55,221 nucleotides of DNA from positions 1 through 55,221 of the forward strand of contig SVJA01000013.1 of the NCBI GenBank assembly GCA_015069195.1. Reading direction: 5' to 3'. Positions 1 to 55,221 of the stretch are shown one piece after another. Below the pieces are notes generated by a model. The model did not search any database. It saw only the letters and a list, made by a program, of their open reading frames with translations, and had not been told where the DNA came from. This DNA comes from Oscillospiraceae bacterium (GTDB lineage: Bacteria; Bacillota; Clostridia; UBA1212). A program made the position numbers and the translations under genes. The stretch's first letter is position 1; each line of letters starts with the position of its first letter.

Positions 1-195
1 CTTCGCATTGGAGCGATAGGAACTTTACTGATTGGCGGCACATTGACGAGAATTTTGCTCGCCTTCGATATTACGTTTAATTTTGGATTTATCGGTATTC
101 CGGTTGCAATCTTAGGAACGGTGAGCTTGTTTATAGGAAGAACAGACCTGTCCTCGATAGACAATGAACTGCGTGCTCGTAAAAGTAAAGAATAA
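1..195 (+). CDS. C-terminal fragment of a small membrane protein
   Basis: Frame 1 is open from the first base to a TAA at 193-195, giving 64 residues; the start lies outside the window. The visible part has two hydrophobic stretches (about residues 3-20 and 27-48), then a charged tail rich in Lys, Arg and Glu, so it is an integral membrane protein end. It lies 10 bases before the next gene on the same strand, so the two are probably co-transcribed. No family is recognised. Position left of a tRNA remnant at 1724-1768 suggests it belongs to an integrated element. Confidence 0.6.
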   Translation, partial: LRIGAIGTLLIGGTLTRILLAFDITFNFGFIGIPVAILGTVSLFIGRTDLSSIDNELRARKSKE

Positions 196-205
196 GAGGT
201 AAGAA

Positions 206-1525
206 ATGATGTATGAGAAAAGCTTTTGGGAAAAGTTAGGAGATCAAATTGCTCATCCAGGGAAGAGATTTTTGCTGGGTTTGCTCAGTTGTTTGTTCTT
301 AGGACCGTTTGGTGTATTTATTGCATTGGCAATTTTGGAAAGCAATAAATCGTTTTTTGTTGCCAATATAACTGTTCAGACATCAACAGGAGAAGTTGTC
401 CCGTGTGCGATCGTAAAGCAGAAACGGTATGCATATATGCCTGTTGTTCCTTTCTTTAGTTTGTTCTTCTATCTTCCGTATAAAACAGACTATTTCCTGC
501 TTAAGAATGTATCTGCTCCGGAATTGCAAAAAGAAACAAGAGTTAACGGCACGCTATTAAACGTTGGTCTGGTTAGGATGGAGCAGCTCACGAAAGCAAA
601 GGCCATAGCCATTCAAAATAATCCTCAGATCATTTCGCAAGAATTGTCCGGACAAGCTGAGCAAGCAAAAATCGACTTCTTTAAGGAAGCAAAGCCCTAT
701 TTCGACACTAAACTGTTAGAGGAGATTTTTACCGCTAATCACCTGTGTTTGTGCGATTTAGAAGGTATGTGCATCTTGTTCCATTATTCAAAGGTAGACG
801 GCCATTTTTGTGGTATGCATATAAATCGAGATTATGTGGAACGAATCAAGCAAGATCCTTCTTTTCTGCTTTCGACCTATTTAAGCATGGATCCGGATAA
901 GCTTGTGAACAATCTTGTCATATTAAATGATGCGGTCTTGGAACGGTTGCTTCGCATTCAAAAGAAAAACTCTAATAAGAATGATGCATCAACAAATACC
1001 GAGTCTTCAGAAGTTTTGTCTAGAGTTAATCAAAACAAGAAGGTCCTTACAAAAACCATTATTGAGCAGACGTTGAACCGGAGTAGTTCTAAACCCAAGA
1101 AAGCTTTGGGAATTATATTATGTCTTCCGGCGTTGGGCGCAATCGAGTTAGCTATAGCAGGTTTTGTAACCGGCCTTTTTGTTATGGGCATTATCTGCTT
1201 GCCATTGGGAATTTGGTTGTGGTATATTGCAATAAAGAAACTTCGTCAAGGCAAAAAGAATAAAGAAAATGCAATGCGTGGTCAATATAAGATTGTTCAA
1301 GCCACCTGTATCAGCTCAACCAAAGAGGTCCGTGAAGACGAGGATGGTACAACCGTGTTTTACACAACGAAATTTTCTAATGGGGAATCACAAACACTGA
1401 ATTATTCATTGGGTGTTGAGGGTGATACTTTTTACTTAGTATATCTGCCCGAATCGAAAAAGGTGAATGCTATCTTCAATGGTATAGAATACGTACCCTC
1501 CGCAGATCTTTTAATAGAGAAATAA
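206..1525 (+). CDS. membrane protein of unknown function
   Basis: A 439-residue protein; ATG at 206 (a second ATG follows at 209) sits behind AGAGGT at 195-200. One hydrophobic stretch lies near residues 20-46 and a long bipartite one at about 302-342, consistent with an N-terminal anchor and a C-terminal membrane hairpin. The part between (about 100-290) is polar with no motif I recognise; a soluble tail of about 90 residues follows the last segment. It lies 10 bases after the partial membrane gene, inside the putative integrated element. I cannot assign a family or function. Confidence 0.75.
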   Translation: MMYEKSFWEKLGDQIAHPGKRFLLGLLSCLFLGPFGVFIALAILESNKSFFVANITVQTSTGEVVPCAIVKQKRYAYMPVVPFFSLFFYLPYKTDYFLLKNVSAPELQKETRVNGTLLNVGLVRMEQLTKAKAIAIQNNPQIISQELSGQAEQAKIDFFKEAKPYFDTKLLEEIFTANHLCLCDLEGMCILFHYSKVDGHFCGMHINRDYVERIKQDPSFLLSTYLSMDPDKLVNNLVILNDAVLERLLRIQKKNSNKNDASTNTESSEVLSRVNQNKKVLTKTIIEQTLNRSSSKPKKALGIILCLPALGAIELAIAGFVTGLFVMGIICLPLGIWLWYIAIKKLRQGKKNKENAMRGQYKIVQATCISSTKEVREDEDGTTVFYTTKFSNGESQTLNYSLGVEGDTFYLVYLPESKKVNAIFNGIEYVPSADLLIEK

Positions 1526-1600
1526 TAGGACAATATGTTAGACTTTCCGTTTGTCGTTGGTTCTGCACGCCTTTTTACTGATACAAAAACAGACACAAAA

Positions 1601-1690
1601 TAAAATGGAAGACACGAAAATAATGGAAGAAAATTAATTCCATTATTTATGCAAAATCCATTATTTCAAGGAAAATCGGAGATAATGGAA
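1601..1690. repeat. cluster of five TAATGGAA-type repeats in both orientations
   Basis: Copies: AAATGGAA 1603-1610, TAATGGAA 1621-1628, TTCCATTA (inverted) 1638-1645, ATCCATTA (inverted) 1656-1663 and TAATGGAA 1683-1690. They fill the AT-rich gap between the last element gene and the tRNA remnant. Short repeats in both orientations next to an attachment site resemble arm-type binding sites of a tyrosine recombinase or excisionase; this role is inferred from position only. Confidence 0.5.
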
Positions 1691-1723
1691 TGGAAAAAAT
1701 CAGTGTAAAATTACTCACGGCTT

Positions 1724-1768
1724 CTGTTAATCATGATGTCGTTGGTTCGAGCCCAACAGGGGGAGTCA
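1724..1768 (+). pseudogene. 3' half of tRNA-Asn(GTT), probable attachment site
   Basis: An anticodon loop CTGTTAA (1724-1730, anticodon GTT at 1726-1728), a perfect T-arm (GTTGG, loop TTCGAGC, CCAAC; 1741-1757) and a 3' acceptor strand AGGGGGA plus discriminator G (1758-1765) are present. The 5' anticodon strand (1719-1723) does not pair with TCATG at 1731-1735, and no TCCCCCT acceptor strand or D-arm lies upstream. It is therefore a tRNA fragment, not a working gene. It fits an att core starting at the anticodon loop. Confidence 0.7.
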
Positions 1769-1772
1769 GATG

Positions 1773-1799
1773 AAAGCACTTCTTCGGAAGTGCTTTTTC
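1773..1799 (+). terminator. hairpin terminator of the original tRNA gene
   Basis: AAAGCACTTC, loop TTCG, GAAGTGCTTT: a perfect 10-bp stem with a UUCG tetraloop followed by T residues, five bases past the tRNA remnant. It was probably the tRNA terminator before the element separated it from the intact gene. Confidence 0.85.
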
Positions 1800-1848
1800 G
1801 CGTTTATTTATAATTATATCAAGCAGTTATACTTTTATATATTTTTTA

Positions 1849-1878
1849 TTGACAGTATGTGTTGATATATTTTATAAT
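1849..1878 (+). promoter_or_regulatory. sigma-A-type promoter for the 1938 gene
   Basis: TTGACA at 1849-1854 and TATAAT at 1873-1878 with an 18-base spacer, both exact consensus. It drives the surface protein beginning at 1938, leaving a leader of about 50 bases. Confidence 0.75.
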
Positions 1879-1937
1879 CCTTTTACTTAGTAGTGTTTAA
1901 TGAAATTAAATGCAAAAAAATATTAGGAGGTTTTCTG

Positions 1938-3287
1938 ATGAAGAAAATTGTTTCATTATTTATTATTTTGACAGTTCTTGCTTCTATGTGCATGATAACT
2001 GTTCCGGCAACTGCTGCAGAAGGTCGTTTAGAGATTCCTTCTACTCTCGAAGTTGATAAGGATGGAAACTGGTCTATGCAGGTTAAAGTTTGGGGTGATA
2101 CTGCATGGGATTCATGGATTGCTATATATAGAAAAGATATGGTACAAATGTGTGATAAGTCCGCTGATGGTTTACCACTGTTTGATGATGCGGGTCACTT
2201 TGGTCGTTTGTTCCTTCAACCCTCAACCGGTAATGTAGCTCCTTCTACTCTTAATAAGAATTACTCTTATAAAGATGGTACTGCGATTACTTTCAGTAAT
2301 AAAACAATGAATTTTTCGAACCATCCGACTCTTGTAAATGGTGAATACACAATGTATTGCTTTAGACATTTTTCTGATGTTGATGTTTATGAGATTGTTG
2401 CACAAAAAGATTTTACAGTTGTAAGTGGTTGGGAGATATTTGTAAAGAGCGGTATGCGTCTTTGCAGAACGGAAGATCCTATGGAAACTGAAGGTATGCT
2501 TTGGTTGGATAAGGCTGATTCTTCTCATACAACAACATTTACCGCAAAAGGTGAGTTTGACAAGTTGGGATTTACCGCTTGGAGTGATGATAAAAACGAT
2601 CAAAAATGGGGTTTCTCGGTTTACAAGGCTGTAATGGATGAAGATTCAGAAGGAAATGAGGTTTTAGTTGCAGACGGTGATCCGGTATTTGATACACAGA
2701 TGGTTGTTGCTCAGGATAAGTTCTATACTTTGACATTCGACAAACCTTTACCGGCCGGTGATTATGCATTTAAAGTTTATTCGATAGAAGGATTTGAAGA
2801 AGCTGAAGGCGAAGCTAAACGTTGGTTGACTATGCCTGTATCTGAAATTCTTTCGGATTCTACTGTTTGGACAGAGTATGACTTCTTGGAAAATTGTGAT
2901 GGAGACGGAATTCTTCGTGTTCTGGAAGAGACCAGTGCTGTAGGTTTTGGTATTCATCTTACTGGTAAGGGTATTGTGAACGGATCTACGACAGCTCCTG
3001 AAGAGACAACAGCTCCCGAGGAGACAACAGCTCCTGAAGAGACAACAGCCCCCGAGGAGACAACAGCTCCTGAAGAGACAACAGCCCCCGAAGAGACAAC
3101 AGCTCCTGAAGAGACAACAGCTCCCGCGGCTACAAATGCTCCCACAGATACTACAACTAAAGATGAAGCTAAGAAAGACGGCGGTCTCGGAACCGGTGCC
3201 ATTATAGGTATCGTTGCAGGCGGTATAGTTGTTCTTGCCGGTGCAGCTCTTGCTGTATACTTCTTGGTTATAAAGAAGAAAAAGTAA
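1938..3287 (+). CDS. secreted surface protein with Thr-Ala-Pro-Glu repeats and C-terminal anchor
   Basis: 449 residues. ATG at 1938 follows AGGAGG at 1925-1930; an upstream in-frame start would run through this site and is rejected. Residues 1-27 are a signal peptide (basic start, hydrophobic core, ending around PATAA). The middle (about 30-350) is a soluble region with no recognised family and contains two similar beta-rich halves. About seven copies of TTAPEE follow, then a hydrophobic segment of some 23 residues and a KKKK tail, so the protein is probably membrane-anchored with an extended wall-spanning linker. No LPxTG motif is present. It is a paralogue of the next gene, which matches its C-terminal half (similar HITYFKAKG-type and GFGIHLTGNGIV-type stretches). 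Confidence 0.8.
   Translation: MKKIVSLFIILTVLASMCMITVPATAAEGRLEIPSTLEVDKDGNWSMQVKVWGDTAWDSWIAIYRKDMVQMCDKSADGLPLFDDAGHFGRLFLQPSTGNVAPSTLNKNYSYKDGTAITFSNKTMNFSNHPTLVNGEYTMYCFRHFSDVDVYEIVAQKDFTVVSGWEIFVKSGMRLCRTEDPMETEGMLWLDKADSSHTTTFTAKGEFDKLGFTAWSDDKNDQKWGFSVYKAVMDEDSEGNEVLVADGDPVFDTQMVVAQDKFYTLTFDKPLPAGDYAFKVYSIEGFEEAEGEAKRWLTMPVSEILSDSTVWTEYDFLENCDGDGILRVLEETSAVGFGIHLTGKGIVNGSTTAPEETTAPEETTAPEETTAPEETTAPEETTAPEETTAPEETTAPAATNAPTDTTTKDEAKKDGGLGTGAIIGIVAGGIVVLAGAALAVYFLVIKKKK
2988..3126 (+). repeat. 18-bp tandem repeat coding TTAPEE
   Basis: Seven to eight 18-bp units based on ACAACAGCTCCTGAAGAG. Synonymous differences alternate between units (CCTGAAGAG, CCCGAGGAG), suggesting expansion by slippage or unequal exchange. 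The copy number is likely to vary between strains. Confidence 0.9.
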
Positions 3288-3320
3288 TAATTCTTTGAAT
3301 CAACATAATATAGTTGAAAG

Positions 3321-3362
3321 GAACGGAGTGATCATATAAAATGATGACTCCGTTCTTTTTTT
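3321..3362 (+). terminator. intrinsic terminator
   Basis: GAACGGAGT (3321-3329) pairs with ACTCCGTTC (3347-3355), with inner pairing TGATCAT/ATGATGA, and runs into seven T residues. It ends the 1938 transcript. Confidence 0.85.
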
Positions 3363-3373
3363 AGTATTGTGTA

Positions 3374-3402
3374 TTGACAAAAAATAGTATTGTTTATATA
3401 AT
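3374..3402 (+). promoter_or_regulatory. sigma-A-type promoter for the 3462 gene
   Basis: TTGACA 3374-3379, 17-base spacer, TATAAT 3397-3402: a perfect consensus promoter 60 bases ahead of the start codon. The twin surface genes are thus separately transcribed. Confidence 0.8.
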
Positions 3403-3461
3403 CAGCAAAGATTGTGGCATTTGTTTTGGTGCAAATGTTAAAACTTTTAGGAGGTTTTTTG

Positions 3462-4409
3462 ATGAAAAAATTAATTTCATTAGTAATTGCCGTTGTAATT
3501 ATGGCTAGTATGTGCCTTATGGCTATTCCTGTTTCTGCTGCTGATTATAATAATGATGCAGAGTACCAGACTTTTACTACTGTTGAGATGACTTTGTTTG
3601 ATATGGCAAATCCTCGTGAGAATGATACTGAGCTTTGGTTGTGTACACCTGAGTCATATCATATCACATATTTCAAGGCTAAAGGAGATTTTGATGCAGT
3701 CCGTTTCTCTGCATGGTCTGATAACCTTGGTACACAAAAGTGGCTTTTCCAGATTGTTGAGGAAGATGGAGAAACAGTTGTTAGAGAAGTAGAACAGATT
3801 GTTAAGCAAGGCGGAGCTGGTGACAATATTGTGAAATTTGACCCCGTACCTGCAGGTAGTTATGGTTTAAAAGTATCTACTGTTGAGGATTATGATCCCG
3901 GCAGCAATGGTGGTAATCCGAAATACTACATTGTTTTTCCTGCTTCTGAGATTCTTGAAGAATATGCGGACACGTGTTGGACAGAGAACTATGGTGGTCT
4001 TACCCCTACTGAGGTTGGTGCTCTTCTTATTAATGATTCGGTAAGTGCTTTTGGTTTTGGTATTCACCTTACAGGTAACGGAATTGTATCAGATGCTACT
4101 GAAACTCCTGCCGGTGATGCTACTGCAGCACCTGAGGAGACAACAGCTCCCGAAGAGACAACAGCACCTGAGGAGACAACAGCTCCCGAGGAGACAAAAG
4201 CTCCCGAAGAGACAACAGCTCCTGAGGAGACAAAAGCTCCTGAAACTACAGAAGCTCCCAAAGCTACTGCAGATGCAAAAGACGATGGCAAGAAGGCTGA
4301 TGAAGGCGGACTCAGCACAGGTGCTTTGGTAGGTATCATTGCTGCAGCTGTTGTAGTTGTTGCAGGTGCGGCGGTTGCTATTTACTTCCTTGTTATAAAG
4401 AAGAAATAA
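3462..4409 (+). CDS. secreted surface protein, paralogue of the preceding gene
   Basis: 315 residues. ATG at 3462 lies behind TAGGAGG (3449-3454), a leader nearly identical to that of the 1938 gene. A signal peptide covers residues 1-26 (cleavage near PVSAA). One beta-rich domain (about 30-205) matches the second half of its neighbour; then come APEETT/APEETK repeats, a basic-acidic linker, a hydrophobic helix of about 23 residues and a KKK end. It is 134 residues shorter than the neighbour because it has only one of the two beta-rich halves. It is probably a tandem duplicate. Function is unknown; the architecture suggests exposure at the cell surface. Confidence 0.8.
   Translation: MKKLISLVIAVVIMASMCLMAIPVSAADYNNDAEYQTFTTVEMTLFDMANPRENDTELWLCTPESYHITYFKAKGDFDAVRFSAWSDNLGTQKWLFQIVEEDGETVVREVEQIVKQGGAGDNIVKFDPVPAGSYGLKVSTVEDYDPGSNGGNPKYYIVFPASEILEEYADTCWTENYGGLTPTEVGALLINDSVSAFGFGIHLTGNGIVSDATETPAGDATAAPEETTAPEETTAPEETTAPEETKAPEETTAPEETKAPETTEAPKATADAKDDGKKADEGGLSTGALVGIIAAAVVVVAGAAVAIYFLVIKKK
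4124..4250 (+). repeat. 18-bp tandem repeat coding APEETT/APEETK
   Basis: Seven units of about 18 bp based on GCTCCCGAAGAGACAACA, with a K-for-T change in two units. Same family as the repeat at 2988-3126. Confidence 0.85.
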
Positions 4410-4441
4410 TATAGGGTATTACCTTTAGATATTCTTAAGTA

Positions 4442-4476
4442 AAGAGACTTGTTCGATAGAGCAGGTCTCTTTTTTG
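4442..4476 (+). terminator. intrinsic terminator
   Basis: AGAGACTTG (4443-4451) pairs with CAGGTCTCT (4462-4470) with one wobble, followed by TTTTTT. Ends the second surface-protein transcript. Confidence 0.8.
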
Positions 4477-4548
4477 TGTGTTTAGTTGATTTACTATGGA
4501 ATGTCGGATATAATTTTGGGAAAGTTATAATACAACTTGAGGGATTTT

Positions 4549-6027
4549 ATGGCAGATAATACATCATTGGGCAAAAAATTGAATATTTTTACATGTGAGA
4601 AAAAACTATGGCTTGATTTAAATTGCCGTGGAGTAAGTAATCCTAAAAGTATGGATATTGCAGAGGATTATGCGGCAAATTCGGTAAAAGAGTTTGCTTA
4701 TGTTTCGTTTGCACCTAGTATAAAAATTACAAGTGAAAATCAGACTGATGCCGTTAAAGAAACCTTGTCCGCTATAAGTAATCGAAATGAGAGGACTATT
4801 ATAACTGATGCTGCATTTAGCTTTGGCGACAGAATTTTTCATATTGACAGATTGCTGGTAAAAAATGACGGTGCTATAGAAATTTGTGACATAAAGGCGG
4901 CAACTCACATCCGTGACGGTTTTATAAAGGAGCTTGCTTTTAAATGTGCGGCTTTATGTTTGCTCGGTTTTGCTGTGCGAAAGGTTTATATACGATACAT
5001 AAATGATTCTTTCGTAAAGAATGGACCTATAGATGCAAATAAGTTTTTCCTTCATAAAGATGTTACTCAGGACGTTTTATACTACACAGAGGAAAATATA
5101 CAGAATATAAAAAAGGTTACTGAAATTACCGATGAGCCGCGTTGTTTGATATGTGAGCGTTGTCTTTCTCCGTACAGATGTGAATATTGGAATTATTGTA
5201 CAGATTATTTCCCGGAAAATAATGTTTTTGATATTGCCGGCCTTTCTATGGATAGAAAATTTGAGTTGTTTTTTGATGGAATATTGTCATTTGAAGATGT
5301 AGAAAAGAGCGGAAAAGTGTCGAAAAGACAGATGGAGCAGGTTATGGCAAATTTATATTCATTACCGCCTAAGGTGGATAAAAATGAATTAAGGAGCTTT
5401 TTGTCCGAATTAACGTATCCGCTGTACTTTTTGGATTTTGAAACTTTTCAGAGTGCGATACCACGTTTTGACGGAGTGAGACCATTTACTCAGATACCTT
5501 TTCAATATTCTTTGCATTACGCGGATGCGAAGGGCGGTGGGCTCTGTCACAAAGAATTCTTGGCGGATTTTGAACATGACCCGCGGAGAGCACTTGCTGT
5601 GCAGTTGGTAAACGATATCCCCATTGACGCATGTGTACTCGCATACAATATGACATTTGAAAAAGGTGTGATAAGAACGCTGGCACTGATGTTTAATGAT
5701 TTGTATGATGATCTGATGAGAATTCACAATAATATGCGAGACCTTATGGTTCCGTTCAGAAAACACTCATATTACGACAGGCGTATGAATGGTTCGCATT
5801 CTCTTAAGGCTGTGCTTCCGGCTCTTTTTCCGGATGACAAAGAGTTGGATTATAAGAATCTGGATTCAGTTCATAACGGTCTGGAAGCCATGATAATGTA
5901 TCAGCAAGGGTGTGACGCTGACTCTGGCACTAGACGAAATATTCGTGAAAATCTTCTTAATTATTGCGGATTAGATACTTATGCGATGGTAAAAATTTTA
6001 GAAAAACTTGAAAATGCTTCTGTATAA
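4549..6027 (+). CDS. DUF2779 protein: Cas4-like nuclease fused to DnaQ-like exonuclease
   Basis: 492 residues. ATG at 4549 is chosen with GAGGG at 4539-4543; an in-frame TTG lies 12 bases upstream. The N-terminal half has PD-(D/E)XK nuclease marks (D100, D114, K116) and a Cys set typical of Cas4/AddB iron-sulfur nucleases: C16 and a cluster at 199, 202, 205, 211 and 217. The C-terminal half is a DEDD 3'-5' exonuclease fold: FLDFETF (D296, E298), AYNMTFEKG (about 366-374) and YCGLDTY (D476), with an HSLKAV motif near 417. Family knowledge suggests DNA degradation or repair. No cas genes or CRISPR array accompany it; it stands alone, convergent with a WYL regulator. Confidence 0.8.
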   Translation: MADNTSLGKKLNIFTCEKKLWLDLNCRGVSNPKSMDIAEDYAANSVKEFAYVSFAPSIKITSENQTDAVKETLSAISNRNERTIITDAAFSFGDRIFHIDRLLVKNDGAIEICDIKAATHIRDGFIKELAFKCAALCLLGFAVRKVYIRYINDSFVKNGPIDANKFFLHKDVTQDVLYYTEENIQNIKKVTEITDEPRCLICERCLSPYRCEYWNYCTDYFPENNVFDIAGLSMDRKFELFFDGILSFEDVEKSGKVSKRQMEQVMANLYSLPPKVDKNELRSFLSELTYPLYFLDFETFQSAIPRFDGVRPFTQIPFQYSLHYADAKGGGLCHKEFLADFEHDPRRALAVQLVNDIPIDACVLAYNMTFEKGVIRTLALMFNDLYDDLMRIHNNMRDLMVPFRKHSYYDRRMNGSHSLKAVLPALFPDDKELDYKNLDSVHNGLEAMIMYQQGCDADSGTRRNIRENLLNYCGLDTYAMVKILEKLENASV

Positions 6028-6032
6028 CAAAT

Positions 6033-6058
6033 GAGACGCCGTGATTACACGGCGTCTC
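6033..6058. terminator. bidirectional hairpin terminator
   Basis: GAGACGCCGTG, loop ATTA, CACGGCGTCTC: a perfect 11-bp stem between convergent genes (4549-6027 and 6077-7063), placed to end both transcripts. Confidence 0.8.
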
Positions 6059-6076
6059 AAATCTTTAGTTCTGAAA

Positions 6077-7063
6077 CTATTTATACAGTTTTGATACCTC
6101 TTCTGCTGTAGCTTTGACTTTGTCTGCAACGTGCTTGGGGTGAATTACTTTTATTTTGTTGCCGAAAGAAAACAACCAGGAAATGAATGGCGGGCTGACC
6201 ATCACATCGACATTTACATTGAATGTGTCTCCGTTTCTGAACAGCATTGATTCACTTCCGAAACGGTCAAGTATGATATCTGCAAGTGAATTGTCACAGC
6301 AGAGCGTTACTTTTTCTTTTTCACCGCCGAACATTCCGAAATGACATCCCGTGTAGATTCCGATGTCAGAATTTTTTATGAATTCGCGTCCTTCTGCAGG
6401 TTCGTCGATACTGACTGCAGAGTCCATTTTGTCAACCCGGTAATGCTTTATTTTTTCTTCTTTTGAATCATATGCGATCAGATAATATTTTTCATCGTCC
6501 CATACAAGTGCAATCGGGCTTACTGTATAAAGCTTTTTGTCGTGACGATAAACTTTCTCTTTCTTTTCGTTATATCTGAAATAGTAGAAGGAGAGCTTTG
6601 TGCCTTGTGAAATGCTTTCGTGGATGGCGTCAATGGCAAAGTATGTTGTTTTGTTCTTACTTTTGAATTTATCGTTTATGTAGACCCCTCGATAAAGTTT
6701 TTTTGCCTGATGCATGCTGGAGAGTGTTTCAAGCTTTTTTATGAGGGATATGCTTTTCTCATATGTTATGAAACGTGACGCCTGTACCGCATCTATCAAT
6801 AATTCAAGCTCCGGAAGCTCAAATTCGCGCGTTGCGAGAAAATAGCGCGTAGATTTATCTCTTGCAGTGCAGATGTCTAAATCAAGCGATCTTAGGGCTT
6901 CTATGTCATCGTAAAGACTCTTTCGTTCTGCTTTTATATCGTAATCTTTTATGAGAATATCCGTGATTTCTTTTATCGAAAGCGGATGTTCTTCGTCGGT
7001 GCGTTCGTAAAATATTTTTGCAAGACATATAAGTTTTAACTTTTGTCCGTATGATTTTGGCAT
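6077..7063 (-). CDS. WYL-domain transcriptional regulator (YafY/DeoR-type)
   Basis: 328 residues. ATG at 7063 with GGAGG about seven bases upstream on this strand. An N-terminal helix-turn-helix region (about 1-60, including LSIKEITDIL and the KAERKSLYDDIEALR segment) precedes a WYL domain with TKLSFYYF and the characteristic YTVSPIALVWDDEKYYLIAYD-type segment near 180-200, then a C-terminal WCX-like extension. Such proteins sense nucleic-acid or nucleotide ligands and often control DNA damage or defence genes. It is divergent from the 7180 gene and convergent with the Cas4/DnaQ gene; its target is not evident. Confidence 0.85.
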   Translation of the reverse strand: MPKSYGQKLKLICLAKIFYERTDEEHPLSIKEITDILIKDYDIKAERKSLYDDIEALRSLDLDICTARDKSTRYFLATREFELPELELLIDAVQASRFITYEKSISLIKKLETLSSMHQAKKLYRGVYINDKFKSKNKTTYFAIDAIHESISQGTKLSFYYFRYNEKKEKVYRHDKKLYTVSPIALVWDDEKYYLIAYDSKEEKIKHYRVDKMDSAVSIDEPAEGREFIKNSDIGIYTGCHFGMFGGEKEKVTLCCDNSLADIILDRFGSESMLFRNGDTFNVNVDVMVSPPFISWLFSFGNKIKVIHPKHVADKVKATAEEVSKLYK

Positions 7064-7179
7064 TTTGAAACCTCCGAGATTAATTACAGTGAAATTTTAC
7101 CATAATTAACGCTTTGTTGTATATGTGTTTTTTACACTGTCAATAATTAAATCAGAATGCTTGAAGGGAATGATTAATT

Positions 7180-7731
7180 ATGTCGGGCATTGTTGTTTTA
7201 CTGTTGTTTTTATTTGCTTTTCTGTTTTGTAATTTATTACTGTCAAAGCTTTATATAAAAATTTATTTATTCACGGATACAAAAGATTTTGACGGACATA
7301 TAGATTTTGAATTTTATAATCTCAGATTGTTTCGGCTGAAGCTTGGTCGACGGGGCAATAAGAAATATTCAATTTTTGAAAATCGGGAAAAGTTTTATAA
7401 ATGTCTCGAAAAATATAATGTAAGCAAACTTGAAATTAAAGGTGAAATAGGCCTTGATGATGCTGCAACAACAGCGGTTTCAACCGGAATTGCATATACT
7501 GTTTTTTCTGCTGTTTATGTTCTTATTGCAAATTATATCAATGTTGAAAAGGTGATTTTTGATATTGTGCCGAATTTTTCAAAAACAAGAATTTCGTTTG
7601 AATTTTTATGCATAATTGATGTGAAAGTGGTAAATATTATAATCGATGTTATACATGTGTGGGTTGATTATGCCCGTAGTCAGTTAAGAAACAGTGAAGG
7701 GGAGAGTTTATTATGGCAGAACATCCGATAA
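7180..7731 (+). CDS. ytfI: DUF2953 membrane protein (YtfI-like)
   Basis: 183 residues, ATG at 7180 behind GAAGGG. One N-terminal transmembrane helix (about 3-22), a soluble part, and a second hydrophobic stretch near residues 102-125. The gene overlaps the start of the GerW/YtfJ gene by 19 bases, the standard pairing of DUF2953 proteins with YtfJ in spore formers. The assignment rests on this pairing, size and the helix pattern. Inferred role: sporulation-associated membrane partner of YtfJ. Confidence 0.75.
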   Translation: MSGIVVLLLFLFAFLFCNLLLSKLYIKIYLFTDTKDFDGHIDFEFYNLRLFRLKLGRRGNKKYSIFENREKFYKCLEKYNVSKLEIKGEIGLDDAATTAVSTGIAYTVFSAVYVLIANYINVEKVIFDIVPNFSKTRISFEFLCIIDVKVVNIIIDVIHVWVDYARSQLRNSEGESLLWQNIR

Positions 7732-8135
7732 ATAATATTATGGACACTGCAATGGTCAATATCAAGGAAATGATAAATGTGGATACAATCATCGGAAATC
7801 CCGTTGATACACCTGACGGCTCGGTGATTATTCCTGTGTCAAAGGTTTCTTTCGGTCTTGCGGCCGGTGGAGCGGAATACGGTGGAGATGTTGACTTTTC
7901 ACAGCAGAGATCTGATGATAAAGTTATTGCTCCTGTAAAATATCCGTTTGCAGGCGGCAGTGGTGCGGGGGTATCTATTTCGCCGACTGCTTTTATCGTT
8001 TCAAACAGTCAGGGGGTACAGCTTATGCAGATAAGTGAGTGCAGTGCTGTTGAAAACCTTGTGAATATGGTGCCTGATGTTATGAATAAAGTGAATGAAT
8101 TGATTATTAAGAAATGTGATTCGGATAAGGGTTAA
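7713..8135 (+). CDS. ytfJ: GerW/YtfJ family sporulation protein
   Basis: 140 residues. ATG at 7713 with GGGGAG upstream inside the preceding gene. Family signatures: the N-terminal stretch MDTAMVNIKEMINVDTIIG, the IPVSKVSFGLAAGG segment and the GGSGAGVSISPTAFIV segment, covering the whole length. GerW is a forespore protein needed for lysozyme-sensitive spore germination in Bacillus (family knowledge). Its presence argues for a spore-forming lineage. Confidence 0.9.
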   Translation: MAEHPINNIMDTAMVNIKEMINVDTIIGNPVDTPDGSVIIPVSKVSFGLAAGGAEYGGDVDFSQQRSDDKVIAPVKYPFAGGSGAGVSISPTAFIVSNSQGVQLMQISECSAVENLVNMVPDVMNKVNELIIKKCDSDKG

Positions 8136-8145
8136 AGTAATCAAA

Positions 8146-8171
8146 CGGCGGGGATGAAGGGGTCCCCGCCG
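8146..8171 (+). terminator. GC-rich hairpin terminator
   Basis: CGGCGGGGA (8146-8154) pairs with TCCCCGCCG (8163-8171) just past ytfJ; the T tract is poor, but the hairpin lies between convergent genes and is well placed for ytfJ. Confidence 0.6.
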
Positions 8172-8209
8172 CTTAAAGCCAATCTACATAAATTTTGATA
8201 AAATTTAAA

Positions 8210-8863
8210 TTATTCGTTTCCCGGATCCGATGCTAAAGTAACGTCGATTCCGTCTGCTTTGAGCTCTTCGGCTACTTCATCGGTTACCTGATTTTCCGGT
8301 TGTTTGTTCAGTTCGATTTTTTCTAGTTCCGGAAGCTCTGACAATGACTCCATTCCGATGCTTTGTAAGAATTTGATTGTAGTTTTGTAGAGCATAGGTC
8401 TTCCGGGTGCATCAAGTCTGCCGGATTCTTCCACCAGACCTCTTTCGATAAGCCTTACGAGAACGCCGTCGCTGTTTACACCTCTGATAAATTCTATATT
8501 TGATCTGGTAACCGGTTGGTTATATGCGATGATAGAAAGTGTCTCCATGGCGGCACGACTGAGTCCTGTGGTCGAAGGCCTTTCAAAATAATCTCTGATT
8601 TCGTCGTGAAGAGCAGGGTTTGAACAAAATGCATATGATTTGTCCATTTTTCTGAGCATGATACCACCGTTTCGCGAATTATATCTCTGCATCAATCTGT
8701 CCATAATTACGGTCGCATGTTTTTTGTCAGTTTTGAGTGCAATCGCGATACTTTCTGTTTTTACGGGTGTACCGGATGCAAATATCAAAGCTTCTGCAAT
8801 TGCTTCTTCATGTGAATATGAATCGTCTGCAGTATATTCTTTTTCGTTATCAATCCCACTCAT
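8210..8863 (-). CDS. scpB: segregation and condensation protein B
   Basis: 217 residues. The ATG at 8863-8861 follows GGAGGG six bases upstream, so the earlier in-frame TTG is rejected. ScpB is the kleisin-associated subunit of the SMC-ScpAB condensin complex. It contains winged-helix regions with typical ScpB marks: EEAIAEALIFASG at the start, MRKMDKSYAFCSNP, LSRAAMETLSIIAYNQPVTR and GRLDAPGRPMLYKTT. The last 50 residues are acidic and low in complexity. The start overlaps the end of scpA by 14 bases, so translation is coupled, which suits equimolar complex subunits. Confidence 0.95.
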   Translation of the reverse strand: MSGIDNEKEYTADDSYSHEEAIAEALIFASGTPVKTESIAIALKTDKKHATVIMDRLMQRYNSRNGGIMLRKMDKSYAFCSNPALHDEIRDYFERPSTTGLSRAAMETLSIIAYNQPVTRSNIEFIRGVNSDGVLVRLIERGLVEESGRLDAPGRPMLYKTTIKFLQSIGMESLSELPELEKIELNKQPENQVTDEVAEELKADGIDVTLASDPGNE

Positions 8864-9650
8864 CGTAGCCCTCCAAGTTTGCAAGTCCTTCTTGCATATC
8901 GTCTTTTGCCTTTATGATATCAATGTCACCGAACAGTTTCTTTTGCTCAAGTCGAACGCTCTTATTTCTGTCGAGTTCGAGTATGGCAAGGAATCCGGTT
9001 ACAACCTCTGCTTTTGTGTTTTTCTTTAAGTTGAACACTTCTGAGAATAACACTTTTTTCTTATTTGAAAGCACGGAAATGACATGCTTTATTTTGTCTC
9101 GCAAGCTGACTTTTTCTATTTTCAGAATGACATTCATTTTGCCGGTATTGTCATTTCGACTTGTTTCGAAACGAAGCTTTGCTGTTTCGTATGCATTCAT
9201 GAGTGCATCTGCAGTAAGTTCAACCGGATCTTCTCTTTTTGAGAATGTAAGTGTTTCTTGCTCTCTGGATACAGAACCATTCCAATATTCCATAAATTCT
9301 GCAAGTTTTACTGCTGTTTCTTTGTATTGCTTATATTTCATAAGGTGCTCGGCAAGCTCTTCTTCCGTAAGTTCTTCTGTTTCGGGAAGCGGTTTTGGTA
9401 GAAGTTTTCTGGATTTCATATGCAAGAGGCTGGAACCCATAACGACAAACTCACTTGCAAGTTCTACATCAAATACGCCTGCTGCAAAAATGTAGTCGAT
9501 ATACTGGTCAGCGATAAGGCTTATCGGAATGTCAGTTATCTCCAACTTGTTTTTTTCGAGCAAAGAGAGCAGAAGGTCAAAAGGACCTTCAAACATATCA
9601 AGTTTTATATTCCTGTTTTTTCCTTCTGTTATGTTTTCTGACATCAACAA
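8850..9650 (-). CDS. scpA: segregation and condensation protein A (kleisin)
   Basis: 266 residues. ScpA bridges SMC heads in the condensin complex. The N-terminal FEGPFDLLLSLLEKNKLEI motif, the LLHMKSRKLLP segment and the C-terminal winged-helix part (FLAILELDRNKSVRLEQ) are classic. The start is one of TTG 9650, TTG 9647 or ATG 9644; GGAG spacing (six bases) favours TTG 9650, while ATG 9644 is 12 bases away. It sits 80 bases after the carboxypeptidase gene and overlaps scpB, so the three probably form one operon. Confidence 0.93.
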   Translation of the reverse strand: MLMSENITEGKNRNIKLDMFEGPFDLLLSLLEKNKLEITDIPISLIADQYIDYIFAAGVFDVELASEFVVMGSSLLHMKSRKLLPKPLPETEELTEEELAEHLMKYKQYKETAVKLAEFMEYWNGSVSREQETLTFSKREDPVELTADALMNAYETAKLRFETSRNDNTGKMNVILKIEKVSLRDKIKHVISVLSNKKKVLFSEVFNLKKNTKAEVVTGFLAILELDRNKSVRLEQKKLFGDIDIIKAKDDMQEGLANLEGYDEWD

Positions 9651-9730
9651 TCATTACTCCGCATAAATAATCACCGTATGCACACATACCTCAACAGTAT
9701 ATCAATCTATTTTGATTCGCACAAGGAAAA

Positions 9731-11005
9731 TTATTTAAATTTCAGTAAAAAAGCATATCTTTTTAATATTTCCGTTAAATAGTCTGCAAAAGTTTTTTCG
9801 GCAATTTTGCTTGTATGAATAATGTCTGTTTGGTATAAAATTTCATCTTCTATGTTTATGGTAAGCCTTCCGCATATTGAATTTTTGGGAGAATTTTTAC
9901 CGGTAAAGGCGTTAAATGTTGATTCTTCCGGACTATTGACATTTGTTTCAAATATTTTTCCGACCACTTCTGTTTTACAGGTGAGATTTGAATATTCATT
10001 CTGAGTGAGAGGTAAACGTATATTTTCTGTGATAATAACATCCGACGGCGGTGTTTTGCTTTTCTTTATGTCGAGTGTTCCAAGTTTTGTGAATTTTTCA
10101 AACAGATTGTAGACTTTATAATTTTTATAAATAAAATCAATTACCTTTTTTCCGTCAATAGTTCTGTTGAGATTGTCAGGACAGCCGAACAGAACAGTAA
10201 TTATTCTCATTCCTTCACGTTCTGAAGTGAGTACGATACATCTGCCTGCATTGTTTGTAAAGCCTGTTTTGCCGCCGTCTACGCCTTCGACATTTCCAAG
10301 AAATGCATTTGTGTTTGTAAAATGTCTTTTCCCTGCAGTGAAGTGCTTCGTACCGATAATCTGACGGAATGTATCATTCTTTAATGCTTCTTTTGTTATA
10401 AGAGCCAAGTCATAGGCAGTGGTGTAGTGCTCGTCATCATCAAGACCGTGCGGTGAAGTGAAATTTGTTTCGTTTGCGCCTATTTGTTCGGCTTTGTCGT
10501 TCATAAGGACACAGAAATCATCCACAGAACCTGCCGTATGTTCCGCAAGTGCCGTTGCCGCATCATTTCCTGATTCTAACATAAGTCCGTAAAGCAAGTG
10601 TTCAACAGATATGTTTTCACCGCTTTTTAATTCGATTTCTGATCCGTCTATGGAAGCCGCATAACTGCTTACCGTAGTTATTTCGGTCAGTTTGCAGTTT
10701 TCGAGGACAATCAATGCTGTCATTATTTTTGTTGTACTTGCCATTGCCGATTTTCTGAAAGCATTTTTTTCATAAAGAATTCTGCCGCTTTCATATTCCG
10801 TCACGATGCAATGCTTTGCAGACAACAGAGGTTCTTTTTCAAGTGTGTATAAATGTTTTGTGTCTGTCCGGATTGTTTCGGTATTATTTTTTTGTTGCTC
10901 TCGGATCGGTTTAATTACGGTATATAATATCGTTGCCAATGTAAATATGATAGCAATGATTATCAAAACAACTTTTTTCGTTTCATTTTTTATCAAGCTG
11001 TTCAA
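9731..11005 (-). CDS. dacF: D-alanyl-D-alanine carboxypeptidase (DacF/PBP5 type)
   Basis: 424 residues. A low-molecular-weight penicillin-binding protein that trims the terminal D-Ala from peptidoglycan stem peptides. An N-terminal hydrophobic anchor (about 11-30) exports it. Active-site motifs are complete: SxxK at S90-K93 (STTK), SGN at 145-147 and KTG at 246-248. A PBP5-type beta-rich C-terminal domain follows, with a weakly hydrophobic end. The start is uncertain: TTG 11005 is only one or two bases from AAGGA, whereas TTG 10996 has better spacing and costs three residues. It leads the minus-strand scpA-scpB cluster. Confidence 0.9.
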   Translation of the reverse strand: MNSLIKNETKKVVLIIIAIIFTLATILYTVIKPIREQQKNNTETIRTDTKHLYTLEKEPLLSAKHCIVTEYESGRILYEKNAFRKSAMASTTKIMTALIVLENCKLTEITTVSSYAASIDGSEIELKSGENISVEHLLYGLMLESGNDAATALAEHTAGSVDDFCVLMNDKAEQIGANETNFTSPHGLDDDEHYTTAYDLALITKEALKNDTFRQIIGTKHFTAGKRHFTNTNAFLGNVEGVDGGKTGFTNNAGRCIVLTSEREGMRIITVLFGCPDNLNRTIDGKKVIDFIYKNYKVYNLFEKFTKLGTLDIKKSKTPPSDVIITENIRLPLTQNEYSNLTCKTEVVGKIFETNVNSPEESTFNAFTGKNSPKNSICGRLTINIEDEILYQTDIIHTSKIAEKTFADYLTEILKRYAFLLKFK

Positions 11006-11177
11006 TTCCTTATAAGGCTTTGTCTATTGATATATATTTTGTTATTTGAAATAAATTACTCGAATTTCAATGTTCAAAACTGTCGATAGTTGTAGGTAAA
11101 TGTCGAGCTTAACAAATAGAAAAACTGAGCTTGGGATTATAAAATAGTAGTACTAAAAACATTCGGAGGTGTGCAGT

Positions 11178-11414
11178 ATGTTTTTGTTAAAAGATGATAT
11201 CGCAGGTTATTTTTCGGTGGAGACTGCATTGGTTATATCTGCGGTCATAATGATTCTTTGTTTTATGTTGTCATTTGTTCTGGGACTTTTTTCGGGAATC
11301 GATACTTTGTGTGACAAAGGGGTAGATTATACAGGTATATTACCGGTTACCATTCATCGTATTACAAACATTGTTACGGAGACAGGAGGTGAGCTTTTTG
11401 CAAAAATATCATAA
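11178..11414 (+). CDS. small pseudopilin-like membrane protein
   Basis: 78 residues. ATG at 11178 lies nine bases after GGAGG (11164-11168). The N-terminus has the Tad-pseudopilin pattern: a short basic-acidic start, then GYFSVETALV leading into a long hydrophobic helix (about 11-34). The rest is short and polar. It is the first of three overlapping genes, all with this kind of N-terminus (next ones at 11398 and 13532). Inferred to be a minor pilin-like or Flp-like component. No prepilin peptidase or TadA ATPase is in the window. Confidence 0.65.
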   Translation: MFLLKDDIAGYFSVETALVISAVIMILCFMLSFVLGLFSGIDTLCDKGVDYTGILPVTIHRITNIVTETGGELFAKIS

Positions 11415-13566
11415 AGTTGATTTAAAAAAACGCGGCAGTATATCTTCTTTTATGTGCATATTTACGGCTGTTGTTGTCTTGTTTAATGCTGTGCTTACGG
11501 ATTGCGCCCGTATGCTTGTTATGCGAGAGACTCTTAAGAGGAAGGTTGCACTTTGTGCCGAATCACTTACTGCAGAGTATATGCAGGCGTTACAGCGTGA
11601 GTATGGTCTTTATGGTTTATATGTGAGAGACGGCGAGTCTCGCAGAAATGATGCATTTGAGTTTATGTCACATGGCGGAAGTGTTTTATCGGATGTAGTC
11701 GAATCTTTCCTTTACGACGATTATGTGAAGCCGGATCTGTTTGATTATGATGTTGAAAGCATTGATCTTACATATATCGGAAATATTACTGAGGATACTG
11801 TCCTCAGAGAAAACATTTGTGAGCTTATGAAATATAAAGTGCCTGCTGATTTGTTATCCGGTTTTCTGGAGAAGACGGAAATGTTTGAGGAGAGTACGGA
11901 TATTTGCATTTTAGAGTCGATTTGTACACAAGCGGAAGAGCTTCGCAACAGAGTGTATGCCGAGGCGGAAAGTATAAAGATTGCGATAAAGGGTACTGAT
12001 ATAGGAACTACGGGTTCGGTATGCGAGTGGGAAAGCTTCGGGAATAAAACCACTAAAGTACAACTTGATTTGATAGATACAGCTTTGAAATTAACAACGA
12101 TGGATAATAAAACAGCAGAGGGCATAAAACAGCATTTTGAAACTCTTAAAAATACACTGCAGATTTACAGAAAATACAATGTGACTGCTGTTGATCGTAT
12201 ATATGATATTCAGGACATCTGTGACAACATCAGAGAGAAAATAGATGAGTTTTACGACGAAGCTAATGCTATGGATTTTTCTGTTGAAACATCTTTAAAA
12301 TACTACAAAAGTACAAAGCCGAGAATAAATGCTTTAGATGATTTTACAGAACGGATTTTGTATGCATCGGTAGTTGATAAGCTTAATTATAATATAGATG
12401 TTTTTACCGAATCGGTAGCTGCTTGTAATACTGTTTTGGAATATATCACAGACAGTGAATGTAACGCTTTGGATCCGAAGTTTATGCACAACCAACTTGA
12501 AATTATCAAAAAAACTAAAAACATAAAGTGTAATTTTTCTCTGCCGGATATAAGGTTTTCAGAAGCTGATGAAAGTCTATCGGATTATGATGTTTCCGAC
12601 AAAAAGGACAAATGTTTAGATAATGTGTTTTCGGTTACACAAAATATTTCTATACCGGATAATCTAAAGGATCTTTTGCCGTCGTTTGAAGAAGCTATAT
12701 CATCGAGCGGTGATGCTTCTGATGTTTTTTACACATTTAATTCACTTGATACAAAAGAAGGTAATGCTGATATTGATGATGTTTCAGGTGCGGGCAAATC
12801 TTTTTGTAATATGATTGATTCTGCATCGGACAGTTTTCTCATAAACCAATACATAACGTCATTTTTTTATTGTAACAGTGAGAATTCTCCGGAAGATAGA
12901 TTTTTTGATGCTGAAGTTGAATATATAATTGCCGGCGGAGTTTCACAAAAAGGGAATGTAAACAACGTATTTGCACAGATATTAGGTATTCGTACGGCTA
13001 TGAATTTTGTTCATATACTGTCTGATTCTTCTAAACGCGAATTTGCAAACCAAATAGGTGCATCTATGTCCGGTGCGACTATGGGAATTGCTGCGCCTGT
13101 CATCGCATTTACCGTTATGGGGATATGGGCAACAGCAGAGGCTGCTATGGATATGATTGTGCTCAAAGAGGGAAAATCCGTGCCTTTTTATAAGATGAAA
13201 GGAGATTGGCGGCTTGATATTGGTTTGGAAAATATCGGTTCTGCTTTTTTGAACGAACTTACCGATACACAGACCGAAGCAAATGTTACTTCGAAAGAAA
13301 GCCCGCTGAATATGGATTATAAGGATTATTTGAATATTTTATTATTGGCAGTACCTGCCAAAACTAAATTGTTGAGAATCTGTGACCTTATAGAACTGAA
13401 CATGAAAAACTCCGTAACTGATGCATTTGATATTTCGGAGGTGTATACAGGTATAATATGTGATACAAGGGTTTCTTTTAAGTCTCTTGTAAATCTTGCT
13501 ATATTAAAAAAAGGGAGTGAACACGCTGCTTATGAGATGCGTTTCTACGATAATTCGATTTATTAA
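11398..13566 (+). CDS. large TadG/DUF5702-like membrane-anchored protein
   Basis: 722 residues. TTG at 11398 is chosen because GGAGGTG (11385-11391) stands seven bases before it; this puts the start 17 bases inside the previous gene. The N-terminus has RGSISSFMCIFTAVVVLFNA, a pseudopilin-like helix, followed by a long alpha-helical extracellular region (about 45-560), and a second hydrophobic stretch near 565-590 (MGIAAPVIAFTVMGIWA). The size and setting fit the DUF5702 proteins seen beside tadE genes in Clostridia. The residue-level role is not known. It overlaps the next gene by 35 bases. Confidence 0.65.
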   Translation: MQKYHKVDLKKRGSISSFMCIFTAVVVLFNAVLTDCARMLVMRETLKRKVALCAESLTAEYMQALQREYGLYGLYVRDGESRRNDAFEFMSHGGSVLSDVVESFLYDDYVKPDLFDYDVESIDLTYIGNITEDTVLRENICELMKYKVPADLLSGFLEKTEMFEESTDICILESICTQAEELRNRVYAEAESIKIAIKGTDIGTTGSVCEWESFGNKTTKVQLDLIDTALKLTTMDNKTAEGIKQHFETLKNTLQIYRKYNVTAVDRIYDIQDICDNIREKIDEFYDEANAMDFSVETSLKYYKSTKPRINALDDFTERILYASVVDKLNYNIDVFTESVAACNTVLEYITDSECNALDPKFMHNQLEIIKKTKNIKCNFSLPDIRFSEADESLSDYDVSDKKDKCLDNVFSVTQNISIPDNLKDLLPSFEEAISSSGDASDVFYTFNSLDTKEGNADIDDVSGAGKSFCNMIDSASDSFLINQYITSFFYCNSENSPEDRFFDAEVEYIIAGGVSQKGNVNNVFAQILGIRTAMNFVHILSDSSKREFANQIGASMSGATMGIAAPVIAFTVMGIWATAEAAMDMIVLKEGKSVPFYKMKGDWRLDIGLENIGSAFLNELTDTQTEANVTSKESPLNMDYKDYLNILLLAVPAKTKLLRICDLIELNMKNSVTDAFDISEVYTGIICDTRVSFKSLVNLAILKKGSEHAAYEMRFYDNSIY

Positions 13567-14533
13567 GGAAAACTGCCGCGGGAGTGTATCTGTTGAGGCG
13601 GCAATAATTCTTCCTTTTATGTTTTTGATATTCTTTGTTTTTGTTTCAATTTTTCAATATGCGGCGGCATATCTGAATGTATACCAAGCTGCTGATATGA
13701 CAGCCAGATATATGAGCTATTATTCGGGGATATATTACAGAGAAGGTCTCAAGCAATTGGACGGTTATATGACACAGACTTTATATAATGAATTCGGCGA
13801 TAAAGGTTCTGTTGCGGCTGAGGTATTTACAGGGGTGACTGATAATGTTGCTTGTTGCGCTATGGCAAATATTATTTTTAATAGACAAATAGAAAAGAAT
13901 TCGAATATACCGATAAATAATTTTTACGCAATAGAAAAGGTGTCATTTGCCGGAAGTTCCTTTTTTAAAAGCGGCAGCAAGTTTGAGCTTAAGGTAAATT
14001 GCTGTATAGATACTTTTTTTCCGTTACCTGAATTTTTCTATAAGGGTTATTTTATAGATATAGAAATAAAAGGCAACGGATGGCTGGGTGGTGATTATTT
14101 TATAAAGGAGTCAGAACCTTCAGTGTGGGAACTTGAAAATTTTGAGCGAGGAAAAATAATTGAAGAATATCTCGGTTGTAATCTTCCGTATGACTATCCT
14201 GTTGTGGATAGTTTTGACAGAAAAAAAGGTATGGTAACGCTTGTCAGGAGTATTGATCATACTACAAAGACCTATCTTAAGACGGAGCAGCTTAAAAGAA
14301 CTTTAGAGGAGTCATTGTTCAAATTATGTAATTTTAAAGGCACAGAAGGACATTCTGATATTGATGGTGACAACGTAATACGTGCCGATAAAATAAAAAA
14401 ACGCAAGTTGATTTTGGTTGTTCCTGAAAATGATATGACGGCTGCTCAAACAAAGGTTATTTTGGAGTTTTCTACAAAATGTGTTTTCAGTAATGTTGAA
14501 TTTGTTTTGGAAAAGTATCAGATTTCTTACTGA
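13532..14533 (+). CDS. TadE-like pseudopilin family protein
   Basis: 333 residues. ATG 13532 is favoured; GGGAG lies at 13513-13517 and overlaps an alternative GTG at 13517, so the exact start is open. The N-terminus RGSVSVEAAIILPFMFLIFF is the textbook TadE motif (G before a hydrophobic helix, Glu at position +5). The following region is a soluble extracellular domain of about 280 residues, much longer than typical TadE, so it may be a TadE-like domain with an added module. Overlap with the preceding gene suggests one transcript. Confidence 0.75.
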   Translation: MRCVSTIIRFIKENCRGSVSVEAAIILPFMFLIFFVFVSIFQYAAAYLNVYQAADMTARYMSYYSGIYYREGLKQLDGYMTQTLYNEFGDKGSVAAEVFTGVTDNVACCAMANIIFNRQIEKNSNIPINNFYAIEKVSFAGSSFFKSGSKFELKVNCCIDTFFPLPEFFYKGYFIDIEIKGNGWLGGDYFIKESEPSVWELENFERGKIIEEYLGCNLPYDYPVVDSFDRKKGMVTLVRSIDHTTKTYLKTEQLKRTLEESLFKLCNFKGTEGHSDIDGDNVIRADKIKKRKLILVVPENDMTAAQTKVILEFSTKCVFSNVEFVLEKYQISY

Positions 14534-14632
14534 ATTGATTACTGCATACAACATAAATGTTGCGAATTCCGTGCATTGATTGCTATAATGGCACTGTTGG
14601 ATTTATGTAACATACAAAAGGGAGAATACATT

Positions 14633-16168
14633 ATGGGCATTGGTATGATGAAAAGTGATGTAGGTATTGTGGCCGTGGATAATATAGGTTACAATCTTGC
14701 ACTCCAATTTAGAAAAAAAGGATACAAAGTTACTGTATGCTGTGCAGATGTAAATATATGTAACGGATATGATGTATCAGGCGACGAACATATAAAGTCG
14801 GTATTGAATTCATTATCTGTTTCCGAAATAGAAACTGCTTTTGATATAGAGTCTATGGTAGCTTCTTTGGAAAGTCCGAGAAAAATCTTTTTGATAAAAC
14901 GAAACGGTATTTTTTCAGAGGAAATATATTTTAAGATGACATCTTGTCTCCAACCGGGAGATACTATTATTGATTGTTGTGACAGTTCTTTTGAGTTAAC
15001 TGAAAAGAGAGGGGACGAGCTTCGCAATTTAGGTATAGCTTACCTTGGCGTAGGTATAGCAGGAGACGAGTACAGTGCCCTTGAGGGTATGTCTTTTTTT
15101 GTAGGAGGAAAGAAATCTGATTTTGAGAATGTTAAAACATTGATATCTGCCGTTTCGTCGAATTTCCAGGGTATTTCTTGTTGTCAGTATATCGGAGAGG
15201 GTTATGCCGGCAGATTTGCACAGATGATTTTCGGCGGACTTGAGTACAGTATTCTTGAGACAATGAGTGAAGCTGTTATGTTTTTGAAATATGTTCTTGA
15301 TTTTGATGGTGAACAGATTCATGATACTTTGTGTGAATGGAACGAATCAGAATTAGGTGGCTATATAACAGGGGTTCTTGCCGATATTGTGAGTTGTACA
15401 GACAAAGATACAGGAAGTTATATAACAGAGGTTGTTTCTGATAAAGCTGGATACAGCAGAAATGTTTCGCGCTTGAGTTCTTCTGCGTCGGAATTATCTG
15501 TTCCTATCTCGGTTATAAATGCTGCGGTATATACCAGATATTTATCTAAAATGACTGACAAGAGATCTCTTGCCGCAGAAAAATTCGAACTCAAAAGAAT
15601 CAAGAATTCTCAAAGTAAAGAATATGACGAGGACAGACTTAGCGAATGCATCAGAAGAAGTTGTTATCTTACGATATTGACTGCTGTGAGCCAGTGTGTG
15701 GAGCTTCTGTTAAAGGCAGAGGAGAAATACGGTTGGAGCATGAATATTGCAGAAGTATTTTTTGCTTTCTATGCCGGTACTGTTATTCAATGCAATCTGA
15801 TGGGACGAGTATGTGATAATCTGTCTATCGCAGATAATTTTGACTTGCCTTTATTTGCTGCAGGTGATTTCAGAAATGATTCGGAGGCGTATATTCTGAA
15901 TTTGAGAGAATGTGCTGTTATTTCGGTAGAACAGGGATTGCCTCTTCCTGCTATGATAAACGCAATATCATATATTGACTGTTACTGCGGAGGTAAACTT
16001 CCGACAGGTATATTACAGCTTGTAAGGAATTATCTAGGATATGACAGCTATAAGCGTTCTGACAGAAAAGAAGCTGTGACCACTGATTGGAATGCTCCTG
16101 ACGGAAAGGTTACGAGTGTGTCCGATGATTCGGGTGCAAAAAAATCTATATATCATAAGGAGCTTTGA
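14633..16168 (+). CDS. 6-phosphogluconate dehydrogenase homologue lacking catalytic residues
   Basis: 511 residues; ATG at 14633 with AAAGGGAG upstream. The fold matches decarboxylating 6PGDH over its full length: a Rossmann part (10-180), a helical domain with GRFAQMIFGGLEY (193-205) and WNESELGGY, and the C-terminal RNYLGYDSYKRSDR. Key positions differ from the enzyme: the catalytic Lys of GHFVKMVHNGIEY is Q197, the following His-Asn are F200-G201, the VSGGEEGA loop reads IAGDEYSA (A143, D145), the KGTGKW segment is replaced, and the C-terminal substrate His is Asp. E204 and Y205 remain. It is therefore probably not a working dehydrogenase; a binding or regulatory role is inferred. Confidence 0.75.
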   Translation: MGIGMMKSDVGIVAVDNIGYNLALQFRKKGYKVTVCCADVNICNGYDVSGDEHIKSVLNSLSVSEIETAFDIESMVASLESPRKIFLIKRNGIFSEEIYFKMTSCLQPGDTIIDCCDSSFELTEKRGDELRNLGIAYLGVGIAGDEYSALEGMSFFVGGKKSDFENVKTLISAVSSNFQGISCCQYIGEGYAGRFAQMIFGGLEYSILETMSEAVMFLKYVLDFDGEQIHDTLCEWNESELGGYITGVLADIVSCTDKDTGSYITEVVSDKAGYSRNVSRLSSSASELSVPISVINAAVYTRYLSKMTDKRSLAAEKFELKRIKNSQSKEYDEDRLSECIRRSCYLTILTAVSQCVELLLKAEEKYGWSMNIAEVFFAFYAGTVIQCNLMGRVCDNLSIADNFDLPLFAAGDFRNDSEAYILNLRECAVISVEQGLPLPAMINAISYIDCYCGGKLPTGILQLVRNYLGYDSYKRSDRKEAVTTDWNAPDGKVTSVSDDSGAKKSIYHKEL

Positions 16169-16184
16169 TATATAGATTTTTTTG

Positions 16185-16736
16185 TCAGTGGCGTGAGTTG
16201 TTTTCCATTTCACGTTTTTCACTTAATTTTTTTTTGAAAGCTATGGATTTTTTTATTCCGGAATATGACAGATAGGTTATCATCATAAATACGATGTGCG
16301 ATATAAGTTTCGTATATATTTCACCCATACCTACAAAAGGTGTGAGAAGATACGAATATGTTCGTGAATATACTGTCCAAATGTCGAATATCCTCAGGAA
16401 AATTCCGCTTGCCGAGGTGCTTTCTCCGATTCGAAGTCCTAATTCGATAACAAAAAATATAATCGCGGGAAGCTGATAAAAAAAGATTGCTCGCAGGATG
16501 TCGGACCAGTGTTTTATTCGACATATCAAACATACTGTCATATGGGCCGCCAATATGATATAAGAGGTTACTTGGAGTCCTACGGGTATAGTAGTGCCTG
16601 TTACGGATACTTCGCGCACTGCCGGAATAAGCCCTATGATAACGTGTAATGTGCAAAGCAGTGCAAATACCGAAAAGACAAATATATTTTTATTTTTTTT
16701 AGAGCTGTGGATAATATTCGTTAGTTTCTTCAACAT
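16185..16736 (-). CDS. polytopic membrane protein of unknown function
   Basis: 183 residues. ATG at 16736-16734 behind AAGGA on this strand; an upstream in-frame start would run through that site. About four to five hydrophobic helices are visible (roughly 19-40, 52-75, 84-104, 134-157). No family is recognised. The tail is basic and polar (KKKLSEKREMENNSRH). It is convergent with the 6PGDH-like gene, with a 16-base gap, and divergent from the PGK-TPI gene. Confidence 0.65.
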   Translation of the reverse strand: MLKKLTNIIHSSKKNKNIFVFSVFALLCTLHVIIGLIPAVREVSVTGTTIPVGLQVTSYIILAAHMTVCLICRIKHWSDILRAIFFYQLPAIIFFVIELGLRIGESTSASGIFLRIFDIWTVYSRTYSYLLTPFVGMGEIYTKLISHIVFMMITYLSYSGIKKSIAFKKKLSEKREMENNSRH

Positions 16737-16793
16737 AAGTATTCCTTCTTTCTGTTGCATTATAACTCGAAGTATAAAAAAATACAATTTTAG

Positions 16794-16822
16794 TTGATAT
16801 TTTCATGTAAAAGGTTTACAAT
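16794..16822 (+). promoter_or_regulatory. promoter for the glycolytic fusion gene
   Basis: TTGATA 16794-16799, 17-base spacer, TACAAT 16817-16822; leader of about 65 bases to the ATG at 16895. Confidence 0.6.
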
Positions 16823-16894
16823 AACAAGGATTTTGGAATGTTTTCAAAATCTTGCTAAATTATGTTAATAAATATTTTTAAGGAGAGTGGCTTT

Positions 16895-18823
16895 ATGGGT
16901 TACTACAACAAAAAAAGTATCAAAGATATTGACGTTTCCGGTAAGAAAGTTATAGTTCGTGTTGACTTTAACGTTCCGTTTGACGGAGAGGGAAATATTT
17001 CCGATGACAAGCGTATAGTTGGTGCATTGCCGACTATCAAGTATTTATTGGATAACAACGCAGCTGTTATTCTCGTATCACATATGGGAAAACCGAAAGG
17101 TGAGTTTAATCCCAAATATTCTATGGCACCGGCTTCTAAGAGACTCGGGGAGCTTCTCGGTATGGAAGTTGCACAGGCTACTGATGTTATCGGTGAGGAT
17201 GCTAAGGCTAAGGCTGCTGCCCTCAAACCCGGACAGGTTATGATGCTTGAGAATGCAAGATTCCACAAAGAAGAAGAAAAGAACGATGCTGAGTTCGCAA
17301 AAGAGCTTGCTTCTATGGCAGAGATCTATGTAAACGATGCTTTCGGTACAGCTCACAGAGCTCACGCTACAACAGCCCGTCTTGCTGAATTTCTTCCTGC
17401 TGTATCAGGTTTCCTTATTCAGAAAGAAATCGAAGTTATGGGTAAGGCTCTTTCAAACCCTGCAAGACCTTTCGTTGCTATCATCGGCGGTTCAAAGGTT
17501 TCCAGCAAAATTGATGTTATCACAAACCTTATTGACAAAGTAGATACTCTTATCATCGGTGGCGGTATGGCATATACATTCTCAAAAGCTTTGGGCGGAA
17601 AAGTAGGTATTTCACTTTGTGAAGACGATAAACTCGAAGTTGCTAGAGAAATTGTTGCTAAGGCTGAGGCTAAAGGCGTAAAGCTTCTTCTTCCTACAGA
17701 TACTGTTGTTACTAAAGAGTTTGATGCTAACGCTGACTTCATCGTAGCTCCTACAAAAGCTCTTCCCGATGATTATATGGGTATGGATATCGGACCTGAG
17801 ACAAGAGCAAGATTTGCTGCTGCTCTTGAGGGTGCAGGTACTGTTGTTTGGAACGGACCTATGGGCGTTTTTGAATTTGACAGATTTGCTGAAGGTACAC
17901 AGGCTATCGCTGAGGCTCTGGCTAATACAGATGCTATTTCTATTATCGGTGGCGGCGACAGTGCTGCAGCTGTTGAGAAGCTCGGTTATGCTGACAGAGT
18001 TACACATATTTCTACAGGCGGTGGTGCATCGCTCGAGTTCCTCGAGGGTAAGGTTCTTCCCGGAATTTCATGCCTTATGAGAAAGGGTGTTGTTGCAGGT
18101 AACTGGAAGATGAACAAAACTCCTTCAGAAACTGCTGAGTTCTTGAAAGAACTTTCTGCTTCTATAACAGATTGCCAGAACGAAGTTATAGCAGGCGTTC
18201 CTTTCGTTTGCATTCCTGCAGCTCTCGAAGCTACAAAGGATAGTTGCATAAAGATCGCTGCTCAGAATATGCACTGGGAAGAGAAAGGTGCTTATACAGG
18301 TGAGATTTCTGCGGCTATGCTTAAGGATCTCGGTATTGAGTACGTTATCATCGGTCACTCTGAGCGAAGACAGTATTTTGCAGAGACTGATGAGACTGTA
18401 AACAAAAAAGCTATTGCTGCTCTCAAGACAGGCATTAAGCCTATCATCTGTGTAGGTGAGTCACTTGAGCAGAGACAGGCAGGCGTTACAAATGAGCTCG
18501 TAGCTTACCAGGTAAGATATGCACTCAAGGGTATCGCTGCTGATGATGTTTCAAAACTCATCATTGCATACGAGCCTATTTGGGCTATCGGAACGGGTCT
18601 TACGGCTACTGACGAGCAGGCTGAAGAAGTTTGTGCTGTGGTTCGTGCTACTGTAAAAGATCTTTATGGTGACGATGTTGCTAAGGCTGTAGGTGTACAG
18701 TACGGTGGTAGCGTTAATGCTAAGAATTCAAAAGATTTGTTTGCAATGCCTAATATTGACGGCGGTCTTGTTGGCGGCGCAAGCCTTAAAGTTGCTGATT
18801 TCACTATCATCGCTAACAGCTGA
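16895..18823 (+). CDS. pgk-tpi: phosphoglycerate kinase-triosephosphate isomerase fusion
   Basis: 642 residues. ATG 16895 follows AAGGAGAG. Residues 1-394 are a complete PGK ([58 protein letters not shown]); residues 395-642 are a complete TPI (GNWKMNK near 402, catalytic His near 488 in IGHSERR, catalytic Glu 560 in [25 protein letters not shown]). There is no stop or frameshift at the join: the PGK end (VLPGIS) runs straight into the TPI Met at 18077, and no clear ribosome site precedes that ATG. One protein would catalyse two glycolytic steps (1,3-bisphosphoglycerate to 3-phosphoglycerate, and triose interconversion). Confidence 0.93.
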
Positions 18824-18858
18824 TTTTTGGAATCAAATATTATAAAGGATTGATTTAA

Positions 18859-19893
18859 ATGAAAATTACGACGGCAAAAAAGTGCAAGATAAAGATTGCG
18901 GCTACGGCAGTGGTTTTATCTGTTGTGTTTCTTGCCGTCGTAATTATTTTATGTGAGTCGTTTGGTTGGTTTCCGGGACACCTTTGCAATCGTATTGTCT
19001 TGAGTTCTTATATGAACAAAAACCATCCTGATGTAGAGTATACGGTTTTGTCACAGAATTTTGAGAAAACCGAAAAGAATAATTACGGTTCTGAGTCTGT
19101 CGAAAAAGCTTATAATTATGTTCTTCGCCTTGATAATACCGCAAACAAAGGCGAAACTTTCAATATGAAGGCGTACAGCTTCAAAGTTGTTTCCGACGGA
19201 TACTTTGTCGGATATTTGAGAAATAACGATTTAGAGAAAGAATTGGGTTCTTTTCTGTACGAAACTATGAGTAATGAATACAAAGAAGAATACGGAAGTG
19301 ACGGTAGCAAAATTTTGAGTGTCGATTGCTTTTCTGTTCTTACTTACGATAAATTTCCTGTTTCCGATTCGTATGATTGCGAGAAAGTGATAAAAAAATT
19401 GGACGGAAAATACAACATTACGGTGTGCATAACAGGTAATAATGTCAGCTATGACGGATATTCTGAAATTGCCGCAAATGTTGTTGATGTTTTTTATAAA
19501 AAGCTTGGATTTACACCGGACTTTTCACAACTTATATATTACAGAATGCCTGCTGATGAGGCAGAACTTTATAAGGCAGATGTTGTGTATAACGGTTTTA
19601 TTATGCAGTATGAGTCACGAATAGATTCGTATCAGCTTTCTTTTGATATTAAAAATTCATCCGGTATGCATTATTTTGTGGAACTTGATAAAAGTCAGCG
19701 TACACAAGCTAAAGTGTATAATTATTTCCAGACTTTCTATATAATTTTTGTGGGTGTCGCAGTGATTGCATTATTGACTCTTTGGTCAGTACGTAAATTT
19801 AAAAAGTGGGGCGGCATATTGAATACTGAAAAGAAAAAATGTGAAACTGTTATTGAGATATCGGAAGTTGAAGATTTAGGCGGTATTGAGTGA
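18859..19893 (+). CDS. membrane protein with two transmembrane helices
   Basis: 344 residues; ATG 18859 with AAAGGA upstream, 35 bases after the PGK-TPI stop. A helix near residues 12-34, an extracellular domain (about 40-285) and a second helix (about 291-311), then a short cytoplasmic tail. No family is recognised. Its last codon overlaps the ilvB start (TGATGA at 19891-19896), so the two are translationally coupled despite no obvious functional link. Confidence 0.7.
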   Translation: MKITTAKKCKIKIAATAVVLSVVFLAVVIILCESFGWFPGHLCNRIVLSSYMNKNHPDVEYTVLSQNFEKTEKNNYGSESVEKAYNYVLRLDNTANKGETFNMKAYSFKVVSDGYFVGYLRNNDLEKELGSFLYETMSNEYKEEYGSDGSKILSVDCFSVLTYDKFPVSDSYDCEKVIKKLDGKYNITVCITGNNVSYDGYSEIAANVVDVFYKKLGFTPDFSQLIYYRMPADEAELYKADVVYNGFIMQYESRIDSYQLSFDIKNSSGMHYFVELDKSQRTQAKVYNYFQTFYIIFVGVAVIALLTLWSVRKFKKWGGILNTEKKKCETVIEISEVEDLGGIE

Positions 19894-21500
19894 TGAACGG
19901 AGCAGATTTACTGGTTAAGTTGCTTATAAAACACGGAACAGATACTGTCTTCGGCTATCCGGGTGGTACTGTTCTTTCTGTTTTTGATGCACTTTATAAA
20001 AACAGAAAAAATATAAAATGTATAAGAACTGCAGACGAGCAAGGTGCAGCACATTCGGCGGACGGTTATGCGAGAGTTTCGGGCAGAGTCGGTGTGTGCA
20101 TTGCTACTTCGGGTCCCGGTGCGACAAATCTTGTTACCGGCATTGCTACTGCATATATGGATTCAGTTCCTACGATCTTTATAACTGCAAATGTTACTCT
20201 CAAAGAGATAGGTACGGACAGTTTTCAAGAGGCTGATATCACCGGTATTACTATGCCGATCAGTAAGTATAACTGGATGGTAAAGTCGGTGTCGGATTTA
20301 CCTGTTATAATAGCAAAAGCTTTCAAACTTGCAATGTCCGGAAGAAAAGGTCCGATTGTTGTAGATATACCCAGAGATGTTCTTGAAAATGAATGCAGCA
20401 GAAAATTGCTGAGCGTAGACATTGATTCTATCGATGATTCAGAATGCAGAAATGCATTGTGTGCAAGTGATTACGAAAATATGTTTGAGAAAACAGCAGG
20501 TATAATCGCTGAAGCTAAGAGACCTGTTATAATAGCCGGTGGCGGTGTCAGAATTTCCGATGCGTCTTATGAACTTCGTTGTTTTGCAGAAAAAATATCT
20601 GCCCCGGTTGCTTGTACTCTTATGGCAATCGGTGAGATGCCGTATTCTCATAAATTGTATGCGGGAAATCTCGGACAGATCGGCGGAAAAGTTGCAATGT
20701 CTGTTCTTGAAGATGCTGATACCGTTATTTCCGTAGGTATGCGATTTACGGACAGAACATGTGCTTTCTTTAGTAAAGGAAAAAAGATAATTCATATAGA
20801 TATCGATCGCGCAGAGATAAATAAGAAGGTTAGAACTGATGCATTTCTTTGCGGTGATGCAAAAGAAATTTTACAGCGACTTATCGATATAGTTTCTTCT
20901 AAAGATGAGTGGATAACTGATTTGGAAGCAAAAAAACATACTGTACAGGCGTTGTGCTGTTTGGATGAGGAGAAACTAACGCCTATGGCTGTTATGCGAG
21001 CCGTAAACGATGTTTTCGGCGACGATACATATATTGCAACTGATGTGGGGCTTCACCAAATGTGGGTTGCAGCATATTATCCGTTTGAAAGATCTCATCA
21101 TTTGCTTACGAGCGGCGGTTTCGGAACAATGGGATTCGGTCTCGGTGCTGCAGTCGGTGCAAAGATTGCGGCAAAGAATGAAAGTGTTGTTTTGATAACT
21201 GGTGACGGAAGTTTCCTTATGAATTGCGCTGAACTCACGACACTGAGAGATTATAAAATTCCTGTTATAGTAGTTGTGATGAATAACAATGCACTCGGTA
21301 TGGTAAAAGAGATGCAGTCAAAAGAGTATAAGTGTCATTACTGCGGAACATTATTTAGAGGCAAAACTGATTTTAAAAAACTGGCAAATGCTTTCGGTAT
21401 AAAAGGTTATAAGGTGTGTACACCGGAAACTCTTTTAGCAGCACTCAGGAATGCGAAAGAGTCCGGGAAAAGTACGGTAATAGATTGTATAATAGAATAA
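19893..21500 (+). CDS. ilvB: acetolactate synthase large subunit
   Basis: 535 residues; ATG 19893 lies in a TGATGA overlap with the preceding gene. The ThDP-dependent enzyme condenses pyruvate or 2-oxobutyrate to acetohydroxy acids, the first common step of valine and isoleucine synthesis. Seen: GYPGGTVLSVFDALY at 21-35, the catalytic Glu (E49) in TADEQGAAHSADGYAR, the SFQEADITGITMPISK region, the FAD/central domain, and the ThDP-binding GDGSFLMNCAELTTL with NNNALGM. Slightly short of the usual 550-570 residues but complete. ilvN and cimA follow directly. Confidence 0.95.
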   Translation: MNGADLLVKLLIKHGTDTVFGYPGGTVLSVFDALYKNRKNIKCIRTADEQGAAHSADGYARVSGRVGVCIATSGPGATNLVTGIATAYMDSVPTIFITANVTLKEIGTDSFQEADITGITMPISKYNWMVKSVSDLPVIIAKAFKLAMSGRKGPIVVDIPRDVLENECSRKLLSVDIDSIDDSECRNALCASDYENMFEKTAGIIAEAKRPVIIAGGGVRISDASYELRCFAEKISAPVACTLMAIGEMPYSHKLYAGNLGQIGGKVAMSVLEDADTVISVGMRFTDRTCAFFSKGKKIIHIDIDRAEINKKVRTDAFLCGDAKEILQRLIDIVSSKDEWITDLEAKKHTVQALCCLDEEKLTPMAVMRAVNDVFGDDTYIATDVGLHQMWVAAYYPFERSHHLLTSGGFGTMGFGLGAAVGAKIAAKNESVVLITGDGSFLMNCAELTTLRDYKIPVIVVVMNNNALGMVKEMQSKEYKCHYCGTLFRGKTDFKKLANAFGIKGYKVCTPETLLAALRNAKESGKSTVIDCIIE

Positions 21501-21515
21501 TTCGGAGAAAAAATT

Positions 21516-22028
21516 ATGAACGAAGGTTTAACTATCAAAAAAAGAACGATATCGGTTGTTGTCGATAACTGTGCAGGCGTATTGGCACGTGTGTCAAATC
21601 TTTTCAGCAGACGCGGATTTAATATTGACAGTCTTGCTGTGGGAACGACGGAAAAAGAAGAATTTTCACGTATTACAATTGTAGTAAAATGCGATGACGA
21701 ATTACTGGAACAAATTGTCAGCCAGTTAAGAAAATTGGAGTGTGTTTACCGTGTTGCCGTATTAAATGATGATGCTATGGTAACAAGAGAACTGACATTG
21801 ATAAAAGTGAATGCATCTGCTGAAAACAGAAGTTCAATTCTTGAAATTGCTGATGTCTTCAGAGCAAAAGTAATCGATCTTTCACCCGATACAATAACTA
21901 TGGAAGTTACCGGAACTGGCGCGAAAACTGATGCCATAATGACGATGCTATCAGATTTTGGTGTAGTTGAAGTCGCACGAACAGGACTTGTGGCTCTCGA
22001 TCGCGGTAGGAGTAATATCTATGGCTGA
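21516..22028 (+). CDS. ilvN: acetolactate synthase small (regulatory) subunit
   Basis: 170 residues; ATG 21516 with GGAG upstream, 15 bases after ilvB. An N-terminal ACT domain (SVVVDNCAGVLARVSNLF, RRGFNIDSLAVG) gives valine feedback control, and a C-terminal ACT-like domain follows (LTLIKVNASAENRSSIL). Length matches IlvH/IlvN of about 160-170 residues. Its end overlaps the next gene by eight bases. Confidence 0.95.
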   Translation: MNEGLTIKKRTISVVVDNCAGVLARVSNLFSRRGFNIDSLAVGTTEKEEFSRITIVVKCDDELLEQIVSQLRKLECVYRVAVLNDDAMVTRELTLIKVNASAENRSSILEIADVFRAKVIDLSPDTITMEVTGTGAKTDAIMTMLSDFGVVEVARTGLVALDRGRSNIYG

Positions 22029-23598
22029 CAGAAGAATTATAATATATGATACGACTCTTCGCGAAGGTATGCAAAATGCCGGCATATCGTATACGGTAAA
22101 AGATAAAATAAGGTTGGCAAGATTGCTTGATGATATCGGCGTTTCATATATTGAGGGTGGAATACCGGGAGCAAATCCGAAAGATGACGAGTTCTATCGC
22201 GAGATAAAAAAAAGTGACTTAAAAAATGCGAAGATTACCGCTTTCGGTTCTACATGCAGACCGGGGATAATGCCCGAAGATGATGCATTACTGTGTTCCC
22301 TTGTAAATGCCGGAACTGATTCTGTATGTATATTCGGAAAGTCATGGTTATTACATGTCAAAGATATTCTTAATTGCAGCCCTGAAGAAAATCTGTGTAT
22401 TATTAAAAATTCAGTAGAGTTTTTGAAAAAAGCGGGAAAAGAAGTTATCTTTGATGCCGAACATTTCTTTGACGGTTATAATGCTGACCGTGAATATGCG
22501 GTAAAAACAGTACAGGCTGCTTTTGAGGGCGGTGCTGATTATGTTGTCCTTTGTGAGACGAACGGTGGTGTGTTGCCGGTTGAATTTTCGACTATTATTG
22601 ACGAGTTGTTAGCTGAAATGCCAGATAAGAAGGAACAATTTGGTGTGCATGTACACAATGACAGCGGAACCGCTGTTGCAAACAGCATAATTGCTGCACA
22701 AAAAGGTGTCTCAATGATTCAGGTTACTCTTTGCGGATGGGGTGAACGTTGCGGAAATGCAGACCTTTTCACGGTAGTTCCGAATCTTCAGTTGAAATGC
22801 GGATTTGAATGTGTCAAAAACATTGAATATTTATATGAGGCTGCGTCTAAAGCATCCGGTATCGCAAATATTAAGTTAAATAAATCAACGCCGTATGTAG
22901 GAGTAAATGCATTCAGTCATAAAGCCGGAATGCACATTGATGCGGTAATGAAAAATTCAGCATCATATGAGCATATAGCTCCGGAAAGCATCGGTGCGTC
23001 GCGTCGCTTTATGTTATCAGAGGTTTCGGGCAGAGCTGCTGTAGTAGAAAAAATAAAGAGGTTTTTGCCTGAGTTGACAGGCGATGATTTTGATTCGGCA
23101 TTGATTGCCGATAAAATAAAGCAACTCGAGCTTGAGGGTTACCAATTTGAGGATGCTGATGCTTCTTTTGAGATAATGGTAAGACGATTGCTTGGTACAC
23201 AGCGAGAGTGGTTCAGACTCGAAAGTTATAAGGTTGTAAATTACAACCAGGATGAAAAAGGAAAGTCTACTGCTTCAGCTGTCGTAGATGTTTGTGTTGA
23301 CGGAGAAGAAGAGGTTACTGCAGCAAACGGTATAGGTCCTGTTGATGCTCTTGATAAAGCTCTACGAAAGGCTCTTGGCAGATTTTATCCGCAGATATCC
23401 CAGATGAGACTTGTTGACTATAAAGTTCGTGTACTGGATACAAAACAGGCTACTGCTTCGGTTGTACGAGTTGTGATTGAATCGACTGACGGAGAATCGG
23501 TCTGGAGTACCGTTGGTGTTTCTGCGGACATAATTGAAGCAAGTTTTAATGCACTTACGGATTCTCACGAATATTTGCTCAACAAAAAGATAAAATAA
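22021..23598 (+). CDS. cimA: (R)-citramalate synthase
   Basis: 525 residues; ATG 22021 is preferred, with GGAG seven bases upstream, over an earlier in-frame start inside ilvN. A HMGL-like TIM barrel (IIYDTTLREGMQNAG, YIEGGIPGANPKDDEFY, HVHNDSGTAVAN) and a C-terminal LeuA regulatory domain (about 390-520) are visible. The sequence follows the CimA branch rather than LeuA. CimA makes citramalate from pyruvate and acetyl-CoA, the threonine-independent entry into isoleucine synthesis. The neighbours ilvB-ilvN fit. It may feed isoleucine or leucine synthesis; the CimA call is the better one. Confidence 0.88.
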   Translation: MADRRIIIYDTTLREGMQNAGISYTVKDKIRLARLLDDIGVSYIEGGIPGANPKDDEFYREIKKSDLKNAKITAFGSTCRPGIMPEDDALLCSLVNAGTDSVCIFGKSWLLHVKDILNCSPEENLCIIKNSVEFLKKAGKEVIFDAEHFFDGYNADREYAVKTVQAAFEGGADYVVLCETNGGVLPVEFSTIIDELLAEMPDKKEQFGVHVHNDSGTAVANSIIAAQKGVSMIQVTLCGWGERCGNADLFTVVPNLQLKCGFECVKNIEYLYEAASKASGIANIKLNKSTPYVGVNAFSHKAGMHIDAVMKNSASYEHIAPESIGASRRFMLSEVSGRAAVVEKIKRFLPELTGDDFDSALIADKIKQLELEGYQFEDADASFEIMVRRLLGTQREWFRLESYKVVNYNQDEKGKSTASAVVDVCVDGEEEVTAANGIGPVDALDKALRKALGRFYPQISQMRLVDYKVRVLDTKQATASVVRVVIESTDGESVWSTVGVSADIIEASFNALTDSHEYLLNKKIK

Positions 23599-23621
23599 TT
23601 TAATAGAATTTAAATGTGTTT

Positions 23622-23676
23622 TCGACGGAAGATGTTGCTTGAATTTATTTTAAAGCATTGTGTTCCGTCGATTTTT
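23622..23676 (+). terminator. intrinsic terminator of the ilv operon
   Basis: TCGACGGAA (23622-23630) pairs with TTCCGTCGA (23663-23671), with inner GCTT/AAGC pairing, then TTTTT. Confidence 0.8.
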
Positions 23677-23710
23677 GTATTAAATATTCCCCGGGAAATT
23701 TTTTGCAAAA

Positions 23711-23738
23711 TTGACATTATGCTACCAGAAAATATACT
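23711..23738 (+). promoter_or_regulatory. promoter for the PC4/YdbC gene
   Basis: TTGACA 23711-23716, 16-base spacer, TATACT 23733-23738; leader about 27 bases. Confidence 0.65.
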
Positions 23739-23771
23739 TGATTTACAAATAATTTTTGAGGAGGATATTGT

Positions 23772-24068
23772 ATGGCAGATGTTACTTTTGATATCAGAAG
23801 AAAGGTCGGTGTACTTGCCGATACGGGTAAAGGTTGGAAGAAGGAGTTAAATGTTATCAGTTGGAATAACAGGGAACCGAAACTTGATATTCGCGAGTGG
23901 AGCTCGGATCATTCCAAAATGAAAAAGGGTGTTACCTTATCGAAAAACGAAGCGTCGTTATTACTTTTGCTTCTATCGCAGATTGATGATGCCGCTGTTA
24001 TAGATAAAGGGCTTGATTCGGATTCTTTGACTTTCTTTGCGGAAAATGAGATTTCGGTTCTTGACTGA
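23772..24068 (+). CDS. YdbC family PC4-like single-stranded nucleic-acid binding protein
   Basis: 98 residues; ATG 23772 behind GAGGAGG. Matches the YdbC/PC4 architecture: a strand-rich core with TGKGWKKELNVISWNNREPK, LDIREWSSDHSKMKKGVTLS and a C-terminal helix (NEASLLLLLLSQI). Known family members bind single-stranded DNA and are linked to replication or repair, though the exact role is not known. Followed by comF with overlap (24046). Confidence 0.85.
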   Translation: MADVTFDIRRKVGVLADTGKGWKKELNVISWNNREPKLDIREWSSDHSKMKKGVTLSKNEASLLLLLLSQIDDAAVIDKGLDSDSLTFFAENEISVLD

Positions 24069-24795
24069 CAGAATAAAATCATGCGATGATTTTTGTGCTG
24101 CGATTAATCGTATCAAAGATGCGGCGGCAGATATGATCTGGCCGCCGTGTTGTATTCTTTGCAAACGTTCGTGCCGGGATGTCGTTTGCAAAGAATGTAG
24201 GTCGCGGAGCAGCCTCTTTGAAGGCGGCTCCGCGTTCTCCGGTGCGCAATCATCCGAATCAAGTTGCGCACCGGCGTGCCGCGGCATATACGCCTGCGGC
24301 GTATATGCCGCGGCCTACAAAGCTGCACTGATAGAGTACAAGTTCCAGGGGCAACTTTGGATAGGAAAAGGTTTAGCGGAATTGATGTATGAAATGTTGA
24401 CCGAAAACGGTGCATTAAAAGAATGTGGTGCGATAACATATGTTCCGATAAGTGATAAAAGATTTGCCGAGAGAGGATTTGATCAGAGTAAGTTTGTTGC
24501 GGAGCTTGTAGGAAAAAAATCAGGGATAAAATGTGTAGATATGATAAAAAGGGATATTCAGGGCGGCACGCAGAGTAAGTTTAATCGAAGAGAGCGCCTC
24601 AAAAGGAGTGTAGGGCGTTTTTGTGCGACGGAAGAGTTGAAAGGGGGGCAGTTTGAAAGGGGAAAGCCTGTTATATTGATTGATGATATATTAACGACGG
24701 GGGCGACATTGCAGGAATGTGCGTCTTTGCTTAGTGGAAACGGTTGCGATATGGTTATAGGTGCGGTTATGGCAACGGGACGAAAAGATATATAA
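24046..24795 (+). CDS. comF: ComF family phosphoribosyltransferase-like protein
   Basis: 249 residues from ATG 24046, which overlaps the previous gene by 23 bases; a TTG at 24037 is an alternative and the start is uncertain. ComF proteins act in DNA uptake and recombination in naturally competent bacteria. Seen: a four-Cys zinc-finger region (CILC and CKEC, residues about 38-55), the YKFQGQLWIGKGLAELM segment, and the PRPP motif ILIDDILTTGATLQEC. Five consecutive long palindromes cover 24122-24314, the zinc-finger and linker coding region, and are richer in G+C than the flanks. The adjacent YdbC single-stranded DNA-binding partner is suggestive. Confidence 0.88.
   Translation: MRFRFLTDRIKSCDDFCAAINRIKDAAADMIWPPCCILCKRSCRDVVCKECRSRSSLFEGGSAFSGAQSSESSCAPACRGIYACGVYAAAYKAALIEYKFQGQLWIGKGLAELMYEMLTENGALKECGAITYVPISDKRFAERGFDQSKFVAELVGKKSGIKCVDMIKRDIQGGTQSKFNRRERLKRSVGRFCATEELKGGQFERGKPVILIDDILTTGATLQECASLLSGNGCDMVIGAVMATGRKDI
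24122..24314. repeat. array of five consecutive palindromes inside comF
   Basis: P1 24122-24147: CGGCGGCAGAT, ATG, ATCTGGCCGCCG with one bulge. P2 24154-24196: 14-bp perfect stem (ATTCTTTGCAAACG). P3 24203-24234: 12 of 13 bp (CGCGGAGC plus GCCT). P4 24239-24274: 11-bp perfect stem (CCGGTGCGCAA). P5 24278-24314: 17-bp perfect stem (GCCGCGGCATATACGCC, 3-base loop). They are separate sequences, do not overlap and nearly abut. Nothing similar appears elsewhere in the window. Confidence 0.9.
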
Positions 24796-24805
24796 GATTG
24801 AAATG

Positions 24806-24834
24806 TTGACATATGGCGCGGTTGCGGATAAACT
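24806..24834 (+). promoter_or_regulatory. possible promoter for the CotH-like gene
   Basis: TTGACA 24806-24811, 17-base spacer, TAAACT 24829-24834; the -10 is weak. Confidence 0.4.
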
Positions 24835-24873
24835 GAAAATAATAATTGATTGAAGCTTGGATTGGAGAAAAAT

Positions 24874-27003
24874 ATGACCGCTATTTATAAGAAACGTATT
24901 ATGCAGAGAATAACGGCTGTTATTTTGATAGTTTTCCTGATGGCAGGGATGTTGTCCGGTTGTACCGGTAATCCCGGTAGTGAAGCCGGTTCAGAGACTG
25001 ATAGCCCTGTTACAACGGAAGGTGGAGGTGAGATTCAGAATACTGACGATGTTTTGAATATTGAGCCTTCTGCTACGATGGTGCAAAATGCAGCGACAAA
25101 TTCACCGAAACCTTCTGCTACATCGGGTGTGACGAAAAATCCTGCGCAACCTACAGAGACTGCAAATCCTTCTACGCAAAAGCCTGAAAGTCAGAAGATT
25201 GTTTTTGATAAAATGCCTGCTTTGAAAATAAAAACTGCAGGTAATGCTTCCGTGACATCTACAAGTGTGTATGTTAATTGTACGATTTCATCTGATTCTG
25301 CTCCAGTTGAGTGTTCATTCAATGACAGCCCTGCTGAGATAAAGGTCAGAGGAAACTCTACTGCGGCTGCAGCGAAGAAACCGTACAGAATAAAATTTAC
25401 TACAAAGCAGGCGATGTTTGGTCTTAATGACAATGCAAAATGCAGAAGCTGGTGCCTTATGGCTGATTATTATGATCATTCTATGCTGCGAAATTACACC
25501 GCATTTAACTTGGGCAGAACGCTTTTGGGAGACAATTCTTTTGCTTCGGATGCTATGCATGTAGAAGTCTACTTGAATGGTGAATATCAGGGCGTATACC
25601 TTCTCTGTGAACAATCTCAGGTACACAAGAAACGTGTAAATATATATGAAAAACAAGATAATGAAACTGCGGTTGAACTCGGTTATCTTCTGATTGGTCA
25701 GGGTGGAAGAACCGATGAGGAAGACAGTGTTGTTATTAGCCTTGATCGCCAAATAAAAGACCTTAACGGCACAGTGATGGGGCTTGGCGGTATGAACTTT
25801 TCCATATCGGGAGGTCCGTATACAGATGCTCAGAAAAAGCATATAGAAAAGTTTGCTTCGAATGCTCTGAGAATCGTGTGGAGTGCTATTTATGAAGGTA
25901 AATATTATACTTTGAGTAAAAACGGCGATATGGTAACCAAAACATCATTTACAGGTACTTCCAAGGAACAGAAGCAGCGTGAAACTATCGGTGCGGTAAT
26001 GAATATAGAATCTGCTGTCAGCATGTATATTCTTGATGAAATTGTTAAGAACTTTGATGCCGGTACTTTCAATATGTATATGGATTTGGGCCCGCAGGGT
26101 GACAGAAGAATTACATTTGGTCCGCCTTGGGATTTTGACTTTGCCATGGGAAATACAAGGTATGCTTCCACATATTCTTCGCAAGATGTATATGCCGCAA
26201 ACTTTACATACAGCGATGGATATCGTACAAACTTCCTTTTTGCTATGCTTTACAATTTGTCATGGTTCAGAGAAGACGTTTCGAAAATATGGAGACAGAA
26301 ATATGATGCTATGATGGCTGATATCGAGGAAATCAAGACCGTGACTGCATTTGGTAAATCGCAATTTGAATCAAATTATGATAGATGGCCGACTCTCGGA
26401 ACATCTACAATGGGACACCAGTCAAATGATGTTTTGAAATTCGCAACGCATAAAAACGCATCTGATTATCTTTACAATTGGCTTATTAAACGTATGGCGT
26501 ATATCGATTCGTATTGGCGCACAGGGGTATTCAAAGAGCCTGAAAAGGTTACAACGGAAATGTCTACTCTTGATTTTTCAAAGAGTGCAACTGCAAATTA
26601 TTTCTCAAAAATAAGACGTTGCGAAAAGACACAACAGAGTGACAGTATGAAATTTACTGTTATTGATAATGATCCGTATTTTTATATTGACTATACGAAA
26701 TCTTCACAGAGAATAAATGCCGGAGTTAATAAAAAAATATCGATTACATATATGGCGCCGAAGTCTAATTCCCGGTCAAATTATATGTGCGAATTGTTCC
26801 TGATAGCAGGTGGTGCAAGTGATGCCGAGGCAGGAAAATCGGTGACTTTTGAGTATACTGCCGACGGTAAGTATCATACGAAGGTTATTGATTTATCTTC
26901 TGTACAATTTTGGAACGGAAATGTAAACGGTGTCAGGGTTGATTTCTTTGTGGATTGTGCCATTGGGGATGTCTTCTATATGAAGGAACTTAAAATTTAT
27001 TGA
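24874..27003 (+). CDS. CotH kinase-family lipoprotein with C-terminal carbohydrate-binding-like module
   Basis: 709 residues; ATG 24874 behind GGAG. Lipobox ML-SGC gives Cys30 as the lipid site, followed by a Ser/Thr/Pro linker (31-110). A CotH-type domain (about 115-540) shows IKVRGNSTAAAAKKPYRIKF, WCLMADYYDHSMLRNY, VYLNGEYQGVYLLCEQ and FGPPWDFDFAMGN. CotH of Bacillus is a kinase of spore coat protein; the acidic FGPPWDFD motif fits. The last 150 residues (from about 565) contain a SSVQFWNGNVNGVRVDFF stretch resembling the module shared by the 46700 and 50232 proteins. A surface role is inferred. Confidence 0.85.
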   Translation: MTAIYKKRIMQRITAVILIVFLMAGMLSGCTGNPGSEAGSETDSPVTTEGGGEIQNTDDVLNIEPSATMVQNAATNSPKPSATSGVTKNPAQPTETANPSTQKPESQKIVFDKMPALKIKTAGNASVTSTSVYVNCTISSDSAPVECSFNDSPAEIKVRGNSTAAAAKKPYRIKFTTKQAMFGLNDNAKCRSWCLMADYYDHSMLRNYTAFNLGRTLLGDNSFASDAMHVEVYLNGEYQGVYLLCEQSQVHKKRVNIYEKQDNETAVELGYLLIGQGGRTDEEDSVVISLDRQIKDLNGTVMGLGGMNFSISGGPYTDAQKKHIEKFASNALRIVWSAIYEGKYYTLSKNGDMVTKTSFTGTSKEQKQRETIGAVMNIESAVSMYILDEIVKNFDAGTFNMYMDLGPQGDRRITFGPPWDFDFAMGNTRYASTYSSQDVYAANFTYSDGYRTNFLFAMLYNLSWFREDVSKIWRQKYDAMMADIEEIKTVTAFGKSQFESNYDRWPTLGTSTMGHQSNDVLKFATHKNASDYLYNWLIKRMAYIDSYWRTGVFKEPEKVTTEMSTLDFSKSATANYFSKIRRCEKTQQSDSMKFTVIDNDPYFYIDYTKSSQRINAGVNKKISITYMAPKSNSRSNYMCELFLIAGGASDAEAGKSVTFEYTADGKYHTKVIDLSSVQFWNGNVNGVRVDFFVDCAIGDVFYMKELKIY

Positions 27004-27019
27004 CGATTTAAAAAAGTAA

Positions 27020-27055
27020 GTGCCGTGTCCGGTATTACCGGACACGGCACTTTTT
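27020..27055. terminator. bidirectional hairpin terminator
   Basis: GTGCCGTGTCCGGT, loop ATT, ACCGGACACGGCAC: a perfect 14-bp stem followed by TTTTT on + and preceded by AAAAA, between convergent cotH and ABC-F genes. Confidence 0.9.
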
Positions 27056-27069
27056 GTATTTGTTGTTGA

Positions 27070-28980
27070 TTAAGACATTGCTTCAAATTCTTCCGATGCG
27101 ATGAAATATTGCTCGGTGAGTTCGTCGAGTTTTTGAGTAAGTTCTTCCCTCTGTTTTGCCAGTTCTGAAACTTTTGAAAAGTCACCTGCAACAGCAGGAT
27201 TTTCAAGTTCGGTGTCTATTTCGGCAATGATTTCTTCAGTTTCAGAGATTTGTTGTTCCAGTTTTGCAACAAGAGTTTCCAAACGGCGTTTTTTTGCCTT
27301 TTCTTCTTTGGATTGGAGATACGACATCTTTGCGTCGGTAGTCCCTGAAATGCTGCTTTTTTCAATCGTAGAAGATGTTTCGTTTTTGCCGCAGTTTCCC
27401 ATATCGATAAACTGTTTGGCTATCTTTGATACAAAATATCGGTCGTGGGATACAGCGATGATTGTGCCTTCGAATTTTAAAAGCGCATCTTCTAAAACTT
27501 CACGGCTTTGTATATCGAGGTGGTTGGTCGGCTCGTCGAGTATAAGGAGTGACGCATTGTCATAAGACATCTTTAAAAGTGCAACTCGTGCCTTTTCACC
27601 GCCGCTTAAAACTGCGATTTTCTTGAATACATCGTCTCCTATAAAACCGAAGGCTGCAAGTGCATTTCGGATTTCGAGGATATCGTGGAAATATGCTTTG
27701 CCTGCATGTTCCTCGAAGTATCTTTTGTTTGCACAGTCAAAAACTTCATCTATGACGGTGTTTTCCTCGTTGAGATCGCTGAAGTCCTGAGAGTAGTACG
27801 ACCATTTGATGTTGTGGCCGTATTTGAATTTTCCGGCGTAGTCATTTATGTGTCCCGTGAGAATTTTAAGCAAGGTAGACTTTCCGCAACCGTTCGGTCC
27901 TTTTATAAAAGTATGTTCGCCTCTGAAAAGATTAAAGTTGAGTCCGGCAAAAAGTTCTTTATCCGGAAATGCAAAACCTAAGTTTGATATTTCGAGTATG
28001 TTTTCTCCGCCGAGTGTTTCCACTTCGAATTTTATCGACGGTGGGGTGTAGTCAGCGTCGGGCTTGTCTATCAGGACCATTTTATCAAGTTTTTTCTGCC
28101 AGCTTTCCGCAGTGACTATGTTTTTCTCCCTGTTCCATTTGCGCTGGTTCTCAATGATACCTTCTATGCGTGCTATTTCCTTTTGCTGTTGGATGTAGCA
28201 ACGTGTATGGTATTCGATATCGGCTTTTCGGAGCTCTGTATATTTGCTGTAAGGGGCATTGTAGAGTTTTGCCGTGTTATGTTCTATTACCAGCGTTTTA
28301 TTTACAGTGTTTTCAAGAAAATATCTGTCGTGAGAAATAACAATCAGCGTGCCGTTGAAACTTTTTAACTCTGCTTCAAGCCATTCAATGGATTCTGTGT
28401 CGAGATGGTTTGTCGGCTCGTCAAGTATCATAATATCAGGACGGCGCAAAATTATCTTACCCAGCGCAAGTCTTGTTTTCTGACCTCCGCTGAGTGACGA
28501 TATTGTGATGTCAAATGTTTCTTCGGAAAATTTAAGTCCTTTCAAAATACCGATGATGCGACTTTTGTAGGTGTTTCCACCGCCGTTTACATATCTTTCG
28601 TAAAGCGTAGAAATTTTCTGCGAAAGTTTTACGGAATCATCGTGTGAAGCGTCAGCTAGAGCCTTTTCACATTCTGCAATTTCATCTTCCAATTCAATAA
28701 GTTCAGAGAATGTCTTTAAAAACTCTTGCATTACGGTACTTTCGGAATCAAGACTCGAATTCTGTGTGAGATATCCGGTTGTGAAGTGCGATGTAGAGTA
28801 GACTTCTCCTATTTCCGGTTGGACTTTGCCAAGTAACATTTTTATAAAGGTTGTCTTACCGGCGCCGTTCGGACCGATAATTCCGATACGGTCTTTTTCG
28901 TTTATCGTTATATTTATATTTTCTAAAACGGTTTCGCCTCCGAATTGTACGGAGGCGTTTTTACTTGAATATACTATCAT
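27070..28980 (-). CDS. ABC-F family ATPase
   Basis: 636 residues. Two ABC domains without membrane helices: Walker A GPNGAGKTTFIKMLLG and GPNGCGKSTLLKILTG, signatures LSGGQKTRLALGK and LSGGEKARVALLK, Walker B ILDEPTNHLD twice, an inter-domain linker, and a C-terminal coiled coil (about 555-636). ABC-F proteins act on the ribosome, as EttA/Uup-type translation factors or resistance proteins. ATG at 28980 lies directly next to the TAA of the upstream gene (28981-28983), so translation is coupled. The coiled-coil tail resembles the Uup/YdiF group; the exact subgroup is not certain. Confidence 0.93.
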   Translation of the reverse strand: MIVYSSKNASVQFGGETVLENINITINEKDRIGIIGPNGAGKTTFIKMLLGKVQPEIGEVYSTSHFTTGYLTQNSSLDSESTVMQEFLKTFSELIELEDEIAECEKALADASHDDSVKLSQKISTLYERYVNGGGNTYKSRIIGILKGLKFSEETFDITISSLSGGQKTRLALGKIILRRPDIMILDEPTNHLDTESIEWLEAELKSFNGTLIVISHDRYFLENTVNKTLVIEHNTAKLYNAPYSKYTELRKADIEYHTRCYIQQQKEIARIEGIIENQRKWNREKNIVTAESWQKKLDKMVLIDKPDADYTPPSIKFEVETLGGENILEISNLGFAFPDKELFAGLNFNLFRGEHTFIKGPNGCGKSTLLKILTGHINDYAGKFKYGHNIKWSYYSQDFSDLNEENTVIDEVFDCANKRYFEEHAGKAYFHDILEIRNALAAFGFIGDDVFKKIAVLSGGEKARVALLKMSYDNASLLILDEPTNHLDIQSREVLEDALLKFEGTIIAVSHDRYFVSKIAKQFIDMGNCGKNETSSTIEKSSISGTTDAKMSYLQSKEEKAKKRRLETLVAKLEQQISETEEIIAEIDTELENPAVAGDFSKVSELAKQREELTQKLDELTEQYFIASEEFEAMS

Positions 28981-30075
28981 TTATTTATCTTCTACCAACA
29001 TAGGGCAGCTTTCGTGATTTTTGTAAGCTTCGATGTACTGTTTGGTCCATCTGTAATAAAGGTCACCGTGTCCGCCTTTCATAGGCTCGATGTCACGGCT
29101 GTGCTCGGGTGTGAAGTTATCAACAAAAAGAACTCTTTTGTTTTCGCCGTAGAAAAGTTGTGCACACCATTCGTTCCACCAGGTAAGTGTAATAAATCTC
29201 GGGCGATACTTAAATGCATTCTGCCACTGGAGATTTAAGAATCTGCCGCCGTCACGACCTTTTGATGTTTCTGTAAGTGACATATATGTCTGCTGGGATG
29301 CGGTGCATACACACATCTGCTCTGTGTAGCCGTCTTTATCAAGTCCTGGTGTGTTTATTATTTCAAGGAAACTCCATTCATTAGGAAGTTTTTGTCCTCT
29401 GAGTCCCCACTGATATCTGAGTGTGAGGTCATAAGCAGGAGCTCCCTCTATGATGTTTGTTATCAGCATAAAAGGTTTGCCTTCCATGTATACGAAACAA
29501 TCTTTCCATTTTTCCTGGAATACAAATTCTTCGCATGTATCGTTAACAACACCCCAACGTTCACGGTCGTTTACGTTTGTCCAGAAAACAACGTAAGGTG
29601 TCTTTTTACCTTCTGCCCGCATTTCAACGATAGTGTCAAGAAGTGCGGTACAGGGTTTTGTTACGTAAGAATCCCAGTCAGTGCCGTTACAGGTTTCGTG
29701 CCAGAAGCAAGCTGTGTTTGTATTGTCGATCATTATGTAGTCAACACCGAGTTCTGAAAGCTGAGTCATGTGAGTTCTGATGATCTCTTTATCATCACTT
29801 CTGTAAAAACCGAGTGCAGGCTCTGCCCAGAAATGAAATGCTCCTTCGTTGTGGAATTCAATCTTTCCTTCAAGTGCTTCTGAAATGATGGGCGGTTTGC
29901 CGGGAATCATAGAAAGTATTTTTGTGAACCAAGTGGAGTAGCATATACCTACAAGATCCATCTTTTTTGTGATGTCAAGACCGTAAGGAACTTCTTTGTA
30001 ATCACGGTACTTTTCCTCTATAAATTTTTTGTAATCATCATTGCTTTTGTAGATGATGTCGTTTTCCATTTCCAT
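28981..30075 (-). CDS. glycoside-hydrolase-like TIM-barrel protein (DUF5010/GH99-like), cytoplasmic
   Basis: 364 residues. ATG at 30075-30073 follows GGAGG; an upstream in-frame ATG overlaps that site. No signal peptide. The pattern LVGICYSTWF, FHFWAEPALGFYRSDDKEII and LSELGVDYIMIDNTNTACF, plus ITLTWWNEWCAQ near the C-terminus, suggests a TIM-barrel glycoside hydrolase-like fold with possible catalytic acids in VDYIMIDN and WWNEW. It is a close paralogue of the secreted 30123 gene. I place it near DUF5010/GH99-type folds, with doubt. Its stop codon abuts the ABC-F start. Confidence 0.65.
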   Translation of the reverse strand: MEMENDIIYKSNDDYKKFIEEKYRDYKEVPYGLDITKKMDLVGICYSTWFTKILSMIPGKPPIISEALEGKIEFHNEGAFHFWAEPALGFYRSDDKEIIRTHMTQLSELGVDYIMIDNTNTACFWHETCNGTDWDSYVTKPCTALLDTIVEMRAEGKKTPYVVFWTNVNDRERWGVVNDTCEEFVFQEKWKDCFVYMEGKPFMLITNIIEGAPAYDLTLRYQWGLRGQKLPNEWSFLEIINTPGLDKDGYTEQMCVCTASQQTYMSLTETSKGRDGGRFLNLQWQNAFKYRPRFITLTWWNEWCAQLFYGENKRVLFVDNFTPEHSRDIEPMKGGHGDLYYRWTKQYIEAYKNHESCPMLVEDK

Positions 30076-30122
30076 AATCAAAACCTCCATATATTAATTT
30101 ATAGTATGTTTAAATTCTGTTT

Positions 30123-31277
30123 TTAATATCCATCTTCAACCAGCCTGGGACATTCTTTGTAGTTCTTGTAAGCTTCTATGTACTGCCTTGTCCAACGATA
30201 ATAAAGGTCTCCGTGTCCGCCTTTCATAGGTTCAATATCGCGGCTGTATTCCTGATTGTAATTATCGGTGAATACGGGTCTTGTTCCGCCTTTGTAAAAT
30301 GCCTGTGCAGTCCACTCATTCCACCAGGAAATTGTGATGGTTTTCGGTCTGTATTCAAATGCGTTTGACCACTGATCATAGTAAAATATACCATGATTTC
30401 GCCCTTGTGCCGTACTTGTATTAGACATATAATCTTTCTGCGCTGCGGGCGAAACACAAATCTGTTCCGTATAATCATTTTCGTCATAAGCCGGGAGATT
30501 AATGTGATCAAGGAAACTCCAGTCCCCTTTAGCTCTGTTTGAATTAAGTCCCCATTGGCATCGCAGTGTTACATCATATTTTGGTTGGCCTGAAATGTTT
30601 TCCGTTATAAGCAAAAAAGGCTTACTATCCCAATATACAAAACAATCTTTATATTTTTCTTCAGAAATGAATTGTTTGCATATCTTGTCGGTCACGTACC
30701 AACCTGAATTATCCGGATGTGTGCTGTTCCAAAATACGACGTAAGGTGTTTGTTTTCCTTCTGAACGCATTTCGACAATCGTATCCAGAATAGCAGTGCA
30801 TGGTATTGTAACATATAAATTCCAAAGATCACTGTGCTGAATCCATGAACGAGACGCATTTGTATTATCTATAATTATGTAATCAACACCTATGTCAGAT
30901 AGTTGTGTCATATGTGTTCTGATAACTTCTTTGTCATCGCTTTTATAGTATCCGAGAGCCGGTTCTGCCCAATAGTGAAAAGCACCTTCTTTCTGAAATC
31001 TTCCTTTGCCTGCGAGTATTTCCGTGATGTTCGGGAATTTGTATTTGGGATCGCTTTGGATAGCATTAAACCAAGTGGTGTAGCATATGCCCACCAGATT
31101 ATATTTTTTTGTGATGTCAAGTCCGTAACCCACCTCATCATATGGGGAATATTCTTTTTCAAGATGTTTTAAATATTCATCATGCAGTGTTGTCTCGGAA
31201 TCGCTACACGAAACCTGTGTGACCAGTGACAAAACAATCAATATTATTGATATAGTTCTGATACAAAATTTATTCAC
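30123..31277 (-). CDS. secreted lipoprotein paralogue of the 28981 glycoside-hydrolase-like protein
   Basis: 384 residues from GTG at 31277-31275, placed five bases after GAGAGGT. Lipobox TQVSC leads to a lipid-modified Cys near residue 24. The rest matches the neighbour: LVGICYTTWF, FHYWAEPALGYYKSDDKEVI, VDYIIIDNTN, ITISWWNEWTAQ and GHGDLYYRWTRQYIEAYKN. The duplicate pair, one exported and one cytoplasmic, suggests outside-then-inside handling of a shared substrate. Spacing to the next gene is 47 bases. Confidence 0.7.
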   Translation of the reverse strand: MNKFCIRTISIILIVLSLVTQVSCSDSETTLHDEYLKHLEKEYSPYDEVGYGLDITKKYNLVGICYTTWFNAIQSDPKYKFPNITEILAGKGRFQKEGAFHYWAEPALGYYKSDDKEVIRTHMTQLSDIGVDYIIIDNTNASRSWIQHSDLWNLYVTIPCTAILDTIVEMRSEGKQTPYVVFWNSTHPDNSGWYVTDKICKQFISEEKYKDCFVYWDSKPFLLITENISGQPKYDVTLRCQWGLNSNRAKGDWSFLDHINLPAYDENDYTEQICVSPAAQKDYMSNTSTAQGRNHGIFYYDQWSNAFEYRPKTITISWWNEWTAQAFYKGGTRPVFTDNYNQEYSRDIEPMKGGHGDLYYRWTRQYIEAYKNYKECPRLVEDGY

Positions 31278-31360
31278 AGTGAACCTCTCACAACGATAAC
31301 TAACATAATTATAATGGATATTACAAAAATAACAACTTATTTTTATATACCATATGGGAT

Positions 31361-31388
31361 TTGCAAGCATTTTTTTTGATGATATAAT
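31361..31388 (+). promoter_or_regulatory. promoter for the GNAT gene
   Basis: TTGCAA 31361-31366, 16-base spacer, TATAAT 31383-31388; 28 bases to the ATG at 31417. Confidence 0.6.
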
Positions 31389-31416
31389 ATTTTTAATTTT
31401 TTCGGAGGTAACAGCT

Positions 31417-31887
31417 ATGGTTGTGAGACGTGCAAATATGAATGATATTGACGGAATAAACAGGTTATTGATACAGGTTTTAAAAGTACATCATGACGGA
31501 AGACCTGATTTATTTAAAGCTTTAGGCAAAAAATACAATGACGAACAATTGAAAAAAATCATCTCCGATGAAAATACTCCTGTTTTTGTAGCTATGGATG
31601 ATACAGGCAGTGTGGTTGGTCATGCCTTTTGTATATTCAGATTAACTGAGAACAGTAACGTTCTCAATACTATAAAGACTTTATACATTGATGATTTATG
31701 TGTGGATGAAAAATCAAGAGGAAAACATATTGGTAGTTTGCTTTACGATAATGTTGTTGATTTTGCAAGAAAATCAGATTGCTATAATATAACTTTGAAT
31801 GTATGGTCGTGCAATGAGGGTGCAATGAAGTTTTATAAGTCGTGTGGTCTTGTTCCGCAGAGTATAACAATGGAAAAGATTTTGTAA
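31417..31887 (+). CDS. GNAT family N-acetyltransferase
   Basis: 156 residues; ATG 31417 with GGAGG upstream. A GCN5-related fold: the N-terminal strand (VVRRANMNDIDGINRLL), the central strand VGHAFCIF, LYIDDLCVDEKSRGKHIGS (acetyl-CoA pyrophosphate loop of R-G-K-x-I-G type), and C-terminal NITLNVWSCNEGAMKFYKSCG. The substrate cannot be told from sequence. Flanked by divergent lipoprotein and C39-like genes with its own promoter. Confidence 0.9.
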   Translation: MVVRRANMNDIDGINRLLIQVLKVHHDGRPDLFKALGKKYNDEQLKKIISDENTPVFVAMDDTGSVVGHAFCIFRLTENSNVLNTIKTLYIDDLCVDEKSRGKHIGSLLYDNVVDFARKSDCYNITLNVWSCNEGAMKFYKSCGLVPQSITMEKIL

Positions 31888-31899
31888 AATTTAAAAATG

Positions 31900-31928
31900 T
31901 TGACAACTCAATGATATGGTTGTAATAT
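31900..31928 (+). promoter_or_regulatory. promoter for the C39-like gene
   Basis: TTGACA 31900-31905, 17-base spacer, TAATAT 31923-31928. The transcript would have a long leader (about 135 bases) before the ATG at 32072. Confidence 0.6.
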
Positions 31929-32071
31929 TATATTGATAGAAGAGTGGACTGTGCTATTCGCTCGATAAAGTTAAATTTTTTGTATTATTGTGAAAGGAGG
32001 AGGAGATCTTCCGGTATTCGCTTGTATGTGCGTTAGTGCAAGGGTTACACAGACGGTCGATTTCAACTCTT

Positions 32072-33538
32072 ATGAAAAAACGTGTTTTAAGTTTTATTTT
32101 GGTATTGACAACACTTATTGGTGTTCTCGGTACAGCATCTATTTCGTCAATGGCTGCTCCCACAAACTATCAGCAGGGCGATTCCAGATGGGGCGGCATC
32201 TATTATGGCAAGTGGACTGTTGCAGCTTCGGGTTGTGGTATCCTCTCTACAGTAAATGCAGTTAACTATCTCACAGGTAACTTCATTCCCCCGACGGAGC
32301 TTGCTGCTTGGGCTCATGCAAACAACCATTACAACGGTACATATGGCCAGGGTTCTATGAGAAACACTCTCTACGCTAACGTAACAGCAGCTTTCGGTGC
32401 TAAATACGGATTCAAAGTTACAAACCTTACATGGGCAGGCGTAACAAACTCTACATTGATAAATCACCTTGCAAACGGTGGCACAGCTGTTGTACACGTT
32501 CCGAACCACTTCATGGCTCTCTGCGGATACAACAGATCTACAGGTCAGTATCTCGTATACGACTCAGCTGCAAACCCGACAACAAGAGGTACAACACTTG
32601 CAGGTGCTTGGCTTACAGCAACTCAGCTCAACTCAAGAGCCGGTACTACGATTGACTGGTGGTGTCTCTTCCACAAAAACGGAACAGGCACTGTTGCTAA
32701 ACCGACAACTTCTACAACAACATCTTCCAGCAGCACACTTTACACAGTAACAGCAAAGGTTGCAAGCGGAAGCGGTAAGGTTCACTTCGGTAACAATGTT
32801 ACATCTGCTAAGGTTACAAAAGGTACGATCGTAAACTACCAGGCAACACCTGCAGCAGGTTACAAAGTATCTAAGATTCTTGTATACGGAACATCACAGA
32901 CAATAAAGAACAACGGTGGCGACGCTGTATATCAGTTCAAGATGGAAGCTGCCAATGCTACTGTTCAGGTAACATTCACAAAGATTGCTGCAACTGCAAC
33001 AACTACTGCCAACGGTCTTTATACGGTAACAGCAAAGGTTGCCAGCGGAAGCGGTAAAGTTCACTTCGGTAACAATATTACATCTGCTAAGGTAACAAAA
33101 GGAACAGTTGTAAACTTCCAGACAACACCTGCATCAGGTTACAAAGTTTCAAAAATCACAGTAGGCGGTACATCAGTTGCTGTTAAGAACGGCGGAGCAG
33201 ATTGTGTATATCAGTTCTCAATGCCCGCAGCAAATACTACAGTATCAGTAACATTCACAAAGATTGCTACAACTACAACAAGCGGTGTTTACACAGTTAC
33301 AGCAAAGGTTGCAAGCGGTAGCGGTAAAGTACATTTCGGTAACGGAATCACATCTGCACAGGTTGGTAAAGGTACGATCGTAAACTATCAGACAACACCT
33401 GCAGCAGGTTACAAAGTTGCTAAGATCGTTATCTACGGAACATCACAGACAATAAAGAACAACGGTGGCGACGCTGTTTACCAGTTCTATATGGAAGCAG
33501 TAAATGCTACAGTATCTGTAACATTTGTTAAAAAATAA
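32072..33538 (+). CDS. secreted C39-like cysteine peptidase with three HFGN-type beta repeats
   Basis: 488 residues. ATG 32072 begins a clear signal peptide (MKKRVLSFILVLTTLIGVL, ending near SMAA), though no ribosome site lies close; the only strong purine run is 31993-32005. A papain-like peptidase domain (about 32-205) has Cys55 (SGCGILSTVNAV), His146 (PNHFMALCGY) and Asp164 (VYDSA). After a Thr/Ser linker come three repeats with the KVASGSGKVHFGN motif at DNA spacings of 279 and 270 bp. It is a probable cell-wall or bacteriocin-like processing protein; the substrate is unknown. Confidence 0.82.
   Translation: MKKRVLSFILVLTTLIGVLGTASISSMAAPTNYQQGDSRWGGIYYGKWTVAASGCGILSTVNAVNYLTGNFIPPTELAAWAHANNHYNGTYGQGSMRNTLYANVTAAFGAKYGFKVTNLTWAGVTNSTLINHLANGGTAVVHVPNHFMALCGYNRSTGQYLVYDSAANPTTRGTTLAGAWLTATQLNSRAGTTIDWWCLFHKNGTGTVAKPTTSTTTSSSSTLYTVTAKVASGSGKVHFGNNVTSAKVTKGTIVNYQATPAAGYKVSKILVYGTSQTIKNNGGDAVYQFKMEAANATVQVTFTKIAATATTTANGLYTVTAKVASGSGKVHFGNNITSAKVTKGTVVNFQTTPASGYKVSKITVGGTSVAVKNGGADCVYQFSMPAANTTVSVTFTKIATTTTSGVYTVTAKVASGSGKVHFGNGITSAQVGKGTIVNYQTTPAAGYKVAKIVIYGTSQTIKNNGGDAVYQFYMEAVNATVSVTFVKK
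32741..33535 (+). repeat. three tandem beta modules (about 270-279 bp each)
   Basis: Units begin at 32741, 33020 and 33290 with TACACAGTAACAGC-like sequence and are nearly identical at DNA level, suggesting recent duplication. Each carries SGSGKVHFGN and ends with VTFTKI or VTFVKK. Confidence 0.85.
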
Positions 33539-33570
33539 GGTTTTAATAATTTGACTATAATACGTTAATT

Positions 33571-33618
33571 GAGGGCGATGCTTGTTGATTTCGACAGCAT
33601 CGCCCTCAAAATATTTTA
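33571..33618 (+). terminator. intrinsic terminator
   Basis: GAGGGCGATGCT (33571-33582) pairs with AGCATCGCCCTC (33596-33607), with inner GT/AC pairing, followed by AAAATATTTT. Confidence 0.8.
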
Positions 33619-33666
33619 AGCAGCTGTATAGCCGGGTTGCTTTTGCTTTCTATGGGAATATTTTGT

Positions 33667-33695
33667 TTGACATGATGTATCAAATTTGATATAAG
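33667..33695 (+). promoter_or_regulatory. promoter for the pnuC transcript
   Basis: TTGACA 33667-33672, 17-base spacer, TATAAG 33690-33695. Expected transcription start near 33702. Confidence 0.7.
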
Positions 33696-33701
33696 TAGTT
33701 T

Positions 33702-33790
33702 TATAACTGCCACCGGGTAGAAGAATGTTGAATTATGACATTCGTAGCGTATCGTTAGGTCATGAGAAGATACGTTGCGAATGTTTTTTT
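33702..33790 (+). promoter_or_regulatory. candidate attenuator (riboswitch-like leader) of pnuC
   Basis: ACATTCGTAGCGTATC (33738-33753) pairs with GATACGTTGCGAATGT (33769-33784) in a 16-bp stem (two wobbles) followed by seven T residues, a textbook terminator inside the leader of a transporter. GAATGT (33723-33728) can pair instead with ACATTC (33738-33743), which would break the terminator. The upstream CTGCC-ACCG-GGTAG hairpin (about 33710-33722) may be part of an aptamer. No known riboswitch consensus is recognised. A ligand such as a nicotinamide compound is inferred from the gene alone. Confidence 0.6.
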
Positions 33791-33820
33791 GTTAAATACG
33801 ATAAAAGGGGATTTATCAGA

Positions 33821-34507
33821 TTGAATTTTATAAGTTCGGTTAAAAATTTGAATAAAGGTGAAAGAATTTTATGGATTTCGTCACTTGCTGTCATAATAGT
33901 AGCTTTTACTGTTTTCGGCGGTGGCTCGGTATTGTCTCTTATTGTGTCTTTGATAGGTGCGACAGCGCTCATATTTGTCGGAAAAGGTGATCCTATCGGT
34001 CAGCTTTTTACGATAATCTTTGCGGTGATTTATTCCTTAGTGTCACTAAAGTTCCGATACTACGGAGAAATGATAACTTACGCAGGTATGTCTCTTCCGT
34101 CGGCTTTCGTAGCAATGGTTATATGGCTTAAAAATCCTTATTCTGCTCATGAAGTAAAGGTGAGTACGATGACGGGCAAAAAATGGGCAGTTTTAGCGAT
34201 TTTAACCATTGTGGTAACAACATTGTTTTATTTCATATTATCTGCATTGAATACGGCAAATATTTTGTTCAGTACGCTGTCAGTGGCTACAAGTTTCTTT
34301 GCATCAATGCTTACAATTTTCAGAAGTCCGTATTATGCTGTTGCATATTCGTTTAATGATGTTGTGCTTATAGTTTTGTGGGTACTTGCTACAATTGAAA
34401 ATCCTGCATATTTTTGTATGGTAATTTGTTTTGTGATTTTTCTGATAAGTGATACTTATGGGTTTATAAATTGGCAACGCCTCAGAAAAAAACAGGCAGA
34501 AAAGTGA
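33821..34507 (+). CDS. pnuC: PnuC-type nicotinamide riboside/mononucleotide transporter
   Basis: 228 residues from TTG 33821, ten bases after AAAGGGG; an in-frame TTG at 33725 would lie in the attenuator and is rejected. About seven to eight membrane helices. Family marks: GDPIGQLFTIIFAVIYSL, RYYGEMITYAGMSLPSAFV, NDVVLIVLWVLA (the conserved ND-LW motif) and a C-terminal YGFINWQRLRKKQ. It probably imports a B-vitamin nucleoside; the leader shows no thiamine or riboflavin element, so nicotinamide is the likelier substrate. Confidence 0.85.
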   Translation: MNFISSVKNLNKGERILWISSLAVIIVAFTVFGGGSVLSLIVSLIGATALIFVGKGDPIGQLFTIIFAVIYSLVSLKFRYYGEMITYAGMSLPSAFVAMVIWLKNPYSAHEVKVSTMTGKKWAVLAILTIVVTTLFYFILSALNTANILFSTLSVATSFFASMLTIFRSPYYAVAYSFNDVVLIVLWVLATIENPAYFCMVICFVIFLISDTYGFINWQRLRKKQAEK

Positions 34508-34516
34508 TAAAGAATT

Positions 34517-34544
34517 ACGGGGCTGCAATTAATTGCAGCCCCGT
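34517..34544. terminator. bidirectional palindromic terminator
   Basis: ACGGGGCTGCAATT joined to its perfect inverse AATTGCAGCCCCGT, a 14-bp palindrome between convergent genes. Only a short T tract follows. Confidence 0.75.
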
Positions 34545-34561
34545 TGTGCTTTCCAATATTA

Positions 34562-35707
34562 TTACTCAAAAGAATTTGTTACATCCCATTCAAAATTTGC
34601 AGCTGTCACAGCACCGGCTCCGCCGTCATATCCGGAGTTTTTCATATAAATTGCTGTTATTTTGTTTGCAGGGTCAATCCAAAAATGTGTGCCGTAAGCA
34701 CCGCTCCAACCGTAAGAGCCGACCGGAAGATTTATATATTCGGGTTTTGTTATGATTCTTACGCTGAGTCCCCATTGCTGTGATCCCGGCATTATTTCTT
34801 CGGAAACCTGAACTGTGTGCATTGCGTTAACCGATTCCGCCGAAAGAATGCGTTTCCCTTCGAAAATACCCTCATTTAAAAGCATTTCCGCGAAGTTTGA
34901 ATAGTCATTTAATGTTGAGAATAATCCTGCACCACCTAAAAAGTGCTGAACAGGATAGTTTTCAAAAATGCAACCTTCGGGTGTGTTTACTACGATGCTT
35001 TTACCGTCGATTTTGTTGTGCATCGGAACAAGTCTTTGCCATTGTTCTTCACTCGGAACAAATCCGGTATCATACATCTTACAAGGTTCAAAAATATTCT
35101 TTTTCAGAAATTCGTCATAGGGCATACCGCTTACAATTTCAATGATTCGTGCGACAATATCAAATCCTGCAACAGGACTGTAATTAAATGTCTGTGAAGG
35201 TTCTGCTTCGAGTCCGCATTCTGCGTAAAAATCCACGGCACCTGCGAGAGTTTTTCTGGCTTCCGCGGGGATTTTAGGGTCATAGTATTCGAGTGCGATA
35301 CCGCTATGTATTCCGGAACTATGGCTCAAAAGATGTCTGATTGTAGGCTTTATGGCAGCATCTCTGTCTTTGACAGCGACACCGTTTTCAAGTTTTATAA
35401 TAAACATGTCTTTAAACTTGGGCAGATACTTTTCTATTTTATCGTCAAGATCGAGTAATCCTTTATCAACGGCAATCATAGTTGCGACTGCAGTAATCGG
35501 TTTTGTCATCGATGCAAGTCTGAAAATCGTATTATCCGAAATGTGAGAGGAATCTTCTGCTGACAAAGTGCCGAAATGCTTTTTGTAAAGGCATTTTCCA
35601 CCTTGATTTACCAGTATTGAGCAACCCGCTATATTGTTTTTCGCTATGTCTGTAGCAACTCTTTTTTCGATATTCTCGCTTAATTTTTCTATGTCAATAA
35701 TTTTCAT
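34562..35707 (-). CDS. beta-lactamase-fold serine hydrolase (class C type)
   Basis: 381 residues; ATG at 35707-35705 with GGAGG upstream. Catalytic marks: SMTK at S66-K69, the YSP tyrosine near Y176 (QTFNYSPVAGFD) and the C-terminal motif region GWSGAYGTHFWIDP near 340. No signal peptide is apparent, so it acts as a cytoplasmic esterase or peptidase of the EstB/AmpC-like group rather than as an exported beta-lactamase. Substrate unknown. Confidence 0.87.
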   Translation of the reverse strand: MKIIDIEKLSENIEKRVATDIAKNNIAGCSILVNQGGKCLYKKHFGTLSAEDSSHISDNTIFRLASMTKPITAVATMIAVDKGLLDLDDKIEKYLPKFKDMFIIKLENGVAVKDRDAAIKPTIRHLLSHSSGIHSGIALEYYDPKIPAEARKTLAGAVDFYAECGLEAEPSQTFNYSPVAGFDIVARIIEIVSGMPYDEFLKKNIFEPCKMYDTGFVPSEEQWQRLVPMHNKIDGKSIVVNTPEGCIFENYPVQHFLGGAGLFSTLNDYSNFAEMLLNEGIFEGKRILSAESVNAMHTVQVSEEIMPGSQQWGLSVRIITKPEYINLPVGSYGWSGAYGTHFWIDPANKITAIYMKNSGYDGGAGAVTAANFEWDVTNSFE

Positions 35708-35777
35708 TACAGCGCCTCCGTGTATGATTATTTTTAACAATACTTTTGTTGCGGATTTGAAGTCGTACATATAAAAA

Positions 35778-35816
35778 ACTCCAAACCGATGTTTTATTTT
35801 ACATCAGTTCGGAGTT
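35778..35816 (-). terminator. terminator of the GH73-dockerin gene (minus strand)
   Basis: AACTCC..ACCGATGT (35778-35793) and ACATCAGTTCGGAGTT (35801-35816). As RNA, the minus strand replaces the two mismatches by G-U wobbles and is followed by a T run, fitting termination of the gene ending at 35859. Confidence 0.7.
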
Positions 35817-35858
35817 TTATACAATCATTTAACGGGCTTTTTATTCACCGTAAAATTT

Positions 35859-37979
35859 TTAGATTTTATTCAGTATAGACATAATATCAAGAATATTTAC
35901 TGTGCCTGTGCTGTCGATATCAGCCAATATTTTTTGTGTGGAAGTAAGTGTTGCTTTGCCTCTCATATAAGCTCTTACCAAAGCAGCATCTGCAATAGTT
36001 ATCGAACCGTCTCCGTCAATGTCTCCGCCTTTTACAGGGTAGTAGTTTGTTGTACCGATTTTTACATACATACCATCTGCAAATGCAGCTGTAGCGGCAA
36101 CTTCAGTATTATTTGCGTTATAGAATGCTACAGGAACTGAATCTGCAATATTGCTCTCATTTCTGATAGAGGAGATAAGCGATGAAACTGTAGTTCCTGT
36201 TGTAAGACCGTCTATATACATTTTGTCATTGAGTTGTGAAAGGCTGAACGTAGAACCAACAGGGAACATCTCCTCGAAAACTGCTGAGAATGAGAGTGTA
36301 TCCTGAGGCATCGTGAAAGGTATTGAGAAAGTTTCTGTGTTACCTCTTGCAAACTCTACTGTTGCTCCGTCACTTCTTGTAACTGATTTGAGGACATAGC
36401 CTGGATTAGGAATGAATGTTACACCGCAACCTCTGCCTGCTTCGACATTTTCAACATATGTATATTCTGCTGCCATATCCAAGTTGCCGAAATGAACTTT
36501 TCCGTTTACTGCAGTTCCTTCTACGAGGTAAGCATCGCTGACAATTGTCAATGTGTATGTTGCTGTACCGTTCGGAGATGTAACATCTATCGTAGCTGTA
36601 TTAACAGCTTTTTGTGTAACAGGCAAGTTATAAGATACAGAGCCTTTTCCGATTGTTGTACCGTTTATCGCAATTGTTGCTTCGGAATAGAGTGCAGTAG
36701 CATCAATCTTAACCGAAGAAACTGTAGCATCAGCTATCATTGTGTATTGGAAATTGTATTGCTCAAAATTGATAGCGGATGAATTTGATACAGAAAGCGA
36801 GTTGAGCAATGTGTTTGCCACTGTAGAAGCAGTAGGCTGGGGACATGCTGTCTCAGGCATATTAAGATAAACCGGAATAGAGAATGTAAAGGGATTCTCG
36901 ATTGCTCCGATTTCGTTGTATGCACCGTAGCTTGTTCTTGCAAGTGAATATGAACCTTGTACCGCCTGCATATACTGGTGGTAATATCTGTTTGAGTTAG
37001 AAGTTACATTAAACTTCTGAAGGTAATATGTATCCTGTCCTACATTTATGTAAGAAGCAGCTGCCTTTTTAGCACCGCCGATAATAGCGGCATAACGGTT
37101 TGTCCACCCCTCACTGCGTGCTTCGTTAAGACCGTTGGTGTAGACTGCATATTTACCTGTACCGCTTGCCCCCATGTTGAAGTAGTTGTAAAGACCGCTA
37201 TATTGGTTTATAAAATATTGCTCGCTGGCACCGTCTACTGCGGTAATAAGACCTGCCGCAAGATCTTCCTGGTAAGCAGCCCAGATTTTCTTTCCTGCTT
37301 CTTCATTACCTGCGATGAGAGGGCTTGTACCTGCTGAGCCTTGCTCAAATCTTATCTTTGTTGCGATATAGTACGGGCTTGCACCTGACTGCTCAGCAGC
37401 ATCGATTATAGCATCTGCATATGTATATGACTTTCCGCTACCGTCTGTAATACTTGTATTGTACATGAAAGTACCTTGCAAAATCTTATTTACGCCGGCA
37501 AGCGTCTGAATATTACTGTCGTATGAAAGTGATTCAAACTGGAAAATATTTTTGCTGTCAAGGAAGTTTCTCGGATCCATATAGTATTCGAGCAAATCTA
37601 CGGAAACCTGAGCCCATGAACCTGTATCGTATGCTGTATAAGTATTTGTAGCAGGATCATAGTATCTGGAATCGTTTGCAAGCCAAGAACTGATGCTGTT
37701 TATAGATACGAGGTTTCTTTTGGGGTACATTTCAGCATTCTCTGCAAAAAGTTCTGCCCATGTTAAGTTTGTTATGTAGGGTTCAAAAACCCATGAGGGA
37801 TGTTCTTTATGTACGGCAACAAGGCTGTCAACATAGCTTTCCGGAAATCCCTTATTTAAAAGTGCAGTGCGGTATGCCGCATCTGATGTGGTTTCTGCTG
37901 TGGCGACATAGGGTGTTGCAAAAGACAACAAAGTCGATAAGCACAACAGAAGAGTGATGAGTCTTTTAAATCTCTTCAT
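35859..37979 (-). CDS. secreted GH73-type N-acetylglucosaminidase with C-terminal dockerin
   Basis: 706 residues; ATG 37979 with AAAGGA upstream. A signal peptide (1-28) is followed by a lysozyme-like glucosaminidase domain (about 45-370) with HPSWVFEPYITNL, DPRNFLDSKNIFQFESL, RFEQGSAG (possible catalytic Glu) and the GQDTYYLQKFNV region typical of LytB/GH73 cell-wall hydrolases. It then has a cadherin-like beta domain, an HFGN-type module (KVHFGNLDM), a further beta module, and a type I dockerin (GDIDGDGSITIADAALV, DIDSTGTVNILDIM). Cell-wall remodelling is likely; the dockerin implies docking to a cohesin scaffold not in this window. Confidence 0.88.
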   Translation of the reverse strand: MKRFKRLITLLLCLSTLLSFATPYVATAETTSDAAYRTALLNKGFPESYVDSLVAVHKEHPSWVFEPYITNLTWAELFAENAEMYPKRNLVSINSISSWLANDSRYYDPATNTYTAYDTGSWAQVSVDLLEYYMDPRNFLDSKNIFQFESLSYDSNIQTLAGVNKILQGTFMYNTSITDGSGKSYTYADAIIDAAEQSGASPYYIATKIRFEQGSAGTSPLIAGNEEAGKKIWAAYQEDLAAGLITAVDGASEQYFINQYSGLYNYFNMGASGTGKYAVYTNGLNEARSEGWTNRYAAIIGGAKKAAASYINVGQDTYYLQKFNVTSNSNRYYHQYMQAVQGSYSLARTSYGAYNEIGAIENPFTFSIPVYLNMPETACPQPTASTVANTLLNSLSVSNSSAINFEQYNFQYTMIADATVSSVKIDATALYSEATIAINGTTIGKGSVSYNLPVTQKAVNTATIDVTSPNGTATYTLTIVSDAYLVEGTAVNGKVHFGNLDMAAEYTYVENVEAGRGCGVTFIPNPGYVLKSVTRSDGATVEFARGNTETFSIPFTMPQDTLSFSAVFEEMFPVGSTFSLSQLNDKMYIDGLTTGTTVSSLISSIRNESNIADSVPVAFYNANNTEVAATAAFADGMYVKIGTTNYYPVKGGDIDGDGSITIADAALVRAYMRGKATLTSTQKILADIDSTGTVNILDIMSILNKI

Positions 37980-38344
37980 TATGAAAATCCTTTCAATATG
38001 TAAATAATATTTTGTGAAAGATACAATTCACTAAAACTACGAGTATTGTAATTTCGTACACAATTGCCACTATGATAACATAGAACAGTGGATTTGTGCA
38101 ATGTGAATTTACTGTTTATATTTTGAAATTTTTGTAAAGTCTGGCAGGTTTGGGGATGGAATTTAGTTGAATTTTGCAGATTGGATACATTTTTGAAAAT
38201 TTGGGGATATTTTAACAATTGAGGTGAAAGTTTCGGCTAGAATGTAATGGGAGATAATATTGACCGAAAAATGAGTTGATTTTAATGAATATTTCGGCTA
38301 AAATTAAATCACAATACAAAATAGCCGATAAAACGGAGGGCGTT
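37980..38344. other. intergenic region with repeated TTTCGGCT boxes
   Basis: This 365-base gap between divergent genes holds no credible ORF. It contains TTTCGGCTA at 38231-38239 and 38292-38300, and the inverse TAGCCGA at 38322-38328. TCGGCTA (38294-38300) and TAGCCGA can form a 7-bp stem ahead of the ATPase start. The same core TTTCGGCT recurs at 43400-43407 and 44627-44634. These may be operator boxes; no regulator is identified. Confidence 0.45.
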
Positions 38345-39568
38345 ATGAAATATATTGTTCGTGATCTTGAAAAAATAGTTTGTCAGGTGACAAAAGAATA
38401 TCCTGTAGTTCTTATTACAGGTCCGAGACAGGTCGGAAAAACGACAATGCTCAAAAAGTTGATGGAAGGTACAGACAGAGGATATGTATCTCTTGATGAT
38501 TTGAATGAGAGAAATATTGCTAAAACAGATCCGGAACTCTTTTTACAACTGCATAAGCCCCCGGTTTTGATTGACGAGGTTCAGTATGCACCGGAGTTGT
38601 TTACTTATATAAAAATTCACGTGGATAAGAATCATAACCCGGGAGATTTTTGGCTTACAGGTTCGCAGATTTTTAAATTAATGCGTGGTGTTCAGGAATC
38701 ATTGGCAGGACGAGTAGCAGTTCTTTCTCTTAACTCCTTGTCACAAGCAGAAATTACAGGAACCATGTCAAGTCCTTTCAAGGTTGATTTTGAGCAGTTG
38801 GCTACGCAGAGGAAAGACAGATTGCCTGCTGATACAAAGGAAATATTTGAACGAATTTATAACGGTGCGATGCCGGCAATTGTGAGCGGTGCAATCGGAA
38901 ACAGTCAAATTTTTTATGGTAGCTATCTAAGTACTTATATTGAACGAGATGTTCGTGAACTTTCAGATTCTATTGATTCGTTAAAGTTTCTTCGCTTTAT
39001 AACGGCTGTCGCAGCACGCTGCAGTCAGATGCTTAATGTTGCTGAAATTGCACGTGATGCCGATATAAATCAAGTTCAGGCTAAAAACTGGTTGGGCATT
39101 TTGGAAACACTTGGTATTATTTTCTATTTGCATCCGTATTCAAATAATCTTTTGAAACGTCTTGTAAAAACTCCGAAGTTGTACTTTTATGATTCCGGAT
39201 TAGTTAGCTATCTGACAAAATGGAGCAGTGCTGAAACTCTTGAAAGCGGAGCTATGAACGGTGCCGTTCTTGAGAATTTTGTTGTTTCGGAAATTATGAA
39301 ATCGTATATAAACAGCGGTAATCAGCCCTATTTATACTATTATCGTGATAAGGACGCAAAAGAAATTGATATAGTGCTGGAACATGACGGAGTTTTGAAT
39401 CCGATTGAAATTAAGAAGACTGCAAATCCGGGTACAGAGCTTACCAAAGTTTTTGAAATTCTCGATAAATCGTCAACTCCCCGATCAAAGGGTGCTGTAA
39501 TATGCATGAAACCTGAACTCGGAGCAATTGACCGTGACAACTATATTGTGCCGGTGTGGATGGTGTGA
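38345..39568 (+). CDS. ATPase of the AAA/DUF4143 family
   Basis: 407 residues; ATG 38345 with GGAGGG upstream. Walker A GPRQVGKTTMLKKL (about 24-37) and Walker B PPVLIDEVQYAPEL (about 73-86) are followed by the DUF4143 domain (about 170-390) with conserved YIERDVREL, FRFITAVAARCSQML and the C-terminal KEIDIVLEHDGVLNPIEIK-like segment (a DUF4143 nuclease-like pattern). Such ATPases are common accessory genes of unclear role, often in mobile or defence contexts. It heads the accessory region that continues to 44634. Confidence 0.88.
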   Translation: MKYIVRDLEKIVCQVTKEYPVVLITGPRQVGKTTMLKKLMEGTDRGYVSLDDLNERNIAKTDPELFLQLHKPPVLIDEVQYAPELFTYIKIHVDKNHNPGDFWLTGSQIFKLMRGVQESLAGRVAVLSLNSLSQAEITGTMSSPFKVDFEQLATQRKDRLPADTKEIFERIYNGAMPAIVSGAIGNSQIFYGSYLSTYIERDVRELSDSIDSLKFLRFITAVAARCSQMLNVAEIARDADINQVQAKNWLGILETLGIIFYLHPYSNNLLKRLVKTPKLYFYDSGLVSYLTKWSSAETLESGAMNGAVLENFVVSEIMKSYINSGNQPYLYYYRDKDAKEIDIVLEHDGVLNPIEIKKTANPGTELTKVFEILDKSSTPRSKGAVICMKPELGAIDRDNYIVPVWMV

Positions 39569-39685
39569 GAGCAACATTTATTCATATATGAGGTTAAATG
39601 TAGAAAATGATTATGTATTGTGATAAATATTTTTGCTTAGTATTGAGAATATTGTGAATAACTTTACGATTTTAGTAAGCATTTG

Positions 39686-39714
39686 TTGATAAATAGTACG
39701 TTTTTTGATAGAAT
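39686..39714 (+). promoter_or_regulatory. promoter for the Dam/DGQHR pair
   Basis: TTGATA 39686-39691, 17-base spacer, TAGAAT 39709-39714. The two genes that follow have only a 35-base gap, so this promoter can serve both. Confidence 0.6.
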
Positions 39715-39751
39715 CAGTTAAAACTATTTATTTTATGTAGGATGAGAAGTA

Positions 39752-40558
39752 ATGAGTGAAGCTTTTTTGAAATGGGCTGGTGGAAAGAAATGGTTCATAA
39801 ATCGTCAAAAACAAATATTTCCTGTTGAGTATAACCGTTACATTGAACCTTTTCTTGGTGGTGGTTCTGTGTTTTTTTATTTGAAACCACAAAATGCTAT
39901 TTTGAGTGATATAAATGAAGAATTAATTAACACTTATATTGCTGTTAGGGATGACTTTGAGCATGTATATCAAAATTTAAAAATGCATAGCAAAAAACAT
40001 TGCGAGAATTATTATTATGAGATAAGACAGCGAAAAACGCGATGTTTAGCTACTTCTGCGGCTAGAATGATTTACTTAAACAAGACTTGTTTTAATGGGA
40101 TATATAGAGTAAACAAAGATGGTATATTTAATGTTCCTTGTGGAACTCAAAAGGAGATTTGTTTTGAGTATGAGAAATTATTAAAAAGTTCAATGGTGTT
40201 AAAAAAAGCACAAATTCTATGTCAAGATTTTGAACAAACAATAGATTTAGCACAAGCAGGAGATTTTATTTTTTGTGATCCTCCCTATACCGTAATGGAT
40301 GAAGAAAATCGTTTTGTTGGTTATAATGCTGATGTTTTTTCGTGGAGAGATCAAATTCGGTTAGCTGCTGCATTACGGTGTGCTAGAGAAAAAAAAGCAA
40401 AAATTATTATGACAAATATAGACCACCCTAATGTTAGGGCACTATATGAAAACCTTGATGGTTTTAAGTTGTGTTCAATACAAAGAAAATGTTTCATTTC
40501 TGGAACGTTAGATGGACGGAGAGATTACAAAGAACTTATTGTAACAGCTAATTTATAG
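39752..40558 (+). CDS. Dam-type (D12 class) DNA adenine N6-methyltransferase
   Basis: 268 residues; ATG 39752 with AGGA upstream. SAM-binding FLKWAGGKKWF (5-15) and PFLGGGSVF (33-41) precede LNKTCFNGIYRVN (109-121) and the catalytic DPPY at 176-179. Order and motifs fit the D12/Dam family, which makes N6-methyladenine in a short target, as in GATC for E. coli Dam; the target here is unknown. The following gene encodes a nuclease-like DGQHR protein, so this looks like the modification half of a pair. The base composition is more AT-rich than the flanks, suggesting transfer. Confidence 0.9.
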   Translation: MSEAFLKWAGGKKWFINRQKQIFPVEYNRYIEPFLGGGSVFFYLKPQNAILSDINEELINTYIAVRDDFEHVYQNLKMHSKKHCENYYYEIRQRKTRCLATSAARMIYLNKTCFNGIYRVNKDGIFNVPCGTQKEICFEYEKLLKSSMVLKKAQILCQDFEQTIDLAQAGDFIFCDPPYTVMDEENRFVGYNADVFSWRDQIRLAAALRCAREKKAKIIMTNIDHPNVRALYENLDGFKLCSIQRKCFISGTLDGRRDYKELIVTANL

Positions 40559-40593
40559 ACAATATTTTTATAAATAATTTAGAAGGAGTACAT

Positions 40594-42876
40594 ATGACTA
40601 ATTGGGCAAATGTTGTATCTGGTACAGAGTTGGTTTCTGTAAGAAATAAACGTAAAAATATGTATATTGAAAGCAAAGAGCGCAGGGTGGCTTTGCAGGA
40701 ATTAGAAGAAGAAGGCTGGGAATATATAAAAGATTATGCTGATCCTAAATTTATTAAGGTGAGGCAAGAAAAGAAACATGATGAACAGTTCGAGGATAAA
40801 GTTTGGTTGTTGCTTTACCAGATGGGTTTTTCCTATTTAAACAAAGATAGAAATTTTAAAATGGAATATGATTTTCAGGATCCAGATTTAACACAGCAAA
40901 TTGATGTTTTTGCGGCAGATGACGAGACGATATTGATTGTTGAATGCAAATCTGCAGAGAGTATAAAGGATGGTGTGTTTAAAAAAGAGTTAGAAGCTTT
41001 ACATGGTCAAATGGAAGGGTTGCGAAAGCATGCGCTTAAACAATTCCCTGGCAGAAAGGTAAAGTTCATTTGGGCGGCTCATAATTATATAATGAGTCCT
41101 AAAGATCTCCAGAGAATGAAGGAATGGGATATAGTATTTTTTAGTGATTCTACTTTACAATATTACTGTGAGTTGGTTAAACATTTGGGAACTTGTGCAC
41201 GATATCAATTACTTGGAAACTTGTTAGCAAATTCAGAAATAAAAAATATGCAAAATAAAATTCCTGCAATAAAGGGTACTATGGGTGGCTATGATTATTA
41301 TGCTTTTTCCATAGAACCGGAAAAATTATTAAAGATTGGTTATGTTCTTCATAGAAATGAAGCTAATAAAAATATGATGCCAACATATCAAAGAATAATA
41401 AAGAAGAAGAGATTAAAGGAAGTTCAAAATTTTATTAATGAGGGTGGTTATTTCCCTAATTCGTTAATAATTAGTATTGATACAAGAGGTAAAGGATTGC
41501 AATTTGATCAGTCACCTACAAAAGTTGAGAACTCTTTGTCAAAGCTTGGAGTGTTACATCTTCCCAAAAGGTACCATTCTGCCTATATTATAGATGGTCA
41601 GCATCGATTGTATGGGTATTCTGGTAGTACCTACGGACAGACTAATACGGTGCCAGTTGTTGCGTTTGTTGATTTGGAACGTGCGGAACAGTTGAAAATT
41701 TTTATGGATATTAACGAAAACCAAAAGTCAGTTTCAAAAACTTTACGCGTTACATTAAATAGTGATATGTTGTGGGATTCTCCTGATTATAATGAAAGAA
41801 GAGAAGCTTTGAGGTCTAAGGTGGCTCAAATGTGTGGCGAGGAACCCTCTTCGCCATTGTTAGGCAGGGTGGTAATTGGTGAAGATGAAAAGAATCCTAG
41901 CAAATGCATTACTATTGAAGCCTTGCAACAAGCTTTGAAACGTAGTCACTTTTTTGCTTTTTTTGGAAAAAACAATGCTATTGTTGAAAATGGAAGTTTC
42001 GATTTGGGTGAAAATCAAAATACACTTGATCTCTTTTATCCTTTTTTAGAGAAATGTCTTAAGCTTGTAAAGATTAATTGTGAAAGTGAATGGGCATTGG
42101 GCGAACAAGGTATACTGACCATTAATCGCGGAATTCAAGCTGTAATAAGAGTAGTTGATGATATTGTGATACATTTAATTCGACAAAATAAAATTAATCC
42201 TAAAACTCAAAACATTGATGTGATTATTGATGAGGTTGAATATTATCTAGAACCATTGTTGGATTATATAAATAAGGTTGATGATAGCACTAGAAAGGAA
42301 CTTAAAGGCTTTTTGGGTGGTGGTGCTGATAATAAGTTTTGGCGAACATTCCAAAAGGCTATTTTTGAAAATAGAGAGGATTTTCATCCTGATGGGTTGA
42401 ATGAGTATATTGAAAATGAAACAAAGCAGTATAATGTTGAGGCTAGAGAGTATTTGAACGATATAGTAGACAACATTAAAATAAAAATTGCCACTGCATT
42501 AGAATCATATTATGGTGAGAATTGGATAATTAAAGGACTTCCAAAGCATACATATAAAAATGCTAAAAAAATAGCTGATGATAAGAACTATGAATTAATT
42601 TCTAATGATGAGGATGCGGAAATTGAAATATGGGACTGCATAACATTAGCAGATTGTAAAGAAATTGTTACATACTCACACAATTGGAGTGAAATCTTTG
42701 AAAATATAATAACACGACCAGAGGATAAGGCTAAGGCTAATAAGGAACAAAAGACGGAGTGGTTAGATATTATGAGCAAAGAGCTAAATAAAATATCGAA
42801 ATCTTCATACAGTGTTCCAAAGGCAACTTTTGAAATGATAAGTAGTATTTACGAATGGTTGGTTATTAAACAGTAA
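40594..42876 (+). CDS. multi-domain PD-(D/E)XK nuclease plus DGQHR protein
   Basis: 760 residues; ATG 40594 behind AGAAGGAG. An N-terminal nuclease-like domain has D104, E117 and K119 (QIDVF, IVECKS) and sits with surrounding strands as in a PD-(D/E)XK fold. A central DndB-like domain carries DGQHR at 334-338 (YIIDGQHRLYGYSG) and NENQKSV at 374-380. The last 150 residues are helical and charged, reminiscent of Swt1/HEPN-type domains but without a clear catalytic motif. DGQHR proteins occur in DNA phosphorothioation and mobile-island contexts. With Dam next door, a restriction or DNA-modification control function is inferred. Confidence 0.8.
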   Translation: MTNWANVVSGTELVSVRNKRKNMYIESKERRVALQELEEEGWEYIKDYADPKFIKVRQEKKHDEQFEDKVWLLLYQMGFSYLNKDRNFKMEYDFQDPDLTQQIDVFAADDETILIVECKSAESIKDGVFKKELEALHGQMEGLRKHALKQFPGRKVKFIWAAHNYIMSPKDLQRMKEWDIVFFSDSTLQYYCELVKHLGTCARYQLLGNLLANSEIKNMQNKIPAIKGTMGGYDYYAFSIEPEKLLKIGYVLHRNEANKNMMPTYQRIIKKKRLKEVQNFINEGGYFPNSLIISIDTRGKGLQFDQSPTKVENSLSKLGVLHLPKRYHSAYIIDGQHRLYGYSGSTYGQTNTVPVVAFVDLERAEQLKIFMDINENQKSVSKTLRVTLNSDMLWDSPDYNERREALRSKVAQMCGEEPSSPLLGRVVIGEDEKNPSKCITIEALQQALKRSHFFAFFGKNNAIVENGSFDLGENQNTLDLFYPFLEKCLKLVKINCESEWALGEQGILTINRGIQAVIRVVDDIVIHLIRQNKINPKTQNIDVIIDEVEYYLEPLLDYINKVDDSTRKELKGFLGGGADNKFWRTFQKAIFENREDFHPDGLNEYIENETKQYNVEAREYLNDIVDNIKIKIATALESYYGENWIIKGLPKHTYKNAKKIADDKNYELISNDEDAEIEIWDCITLADCKEIVTYSHNWSEIFENIITRPEDKAKANKEQKTEWLDIMSKELNKISKSSYSVPKATFEMISSIYEWLVIKQ

Positions 42877-42911
42877 TATTGTGTAGATAATGAGTAATTA
42901 AAGATTCTTAG

Positions 42912-43397
42912 ATGAAAATATTGAAAACCAAAATCCTATTCATCTGCCACGGCAACATTTGCCGTTCACCGATGGCGGAATTTATATTTAAAGATTTGAT
43001 AAAGAAAAAGGGTCTCACGGACAAGTTCTGTGTTGCTTCGTGTGCGACCAGTACCGAAGAAATATGGGGCAATGTCGGAAATCCCGTTTACCCGCCGGCA
43101 AGGGACGAGCTCAGAAAGCACGGTATATCGTGTGAGGGTAAGTGCGCCGTTCAACTTAAAAAGAGTGATTACGGTGAGTATGATTATTTGATTGCTATGG
43201 ACAGCAACAATATAAGGAATATGAAACGTATACTCGGGGGTGATCCGGAAGGCAAAGTTTCAAAGCTTATGGACTATACCGACAGACCGGGTGATGTGGC
43301 GGATCCGTGGTACTCTGACAGATTTGATGTGGCTTACAGGGATATTTATGACGGATGCGTCGGATTGCTTAAACATTTGATTGGTGAAAACAGTTGA
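42912..43397 (+). CDS. low molecular weight protein-tyrosine phosphatase
   Basis: 161 residues; ATG 42912 has no strong ribosome site. The CX5R loop is at 12-18 (CHGNICR), followed by SPMAE, and the general-acid Asp is in DPWYS near residue 136. The full length and arrangement match the LMW-PTP family (Etp/YwlE-like), which removes phosphate from Tyr or Arg residues. Its final codons and stop lie inside a 24-bp sequence that recurs at 44611-44634, so it is the left border of the AbiF cassette. Confidence 0.9.
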   Translation: MKILKTKILFICHGNICRSPMAEFIFKDLIKKKGLTDKFCVASCATSTEEIWGNVGNPVYPPARDELRKHGISCEGKCAVQLKKSDYGEYDYLIAMDSNNIRNMKRILGGDPEGKVSKLMDYTDRPGDVADPWYSDRFDVAYRDIYDGCVGLLKHLIGENS

Positions 43398-43407
43398 TAT
43401 TTCGGCT
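43384..43407 (+). repeat. 24-bp direct repeat, left copy
   Basis: Identical to 44611-44634. The sequence starts GTGAAAACAGTTGATA and ends TTTCGGCT; it includes the last codons and stop (TGA at 43395-43397) of the phosphatase gene. The two copies are 1227 bases apart. Confidence 0.95.
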
Positions 43408-43438
43408 TTATTTGTCGATAAAAAGTCTGCAAAGAATA

Positions 43439-43467
43439 TTGACAAGTTACCATGCAAATTGTATATT
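43439..43467 (+). promoter_or_regulatory. strong promoter for the abiF-type RNA
   Basis: TTGACA 43439-43444, 17-base spacer, TATATT 43462-43467; start of transcription expected near 43474. Confidence 0.75.
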
Positions 43468-43473
43468 ATAGTT

Positions 43474-43535
43474 AATCGATCCCACCAAGCCTAGGTAGTC
43501 TTACTACATGCGTAACATGGTGGGCCTTTTGTTTT
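43474..43535 (+). ncRNA. structured RNA upstream of AbiF (RNA-A)
   Basis: About 62 nt from the expected start to a T tract. CCCACCA (43481-43487) pairs with TGGTGGG (43518-43524) around AGCCTA (43488-43493), a hairpin GTAGT-CTT-ACTAC (43495-43507) and GCGTAAC (43510-43516); TTTTGTTTT follows. Position and shape match the abiF RNA motif known upstream of Abi_2 genes. The terminator lies between the RNA and the abiF start, so most transcripts should be short. Presumed antitoxin role is from family knowledge, not from this sequence. Confidence 0.75.
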
Positions 43536-43548
43536 ATGGAGGATTTGT

Positions 43549-44460
43549 ATGTCGCAGGAAGTAAAACCTTTTAAAACAATTGAAGAGCAACTTTCAATTC
43601 TCCGGGAGAGGGGATTGATTATTGATGATGAAGGATTGGCTAAAAAGTTTTTGTCTAATTTGAATTATTATAGATTGAGTGCATATACTCTTACTTTACG
43701 AAAAGATAATATTTTTTACAATAATGTCTACTTTTCAGATGTAATGCAAATATACAATTTTGATATGGAATTAAGGGCAGCACTTATGTATCTTCTTGAA
43801 AGTATTGAAGTGTCTATGCGTGCATATATTGGCTATTTTCATGGGAAAACATATGGCGCACTAGGATACTATGATTCATGTTCTTTTGAAGATGAAGAGC
43901 GCTATAATAAATTCACAAATGACTATTTGAAAGCGATTGCGGAATATGGAGATAAAGAAGTATTCGTACAACATCATCAAGATGTATATGACGGAAAATT
44001 TCCGATATGGGTTTTGGTTGAACTATTAACGTTAGGAACATTATCTAGATTATTCAAGAATCTTCCGAAAGAAATTCGCGATGAAATCTGTAAACAAAAT
44101 TATGGAAAAATAAATGATGATTACATCGGAAATTGGTTGCAAGGATGTACAATTCTTAGAAATATTTGTGCACACAGGGGAAGGTTATATAATCGACAAA
44201 TTCCTTTTTCACTTCGCATGGGAAAGAAAGATAAACGATTTTTTCTTGAACATGGAATTTCGATTAATAAGGCAAGTAAACAATTATTTGCGTACTTAAT
44301 AGTAATTAAGAAAATGATTCCTAATGAACAGGTTTGGAACACATTCGTGGAACGACTGTGTAATCTTATAACCAAGTACCCATTTGTGAGATTAGATTAC
44401 TATGGATTTACTGAAGATTGGAAAGAATTATTAGGTATAATTTATGCGACGGAAGAATAA
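43549..44460 (+). CDS. abiF: AbiF-type abortive-infection HEPN protein (Abi_2 family)
   Basis: 303 residues; ATG 43549 behind GGAGG. Abi_2 family: NYYRLSAY at 39-46, LRAALMYLLESIEVSMRAYI near 75-94 and the HEPN ribonuclease motif RX4H at R204-H209 (RNICAH). HEPN proteins of this group cut RNA and are related to Cas13 and Abi toxins (family knowledge). A structured RNA precedes it and a related one follows. The 1227-bp unit with direct repeats suggests a mobile defence cassette. The target is unknown. Strong assignment to the family. Confidence 0.9.
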   Translation: MSQEVKPFKTIEEQLSILRERGLIIDDEGLAKKFLSNLNYYRLSAYTLTLRKDNIFYNNVYFSDVMQIYNFDMELRAALMYLLESIEVSMRAYIGYFHGKTYGALGYYDSCSFEDEERYNKFTNDYLKAIAEYGDKEVFVQHHQDVYDGKFPIWVLVELLTLGTLSRLFKNLPKEIRDEICKQNYGKINDDYIGNWLQGCTILRNICAHRGRLYNRQIPFSLRMGKKDKRFFLEHGISINKASKQLFAYLIVIKKMIPNEQVWNTFVERLCNLITKYPFVRLDYYGFTEDWKELLGIIYATEE

Positions 44461-44464
44461 AATA

Positions 44465-44572
44465 TGAGCATAGTTCCTGATGAGCCTATCAATTGAAGCG
44501 TAACTAGTCAGGACATAACTTGGGGCAACCTGGGTTCGGGGCAGTAGATGCGAATCTGCTGTCCTTTTTTAT
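44465..44572 (+). ncRNA. second AbiF-related structured RNA (RNA-B)
   Basis: Starts just past the abiF stop. TCCTGA (44475-44480) pairs with TCAGGA (44508-44513) around AGCCTA (44483-44488) and GCGTAAC (44498-44504), the same two conserved words in the same order as in RNA-A but with a shorter hairpin between. A 26-base tail follows, then a hairpin GGGCAGTAGAT (44539-44549), GCGA, ATCTGCTGTCC and a T tract. A TATAAT-like box lies at 44436-44441 with no good -35, so it may be a separate RNA or a processed 3' end. Confidence 0.6.
44539..44570 (+). terminator. intrinsic terminator of RNA-B
   Basis: GGGCAGTAGAT, loop GCGA, ATCTGCTGTCC (11 bp, two wobbles) followed by TTTTTT. Confidence 0.85.
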
Positions 44573-44610
44573 TTGAGTAAATGTTCCTTGGGTGTTAAAA
44601 TATTTGAATA

Positions 44611-44634
44611 GTGAAAACAGTTGATATTTCGGCT
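44611..44634 (+). repeat. 24-bp direct repeat, right copy
   Basis: Exact copy of 43384-43407, 23 bases before the rhodanese ATG. It carries the phosphatase 3' end out of context, so the segment between the copies is best read as an insertion with duplication. Confidence 0.95.
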
Positions 44635-44649
44635 CGTTTAGTGCATAAT
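44621..44649 (+). promoter_or_regulatory. possible promoter inside the right repeat
   Basis: TTGATA 44621-44626, 17-base spacer, CATAAT 44644-44649. The expected start point is within a base or two of the ATG at 44657, implying a leaderless transcript or a different promoter. Confidence 0.35.
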
Positions 44650-44656
44650 ACATAAT

Positions 44657-45124
44657 ATGAAAAGCAAGATTGAATTCAAAAGAAAATTGATAAAAGGATT
44701 GATTTTAGTGGCTACAACAGCGATTGGCGTGTCCGGATTTGCAGGATGCAAAGGTTACAGCGGAATGGACAGTATAAAAAGCAGTTCACCGGCTACGAGT
44801 GACACACAGAAAATTACATATCAGCAGATTTCACAAGAGGAAGCTAAACGCATAATGGATACCGAAAGTGATTATGTGATAATTGATTCGAGAACCGATG
44901 AAGAATTTGCTCAAGGTCATATAAAAGGTGCGATAATGATACCGGAGTATGAGATTGCGGAAAGGGCGGAGAAAGAACTGCCGGATAAAAATCAGTTGAT
45001 ACTTGTTTATTGTCGAAGCGGAAGACGAAGCAAGATTGCTGCAGCGGAACTTGTCAAACTCGGTTATACGAATGTAAAAGAGTTCGGCGGCATTATCACT
45101 TGGCCGTATGAGGTTGTGAAATAA
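44657..45124 (+). CDS. rhodanese-domain lipoprotein
   Basis: 155 residues. ATG 44657 gives a normal lipoprotein signal (basic start, hydrophobic core, lipobox GFAGC with Cys31). Residues 55-155 form a rhodanese domain: YVIIDSRTDEEFAQGHIKGA and the active-site loop Cys119 (VYCRSGRRSK). Rhodanese-like lipoproteins may handle sulfur transfer or serve as stress sensors at the cell surface. AAAGGA lies near 44693, upstream of an in-frame GTG (44708) that would lack the signal sequence; the ATG is preferred. Confidence 0.88.
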   Translation: MKSKIEFKRKLIKGLILVATTAIGVSGFAGCKGYSGMDSIKSSSPATSDTQKITYQQISQEEAKRIMDTESDYVIIDSRTDEEFAQGHIKGAIMIPEYEIAERAEKELPDKNQLILVYCRSGRRSKIAAAELVKLGYTNVKEFGGIITWPYEVVK

Positions 45125-45144
45125 GTTTTAAATGGTTGATTTGC

Positions 45145-45214
45145 TACAGGGCGGCATCCCGACAGATGCCGCCCTGTAAAATTAAGCCCGACCGCCAAAA
45201 GCGGTCGGGCTTAA
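45145..45214. terminator. two tandem perfect hairpins between convergent genes
   Basis: First: TACAGGGCGGCATC (45145-45158) with GATGCCGCCCTGTA (45165-45178). Second: TTAAGCCCGACCGC (45182-45195) with GCGGTCGGGCTTAA (45201-45214). Both are perfect 14-bp stems with short loops. They separate the rhodanese gene and the ZIP transporter and probably terminate both. Confidence 0.8.
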
Positions 45215-45236
45215 CCATAACATATTTGCTAAAAAA

Positions 45237-46004
45237 TTACCCTAACAAAACACTTGATGCAAGCATCAGGCAGAATCCGACAAGAAGGGCATATGTGGCA
45301 CCGCATTGTGAGCCGTGAGCGTGGGTTTCGGGAATCATTTCATCGCTTATTACGTAGAGCATTGTACCGCCTGCAAATGCGAGAGCAAAGGGCAATATAA
45401 TTGTTGCGATGCTGACAGCAAAATATCCGATGAGAGTGCCTACGACTTCAATAAGTCCTGTGAGCATTGCAAGGAAGAAAGTTCGTTTTTTGCTGACACC
45501 GGCTGCAAGCATAGGGCCGATGATGACCATTCCCTCGGGAATATTCTGGAGTGCGATACCGCCTGCTATGAGGAGTGCATCGTTTGTATTGCCTGTGCCG
45601 AAACCGACACCTGCCGCAATGCCTTCGGGAAGGTTGTGGATTGCGATTGCAGTTACGAAAAGTAATACTTTGCTGAGTTTTGCAGAGTCGGCGGGGTTGT
45701 GAGTGTGCTCTTCGAGGTCAACACCTGCGAGTTTGTGAAGGTGCGGAACGAGTTTGTCGATAAGGTTTAGAGAAATTGCGCCGACGAAGATTCCGATGAT
45801 GGTTATGAGCAGTCCCCATTTGCCGCCGTATTCGATTGACGGAATGATGAGACCGAGAACTGCCGCTGCGAGCATGACACCTGCTGCGAAAGACAAGACA
45901 ATGTCGCTGAATTTGTGAGAAATATTCTTAAATGCAAAGCCGATGATAGCACCGAAAACTGTTGCAAGGCCTACGCCGAGTGCGGTAAGCAGAACTTCAA
46001 ACAT
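45237..46004 (-). CDS. zupT: ZIP family metal transporter (ZupT-like)
   Basis: 255 residues; ATG 46004 with GGGAGG upstream. Eight hydrophobic helices with the family motifs HNLPEGIAAGVGFG and NIPEGMVIIGP (metal-binding His-Asn-Glu positions in helices IV and V) and a conserved Glu near the C-terminus (DEMIPETHAHG). Imports zinc or other divalent metals by family knowledge. The central cytoplasmic loop is His-rich only weakly (LEEHTHN). Confidence 0.93.
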   Translation of the reverse strand: MFEVLLTALGVGLATVFGAIIGFAFKNISHKFSDIVLSFAAGVMLAAAVLGLIIPSIEYGGKWGLLITIIGIFVGAISLNLIDKLVPHLHKLAGVDLEEHTHNPADSAKLSKVLLFVTAIAIHNLPEGIAAGVGFGTGNTNDALLIAGGIALQNIPEGMVIIGPMLAAGVSKKRTFFLAMLTGLIEVVGTLIGYFAVSIATIILPFALAFAGGTMLYVISDEMIPETHAHGSQCGATYALLVGFCLMLASSVLLG

Positions 46005-46087
46005 GATTGACCTCCCTGATTGTTTTTTGTTATTATAATATACAAGTTTTTGTTGTGCAATAAATTGAATTTTAAAGGGGATTTTTT

Positions 46088-46624
46088 ATGAATTTTTCAG
46101 AGATTGCAGCGGCTCGTCAGTCGTGCCGTAGTTACGATCCGGAAAGACCGGTAGAAGAGGAGAAATTGGCGGCGATTCTTGAGTCTGCAAGGCTCAGCCC
46201 GTCTGCGTGCAACGGTCAGCCGTACCACATAACGGTATGTGAGGGCGAAGCGGCAAAACAAGTAGCAAAGGCTACGACAGGAATGGGTATGAATCGTTTT
46301 ACGGCAGATGCGCCCGTGATGATAGTTATATCGGAGAAGCCTTATGTTAAGTCAGCGGCTCTGGGTGCAAAAGTCAAAGGAAACGATTACCGTTCGATTG
46401 ATATAGGTATAGTGGCGGCGTACATTACAGCAGAAGCGACGGCACAGGGACTTTCAACCTGCATACTCGGTTGGTTTGATAATGACAAAATTTGTAAGCT
46501 TTGCGGGATTGACGGCGATGTCCGTATTGTGATTTCGCTCGGATATGCAAAAGAGGATGATAAATTACGTGTAAAAAAACGTAAAAATATTGATGAATTG
46601 GTTACGAGAAAACAGTCTGTTTGA
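46088..46624 (+). CDS. nitroreductase family flavoprotein
   Basis: 178 residues; ATG 46088 with AAAGGGG upstream. NADH:FMN nitroreductase fold: the N-terminal RQSCRSYDPERPVEEEKL and SARLSPSACNGQPYHI segments bind FMN phosphate, DIGIVAAYITAEATAQGLSTC is the central helix, and VVISLGYAKE-type residues (IVISLGYAKEDDKLR) close the site. Role not deducible; electron donation to quinones or nitro compounds is typical. Separate promoter not clear. Confidence 0.88.
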   Translation: MNFSEIAAARQSCRSYDPERPVEEEKLAAILESARLSPSACNGQPYHITVCEGEAAKQVAKATTGMGMNRFTADAPVMIVISEKPYVKSAALGAKVKGNDYRSIDIGIVAAYITAEATAQGLSTCILGWFDNDKICKLCGIDGDVRIVISLGYAKEDDKLRVKKRKNIDELVTRKQSV

Positions 46625-46653
46625 TTGACATAAATGTGTCAGCATTGTACAAT
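46625..46653 (+). promoter_or_regulatory. promoter for the 46700 gene
   Basis: TTGACA 46625-46630, 17-base spacer, TACAAT 46648-46653; ATG at 46700. Confidence 0.65.
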
Positions 46654-46699
46654 TAAAACAGCTTTTACGAAAATTTAAAATATAGAAAGCAGGTTTATT

Positions 46700-49600
46700 A
46701 TGAAAAGACGAATTCTGAGCCTTTTTATTGTGTGTTGTTTGTTTGTTTCGACATATTGTGTCGGATTTGAAAACAGCGCAAATATAAGTGCAGATGCAGC
46801 TACTGCGACATCATACAACACTTATACTATGAGCAATACAAAGTTGCACACATTGATTCCGAATCAGACTTTAAACGGACTTCCGTGTAACGCTATGCAG
46901 GGTCTCAATGTAGGTACGACTTATGCGTACAACGTGAAGATTTATCCGAATGACGATAATATCGGCAGTGCGAATGCACGTGCGAATATCACCCGTACAA
47001 ATATTGATACAGGTGAGACTGTAAATATGAGTTACTATGCAAGCGAGAGCGCAACTTCTCCGAGTATATGTGATACTTTCGGTCATGCTAATGCTATAAC
47101 GGTTTACGGATATAATAGTGTCAACTATATGTATGTTTCTAACCTTAAAACTCCTCTCAGCATTACGAGAGCAAAGATAAGCGGAACAAATCTTTACTTT
47201 ACAGGTTTCTTTAAGTTGGTTGACGCTTCAAATAATAAAGCGATTTCTCCGGCAGGTTTTAAGTGTGTGAAACAGACGGACGGATATTTCTATTTTATTG
47301 TTAAAAGCGGTATGCAGCTTTACTATACGAGAATATCTGCGACAGCTCCGGGCGGTACTTCCTCAGCACCGACAGAAGTAAAGTGCGTTAAGTTATTGAC
47401 TTTGCATACAAGAAATGCGATTTTCAATATAAACGGTGTAAATAAGACTATTGATTACCTCGATACATGGACAAACCAGGACTTTTCATATAACTCCTAC
47501 GAAGATGCGATATATGTTCCTTTGTTTGATTCTTCAACAGGCTACAGAAACGTTATTCTTGTGTATACCGGCATGACTCAGTATATGAATGCTATCGATT
47601 TGTCTACAAATTCAGGCGGTTCCAATCCGACTGTATATCCTTGTAATACGAACTTCTATATAGAAGATTCTTCTGCTCAATTGTTTGAAATTGAGTCTTG
47701 CGGATTCCGTACAGGTGGTGCAAATCAGGCAGATAAATGTTTGTATTTCAATACGAATTCAAGCGATGTTGCAAAGATGGGTATGTATCGTATTAGTTAC
47801 GAGCATGGCAGTGTGACACATCAGCCGATTGTTGACAGCAGTTCAATTATTTACAATGTAAAATATGTTTCAAACGGCGGAACGGGAAGTATGAGTACCA
47901 CAACCCATATAAATGGTATCACGGCTCGTCTTAAAAAGAATACTTTCACAAAGAGCGGATATGCTTTTGCCGGTTGGAACCTTACCAGAAGCAGTGACGG
48001 AAAAACTCTCTATTTTGATTCGACAGGTGCAACACGTTGGTTTACTGCCGGAAGTCAGCCTTCAGGAAGTACCGTTGCTCTTTACGAAGACGGCAGAGCA
48101 GTCAGTGCGTTGTCTGCTACAAACGGTGACACAGTTACTTGTACTGCTCAGTGGAAGACCAAGACAGACAATGAAAAGCCGTATACACTTACTCCTGACG
48201 ATATTATATTTGATACAGCAAACAGAGCTAAGTGGATTACAGATTCAGGTTCTTTTGATGCAAGTGCTGCTTTCGGTACAGATGCCGGCGGTGATAAGTG
48301 CCTTGTAGTTACTTCTGCTGCGTCAAATGATCCTCAGATTACAATGAATTTCAAGTTGCTTGATCTTGTAAGTGCTTCAAACTGCAAATACATGGTTGTT
48401 ACGGCAAAAACTACTGCTGCAAATAAAAATGCTAAAATGTATCTTTGTGCCGGAAGTACAGCCGGCCCTACAGAGAGTTGTGCAACAAGCTGGCAGTGGA
48501 ACAATGACGGCCTCTGGCATGATTATCTTATTGATTTGTCATCGCTTTCAAGTTGGTCAGGTAACATAAATATGATCAGATTTGATTTCTTTGACGGAAC
48601 TACTGCGGCAAACAGCGTGCTTTACCTGCGTTCTGTAAAGTTCTATGCTTCAAAACCGTCAAGTGCAACAATTACTACAAATAAGACTTCTTTTACAGTA
48701 GGCGAAAGTATTACTCTTAATTATTCGGGTTTGACAAACTATCTTGGTACAAAACAGAATCAGATGCCGTTCATAGCAATATATGCTGACGGAACAGAAC
48801 CCGGAAAGGGCAGTGCACTTCTTTATACATATGTAAATGCTGCTTCCGGCTCTGCGACATTCCCGGACGGTGCGGCAGGCGGCACTGCATCCGGCACAAC
48901 ACTTCCTGCCGGAAAATATACTGCTTGGGTTGCTTATGATGCCAATGGTAGTTCTACTGCTGCAAACCTTAACAATGTTCATTATGCGGCGTCAAGTGCT
49001 TCTTATGATTTTACCATTGCTGCACAGACAATACATAATCTCAGTACAGAGATTGTATCCGGAAAGGGTACCGCTCATTTCGGTAACGACGTTACATCGA
49101 CAGAGCTTGGTGCCGGTACTACATTCAATTACCAAGTAACACCTGCGACAGGATACAAAACAACGAAGATATCCATAAACGGAGTTGAACAGACAATCTT
49201 AAATGGCGGAGCGGATGCCGTGTATTCATATACGATGAAAGCTGAGGATACTGTAATTTCAGTTACTTTCGGAAGAATTATGTACAGCGTGACAACAGAC
49301 GTTATAAGCGGAGAGGGTACTGTTATTCTTACCAATACGGGTGCGACGACCGGAGAGGCCGGTATAAACTCAACTTTCCCATACACAGTTACTCCGGCTG
49401 AAGGATATAAAGTTTCCGGAATTTATATAAACGGCAGTAGTACTTCTGTTGCTATCCAAAATGATGGTGCAGCGGCTACATATTCTTTGACCATGACTGC
49501 TGCGCAAGACACCACAATTGCAGTTGCCTTTACAAAAATTTCAACTTCGACAACTTCGGTAGTTGACAAAGTCGGAAACGGAGCAGCTTCGGGAAGCGCA

Positions 49601-49954
49601 ACCGTATTTGTAAAAGCAGGCGGTAATGCAGTGGATGTTATCGCAGAACTTAAAGCTTCGCTCGGTGCATCGAGTGTGACAATTACAAAAGACGGAGAGG
49701 CAGTTGACAGCTCTGCAATACTAGGCACAGGTATGGTAATTACTGCTGACTCTGCTACTTACACTATTGTCATAAAGGGTGATGTTGACGGAGATGGTGC
49801 TGTTACCGTAGGTGATGCTTCTGATGTTATGGCAAGTGTACACGGCACATCAACTCTCACGGGTGCGTATAAAGATGCAGCATACGAAGTATCAGGAAAA
49901 ACTTCGGGTGCGCTCAGCATTCTTGATGTAATGGCACTTTTGAACAGTTTATAA
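46700..49954 (+). CDS. large secreted modular dockerin protein
   Basis: 1084 residues; ATG 46700 with AAAGCAGG upstream. Signal peptide (1-33). The N-terminal region (about 40-390) is a beta-rich domain with no known family. Then an InlB/Flg_new-type repeat (VKYVSNGGTGSM, FAGWNLTRSS; about 395-490), a DDIIFD module (about 497-655) ending SVLYLRSVKFY, an Ig-like module (TNKTSFTVGESITLNYSG, 655-775), an HFGN-type module (about 780-875), a further module and a type I dockerin (KGDVDGDGAVTVGDASDVM, about 1028-1084, ending LSILDVMALLNSL). Likely an extracellular enzyme-complex or adhesive component; catalysis is not assigned. Confidence 0.85.
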   Translation: MKRRILSLFIVCCLFVSTYCVGFENSANISADAATATSYNTYTMSNTKLHTLIPNQTLNGLPCNAMQGLNVGTTYAYNVKIYPNDDNIGSANARANITRTNIDTGETVNMSYYASESATSPSICDTFGHANAITVYGYNSVNYMYVSNLKTPLSITRAKISGTNLYFTGFFKLVDASNNKAISPAGFKCVKQTDGYFYFIVKSGMQLYYTRISATAPGGTSSAPTEVKCVKLLTLHTRNAIFNINGVNKTIDYLDTWTNQDFSYNSYEDAIYVPLFDSSTGYRNVILVYTGMTQYMNAIDLSTNSGGSNPTVYPCNTNFYIEDSSAQLFEIESCGFRTGGANQADKCLYFNTNSSDVAKMGMYRISYEHGSVTHQPIVDSSSIIYNVKYVSNGGTGSMSTTTHINGITARLKKNTFTKSGYAFAGWNLTRSSDGKTLYFDSTGATRWFTAGSQPSGSTVALYEDGRAVSALSATNGDTVTCTAQWKTKTDNEKPYTLTPDDIIFDTANRAKWITDSGSFDASAAFGTDAGGDKCLVVTSAASNDPQITMNFKLLDLVSASNCKYMVVTAKTTAANKNAKMYLCAGSTAGPTESCATSWQWNNDGLWHDYLIDLSSLSSWSGNINMIRFDFFDGTTAANSVLYLRSVKFYASKPSSATITTNKTSFTVGESITLNYSGLTNYLGTKQNQMPFIAIYADGTEPGKGSALLYTYVNAASGSATFPDGAAGGTASGTTLPAGKYTAWVAYDANGSSTAANLNNVHYAASSASYDFTIAAQTIHNLSTEIVSGKGTAHFGNDVTSTELGAGTTFNYQVTPATGYKTTKISINGVEQTILNGGADAVYSYTMKAEDTVISVTFGRIMYSVTTDVISGEGTVILTNTGATTGEAGINSTFPYTVTPAEGYKVSGIYINGSSTSVAIQNDGAAATYSLTMTAAQDTTIAVAFTKISTSTTSVVDKVGNGAASGSATVFVKAGGNAVDVIAELKASLGASSVTITKDGEAVDSSAILGTGMVITADSATYTIVIKGDVDGDGAVTVGDASDVMASVHGTSTLTGAYKDAAYEVSGKTSGALSILDVMALLNSL

Positions 49955-49992
49955 GAAAATATAGAGATATATCATAGTTATATCGTATAAAG

Positions 49993-50032
49993 AAAGCAGG
50001 TTGCATAATGGGTTTATGCGACCTGCTTTTTT
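49993..50032 (+). terminator. intrinsic terminator
   Basis: AAAGCAGGT-GCATAA (from 49993) pairs with TTATGC-ACCTGCTTT (to 50029), loop TGGG, then TTTTT. Confidence 0.85.
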
Positions 50033-50125
50033 GTGCGGTGCAAGTGCTGTAGCTATGTATACAAAAAGCGAAAGTTTGACTATTTGTTAATAAAATTTTC
50101 ATTGATTTTTTACTTGTTTTTTTAT

Positions 50126-50141
50126 ACACTGTATGCAGTGT
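50126..50141. promoter_or_regulatory. palindrome upstream of the C39 array gene
   Basis: ACACTG-TATG-CAGTGT: perfect 6-bp inverted repeat. It lies in the likely promoter region (TTGATT at about 50102) of the gene starting at 50232, so it may be an operator; function is inferred. Confidence 0.35.
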
Positions 50142-50195
50142 GAATTTTATAAGGGATTATAATTTGATATAAGAAGAAAGGCTGGTGAATTGTTG

Positions 50196-50220
50196 CCATA
50201 TTTTGATTTGCAAAATATGG
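50196..50220 (+). promoter_or_regulatory. hairpin just before the start of the C39 array gene
   Basis: CCATATTTTG, loop ATTTG, CAAAATATGG: a perfect 10-bp stem ending 11 bases before the ATG at 50232. The GGTGAT that could serve as ribosome site overlaps its 3' end, so it could limit translation. Confidence 0.5.
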
Positions 50221-50231
50221 TGATGATGCTG

Positions 50232-53200
50232 ATGAAGAAACGTATTTTAAGTTTTGTAATTATGGTTTGCGTGGCATTTACCTCTGTTACGGCCGGATAT
50301 AGTTTTCCATTGGAAAATGTTGTCGAAGCTGCTACAGCGCCGGTAAACTATAATGTTTTTGAACAAAATGACACTGTCTGGAAGGATTTTGATCCGTCAG
50401 GCGGGGCTGACCCGTGTCCGATAGGCCCTCAGGGTTGCGGCCTTTTTTCTATTGCCAACGCAGTTTATCATCTTACCGGAAATACTGTAGATATGCGTGA
50501 ATTGTCGGTTTGGGCATGGACTAACGGATATTATAAAGCGGCAGGTGCTACATATCGTTGGCAGCTTTATCCTAATCTTGCTGCGAAATTCGGATCTAAG
50601 TATGGTTTTACGACTCCTGTTAAATGGACAAACGGAAAAGCATCTGACACACAGCTTCTCAATCATCTTGCAAATGGCGGTACGGCTGTTGCTCATGTTT
50701 ACGGACACTTTATTTGTCTGGCCGGGTATGATGCAGCCTCCGGAAGAGTACTTGTTCTTGACTCTGCACCTGATTATGAAAGACGTTTTACACAGAGTGG
50801 CGGAAGCTGGCTTACTGTTTCGGAACTTTCCGGAGAGAGTAGTTATATGATAGTTACAGGGTACTGTCTTTTGAGCAAAGCTTCTGCATCTGTAACTAAT
50901 TATACTGCAAGCACATCGGTCGCATCGGGTAGTGGTTCTGTTTTCTTTGCAAACGATCATACTTCCTGGAAATTCGGTGCGGGCAGTACGGTTTTCTTTA
51001 AAACAATTCCTGCTTCGGGATATAAAGTTTCTTCGATAACGGTAAACGGAACTGCTATAGCTGTAAGCAATAACGGTGATACTGCTTCGTATGCTTTTAC
51101 AATGCCTTCTGCCAACGCTACAGTAAGCGTTAAATTTACAACAGGCGGTAAAACATACAATACTGCATTACTTACATCAGCCGCTTCATATGATGTAAAT
51201 GCAGGTCTTATAGCACGTGCGGATTGTGCTGTTCCAAATACTTACATCGGACTTTTCCCTGCAAGTGCAACTACTTATACAAAGAATACTGCCGTATTCT
51301 ATTATTCTGCACCTCAGTATTGGTATTTCGGTGTTGATAGTGCAAACGGACCGTATTCATCAACAAGGCATTTGCAGTGTGGATTGCGTGGAGGAAATTA
51401 TCTTTCATACGGTGCAGGTTCATTTAAAGTACTTTTGTTTAATTCTTCCGGTTCGGTTGTGTCAAATATACTTAATGTTACTTTGTCAGGTACCGCGAAC
51501 CATTATGGTGCGTTAACTTTTATTCCCGGAAATAGTACGGGCGGAAACACCGGTGGCGGTACGAGCGGCGGCACAACCGGAGGTACTGATACTACATTGT
51601 ATACTGTTTCTATCTCATCGACATCCGGTGGTACTGCACATTTTGGTAACGGTGTTTTATCAGGACAGGTTACCGCAGGAACTGTTGTAAATTATCAGGT
51701 TGATCCAAGTGCCGGCTATGTTGTTTCAAAGATTCTTGTAAACGGGGTATCTCAGACGATACAAAATAATGGCGGAAGTTATGTGTATAACTTCATAATG
51801 ACTGCACAGACTACAACGGTTTCTGTAACGTTTTCTAAAGCAAGTTCGAGTGCTTTCCCGAGTAATGACATCATATTCGATAATGATGCATCTGTGTCTT
51901 GGATAAAAAATTCAGGACTTTCTGCTGCGAGTGTAGAACTTACAACGGATGCAAACAGCGATACTTATATGAAAATAACGGCTGCGGCGTCTAATGATCC
52001 GCAGGTGAATATGAATTTTAAGCAACTTGATACCTTGAGTGCGTCTTCATACAAATATATGGTTATTACTGCCAGAACAACTTCTTCAAATACATTCGGA
52101 AAAATGTATCTTTGTCCGGGATCAATAACAGGCGCGACAGAAGATTGTACTGCAACATGGAATTGGAATAACGACGGACTTTGGCATGACTATTTGATTG
52201 ACCTTTCCGGTAAAACAAATTGGACGGGAAATCTTAATCTCATCAGATTTGACTTCTTTGACGGAACTACTACAAATGGTATGGCACTTGATCTTCGTTC
52301 AATAAAGTTCTATACGAGCTCTCCGTCAACTCCGACGATAAAGACTAATAAGACATCATATACTGTAGGTGAGAGCATTACGCTTAATTACTCCGGCCTT
52401 GACAGTTATCTTTCTACACAACAAAATCAGATTCCGTTCATCGCGATATATGCAAAGGGTACGGAACCGGGATCCGCTCCTGCAGGTCTTTACACAATGG
52501 TAACCGCTGCAAGCGGAAAGGCTGTTTATCCTACCGATGCCGTAGGTGGTTTGTACTTTGGTAAAACACTTGCCGCGGGTACTTATAAGGCTTGGATTGC
52601 TTATGATGCTCAAGGTACATCCGACGCATATAACTTAGGAAATGTTCATTATGCTGCAGCAAGTTCGAGTTATGAGTTCACAATTGTCGAAAATACTCCG
52701 ACATTGCACAAAGTCAGCACCAAAGTTGTGTCCGGTCAAGGCGTAGCTCATTTCGGCGGAAATATTACATCAGCGGATGTTTACTCAGGTTCTACATTTA
52801 ATTACCAGGTAACACCAAGCGCAGGTTATAAAGTAACAAAAATTTCTATAAATGGAGTAGACCAGACAATATTAAACAGCGGCGGAGATGCTATATACTC
52901 ATATACGATGGGTGCTGAAGATACTGTAATTTCAGTAACATTCTCTGCTATCACATACAAAATTACAGTAACAACTCCGACCAATGGTACTGTTACACTT
53001 ACAAACAACTCGACGGGTGCCACTATTACCAGCGGCAGCAGTGTTGCACACGGAACAGTTATCAAAGTAACAGCCACCGCTAATACCGGTTATCAGCTCA
53101 GCACTCTTAAGGCAGGCAGCACAAGCCTCAGCAGCGGCGGTACATTTACTGTCAGCGCAGCTACTACTGTTACTGCTACGTTTGCAAAGAAAACATATGC

Positions 53201-55221
53201 TATAACAATTACTAACCCGACAGGTGCTACTATCACTCTTAAAGACGCTTCAGGTAATGCTGTTGCAAGCGGCGCCAATGTAGCTCACGGTACTGTCCTT
53301 ACTGTTACTCTTACTCCTTCTTCGGGTTACAGAGTAAAGACTGTTACAATCGGTGGTACTGCTAAAAAAACATATACAACAATGTCTACAACTGCTGTGA
53401 CTTACAGCCACACAGTTTCAGCAGCCACTACTATTTCCGGTACAGCAGGAAAGATATATAAGGTTTCGTTCAGCCAGCCTACAGGCGGTACTATCGCGGT
53501 TACAAACAACTCAAGCGGTGCTGCTATCAGCTCAGGAAGTTATGTTGATACAGGTACGGTTATCAAAGTAACTGCTACTGCAAGTACCGGCTACAATCTG
53601 AGTACTCTTAAAGCAGGCAGTACAACTTTAAGCAGCGGCGGTACATACACTGTCAGCGCGGCTACTACGGTTTCTGCTACATTTGCAAAGAAAACATACA
53701 AGGTTACAGTATCTGCTTCAAACGGTACTGTAACTCTTAAGGATGCTTCCGGCAATGCTATCGCAAGCGGTGCTACTGTTGAACACGGAACAGTTATCAC
53801 TGTAACTGCTACACCTGCTACGGGTTATAAGCTCAGCACTCTTAAGGCAGGCAGCACAAGCCTCAGCAGCGGCGGTACATTTACTCTCACTGCGGATACT
53901 ACTGTCACAGGTACATTTACAAAGCAGTCTTACACGATGACAATAACTAATCCTACAGGCGGTACGATTACAGTTACAGATGCATCGGGTAATGCCGTAA
54001 CAACCGGTACTGCAGTTGCATATAAGTCAGTACTTACAGTTACACTTACTCCTTCTTCCGGTTACAGAGTAAAGACAATTACAGTAAATGGTACATCTAA
54101 GAAAACCAACTCTACCATAAGTTCCGCTGCAGTTACTTACTCCTACACAGTCGGAGCTGCTGCATTTACATTGTCCGGTACTTGCGGAAAGATATATAAA
54201 GTTTCTTTCAGCCAGCCTACAGGCGGTACTATCGCAGTTACAAACAATTCAACAGGTGCTACTATCAGCTCAGGAAGTTATGTTGACACAGGCACGGTTA
54301 TTAAAGTAACTGCTACTCCGAGCACAGGTTACAATCTGAGCACTCTTAAGGCAGGCAGTACAACTTTAAGCAGCGGCGGTACATACACTGTCAGTGCAGC
54401 TACTACTGTTTCTGCTACGTTTGCAAAGAAGACATACAAGATTACAATAACTGCTCCGACAAACGGTACTATTACAATTACAAACAACGCTACAGGCGAT
54501 GCTATTGCAAATGGTGCTACTGTTGAGCATGGCACAGTAATCAAAGTTACTGCTACTCCGAGCACAGGTTACAGCCTCAGCTCACTTAAGGCAGGCAGTA
54601 CATCACTCAGCAGCGGCGACACTTATACTGTCAATGCGGCTACTACTGTTGCTGCTACATTTACTGCTATTGAGTATAATGTAACAATCGCAGTTGCAGG
54701 CGGTAGCGGTACTGCTGCTTTTGCAGATGGCACAACATCTACAAAGGGTACAATCGGTCAGAGCATTTCATATACTCTTACACCGGCTACAGGCTACAAA
54801 GTTTCTAAAATTACTGTAAACGGAACTTCTGTTTCCGTTACAAACAGCGGAGCTACTGCTACTTACACTCTTACTATGACAGCGGCTGAGACTGCAATCT
54901 CGGTTACATTCGCAAAGAAAACATACGCTGTTTCAGTAGGAGAAGTTACAAACGGTACTGTTACACTCAGCTCCACAGGAAACATTTCTTACAACACAAC
55001 AATCACTGTTACAGCTACTCCGAATGAAGGATATGAACTTGATCAGATCTTCGTAAACGGTACTGCTATTTCAGGCAATACATTTAAAGTAACAAAAGCT
55101 TCTACAGTTACTGCTACATTCAAGAAGATTCAGTGTGCAGTTTCCGTAGGTACTGTTTCCAATGGTAAAGTTACTATCAGTCCGACAGGTACAGTTGACT
55201 ACGGTACAACAATCACTGTTA
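50232..55221 (+). CDS. giant secreted C39-like cysteine peptidase with long tandem array (partial)
   Basis: Open from ATG 50232 to the window end (at least 1663 residues), truncated. The signal peptide (MKKRILSFVIMVCVAF) matches the 32072 gene. A papain-like domain has Cys69 (PQGCGLFSIANAV), His159 (GHFICLAGYD) and Asp177 (VLDSAP). Then: an HFGN-like module, a beta region and GGNTGGG linker, a second HFGN module, a DDIIFD module (about 545-695), an Ig-like module, a third HFGN module (about 825-905) and, from about 905, at least ten beta repeats of 70-90 residues (YKVTVS.., YTMTIT.., IYKVSFSQ..). A secreted adhesin or wall protein; a dockerin may lie past the edge. Confidence 0.82.
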   Translation, partial: MKKRILSFVIMVCVAFTSVTAGYSFPLENVVEAATAPVNYNVFEQNDTVWKDFDPSGGADPCPIGPQGCGLFSIANAVYHLTGNTVDMRELSVWAWTNGYYKAAGATYRWQLYPNLAAKFGSKYGFTTPVKWTNGKASDTQLLNHLANGGTAVAHVYGHFICLAGYDAASGRVLVLDSAPDYERRFTQSGGSWLTVSELSGESSYMIVTGYCLLSKASASVTNYTASTSVASGSGSVFFANDHTSWKFGAGSTVFFKTIPASGYKVSSITVNGTAIAVSNNGDTASYAFTMPSANATVSVKFTTGGKTYNTALLTSAASYDVNAGLIARADCAVPNTYIGLFPASATTYTKNTAVFYYSAPQYWYFGVDSANGPYSSTRHLQCGLRGGNYLSYGAGSFKVLLFNSSGSVVSNILNVTLSGTANHYGALTFIPGNSTGGNTGGGTSGGTTGGTDTTLYTVSISSTSGGTAHFGNGVLSGQVTAGTVVNYQVDPSAGYVVSKILVNGVSQTIQNNGGSYVYNFIMTAQTTTVSVTFSKASSSAFPSNDIIFDNDASVSWIKNSGLSAASVELTTDANSDTYMKITAAASNDPQVNMNFKQLDTLSASSYKYMVITARTTSSNTFGKMYLCPGSITGATEDCTATWNWNNDGLWHDYLIDLSGKTNWTGNLNLIRFDFFDGTTTNGMALDLRSIKFYTSSPSTPTIKTNKTSYTVGESITLNYSGLDSYLSTQQNQIPFIAIYAKGTEPGSAPAGLYTMVTAASGKAVYPTDAVGGLYFGKTLAAGTYKAWIAYDAQGTSDAYNLGNVHYAAASSSYEFTIVENTPTLHKVSTKVVSGQGVAHFGGNITSADVYSGSTFNYQVTPSAGYKVTKISINGVDQTILNSGGDAIYSYTMGAEDTVISVTFSAITYKITVTTPTNGTVTLTNNSTGATITSGSSVAHGTVIKVTATANTGYQLSTLKAGSTSLSSGGTFTVSAATTVTATFAKKTYAITITNPTGATITLKDASGNAVASGANVAHGTVLTVTLTPSSGYRVKTVTIGGTAKKTYTTMSTTAVTYSHTVSAATTISGTAGKIYKVSFSQPTGGTIAVTNNSSGAAISSGSYVDTGTVIKVTATASTGYNLSTLKAGSTTLSSGGTYTVSAATTVSATFAKKTYKVTVSASNGTVTLKDASGNAIASGATVEHGTVITVTATPATGYKLSTLKAGSTSLSSGGTFTLTADTTVTGTFTKQSYTMTITNPTGGTITVTDASGNAVTTGTAVAYKSVLTVTLTPSSGYRVKTITVNGTSKKTNSTISSAAVTYSYTVGAAAFTLSGTCGKIYKVSFSQPTGGTIAVTNNSTGATISSGSYVDTGTVIKVTATPSTGYNLSTLKAGSTTLSSGGTYTVSAATTVSATFAKKTYKITITAPTNGTITITNNATGDAIANGATVEHGTVIKVTATPSTGYSLSSLKAGSTSLSSGDTYTVNAATTVAATFTAIEYNVTIAVAGGSGTAAFADGTTSTKGTIGQSISYTLTPATGYKVSKITVNGTSVSVTNSGATATYTLTMTAAETAISVTFAKKTYAVSVGEVTNGTVTLSSTGNISYNTTITVTATPNEGYELDQIFVNGTAISGNTFKVTKASTVTATFKKIQCAVSVGTVSNGKVTISPTGTVDYGTTITV
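52948..55221 (+). repeat. tandem beta-repeat array with a 738-bp higher-order duplication
   Basis: Repeat types in order: A (52948), B (53200), C (53455), D (53697), B' (53935), C' (54190), D' (54435), E (54670), F (54930), G (55135 on). The B-C-D block recurs as B'-C'-D' with exact offset 738 bases (53451 to 54189), 246 codons. C and C' are nearly identical at DNA level. The array continues past the window. Confidence 0.85.

Follow-up and report, generated by a model that had tools for sequence, protein, structure and literature searches.

The gene comF, located in a 55,221-nucleotide stretch of DNA that was analysed as a whole (the window), carries five palindromes back to back in the part that encodes its zinc finger. 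They had been pointed out in an earlier interpretation of the bare letters (the sequence-only reading), and the question they raise is how such an array arises, and is kept, inside a protein-coding sequence.

The comF locus

The comF open frame and the gene directly 5' of it are located as follows:

23772-24068, + strand, ydbC-like gene with a PC4 domain (PF02229), also the neighbour of comF in the same-genus relative (L033:3676-3972)
24037-24795, + strand, comF (ComFC-like) open frame with a PF00156 phosphoribosyltransferase domain and a four-Cys zinc ribbon

The zinc ribbon and the phosphoribosyltransferase domain, which together mark ComF/ComFC proteins, could both be identified, the latter as a PF00156 match and the former by a CxxC..CxxC pattern that is invariant in the ComF alignment. 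Homologs of comF were found in 52 of the 58 genomes searched. The start of comF is uncertain; a plausible start is an in-frame TTG at 24061 that overlaps the ydbC stop (24061-24068), and this overlap suggests that translation of the two genes may be coupled. In the same-genus relative, comF begins with an ATG about 10 bases after ydbC. Downstream of comF a CotH-like gene is followed by a convergent ABC-F gene, while the genes 5' of ydbC resemble those for subunits of acetolactate synthase and for a citramalate/isopropylmalate synthase.

Five adjacent hairpins in the zinc-finger region

An inverted-repeat search and RNA folding confirmed the five palindromes as adjacent hairpins with hardly any gap between them, which fill 24118-24314 in the first third of the gene. 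Four of the five stems are 11-17 bp long and perfect or one mismatch off, and hairpin 1 has a one-base bulge:

24118-24151, + strand, hairpin 1: 11 Watson-Crick core pairs, one bulged G and outer G-U pairs (RNA fold)
24153-24197, + strand, hairpin 2: perfect core of 14 bp, arms 24154-24167 and 24183-24196 (inverted-repeat search and fold)
24203-24234, + strand, hairpin 3: 12 of 13 bp paired, arms 24203-24215 and 24222-24234 (inverted-repeat search)
24239-24274, + strand, hairpin 4: 11 bp perfect, arms 24239-24249 and 24264-24274 (inverted-repeat search)
24278-24314, + strand, hairpin 5: 17 bp perfect with a 3-nt loop, arms 24278-24294 and 24298-24314 (inverted-repeat search)

The core of hairpin 2 joins the codons of both CxxC knuckles (ILCKR and VCKEC). 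In the 3' arm of hairpin 5, the Y-x-G motif that most ComF relatives keep reads Y-A-A (24304-24318), as if it had been overwritten by the stem.

The region 24100-24330 folded with -126.2 kcal/mol (z -9.2 versus dinucleotide shuffles) and the 213-nt coding segment with -124.1 kcal/mol. When the synonymous codons of the segment itself were permuted 500 times, the mean was -87.4, and the best permutation, at -105.9, did not come near the observed fold (z -7.5); sampling synonymous codons according to their usage in the genome gave a z-score of -9.4. Therefore, neither the protein nor the local codon usage forces the fold, as had been supposed from the sequence. The local rise in GC content was likewise borne out (0.58 in the segment versus 0.385 in the genome). 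None of the other open frames, out of 1570 from ∼1.93 Mb of this genome, contains as many hairpins as comF, and by GC-corrected fold energy the segment comes 4th among 13,293 coding windows. Both assemblies used here are drafts and one is a metagenome-assembled genome (MAG), which leaves some room for chance, codon bias or assembly error as the origin of the array, but given the permutations and a separate record, JAFTXP010000009.1, in which the array appears with substitutions but in an unbroken frame, this explanation is highly improbable.

The five stem sequences are unrelated to each other and share no motif. The array occurs only once in the genome, where the sole additional match was that of stem 5 to itself in reverse. 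It matched no Rfam family at gathering score; a sub-threshold match to Atu_C7 was taken as a chance match between hairpin-rich sequences.

Conservation and covariation in a same-genus relative

The only genome of the same genus among those compared (G001) contains a contig matching JAFTXP010000009.1, which belongs to a Clostridia MAG obtained from the colon of roe deer; scans of named records for relatives turned up this contig only. In G001, ComF is 56% identical and the gene order ydbC-comF-cotH-ABC-F is the same. Across the array, 71 codons of the two genes align without a gap, and share 137 of 213 nucleotides and 42 of 71 amino acids. In the relative, hairpins 2-4 occur at identical codons, hairpin 1 is weak, and hairpin 5 is not formed, so that it was gained or lost between the species. 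Hairpin 3 of the relative is a perfect stem of 17 bp in the same place and hairpin 4 pairs at 12 of 13 bp, each with four double changes. The comF array is thus real and conserved in part.

The sequence-only reading had proposed a search for compensatory changes, and these were found. In stems 2-4, comprising 39 pairs, 26 pairs were unchanged, nine had changed on both sides and four on one side. The joint changes have a hypergeometric P of 3.4e-6, and all nine double-changed pairs are still Watson-Crick, which adds a P of 5e-5 to 3e-4. Three adjacent pairs of stem 3 changed together, and two of the double changes alter neither of the amino acids encoded. Among the one-sided changes, two keep a G-U pair and two break the pair.

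When 372 orthologue pairs were compared in 3,323 homologous windows, the comF array stood apart in both species, at -6.3 and -7.1 SD versus -3.2 and -4.2 for the next window, and was the strongest conserved one. At 1.04, the ratio of zinc-region to phosphoribosyltransferase-domain identity exceeded that of all others among 44 same-genus comF pairs (0.51-0.94), which are not independent of each other. Such relative conservation of the zinc region is expected from selection on RNA and also from conversion between arms, since each change then has to be tolerated twice. The zinc region of 27 other comF genes from the order and class gave no comparable fold, with three mild cases (z -3 to -4); the array is therefore restricted to the genus among the genomes compared.

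The alignment also bears on an origin by in-frame insertion of mobile palindromic elements of the Rickettsia type, which had been suggested as well. The spacer after the second CxxC is somewhat longer in the genus members than in most relatives, as an insertion could explain, but the ungapped alignment, the separate sequence of each stem and the lack of any related copy or sequence family in the genome make it very unlikely. Of the proposed repeated insertion with inversion, the insertion part is not supported by this alignment; the inversion part is partly right, being close to template switching, in which an arm is copied as reverse complement.

Hairpin islands elsewhere in the genome

Hairpin islands could also be observed in the coding parts of other genes, among them spoIIM, spoIIIAD and the following six, whose islands are GC-rich:

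L146:12281-13417, - strand, hemW (the strongest of these islands, -8.0 SD)
L100:13715-15919, + strand, feoB
L042:10562-11851, + strand, folC
L066:6297-7508, - strand, yqfD-like gene
L068:67-2454, + strand, gene for a large membrane protein
L135:4204-4995, + strand, ABC permease gene

The hemW island pairs an arm that codes for part of the conserved GGGTPS motif with an arm from a variable region; G001 has no close hemW match.

Perfect coding stems of at least 11 bp were in excess in the two genus members (29 versus 11.3 expected from codon shuffling, p 8e-6), in a count that leaves out gene starts and with them the comF array. For stems of at least 12 bp the numbers were 11 versus 3.3. E. coli and controls from the order showed no excess of perfect coding stems of at least 11 bp (1 versus 2.3 expected), and the difference between genus and controls has a p of ∼0.03. 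Coding stems with one mismatch were not in excess in the genus (53 versus 49). The excess at genus level is modest and concerns perfect stems only.

Strand symmetry, G-U pairs and a possible function of the array

A selected transcript is expected to use G-U pairs and to fold better in the sense than in the antisense direction. In the ranked window of comF the two energies were nearly identical (sense -109.5, antisense -109.2), as they were for the feoB island (-120.2 and -120.3) and the folC island, whereas the average coding window favours the sense strand by 6 kcal/mol. The hemW island is an exception (sense -112.9, antisense -94.4), so that the hairpin islands are mostly strand-symmetric. 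G-U pairs accounted for 2 of 52 pairs in the long helices of comF and for 7.5% over 15 islands, compared with 21.6% in background helices. In coding stems with one mismatch, G-T outnumbered A-C on the sense strand by 15 to 3; this asymmetry, seen earlier over all open frames, weakened to p = 0.08 after gene starts were trimmed, so that little reliance is placed on it.

Perfect, strand-symmetric stems would suit a function of the DNA itself, as extruded cruciforms or as protein-binding sites, for example in recombination or DNA uptake, roles that had been considered for the array. Five unrelated stems with no common motif, no repeat of them in the genome, and sequences that drift between the species while the pairing stays do not support such a role, and it is considered improbable.

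The main rival to the explanation preferred below is a selected mRNA structure that acts in the comF transcript and whose pairing is kept by ordinary compensatory mutation. It might, for example, slow ribosomes over the zinc-ribbon codons, or protect the ydbC part of the message, which lies upstream, against 3' exonucleases and thereby give the members of the operon different doses. The array shows covariation at conserved positions, as structured RNAs do, and this across 44% protein divergence; the doubly silent changes, the relative conservation of the zinc region, the rank of the array among the 372 orthologues and the conserved order ydbC-comF-cotH also argue for selection on the transcript. 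On the other hand, G-U pairs are hardly used and the antisense fold is as strong, the one-sided changes break pairs as often as they keep them, hairpin 5 is not common to both species, all other comF genes examined lack the array, no known RNA family was matched, and similar islands occur in unrelated genes. Taken together, a selected mRNA structure is possible but rather doubtful. If it is true, the array would be an unusually dense regulatory element within a gene.

Absence of exonuclease VII

ExoVII is a 3' single-strand exonuclease and, together with ExoI, one of the E. coli enzymes that act against quasipalindrome mutation. Its subunit genes xseA and xseB were missing in both genus members (G000, the genome of the window, which is 96% complete, and G001) and in the two genomes of the genus g12 (G022 and G026), and were present in all other searched genomes of the order (27 of 31). 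The interval from nusB to dxs holds xseAB in G012 and G011. G000 has an unrelated gene for a FAD protein after nusB, and apparent ispA, ybeY and phoH genes in front of dxs; since the nusB and the ispA-dxs regions lie inside contigs, the absence of xseAB is not due to a contig gap. Loss of SbcCD or RecJ as a cause of palindrome tolerance was dismissed, SbcC, SbcD and RecJ being present in the genus. The two g12 genomes also have no detectable comF, and the link between ExoVII and palindromes concerns one testable lineage. Mutations at quasipalindromes are prevented in E. coli by single-strand exonucleases that act in the 3'-5' direction (PMC3820800).

Template switching as the proposed explanation

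The explanation put first, with about an even chance of being correct, is that the hairpins were created and are kept by template switching during replication (quasipalindrome correction), filtered by selection on the protein and probably helped by the loss of ExoVII. At an imperfect inverted repeat the polymerase would for a moment take the opposite arm as its template, and the arm written in this way would become the exact reverse complement of its partner. Only changes that the ComF protein tolerates in both arms would survive, and a new change in one arm would be copied into the other, resulting in co-evolution by double changes and in slow evolution. Template switching would thus be the cause, and the loss of ExoVII would raise its rate.

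Quasipalindrome mutations are known to perfect a repeat by copying one arm (PMC6357072), and template switching can both create hairpins and maintain them via compensatory changes (PMC8794818). In comF the arms are perfect or near-perfect reverse complements and change together, the nine double changes including the three adjacent ones in stem 3. The genus-level excess of coding stems that are perfect but not of those with one mismatch, the near-equal energies of the two strands, the scarcity of G-U pairs and the missing xseA and xseB also speak for template switching. No single switching event was caught between the two distant species, the arms of hairpin 5 differing about equally from the relative, and no loop inversion was seen between them. 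Several observations count against template switching. The extreme position of comF in the two species is more than a uniform mutational process predicts, and the unusual conservation of the zinc region, the lean towards G-T and the sense preference of hemW point the same way; the last two leave room for a contribution of RNA. A combined scenario is tentatively entertained, in which a lineage without ExoVII accumulates coding palindromes genome-wide by template switching and the comF array is a long-lived case, perhaps co-opted as a regulatory structure of the mRNA.

Relation to known systems

The closest precedent is found in the mitochondria of Nematomorpha, whose protein genes also contain perfect inverted repeats with both arms coding, show an excess of perfect and not of imperfect repeats, and gain and lose repeats between species (PMC6649704), as seen here for hairpin 5. 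Mikhailov and colleagues read the perfect-only excess as pointing to repeat conversion, for which they propose template switching (PMC6649704). In contrast to those mitochondrial repeats of up to 284 bp (PMC6649704), the array studied here lies in a bacterial chromosome, its longest stem has 17 bp, and it forms a packed row of five hairpins in which double changes could be counted between species. With it, the coding palindromes of Nematomorpha mitochondria, themselves unexplained, may have a counterpart in bacteria.

Perfect stems and compensatory changes of several bases that stem from arm copying are also known from template-switch hairpins of RNA genes, which were studied by ancestral reconstruction (PMC8794818), whereas here coding DNA of only two species is compared. 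Homogenization of arms in protein genes, with amino-acid changes, has been described for template switching in yeast coding genes (PMC8604942); those are single recent events in strains, while the comF arms were kept over a deep divergence. The palindromic elements of Rickettsia are likewise in-frame palindromes inside genes, but they belong to a dispersed selfish family and lose repeat identity over time (according to PMC6649704); comF has neither a dispersed family nor an extra segment compared with the same-genus orthologue.

Covariation is usually taken as proof of a functional RNA. Since the stems of comF are perfect and strand-symmetric and lie in coding DNA of a genus that lacks ExoVII, a mutation process may imitate such covariation in coding sequences. 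How coding sequences are shaped could thus be tied, in a testable way, to losing an exonuclease of DNA repair; if the ExoVII loss does account for the array, this would be a natural case in which loss of repair reshapes a protein-coding sequence and mimics the covariation of RNA.

Further hairpins were observed at two other sites. At 45145-45215 of the window two adjacent perfect 14-bp hairpins lie outside open frames of at least 100 amino acids, and at L047:9311-9555 five consecutive hairpins run from upstream of a ThiF/TcdA-like gene into its start.
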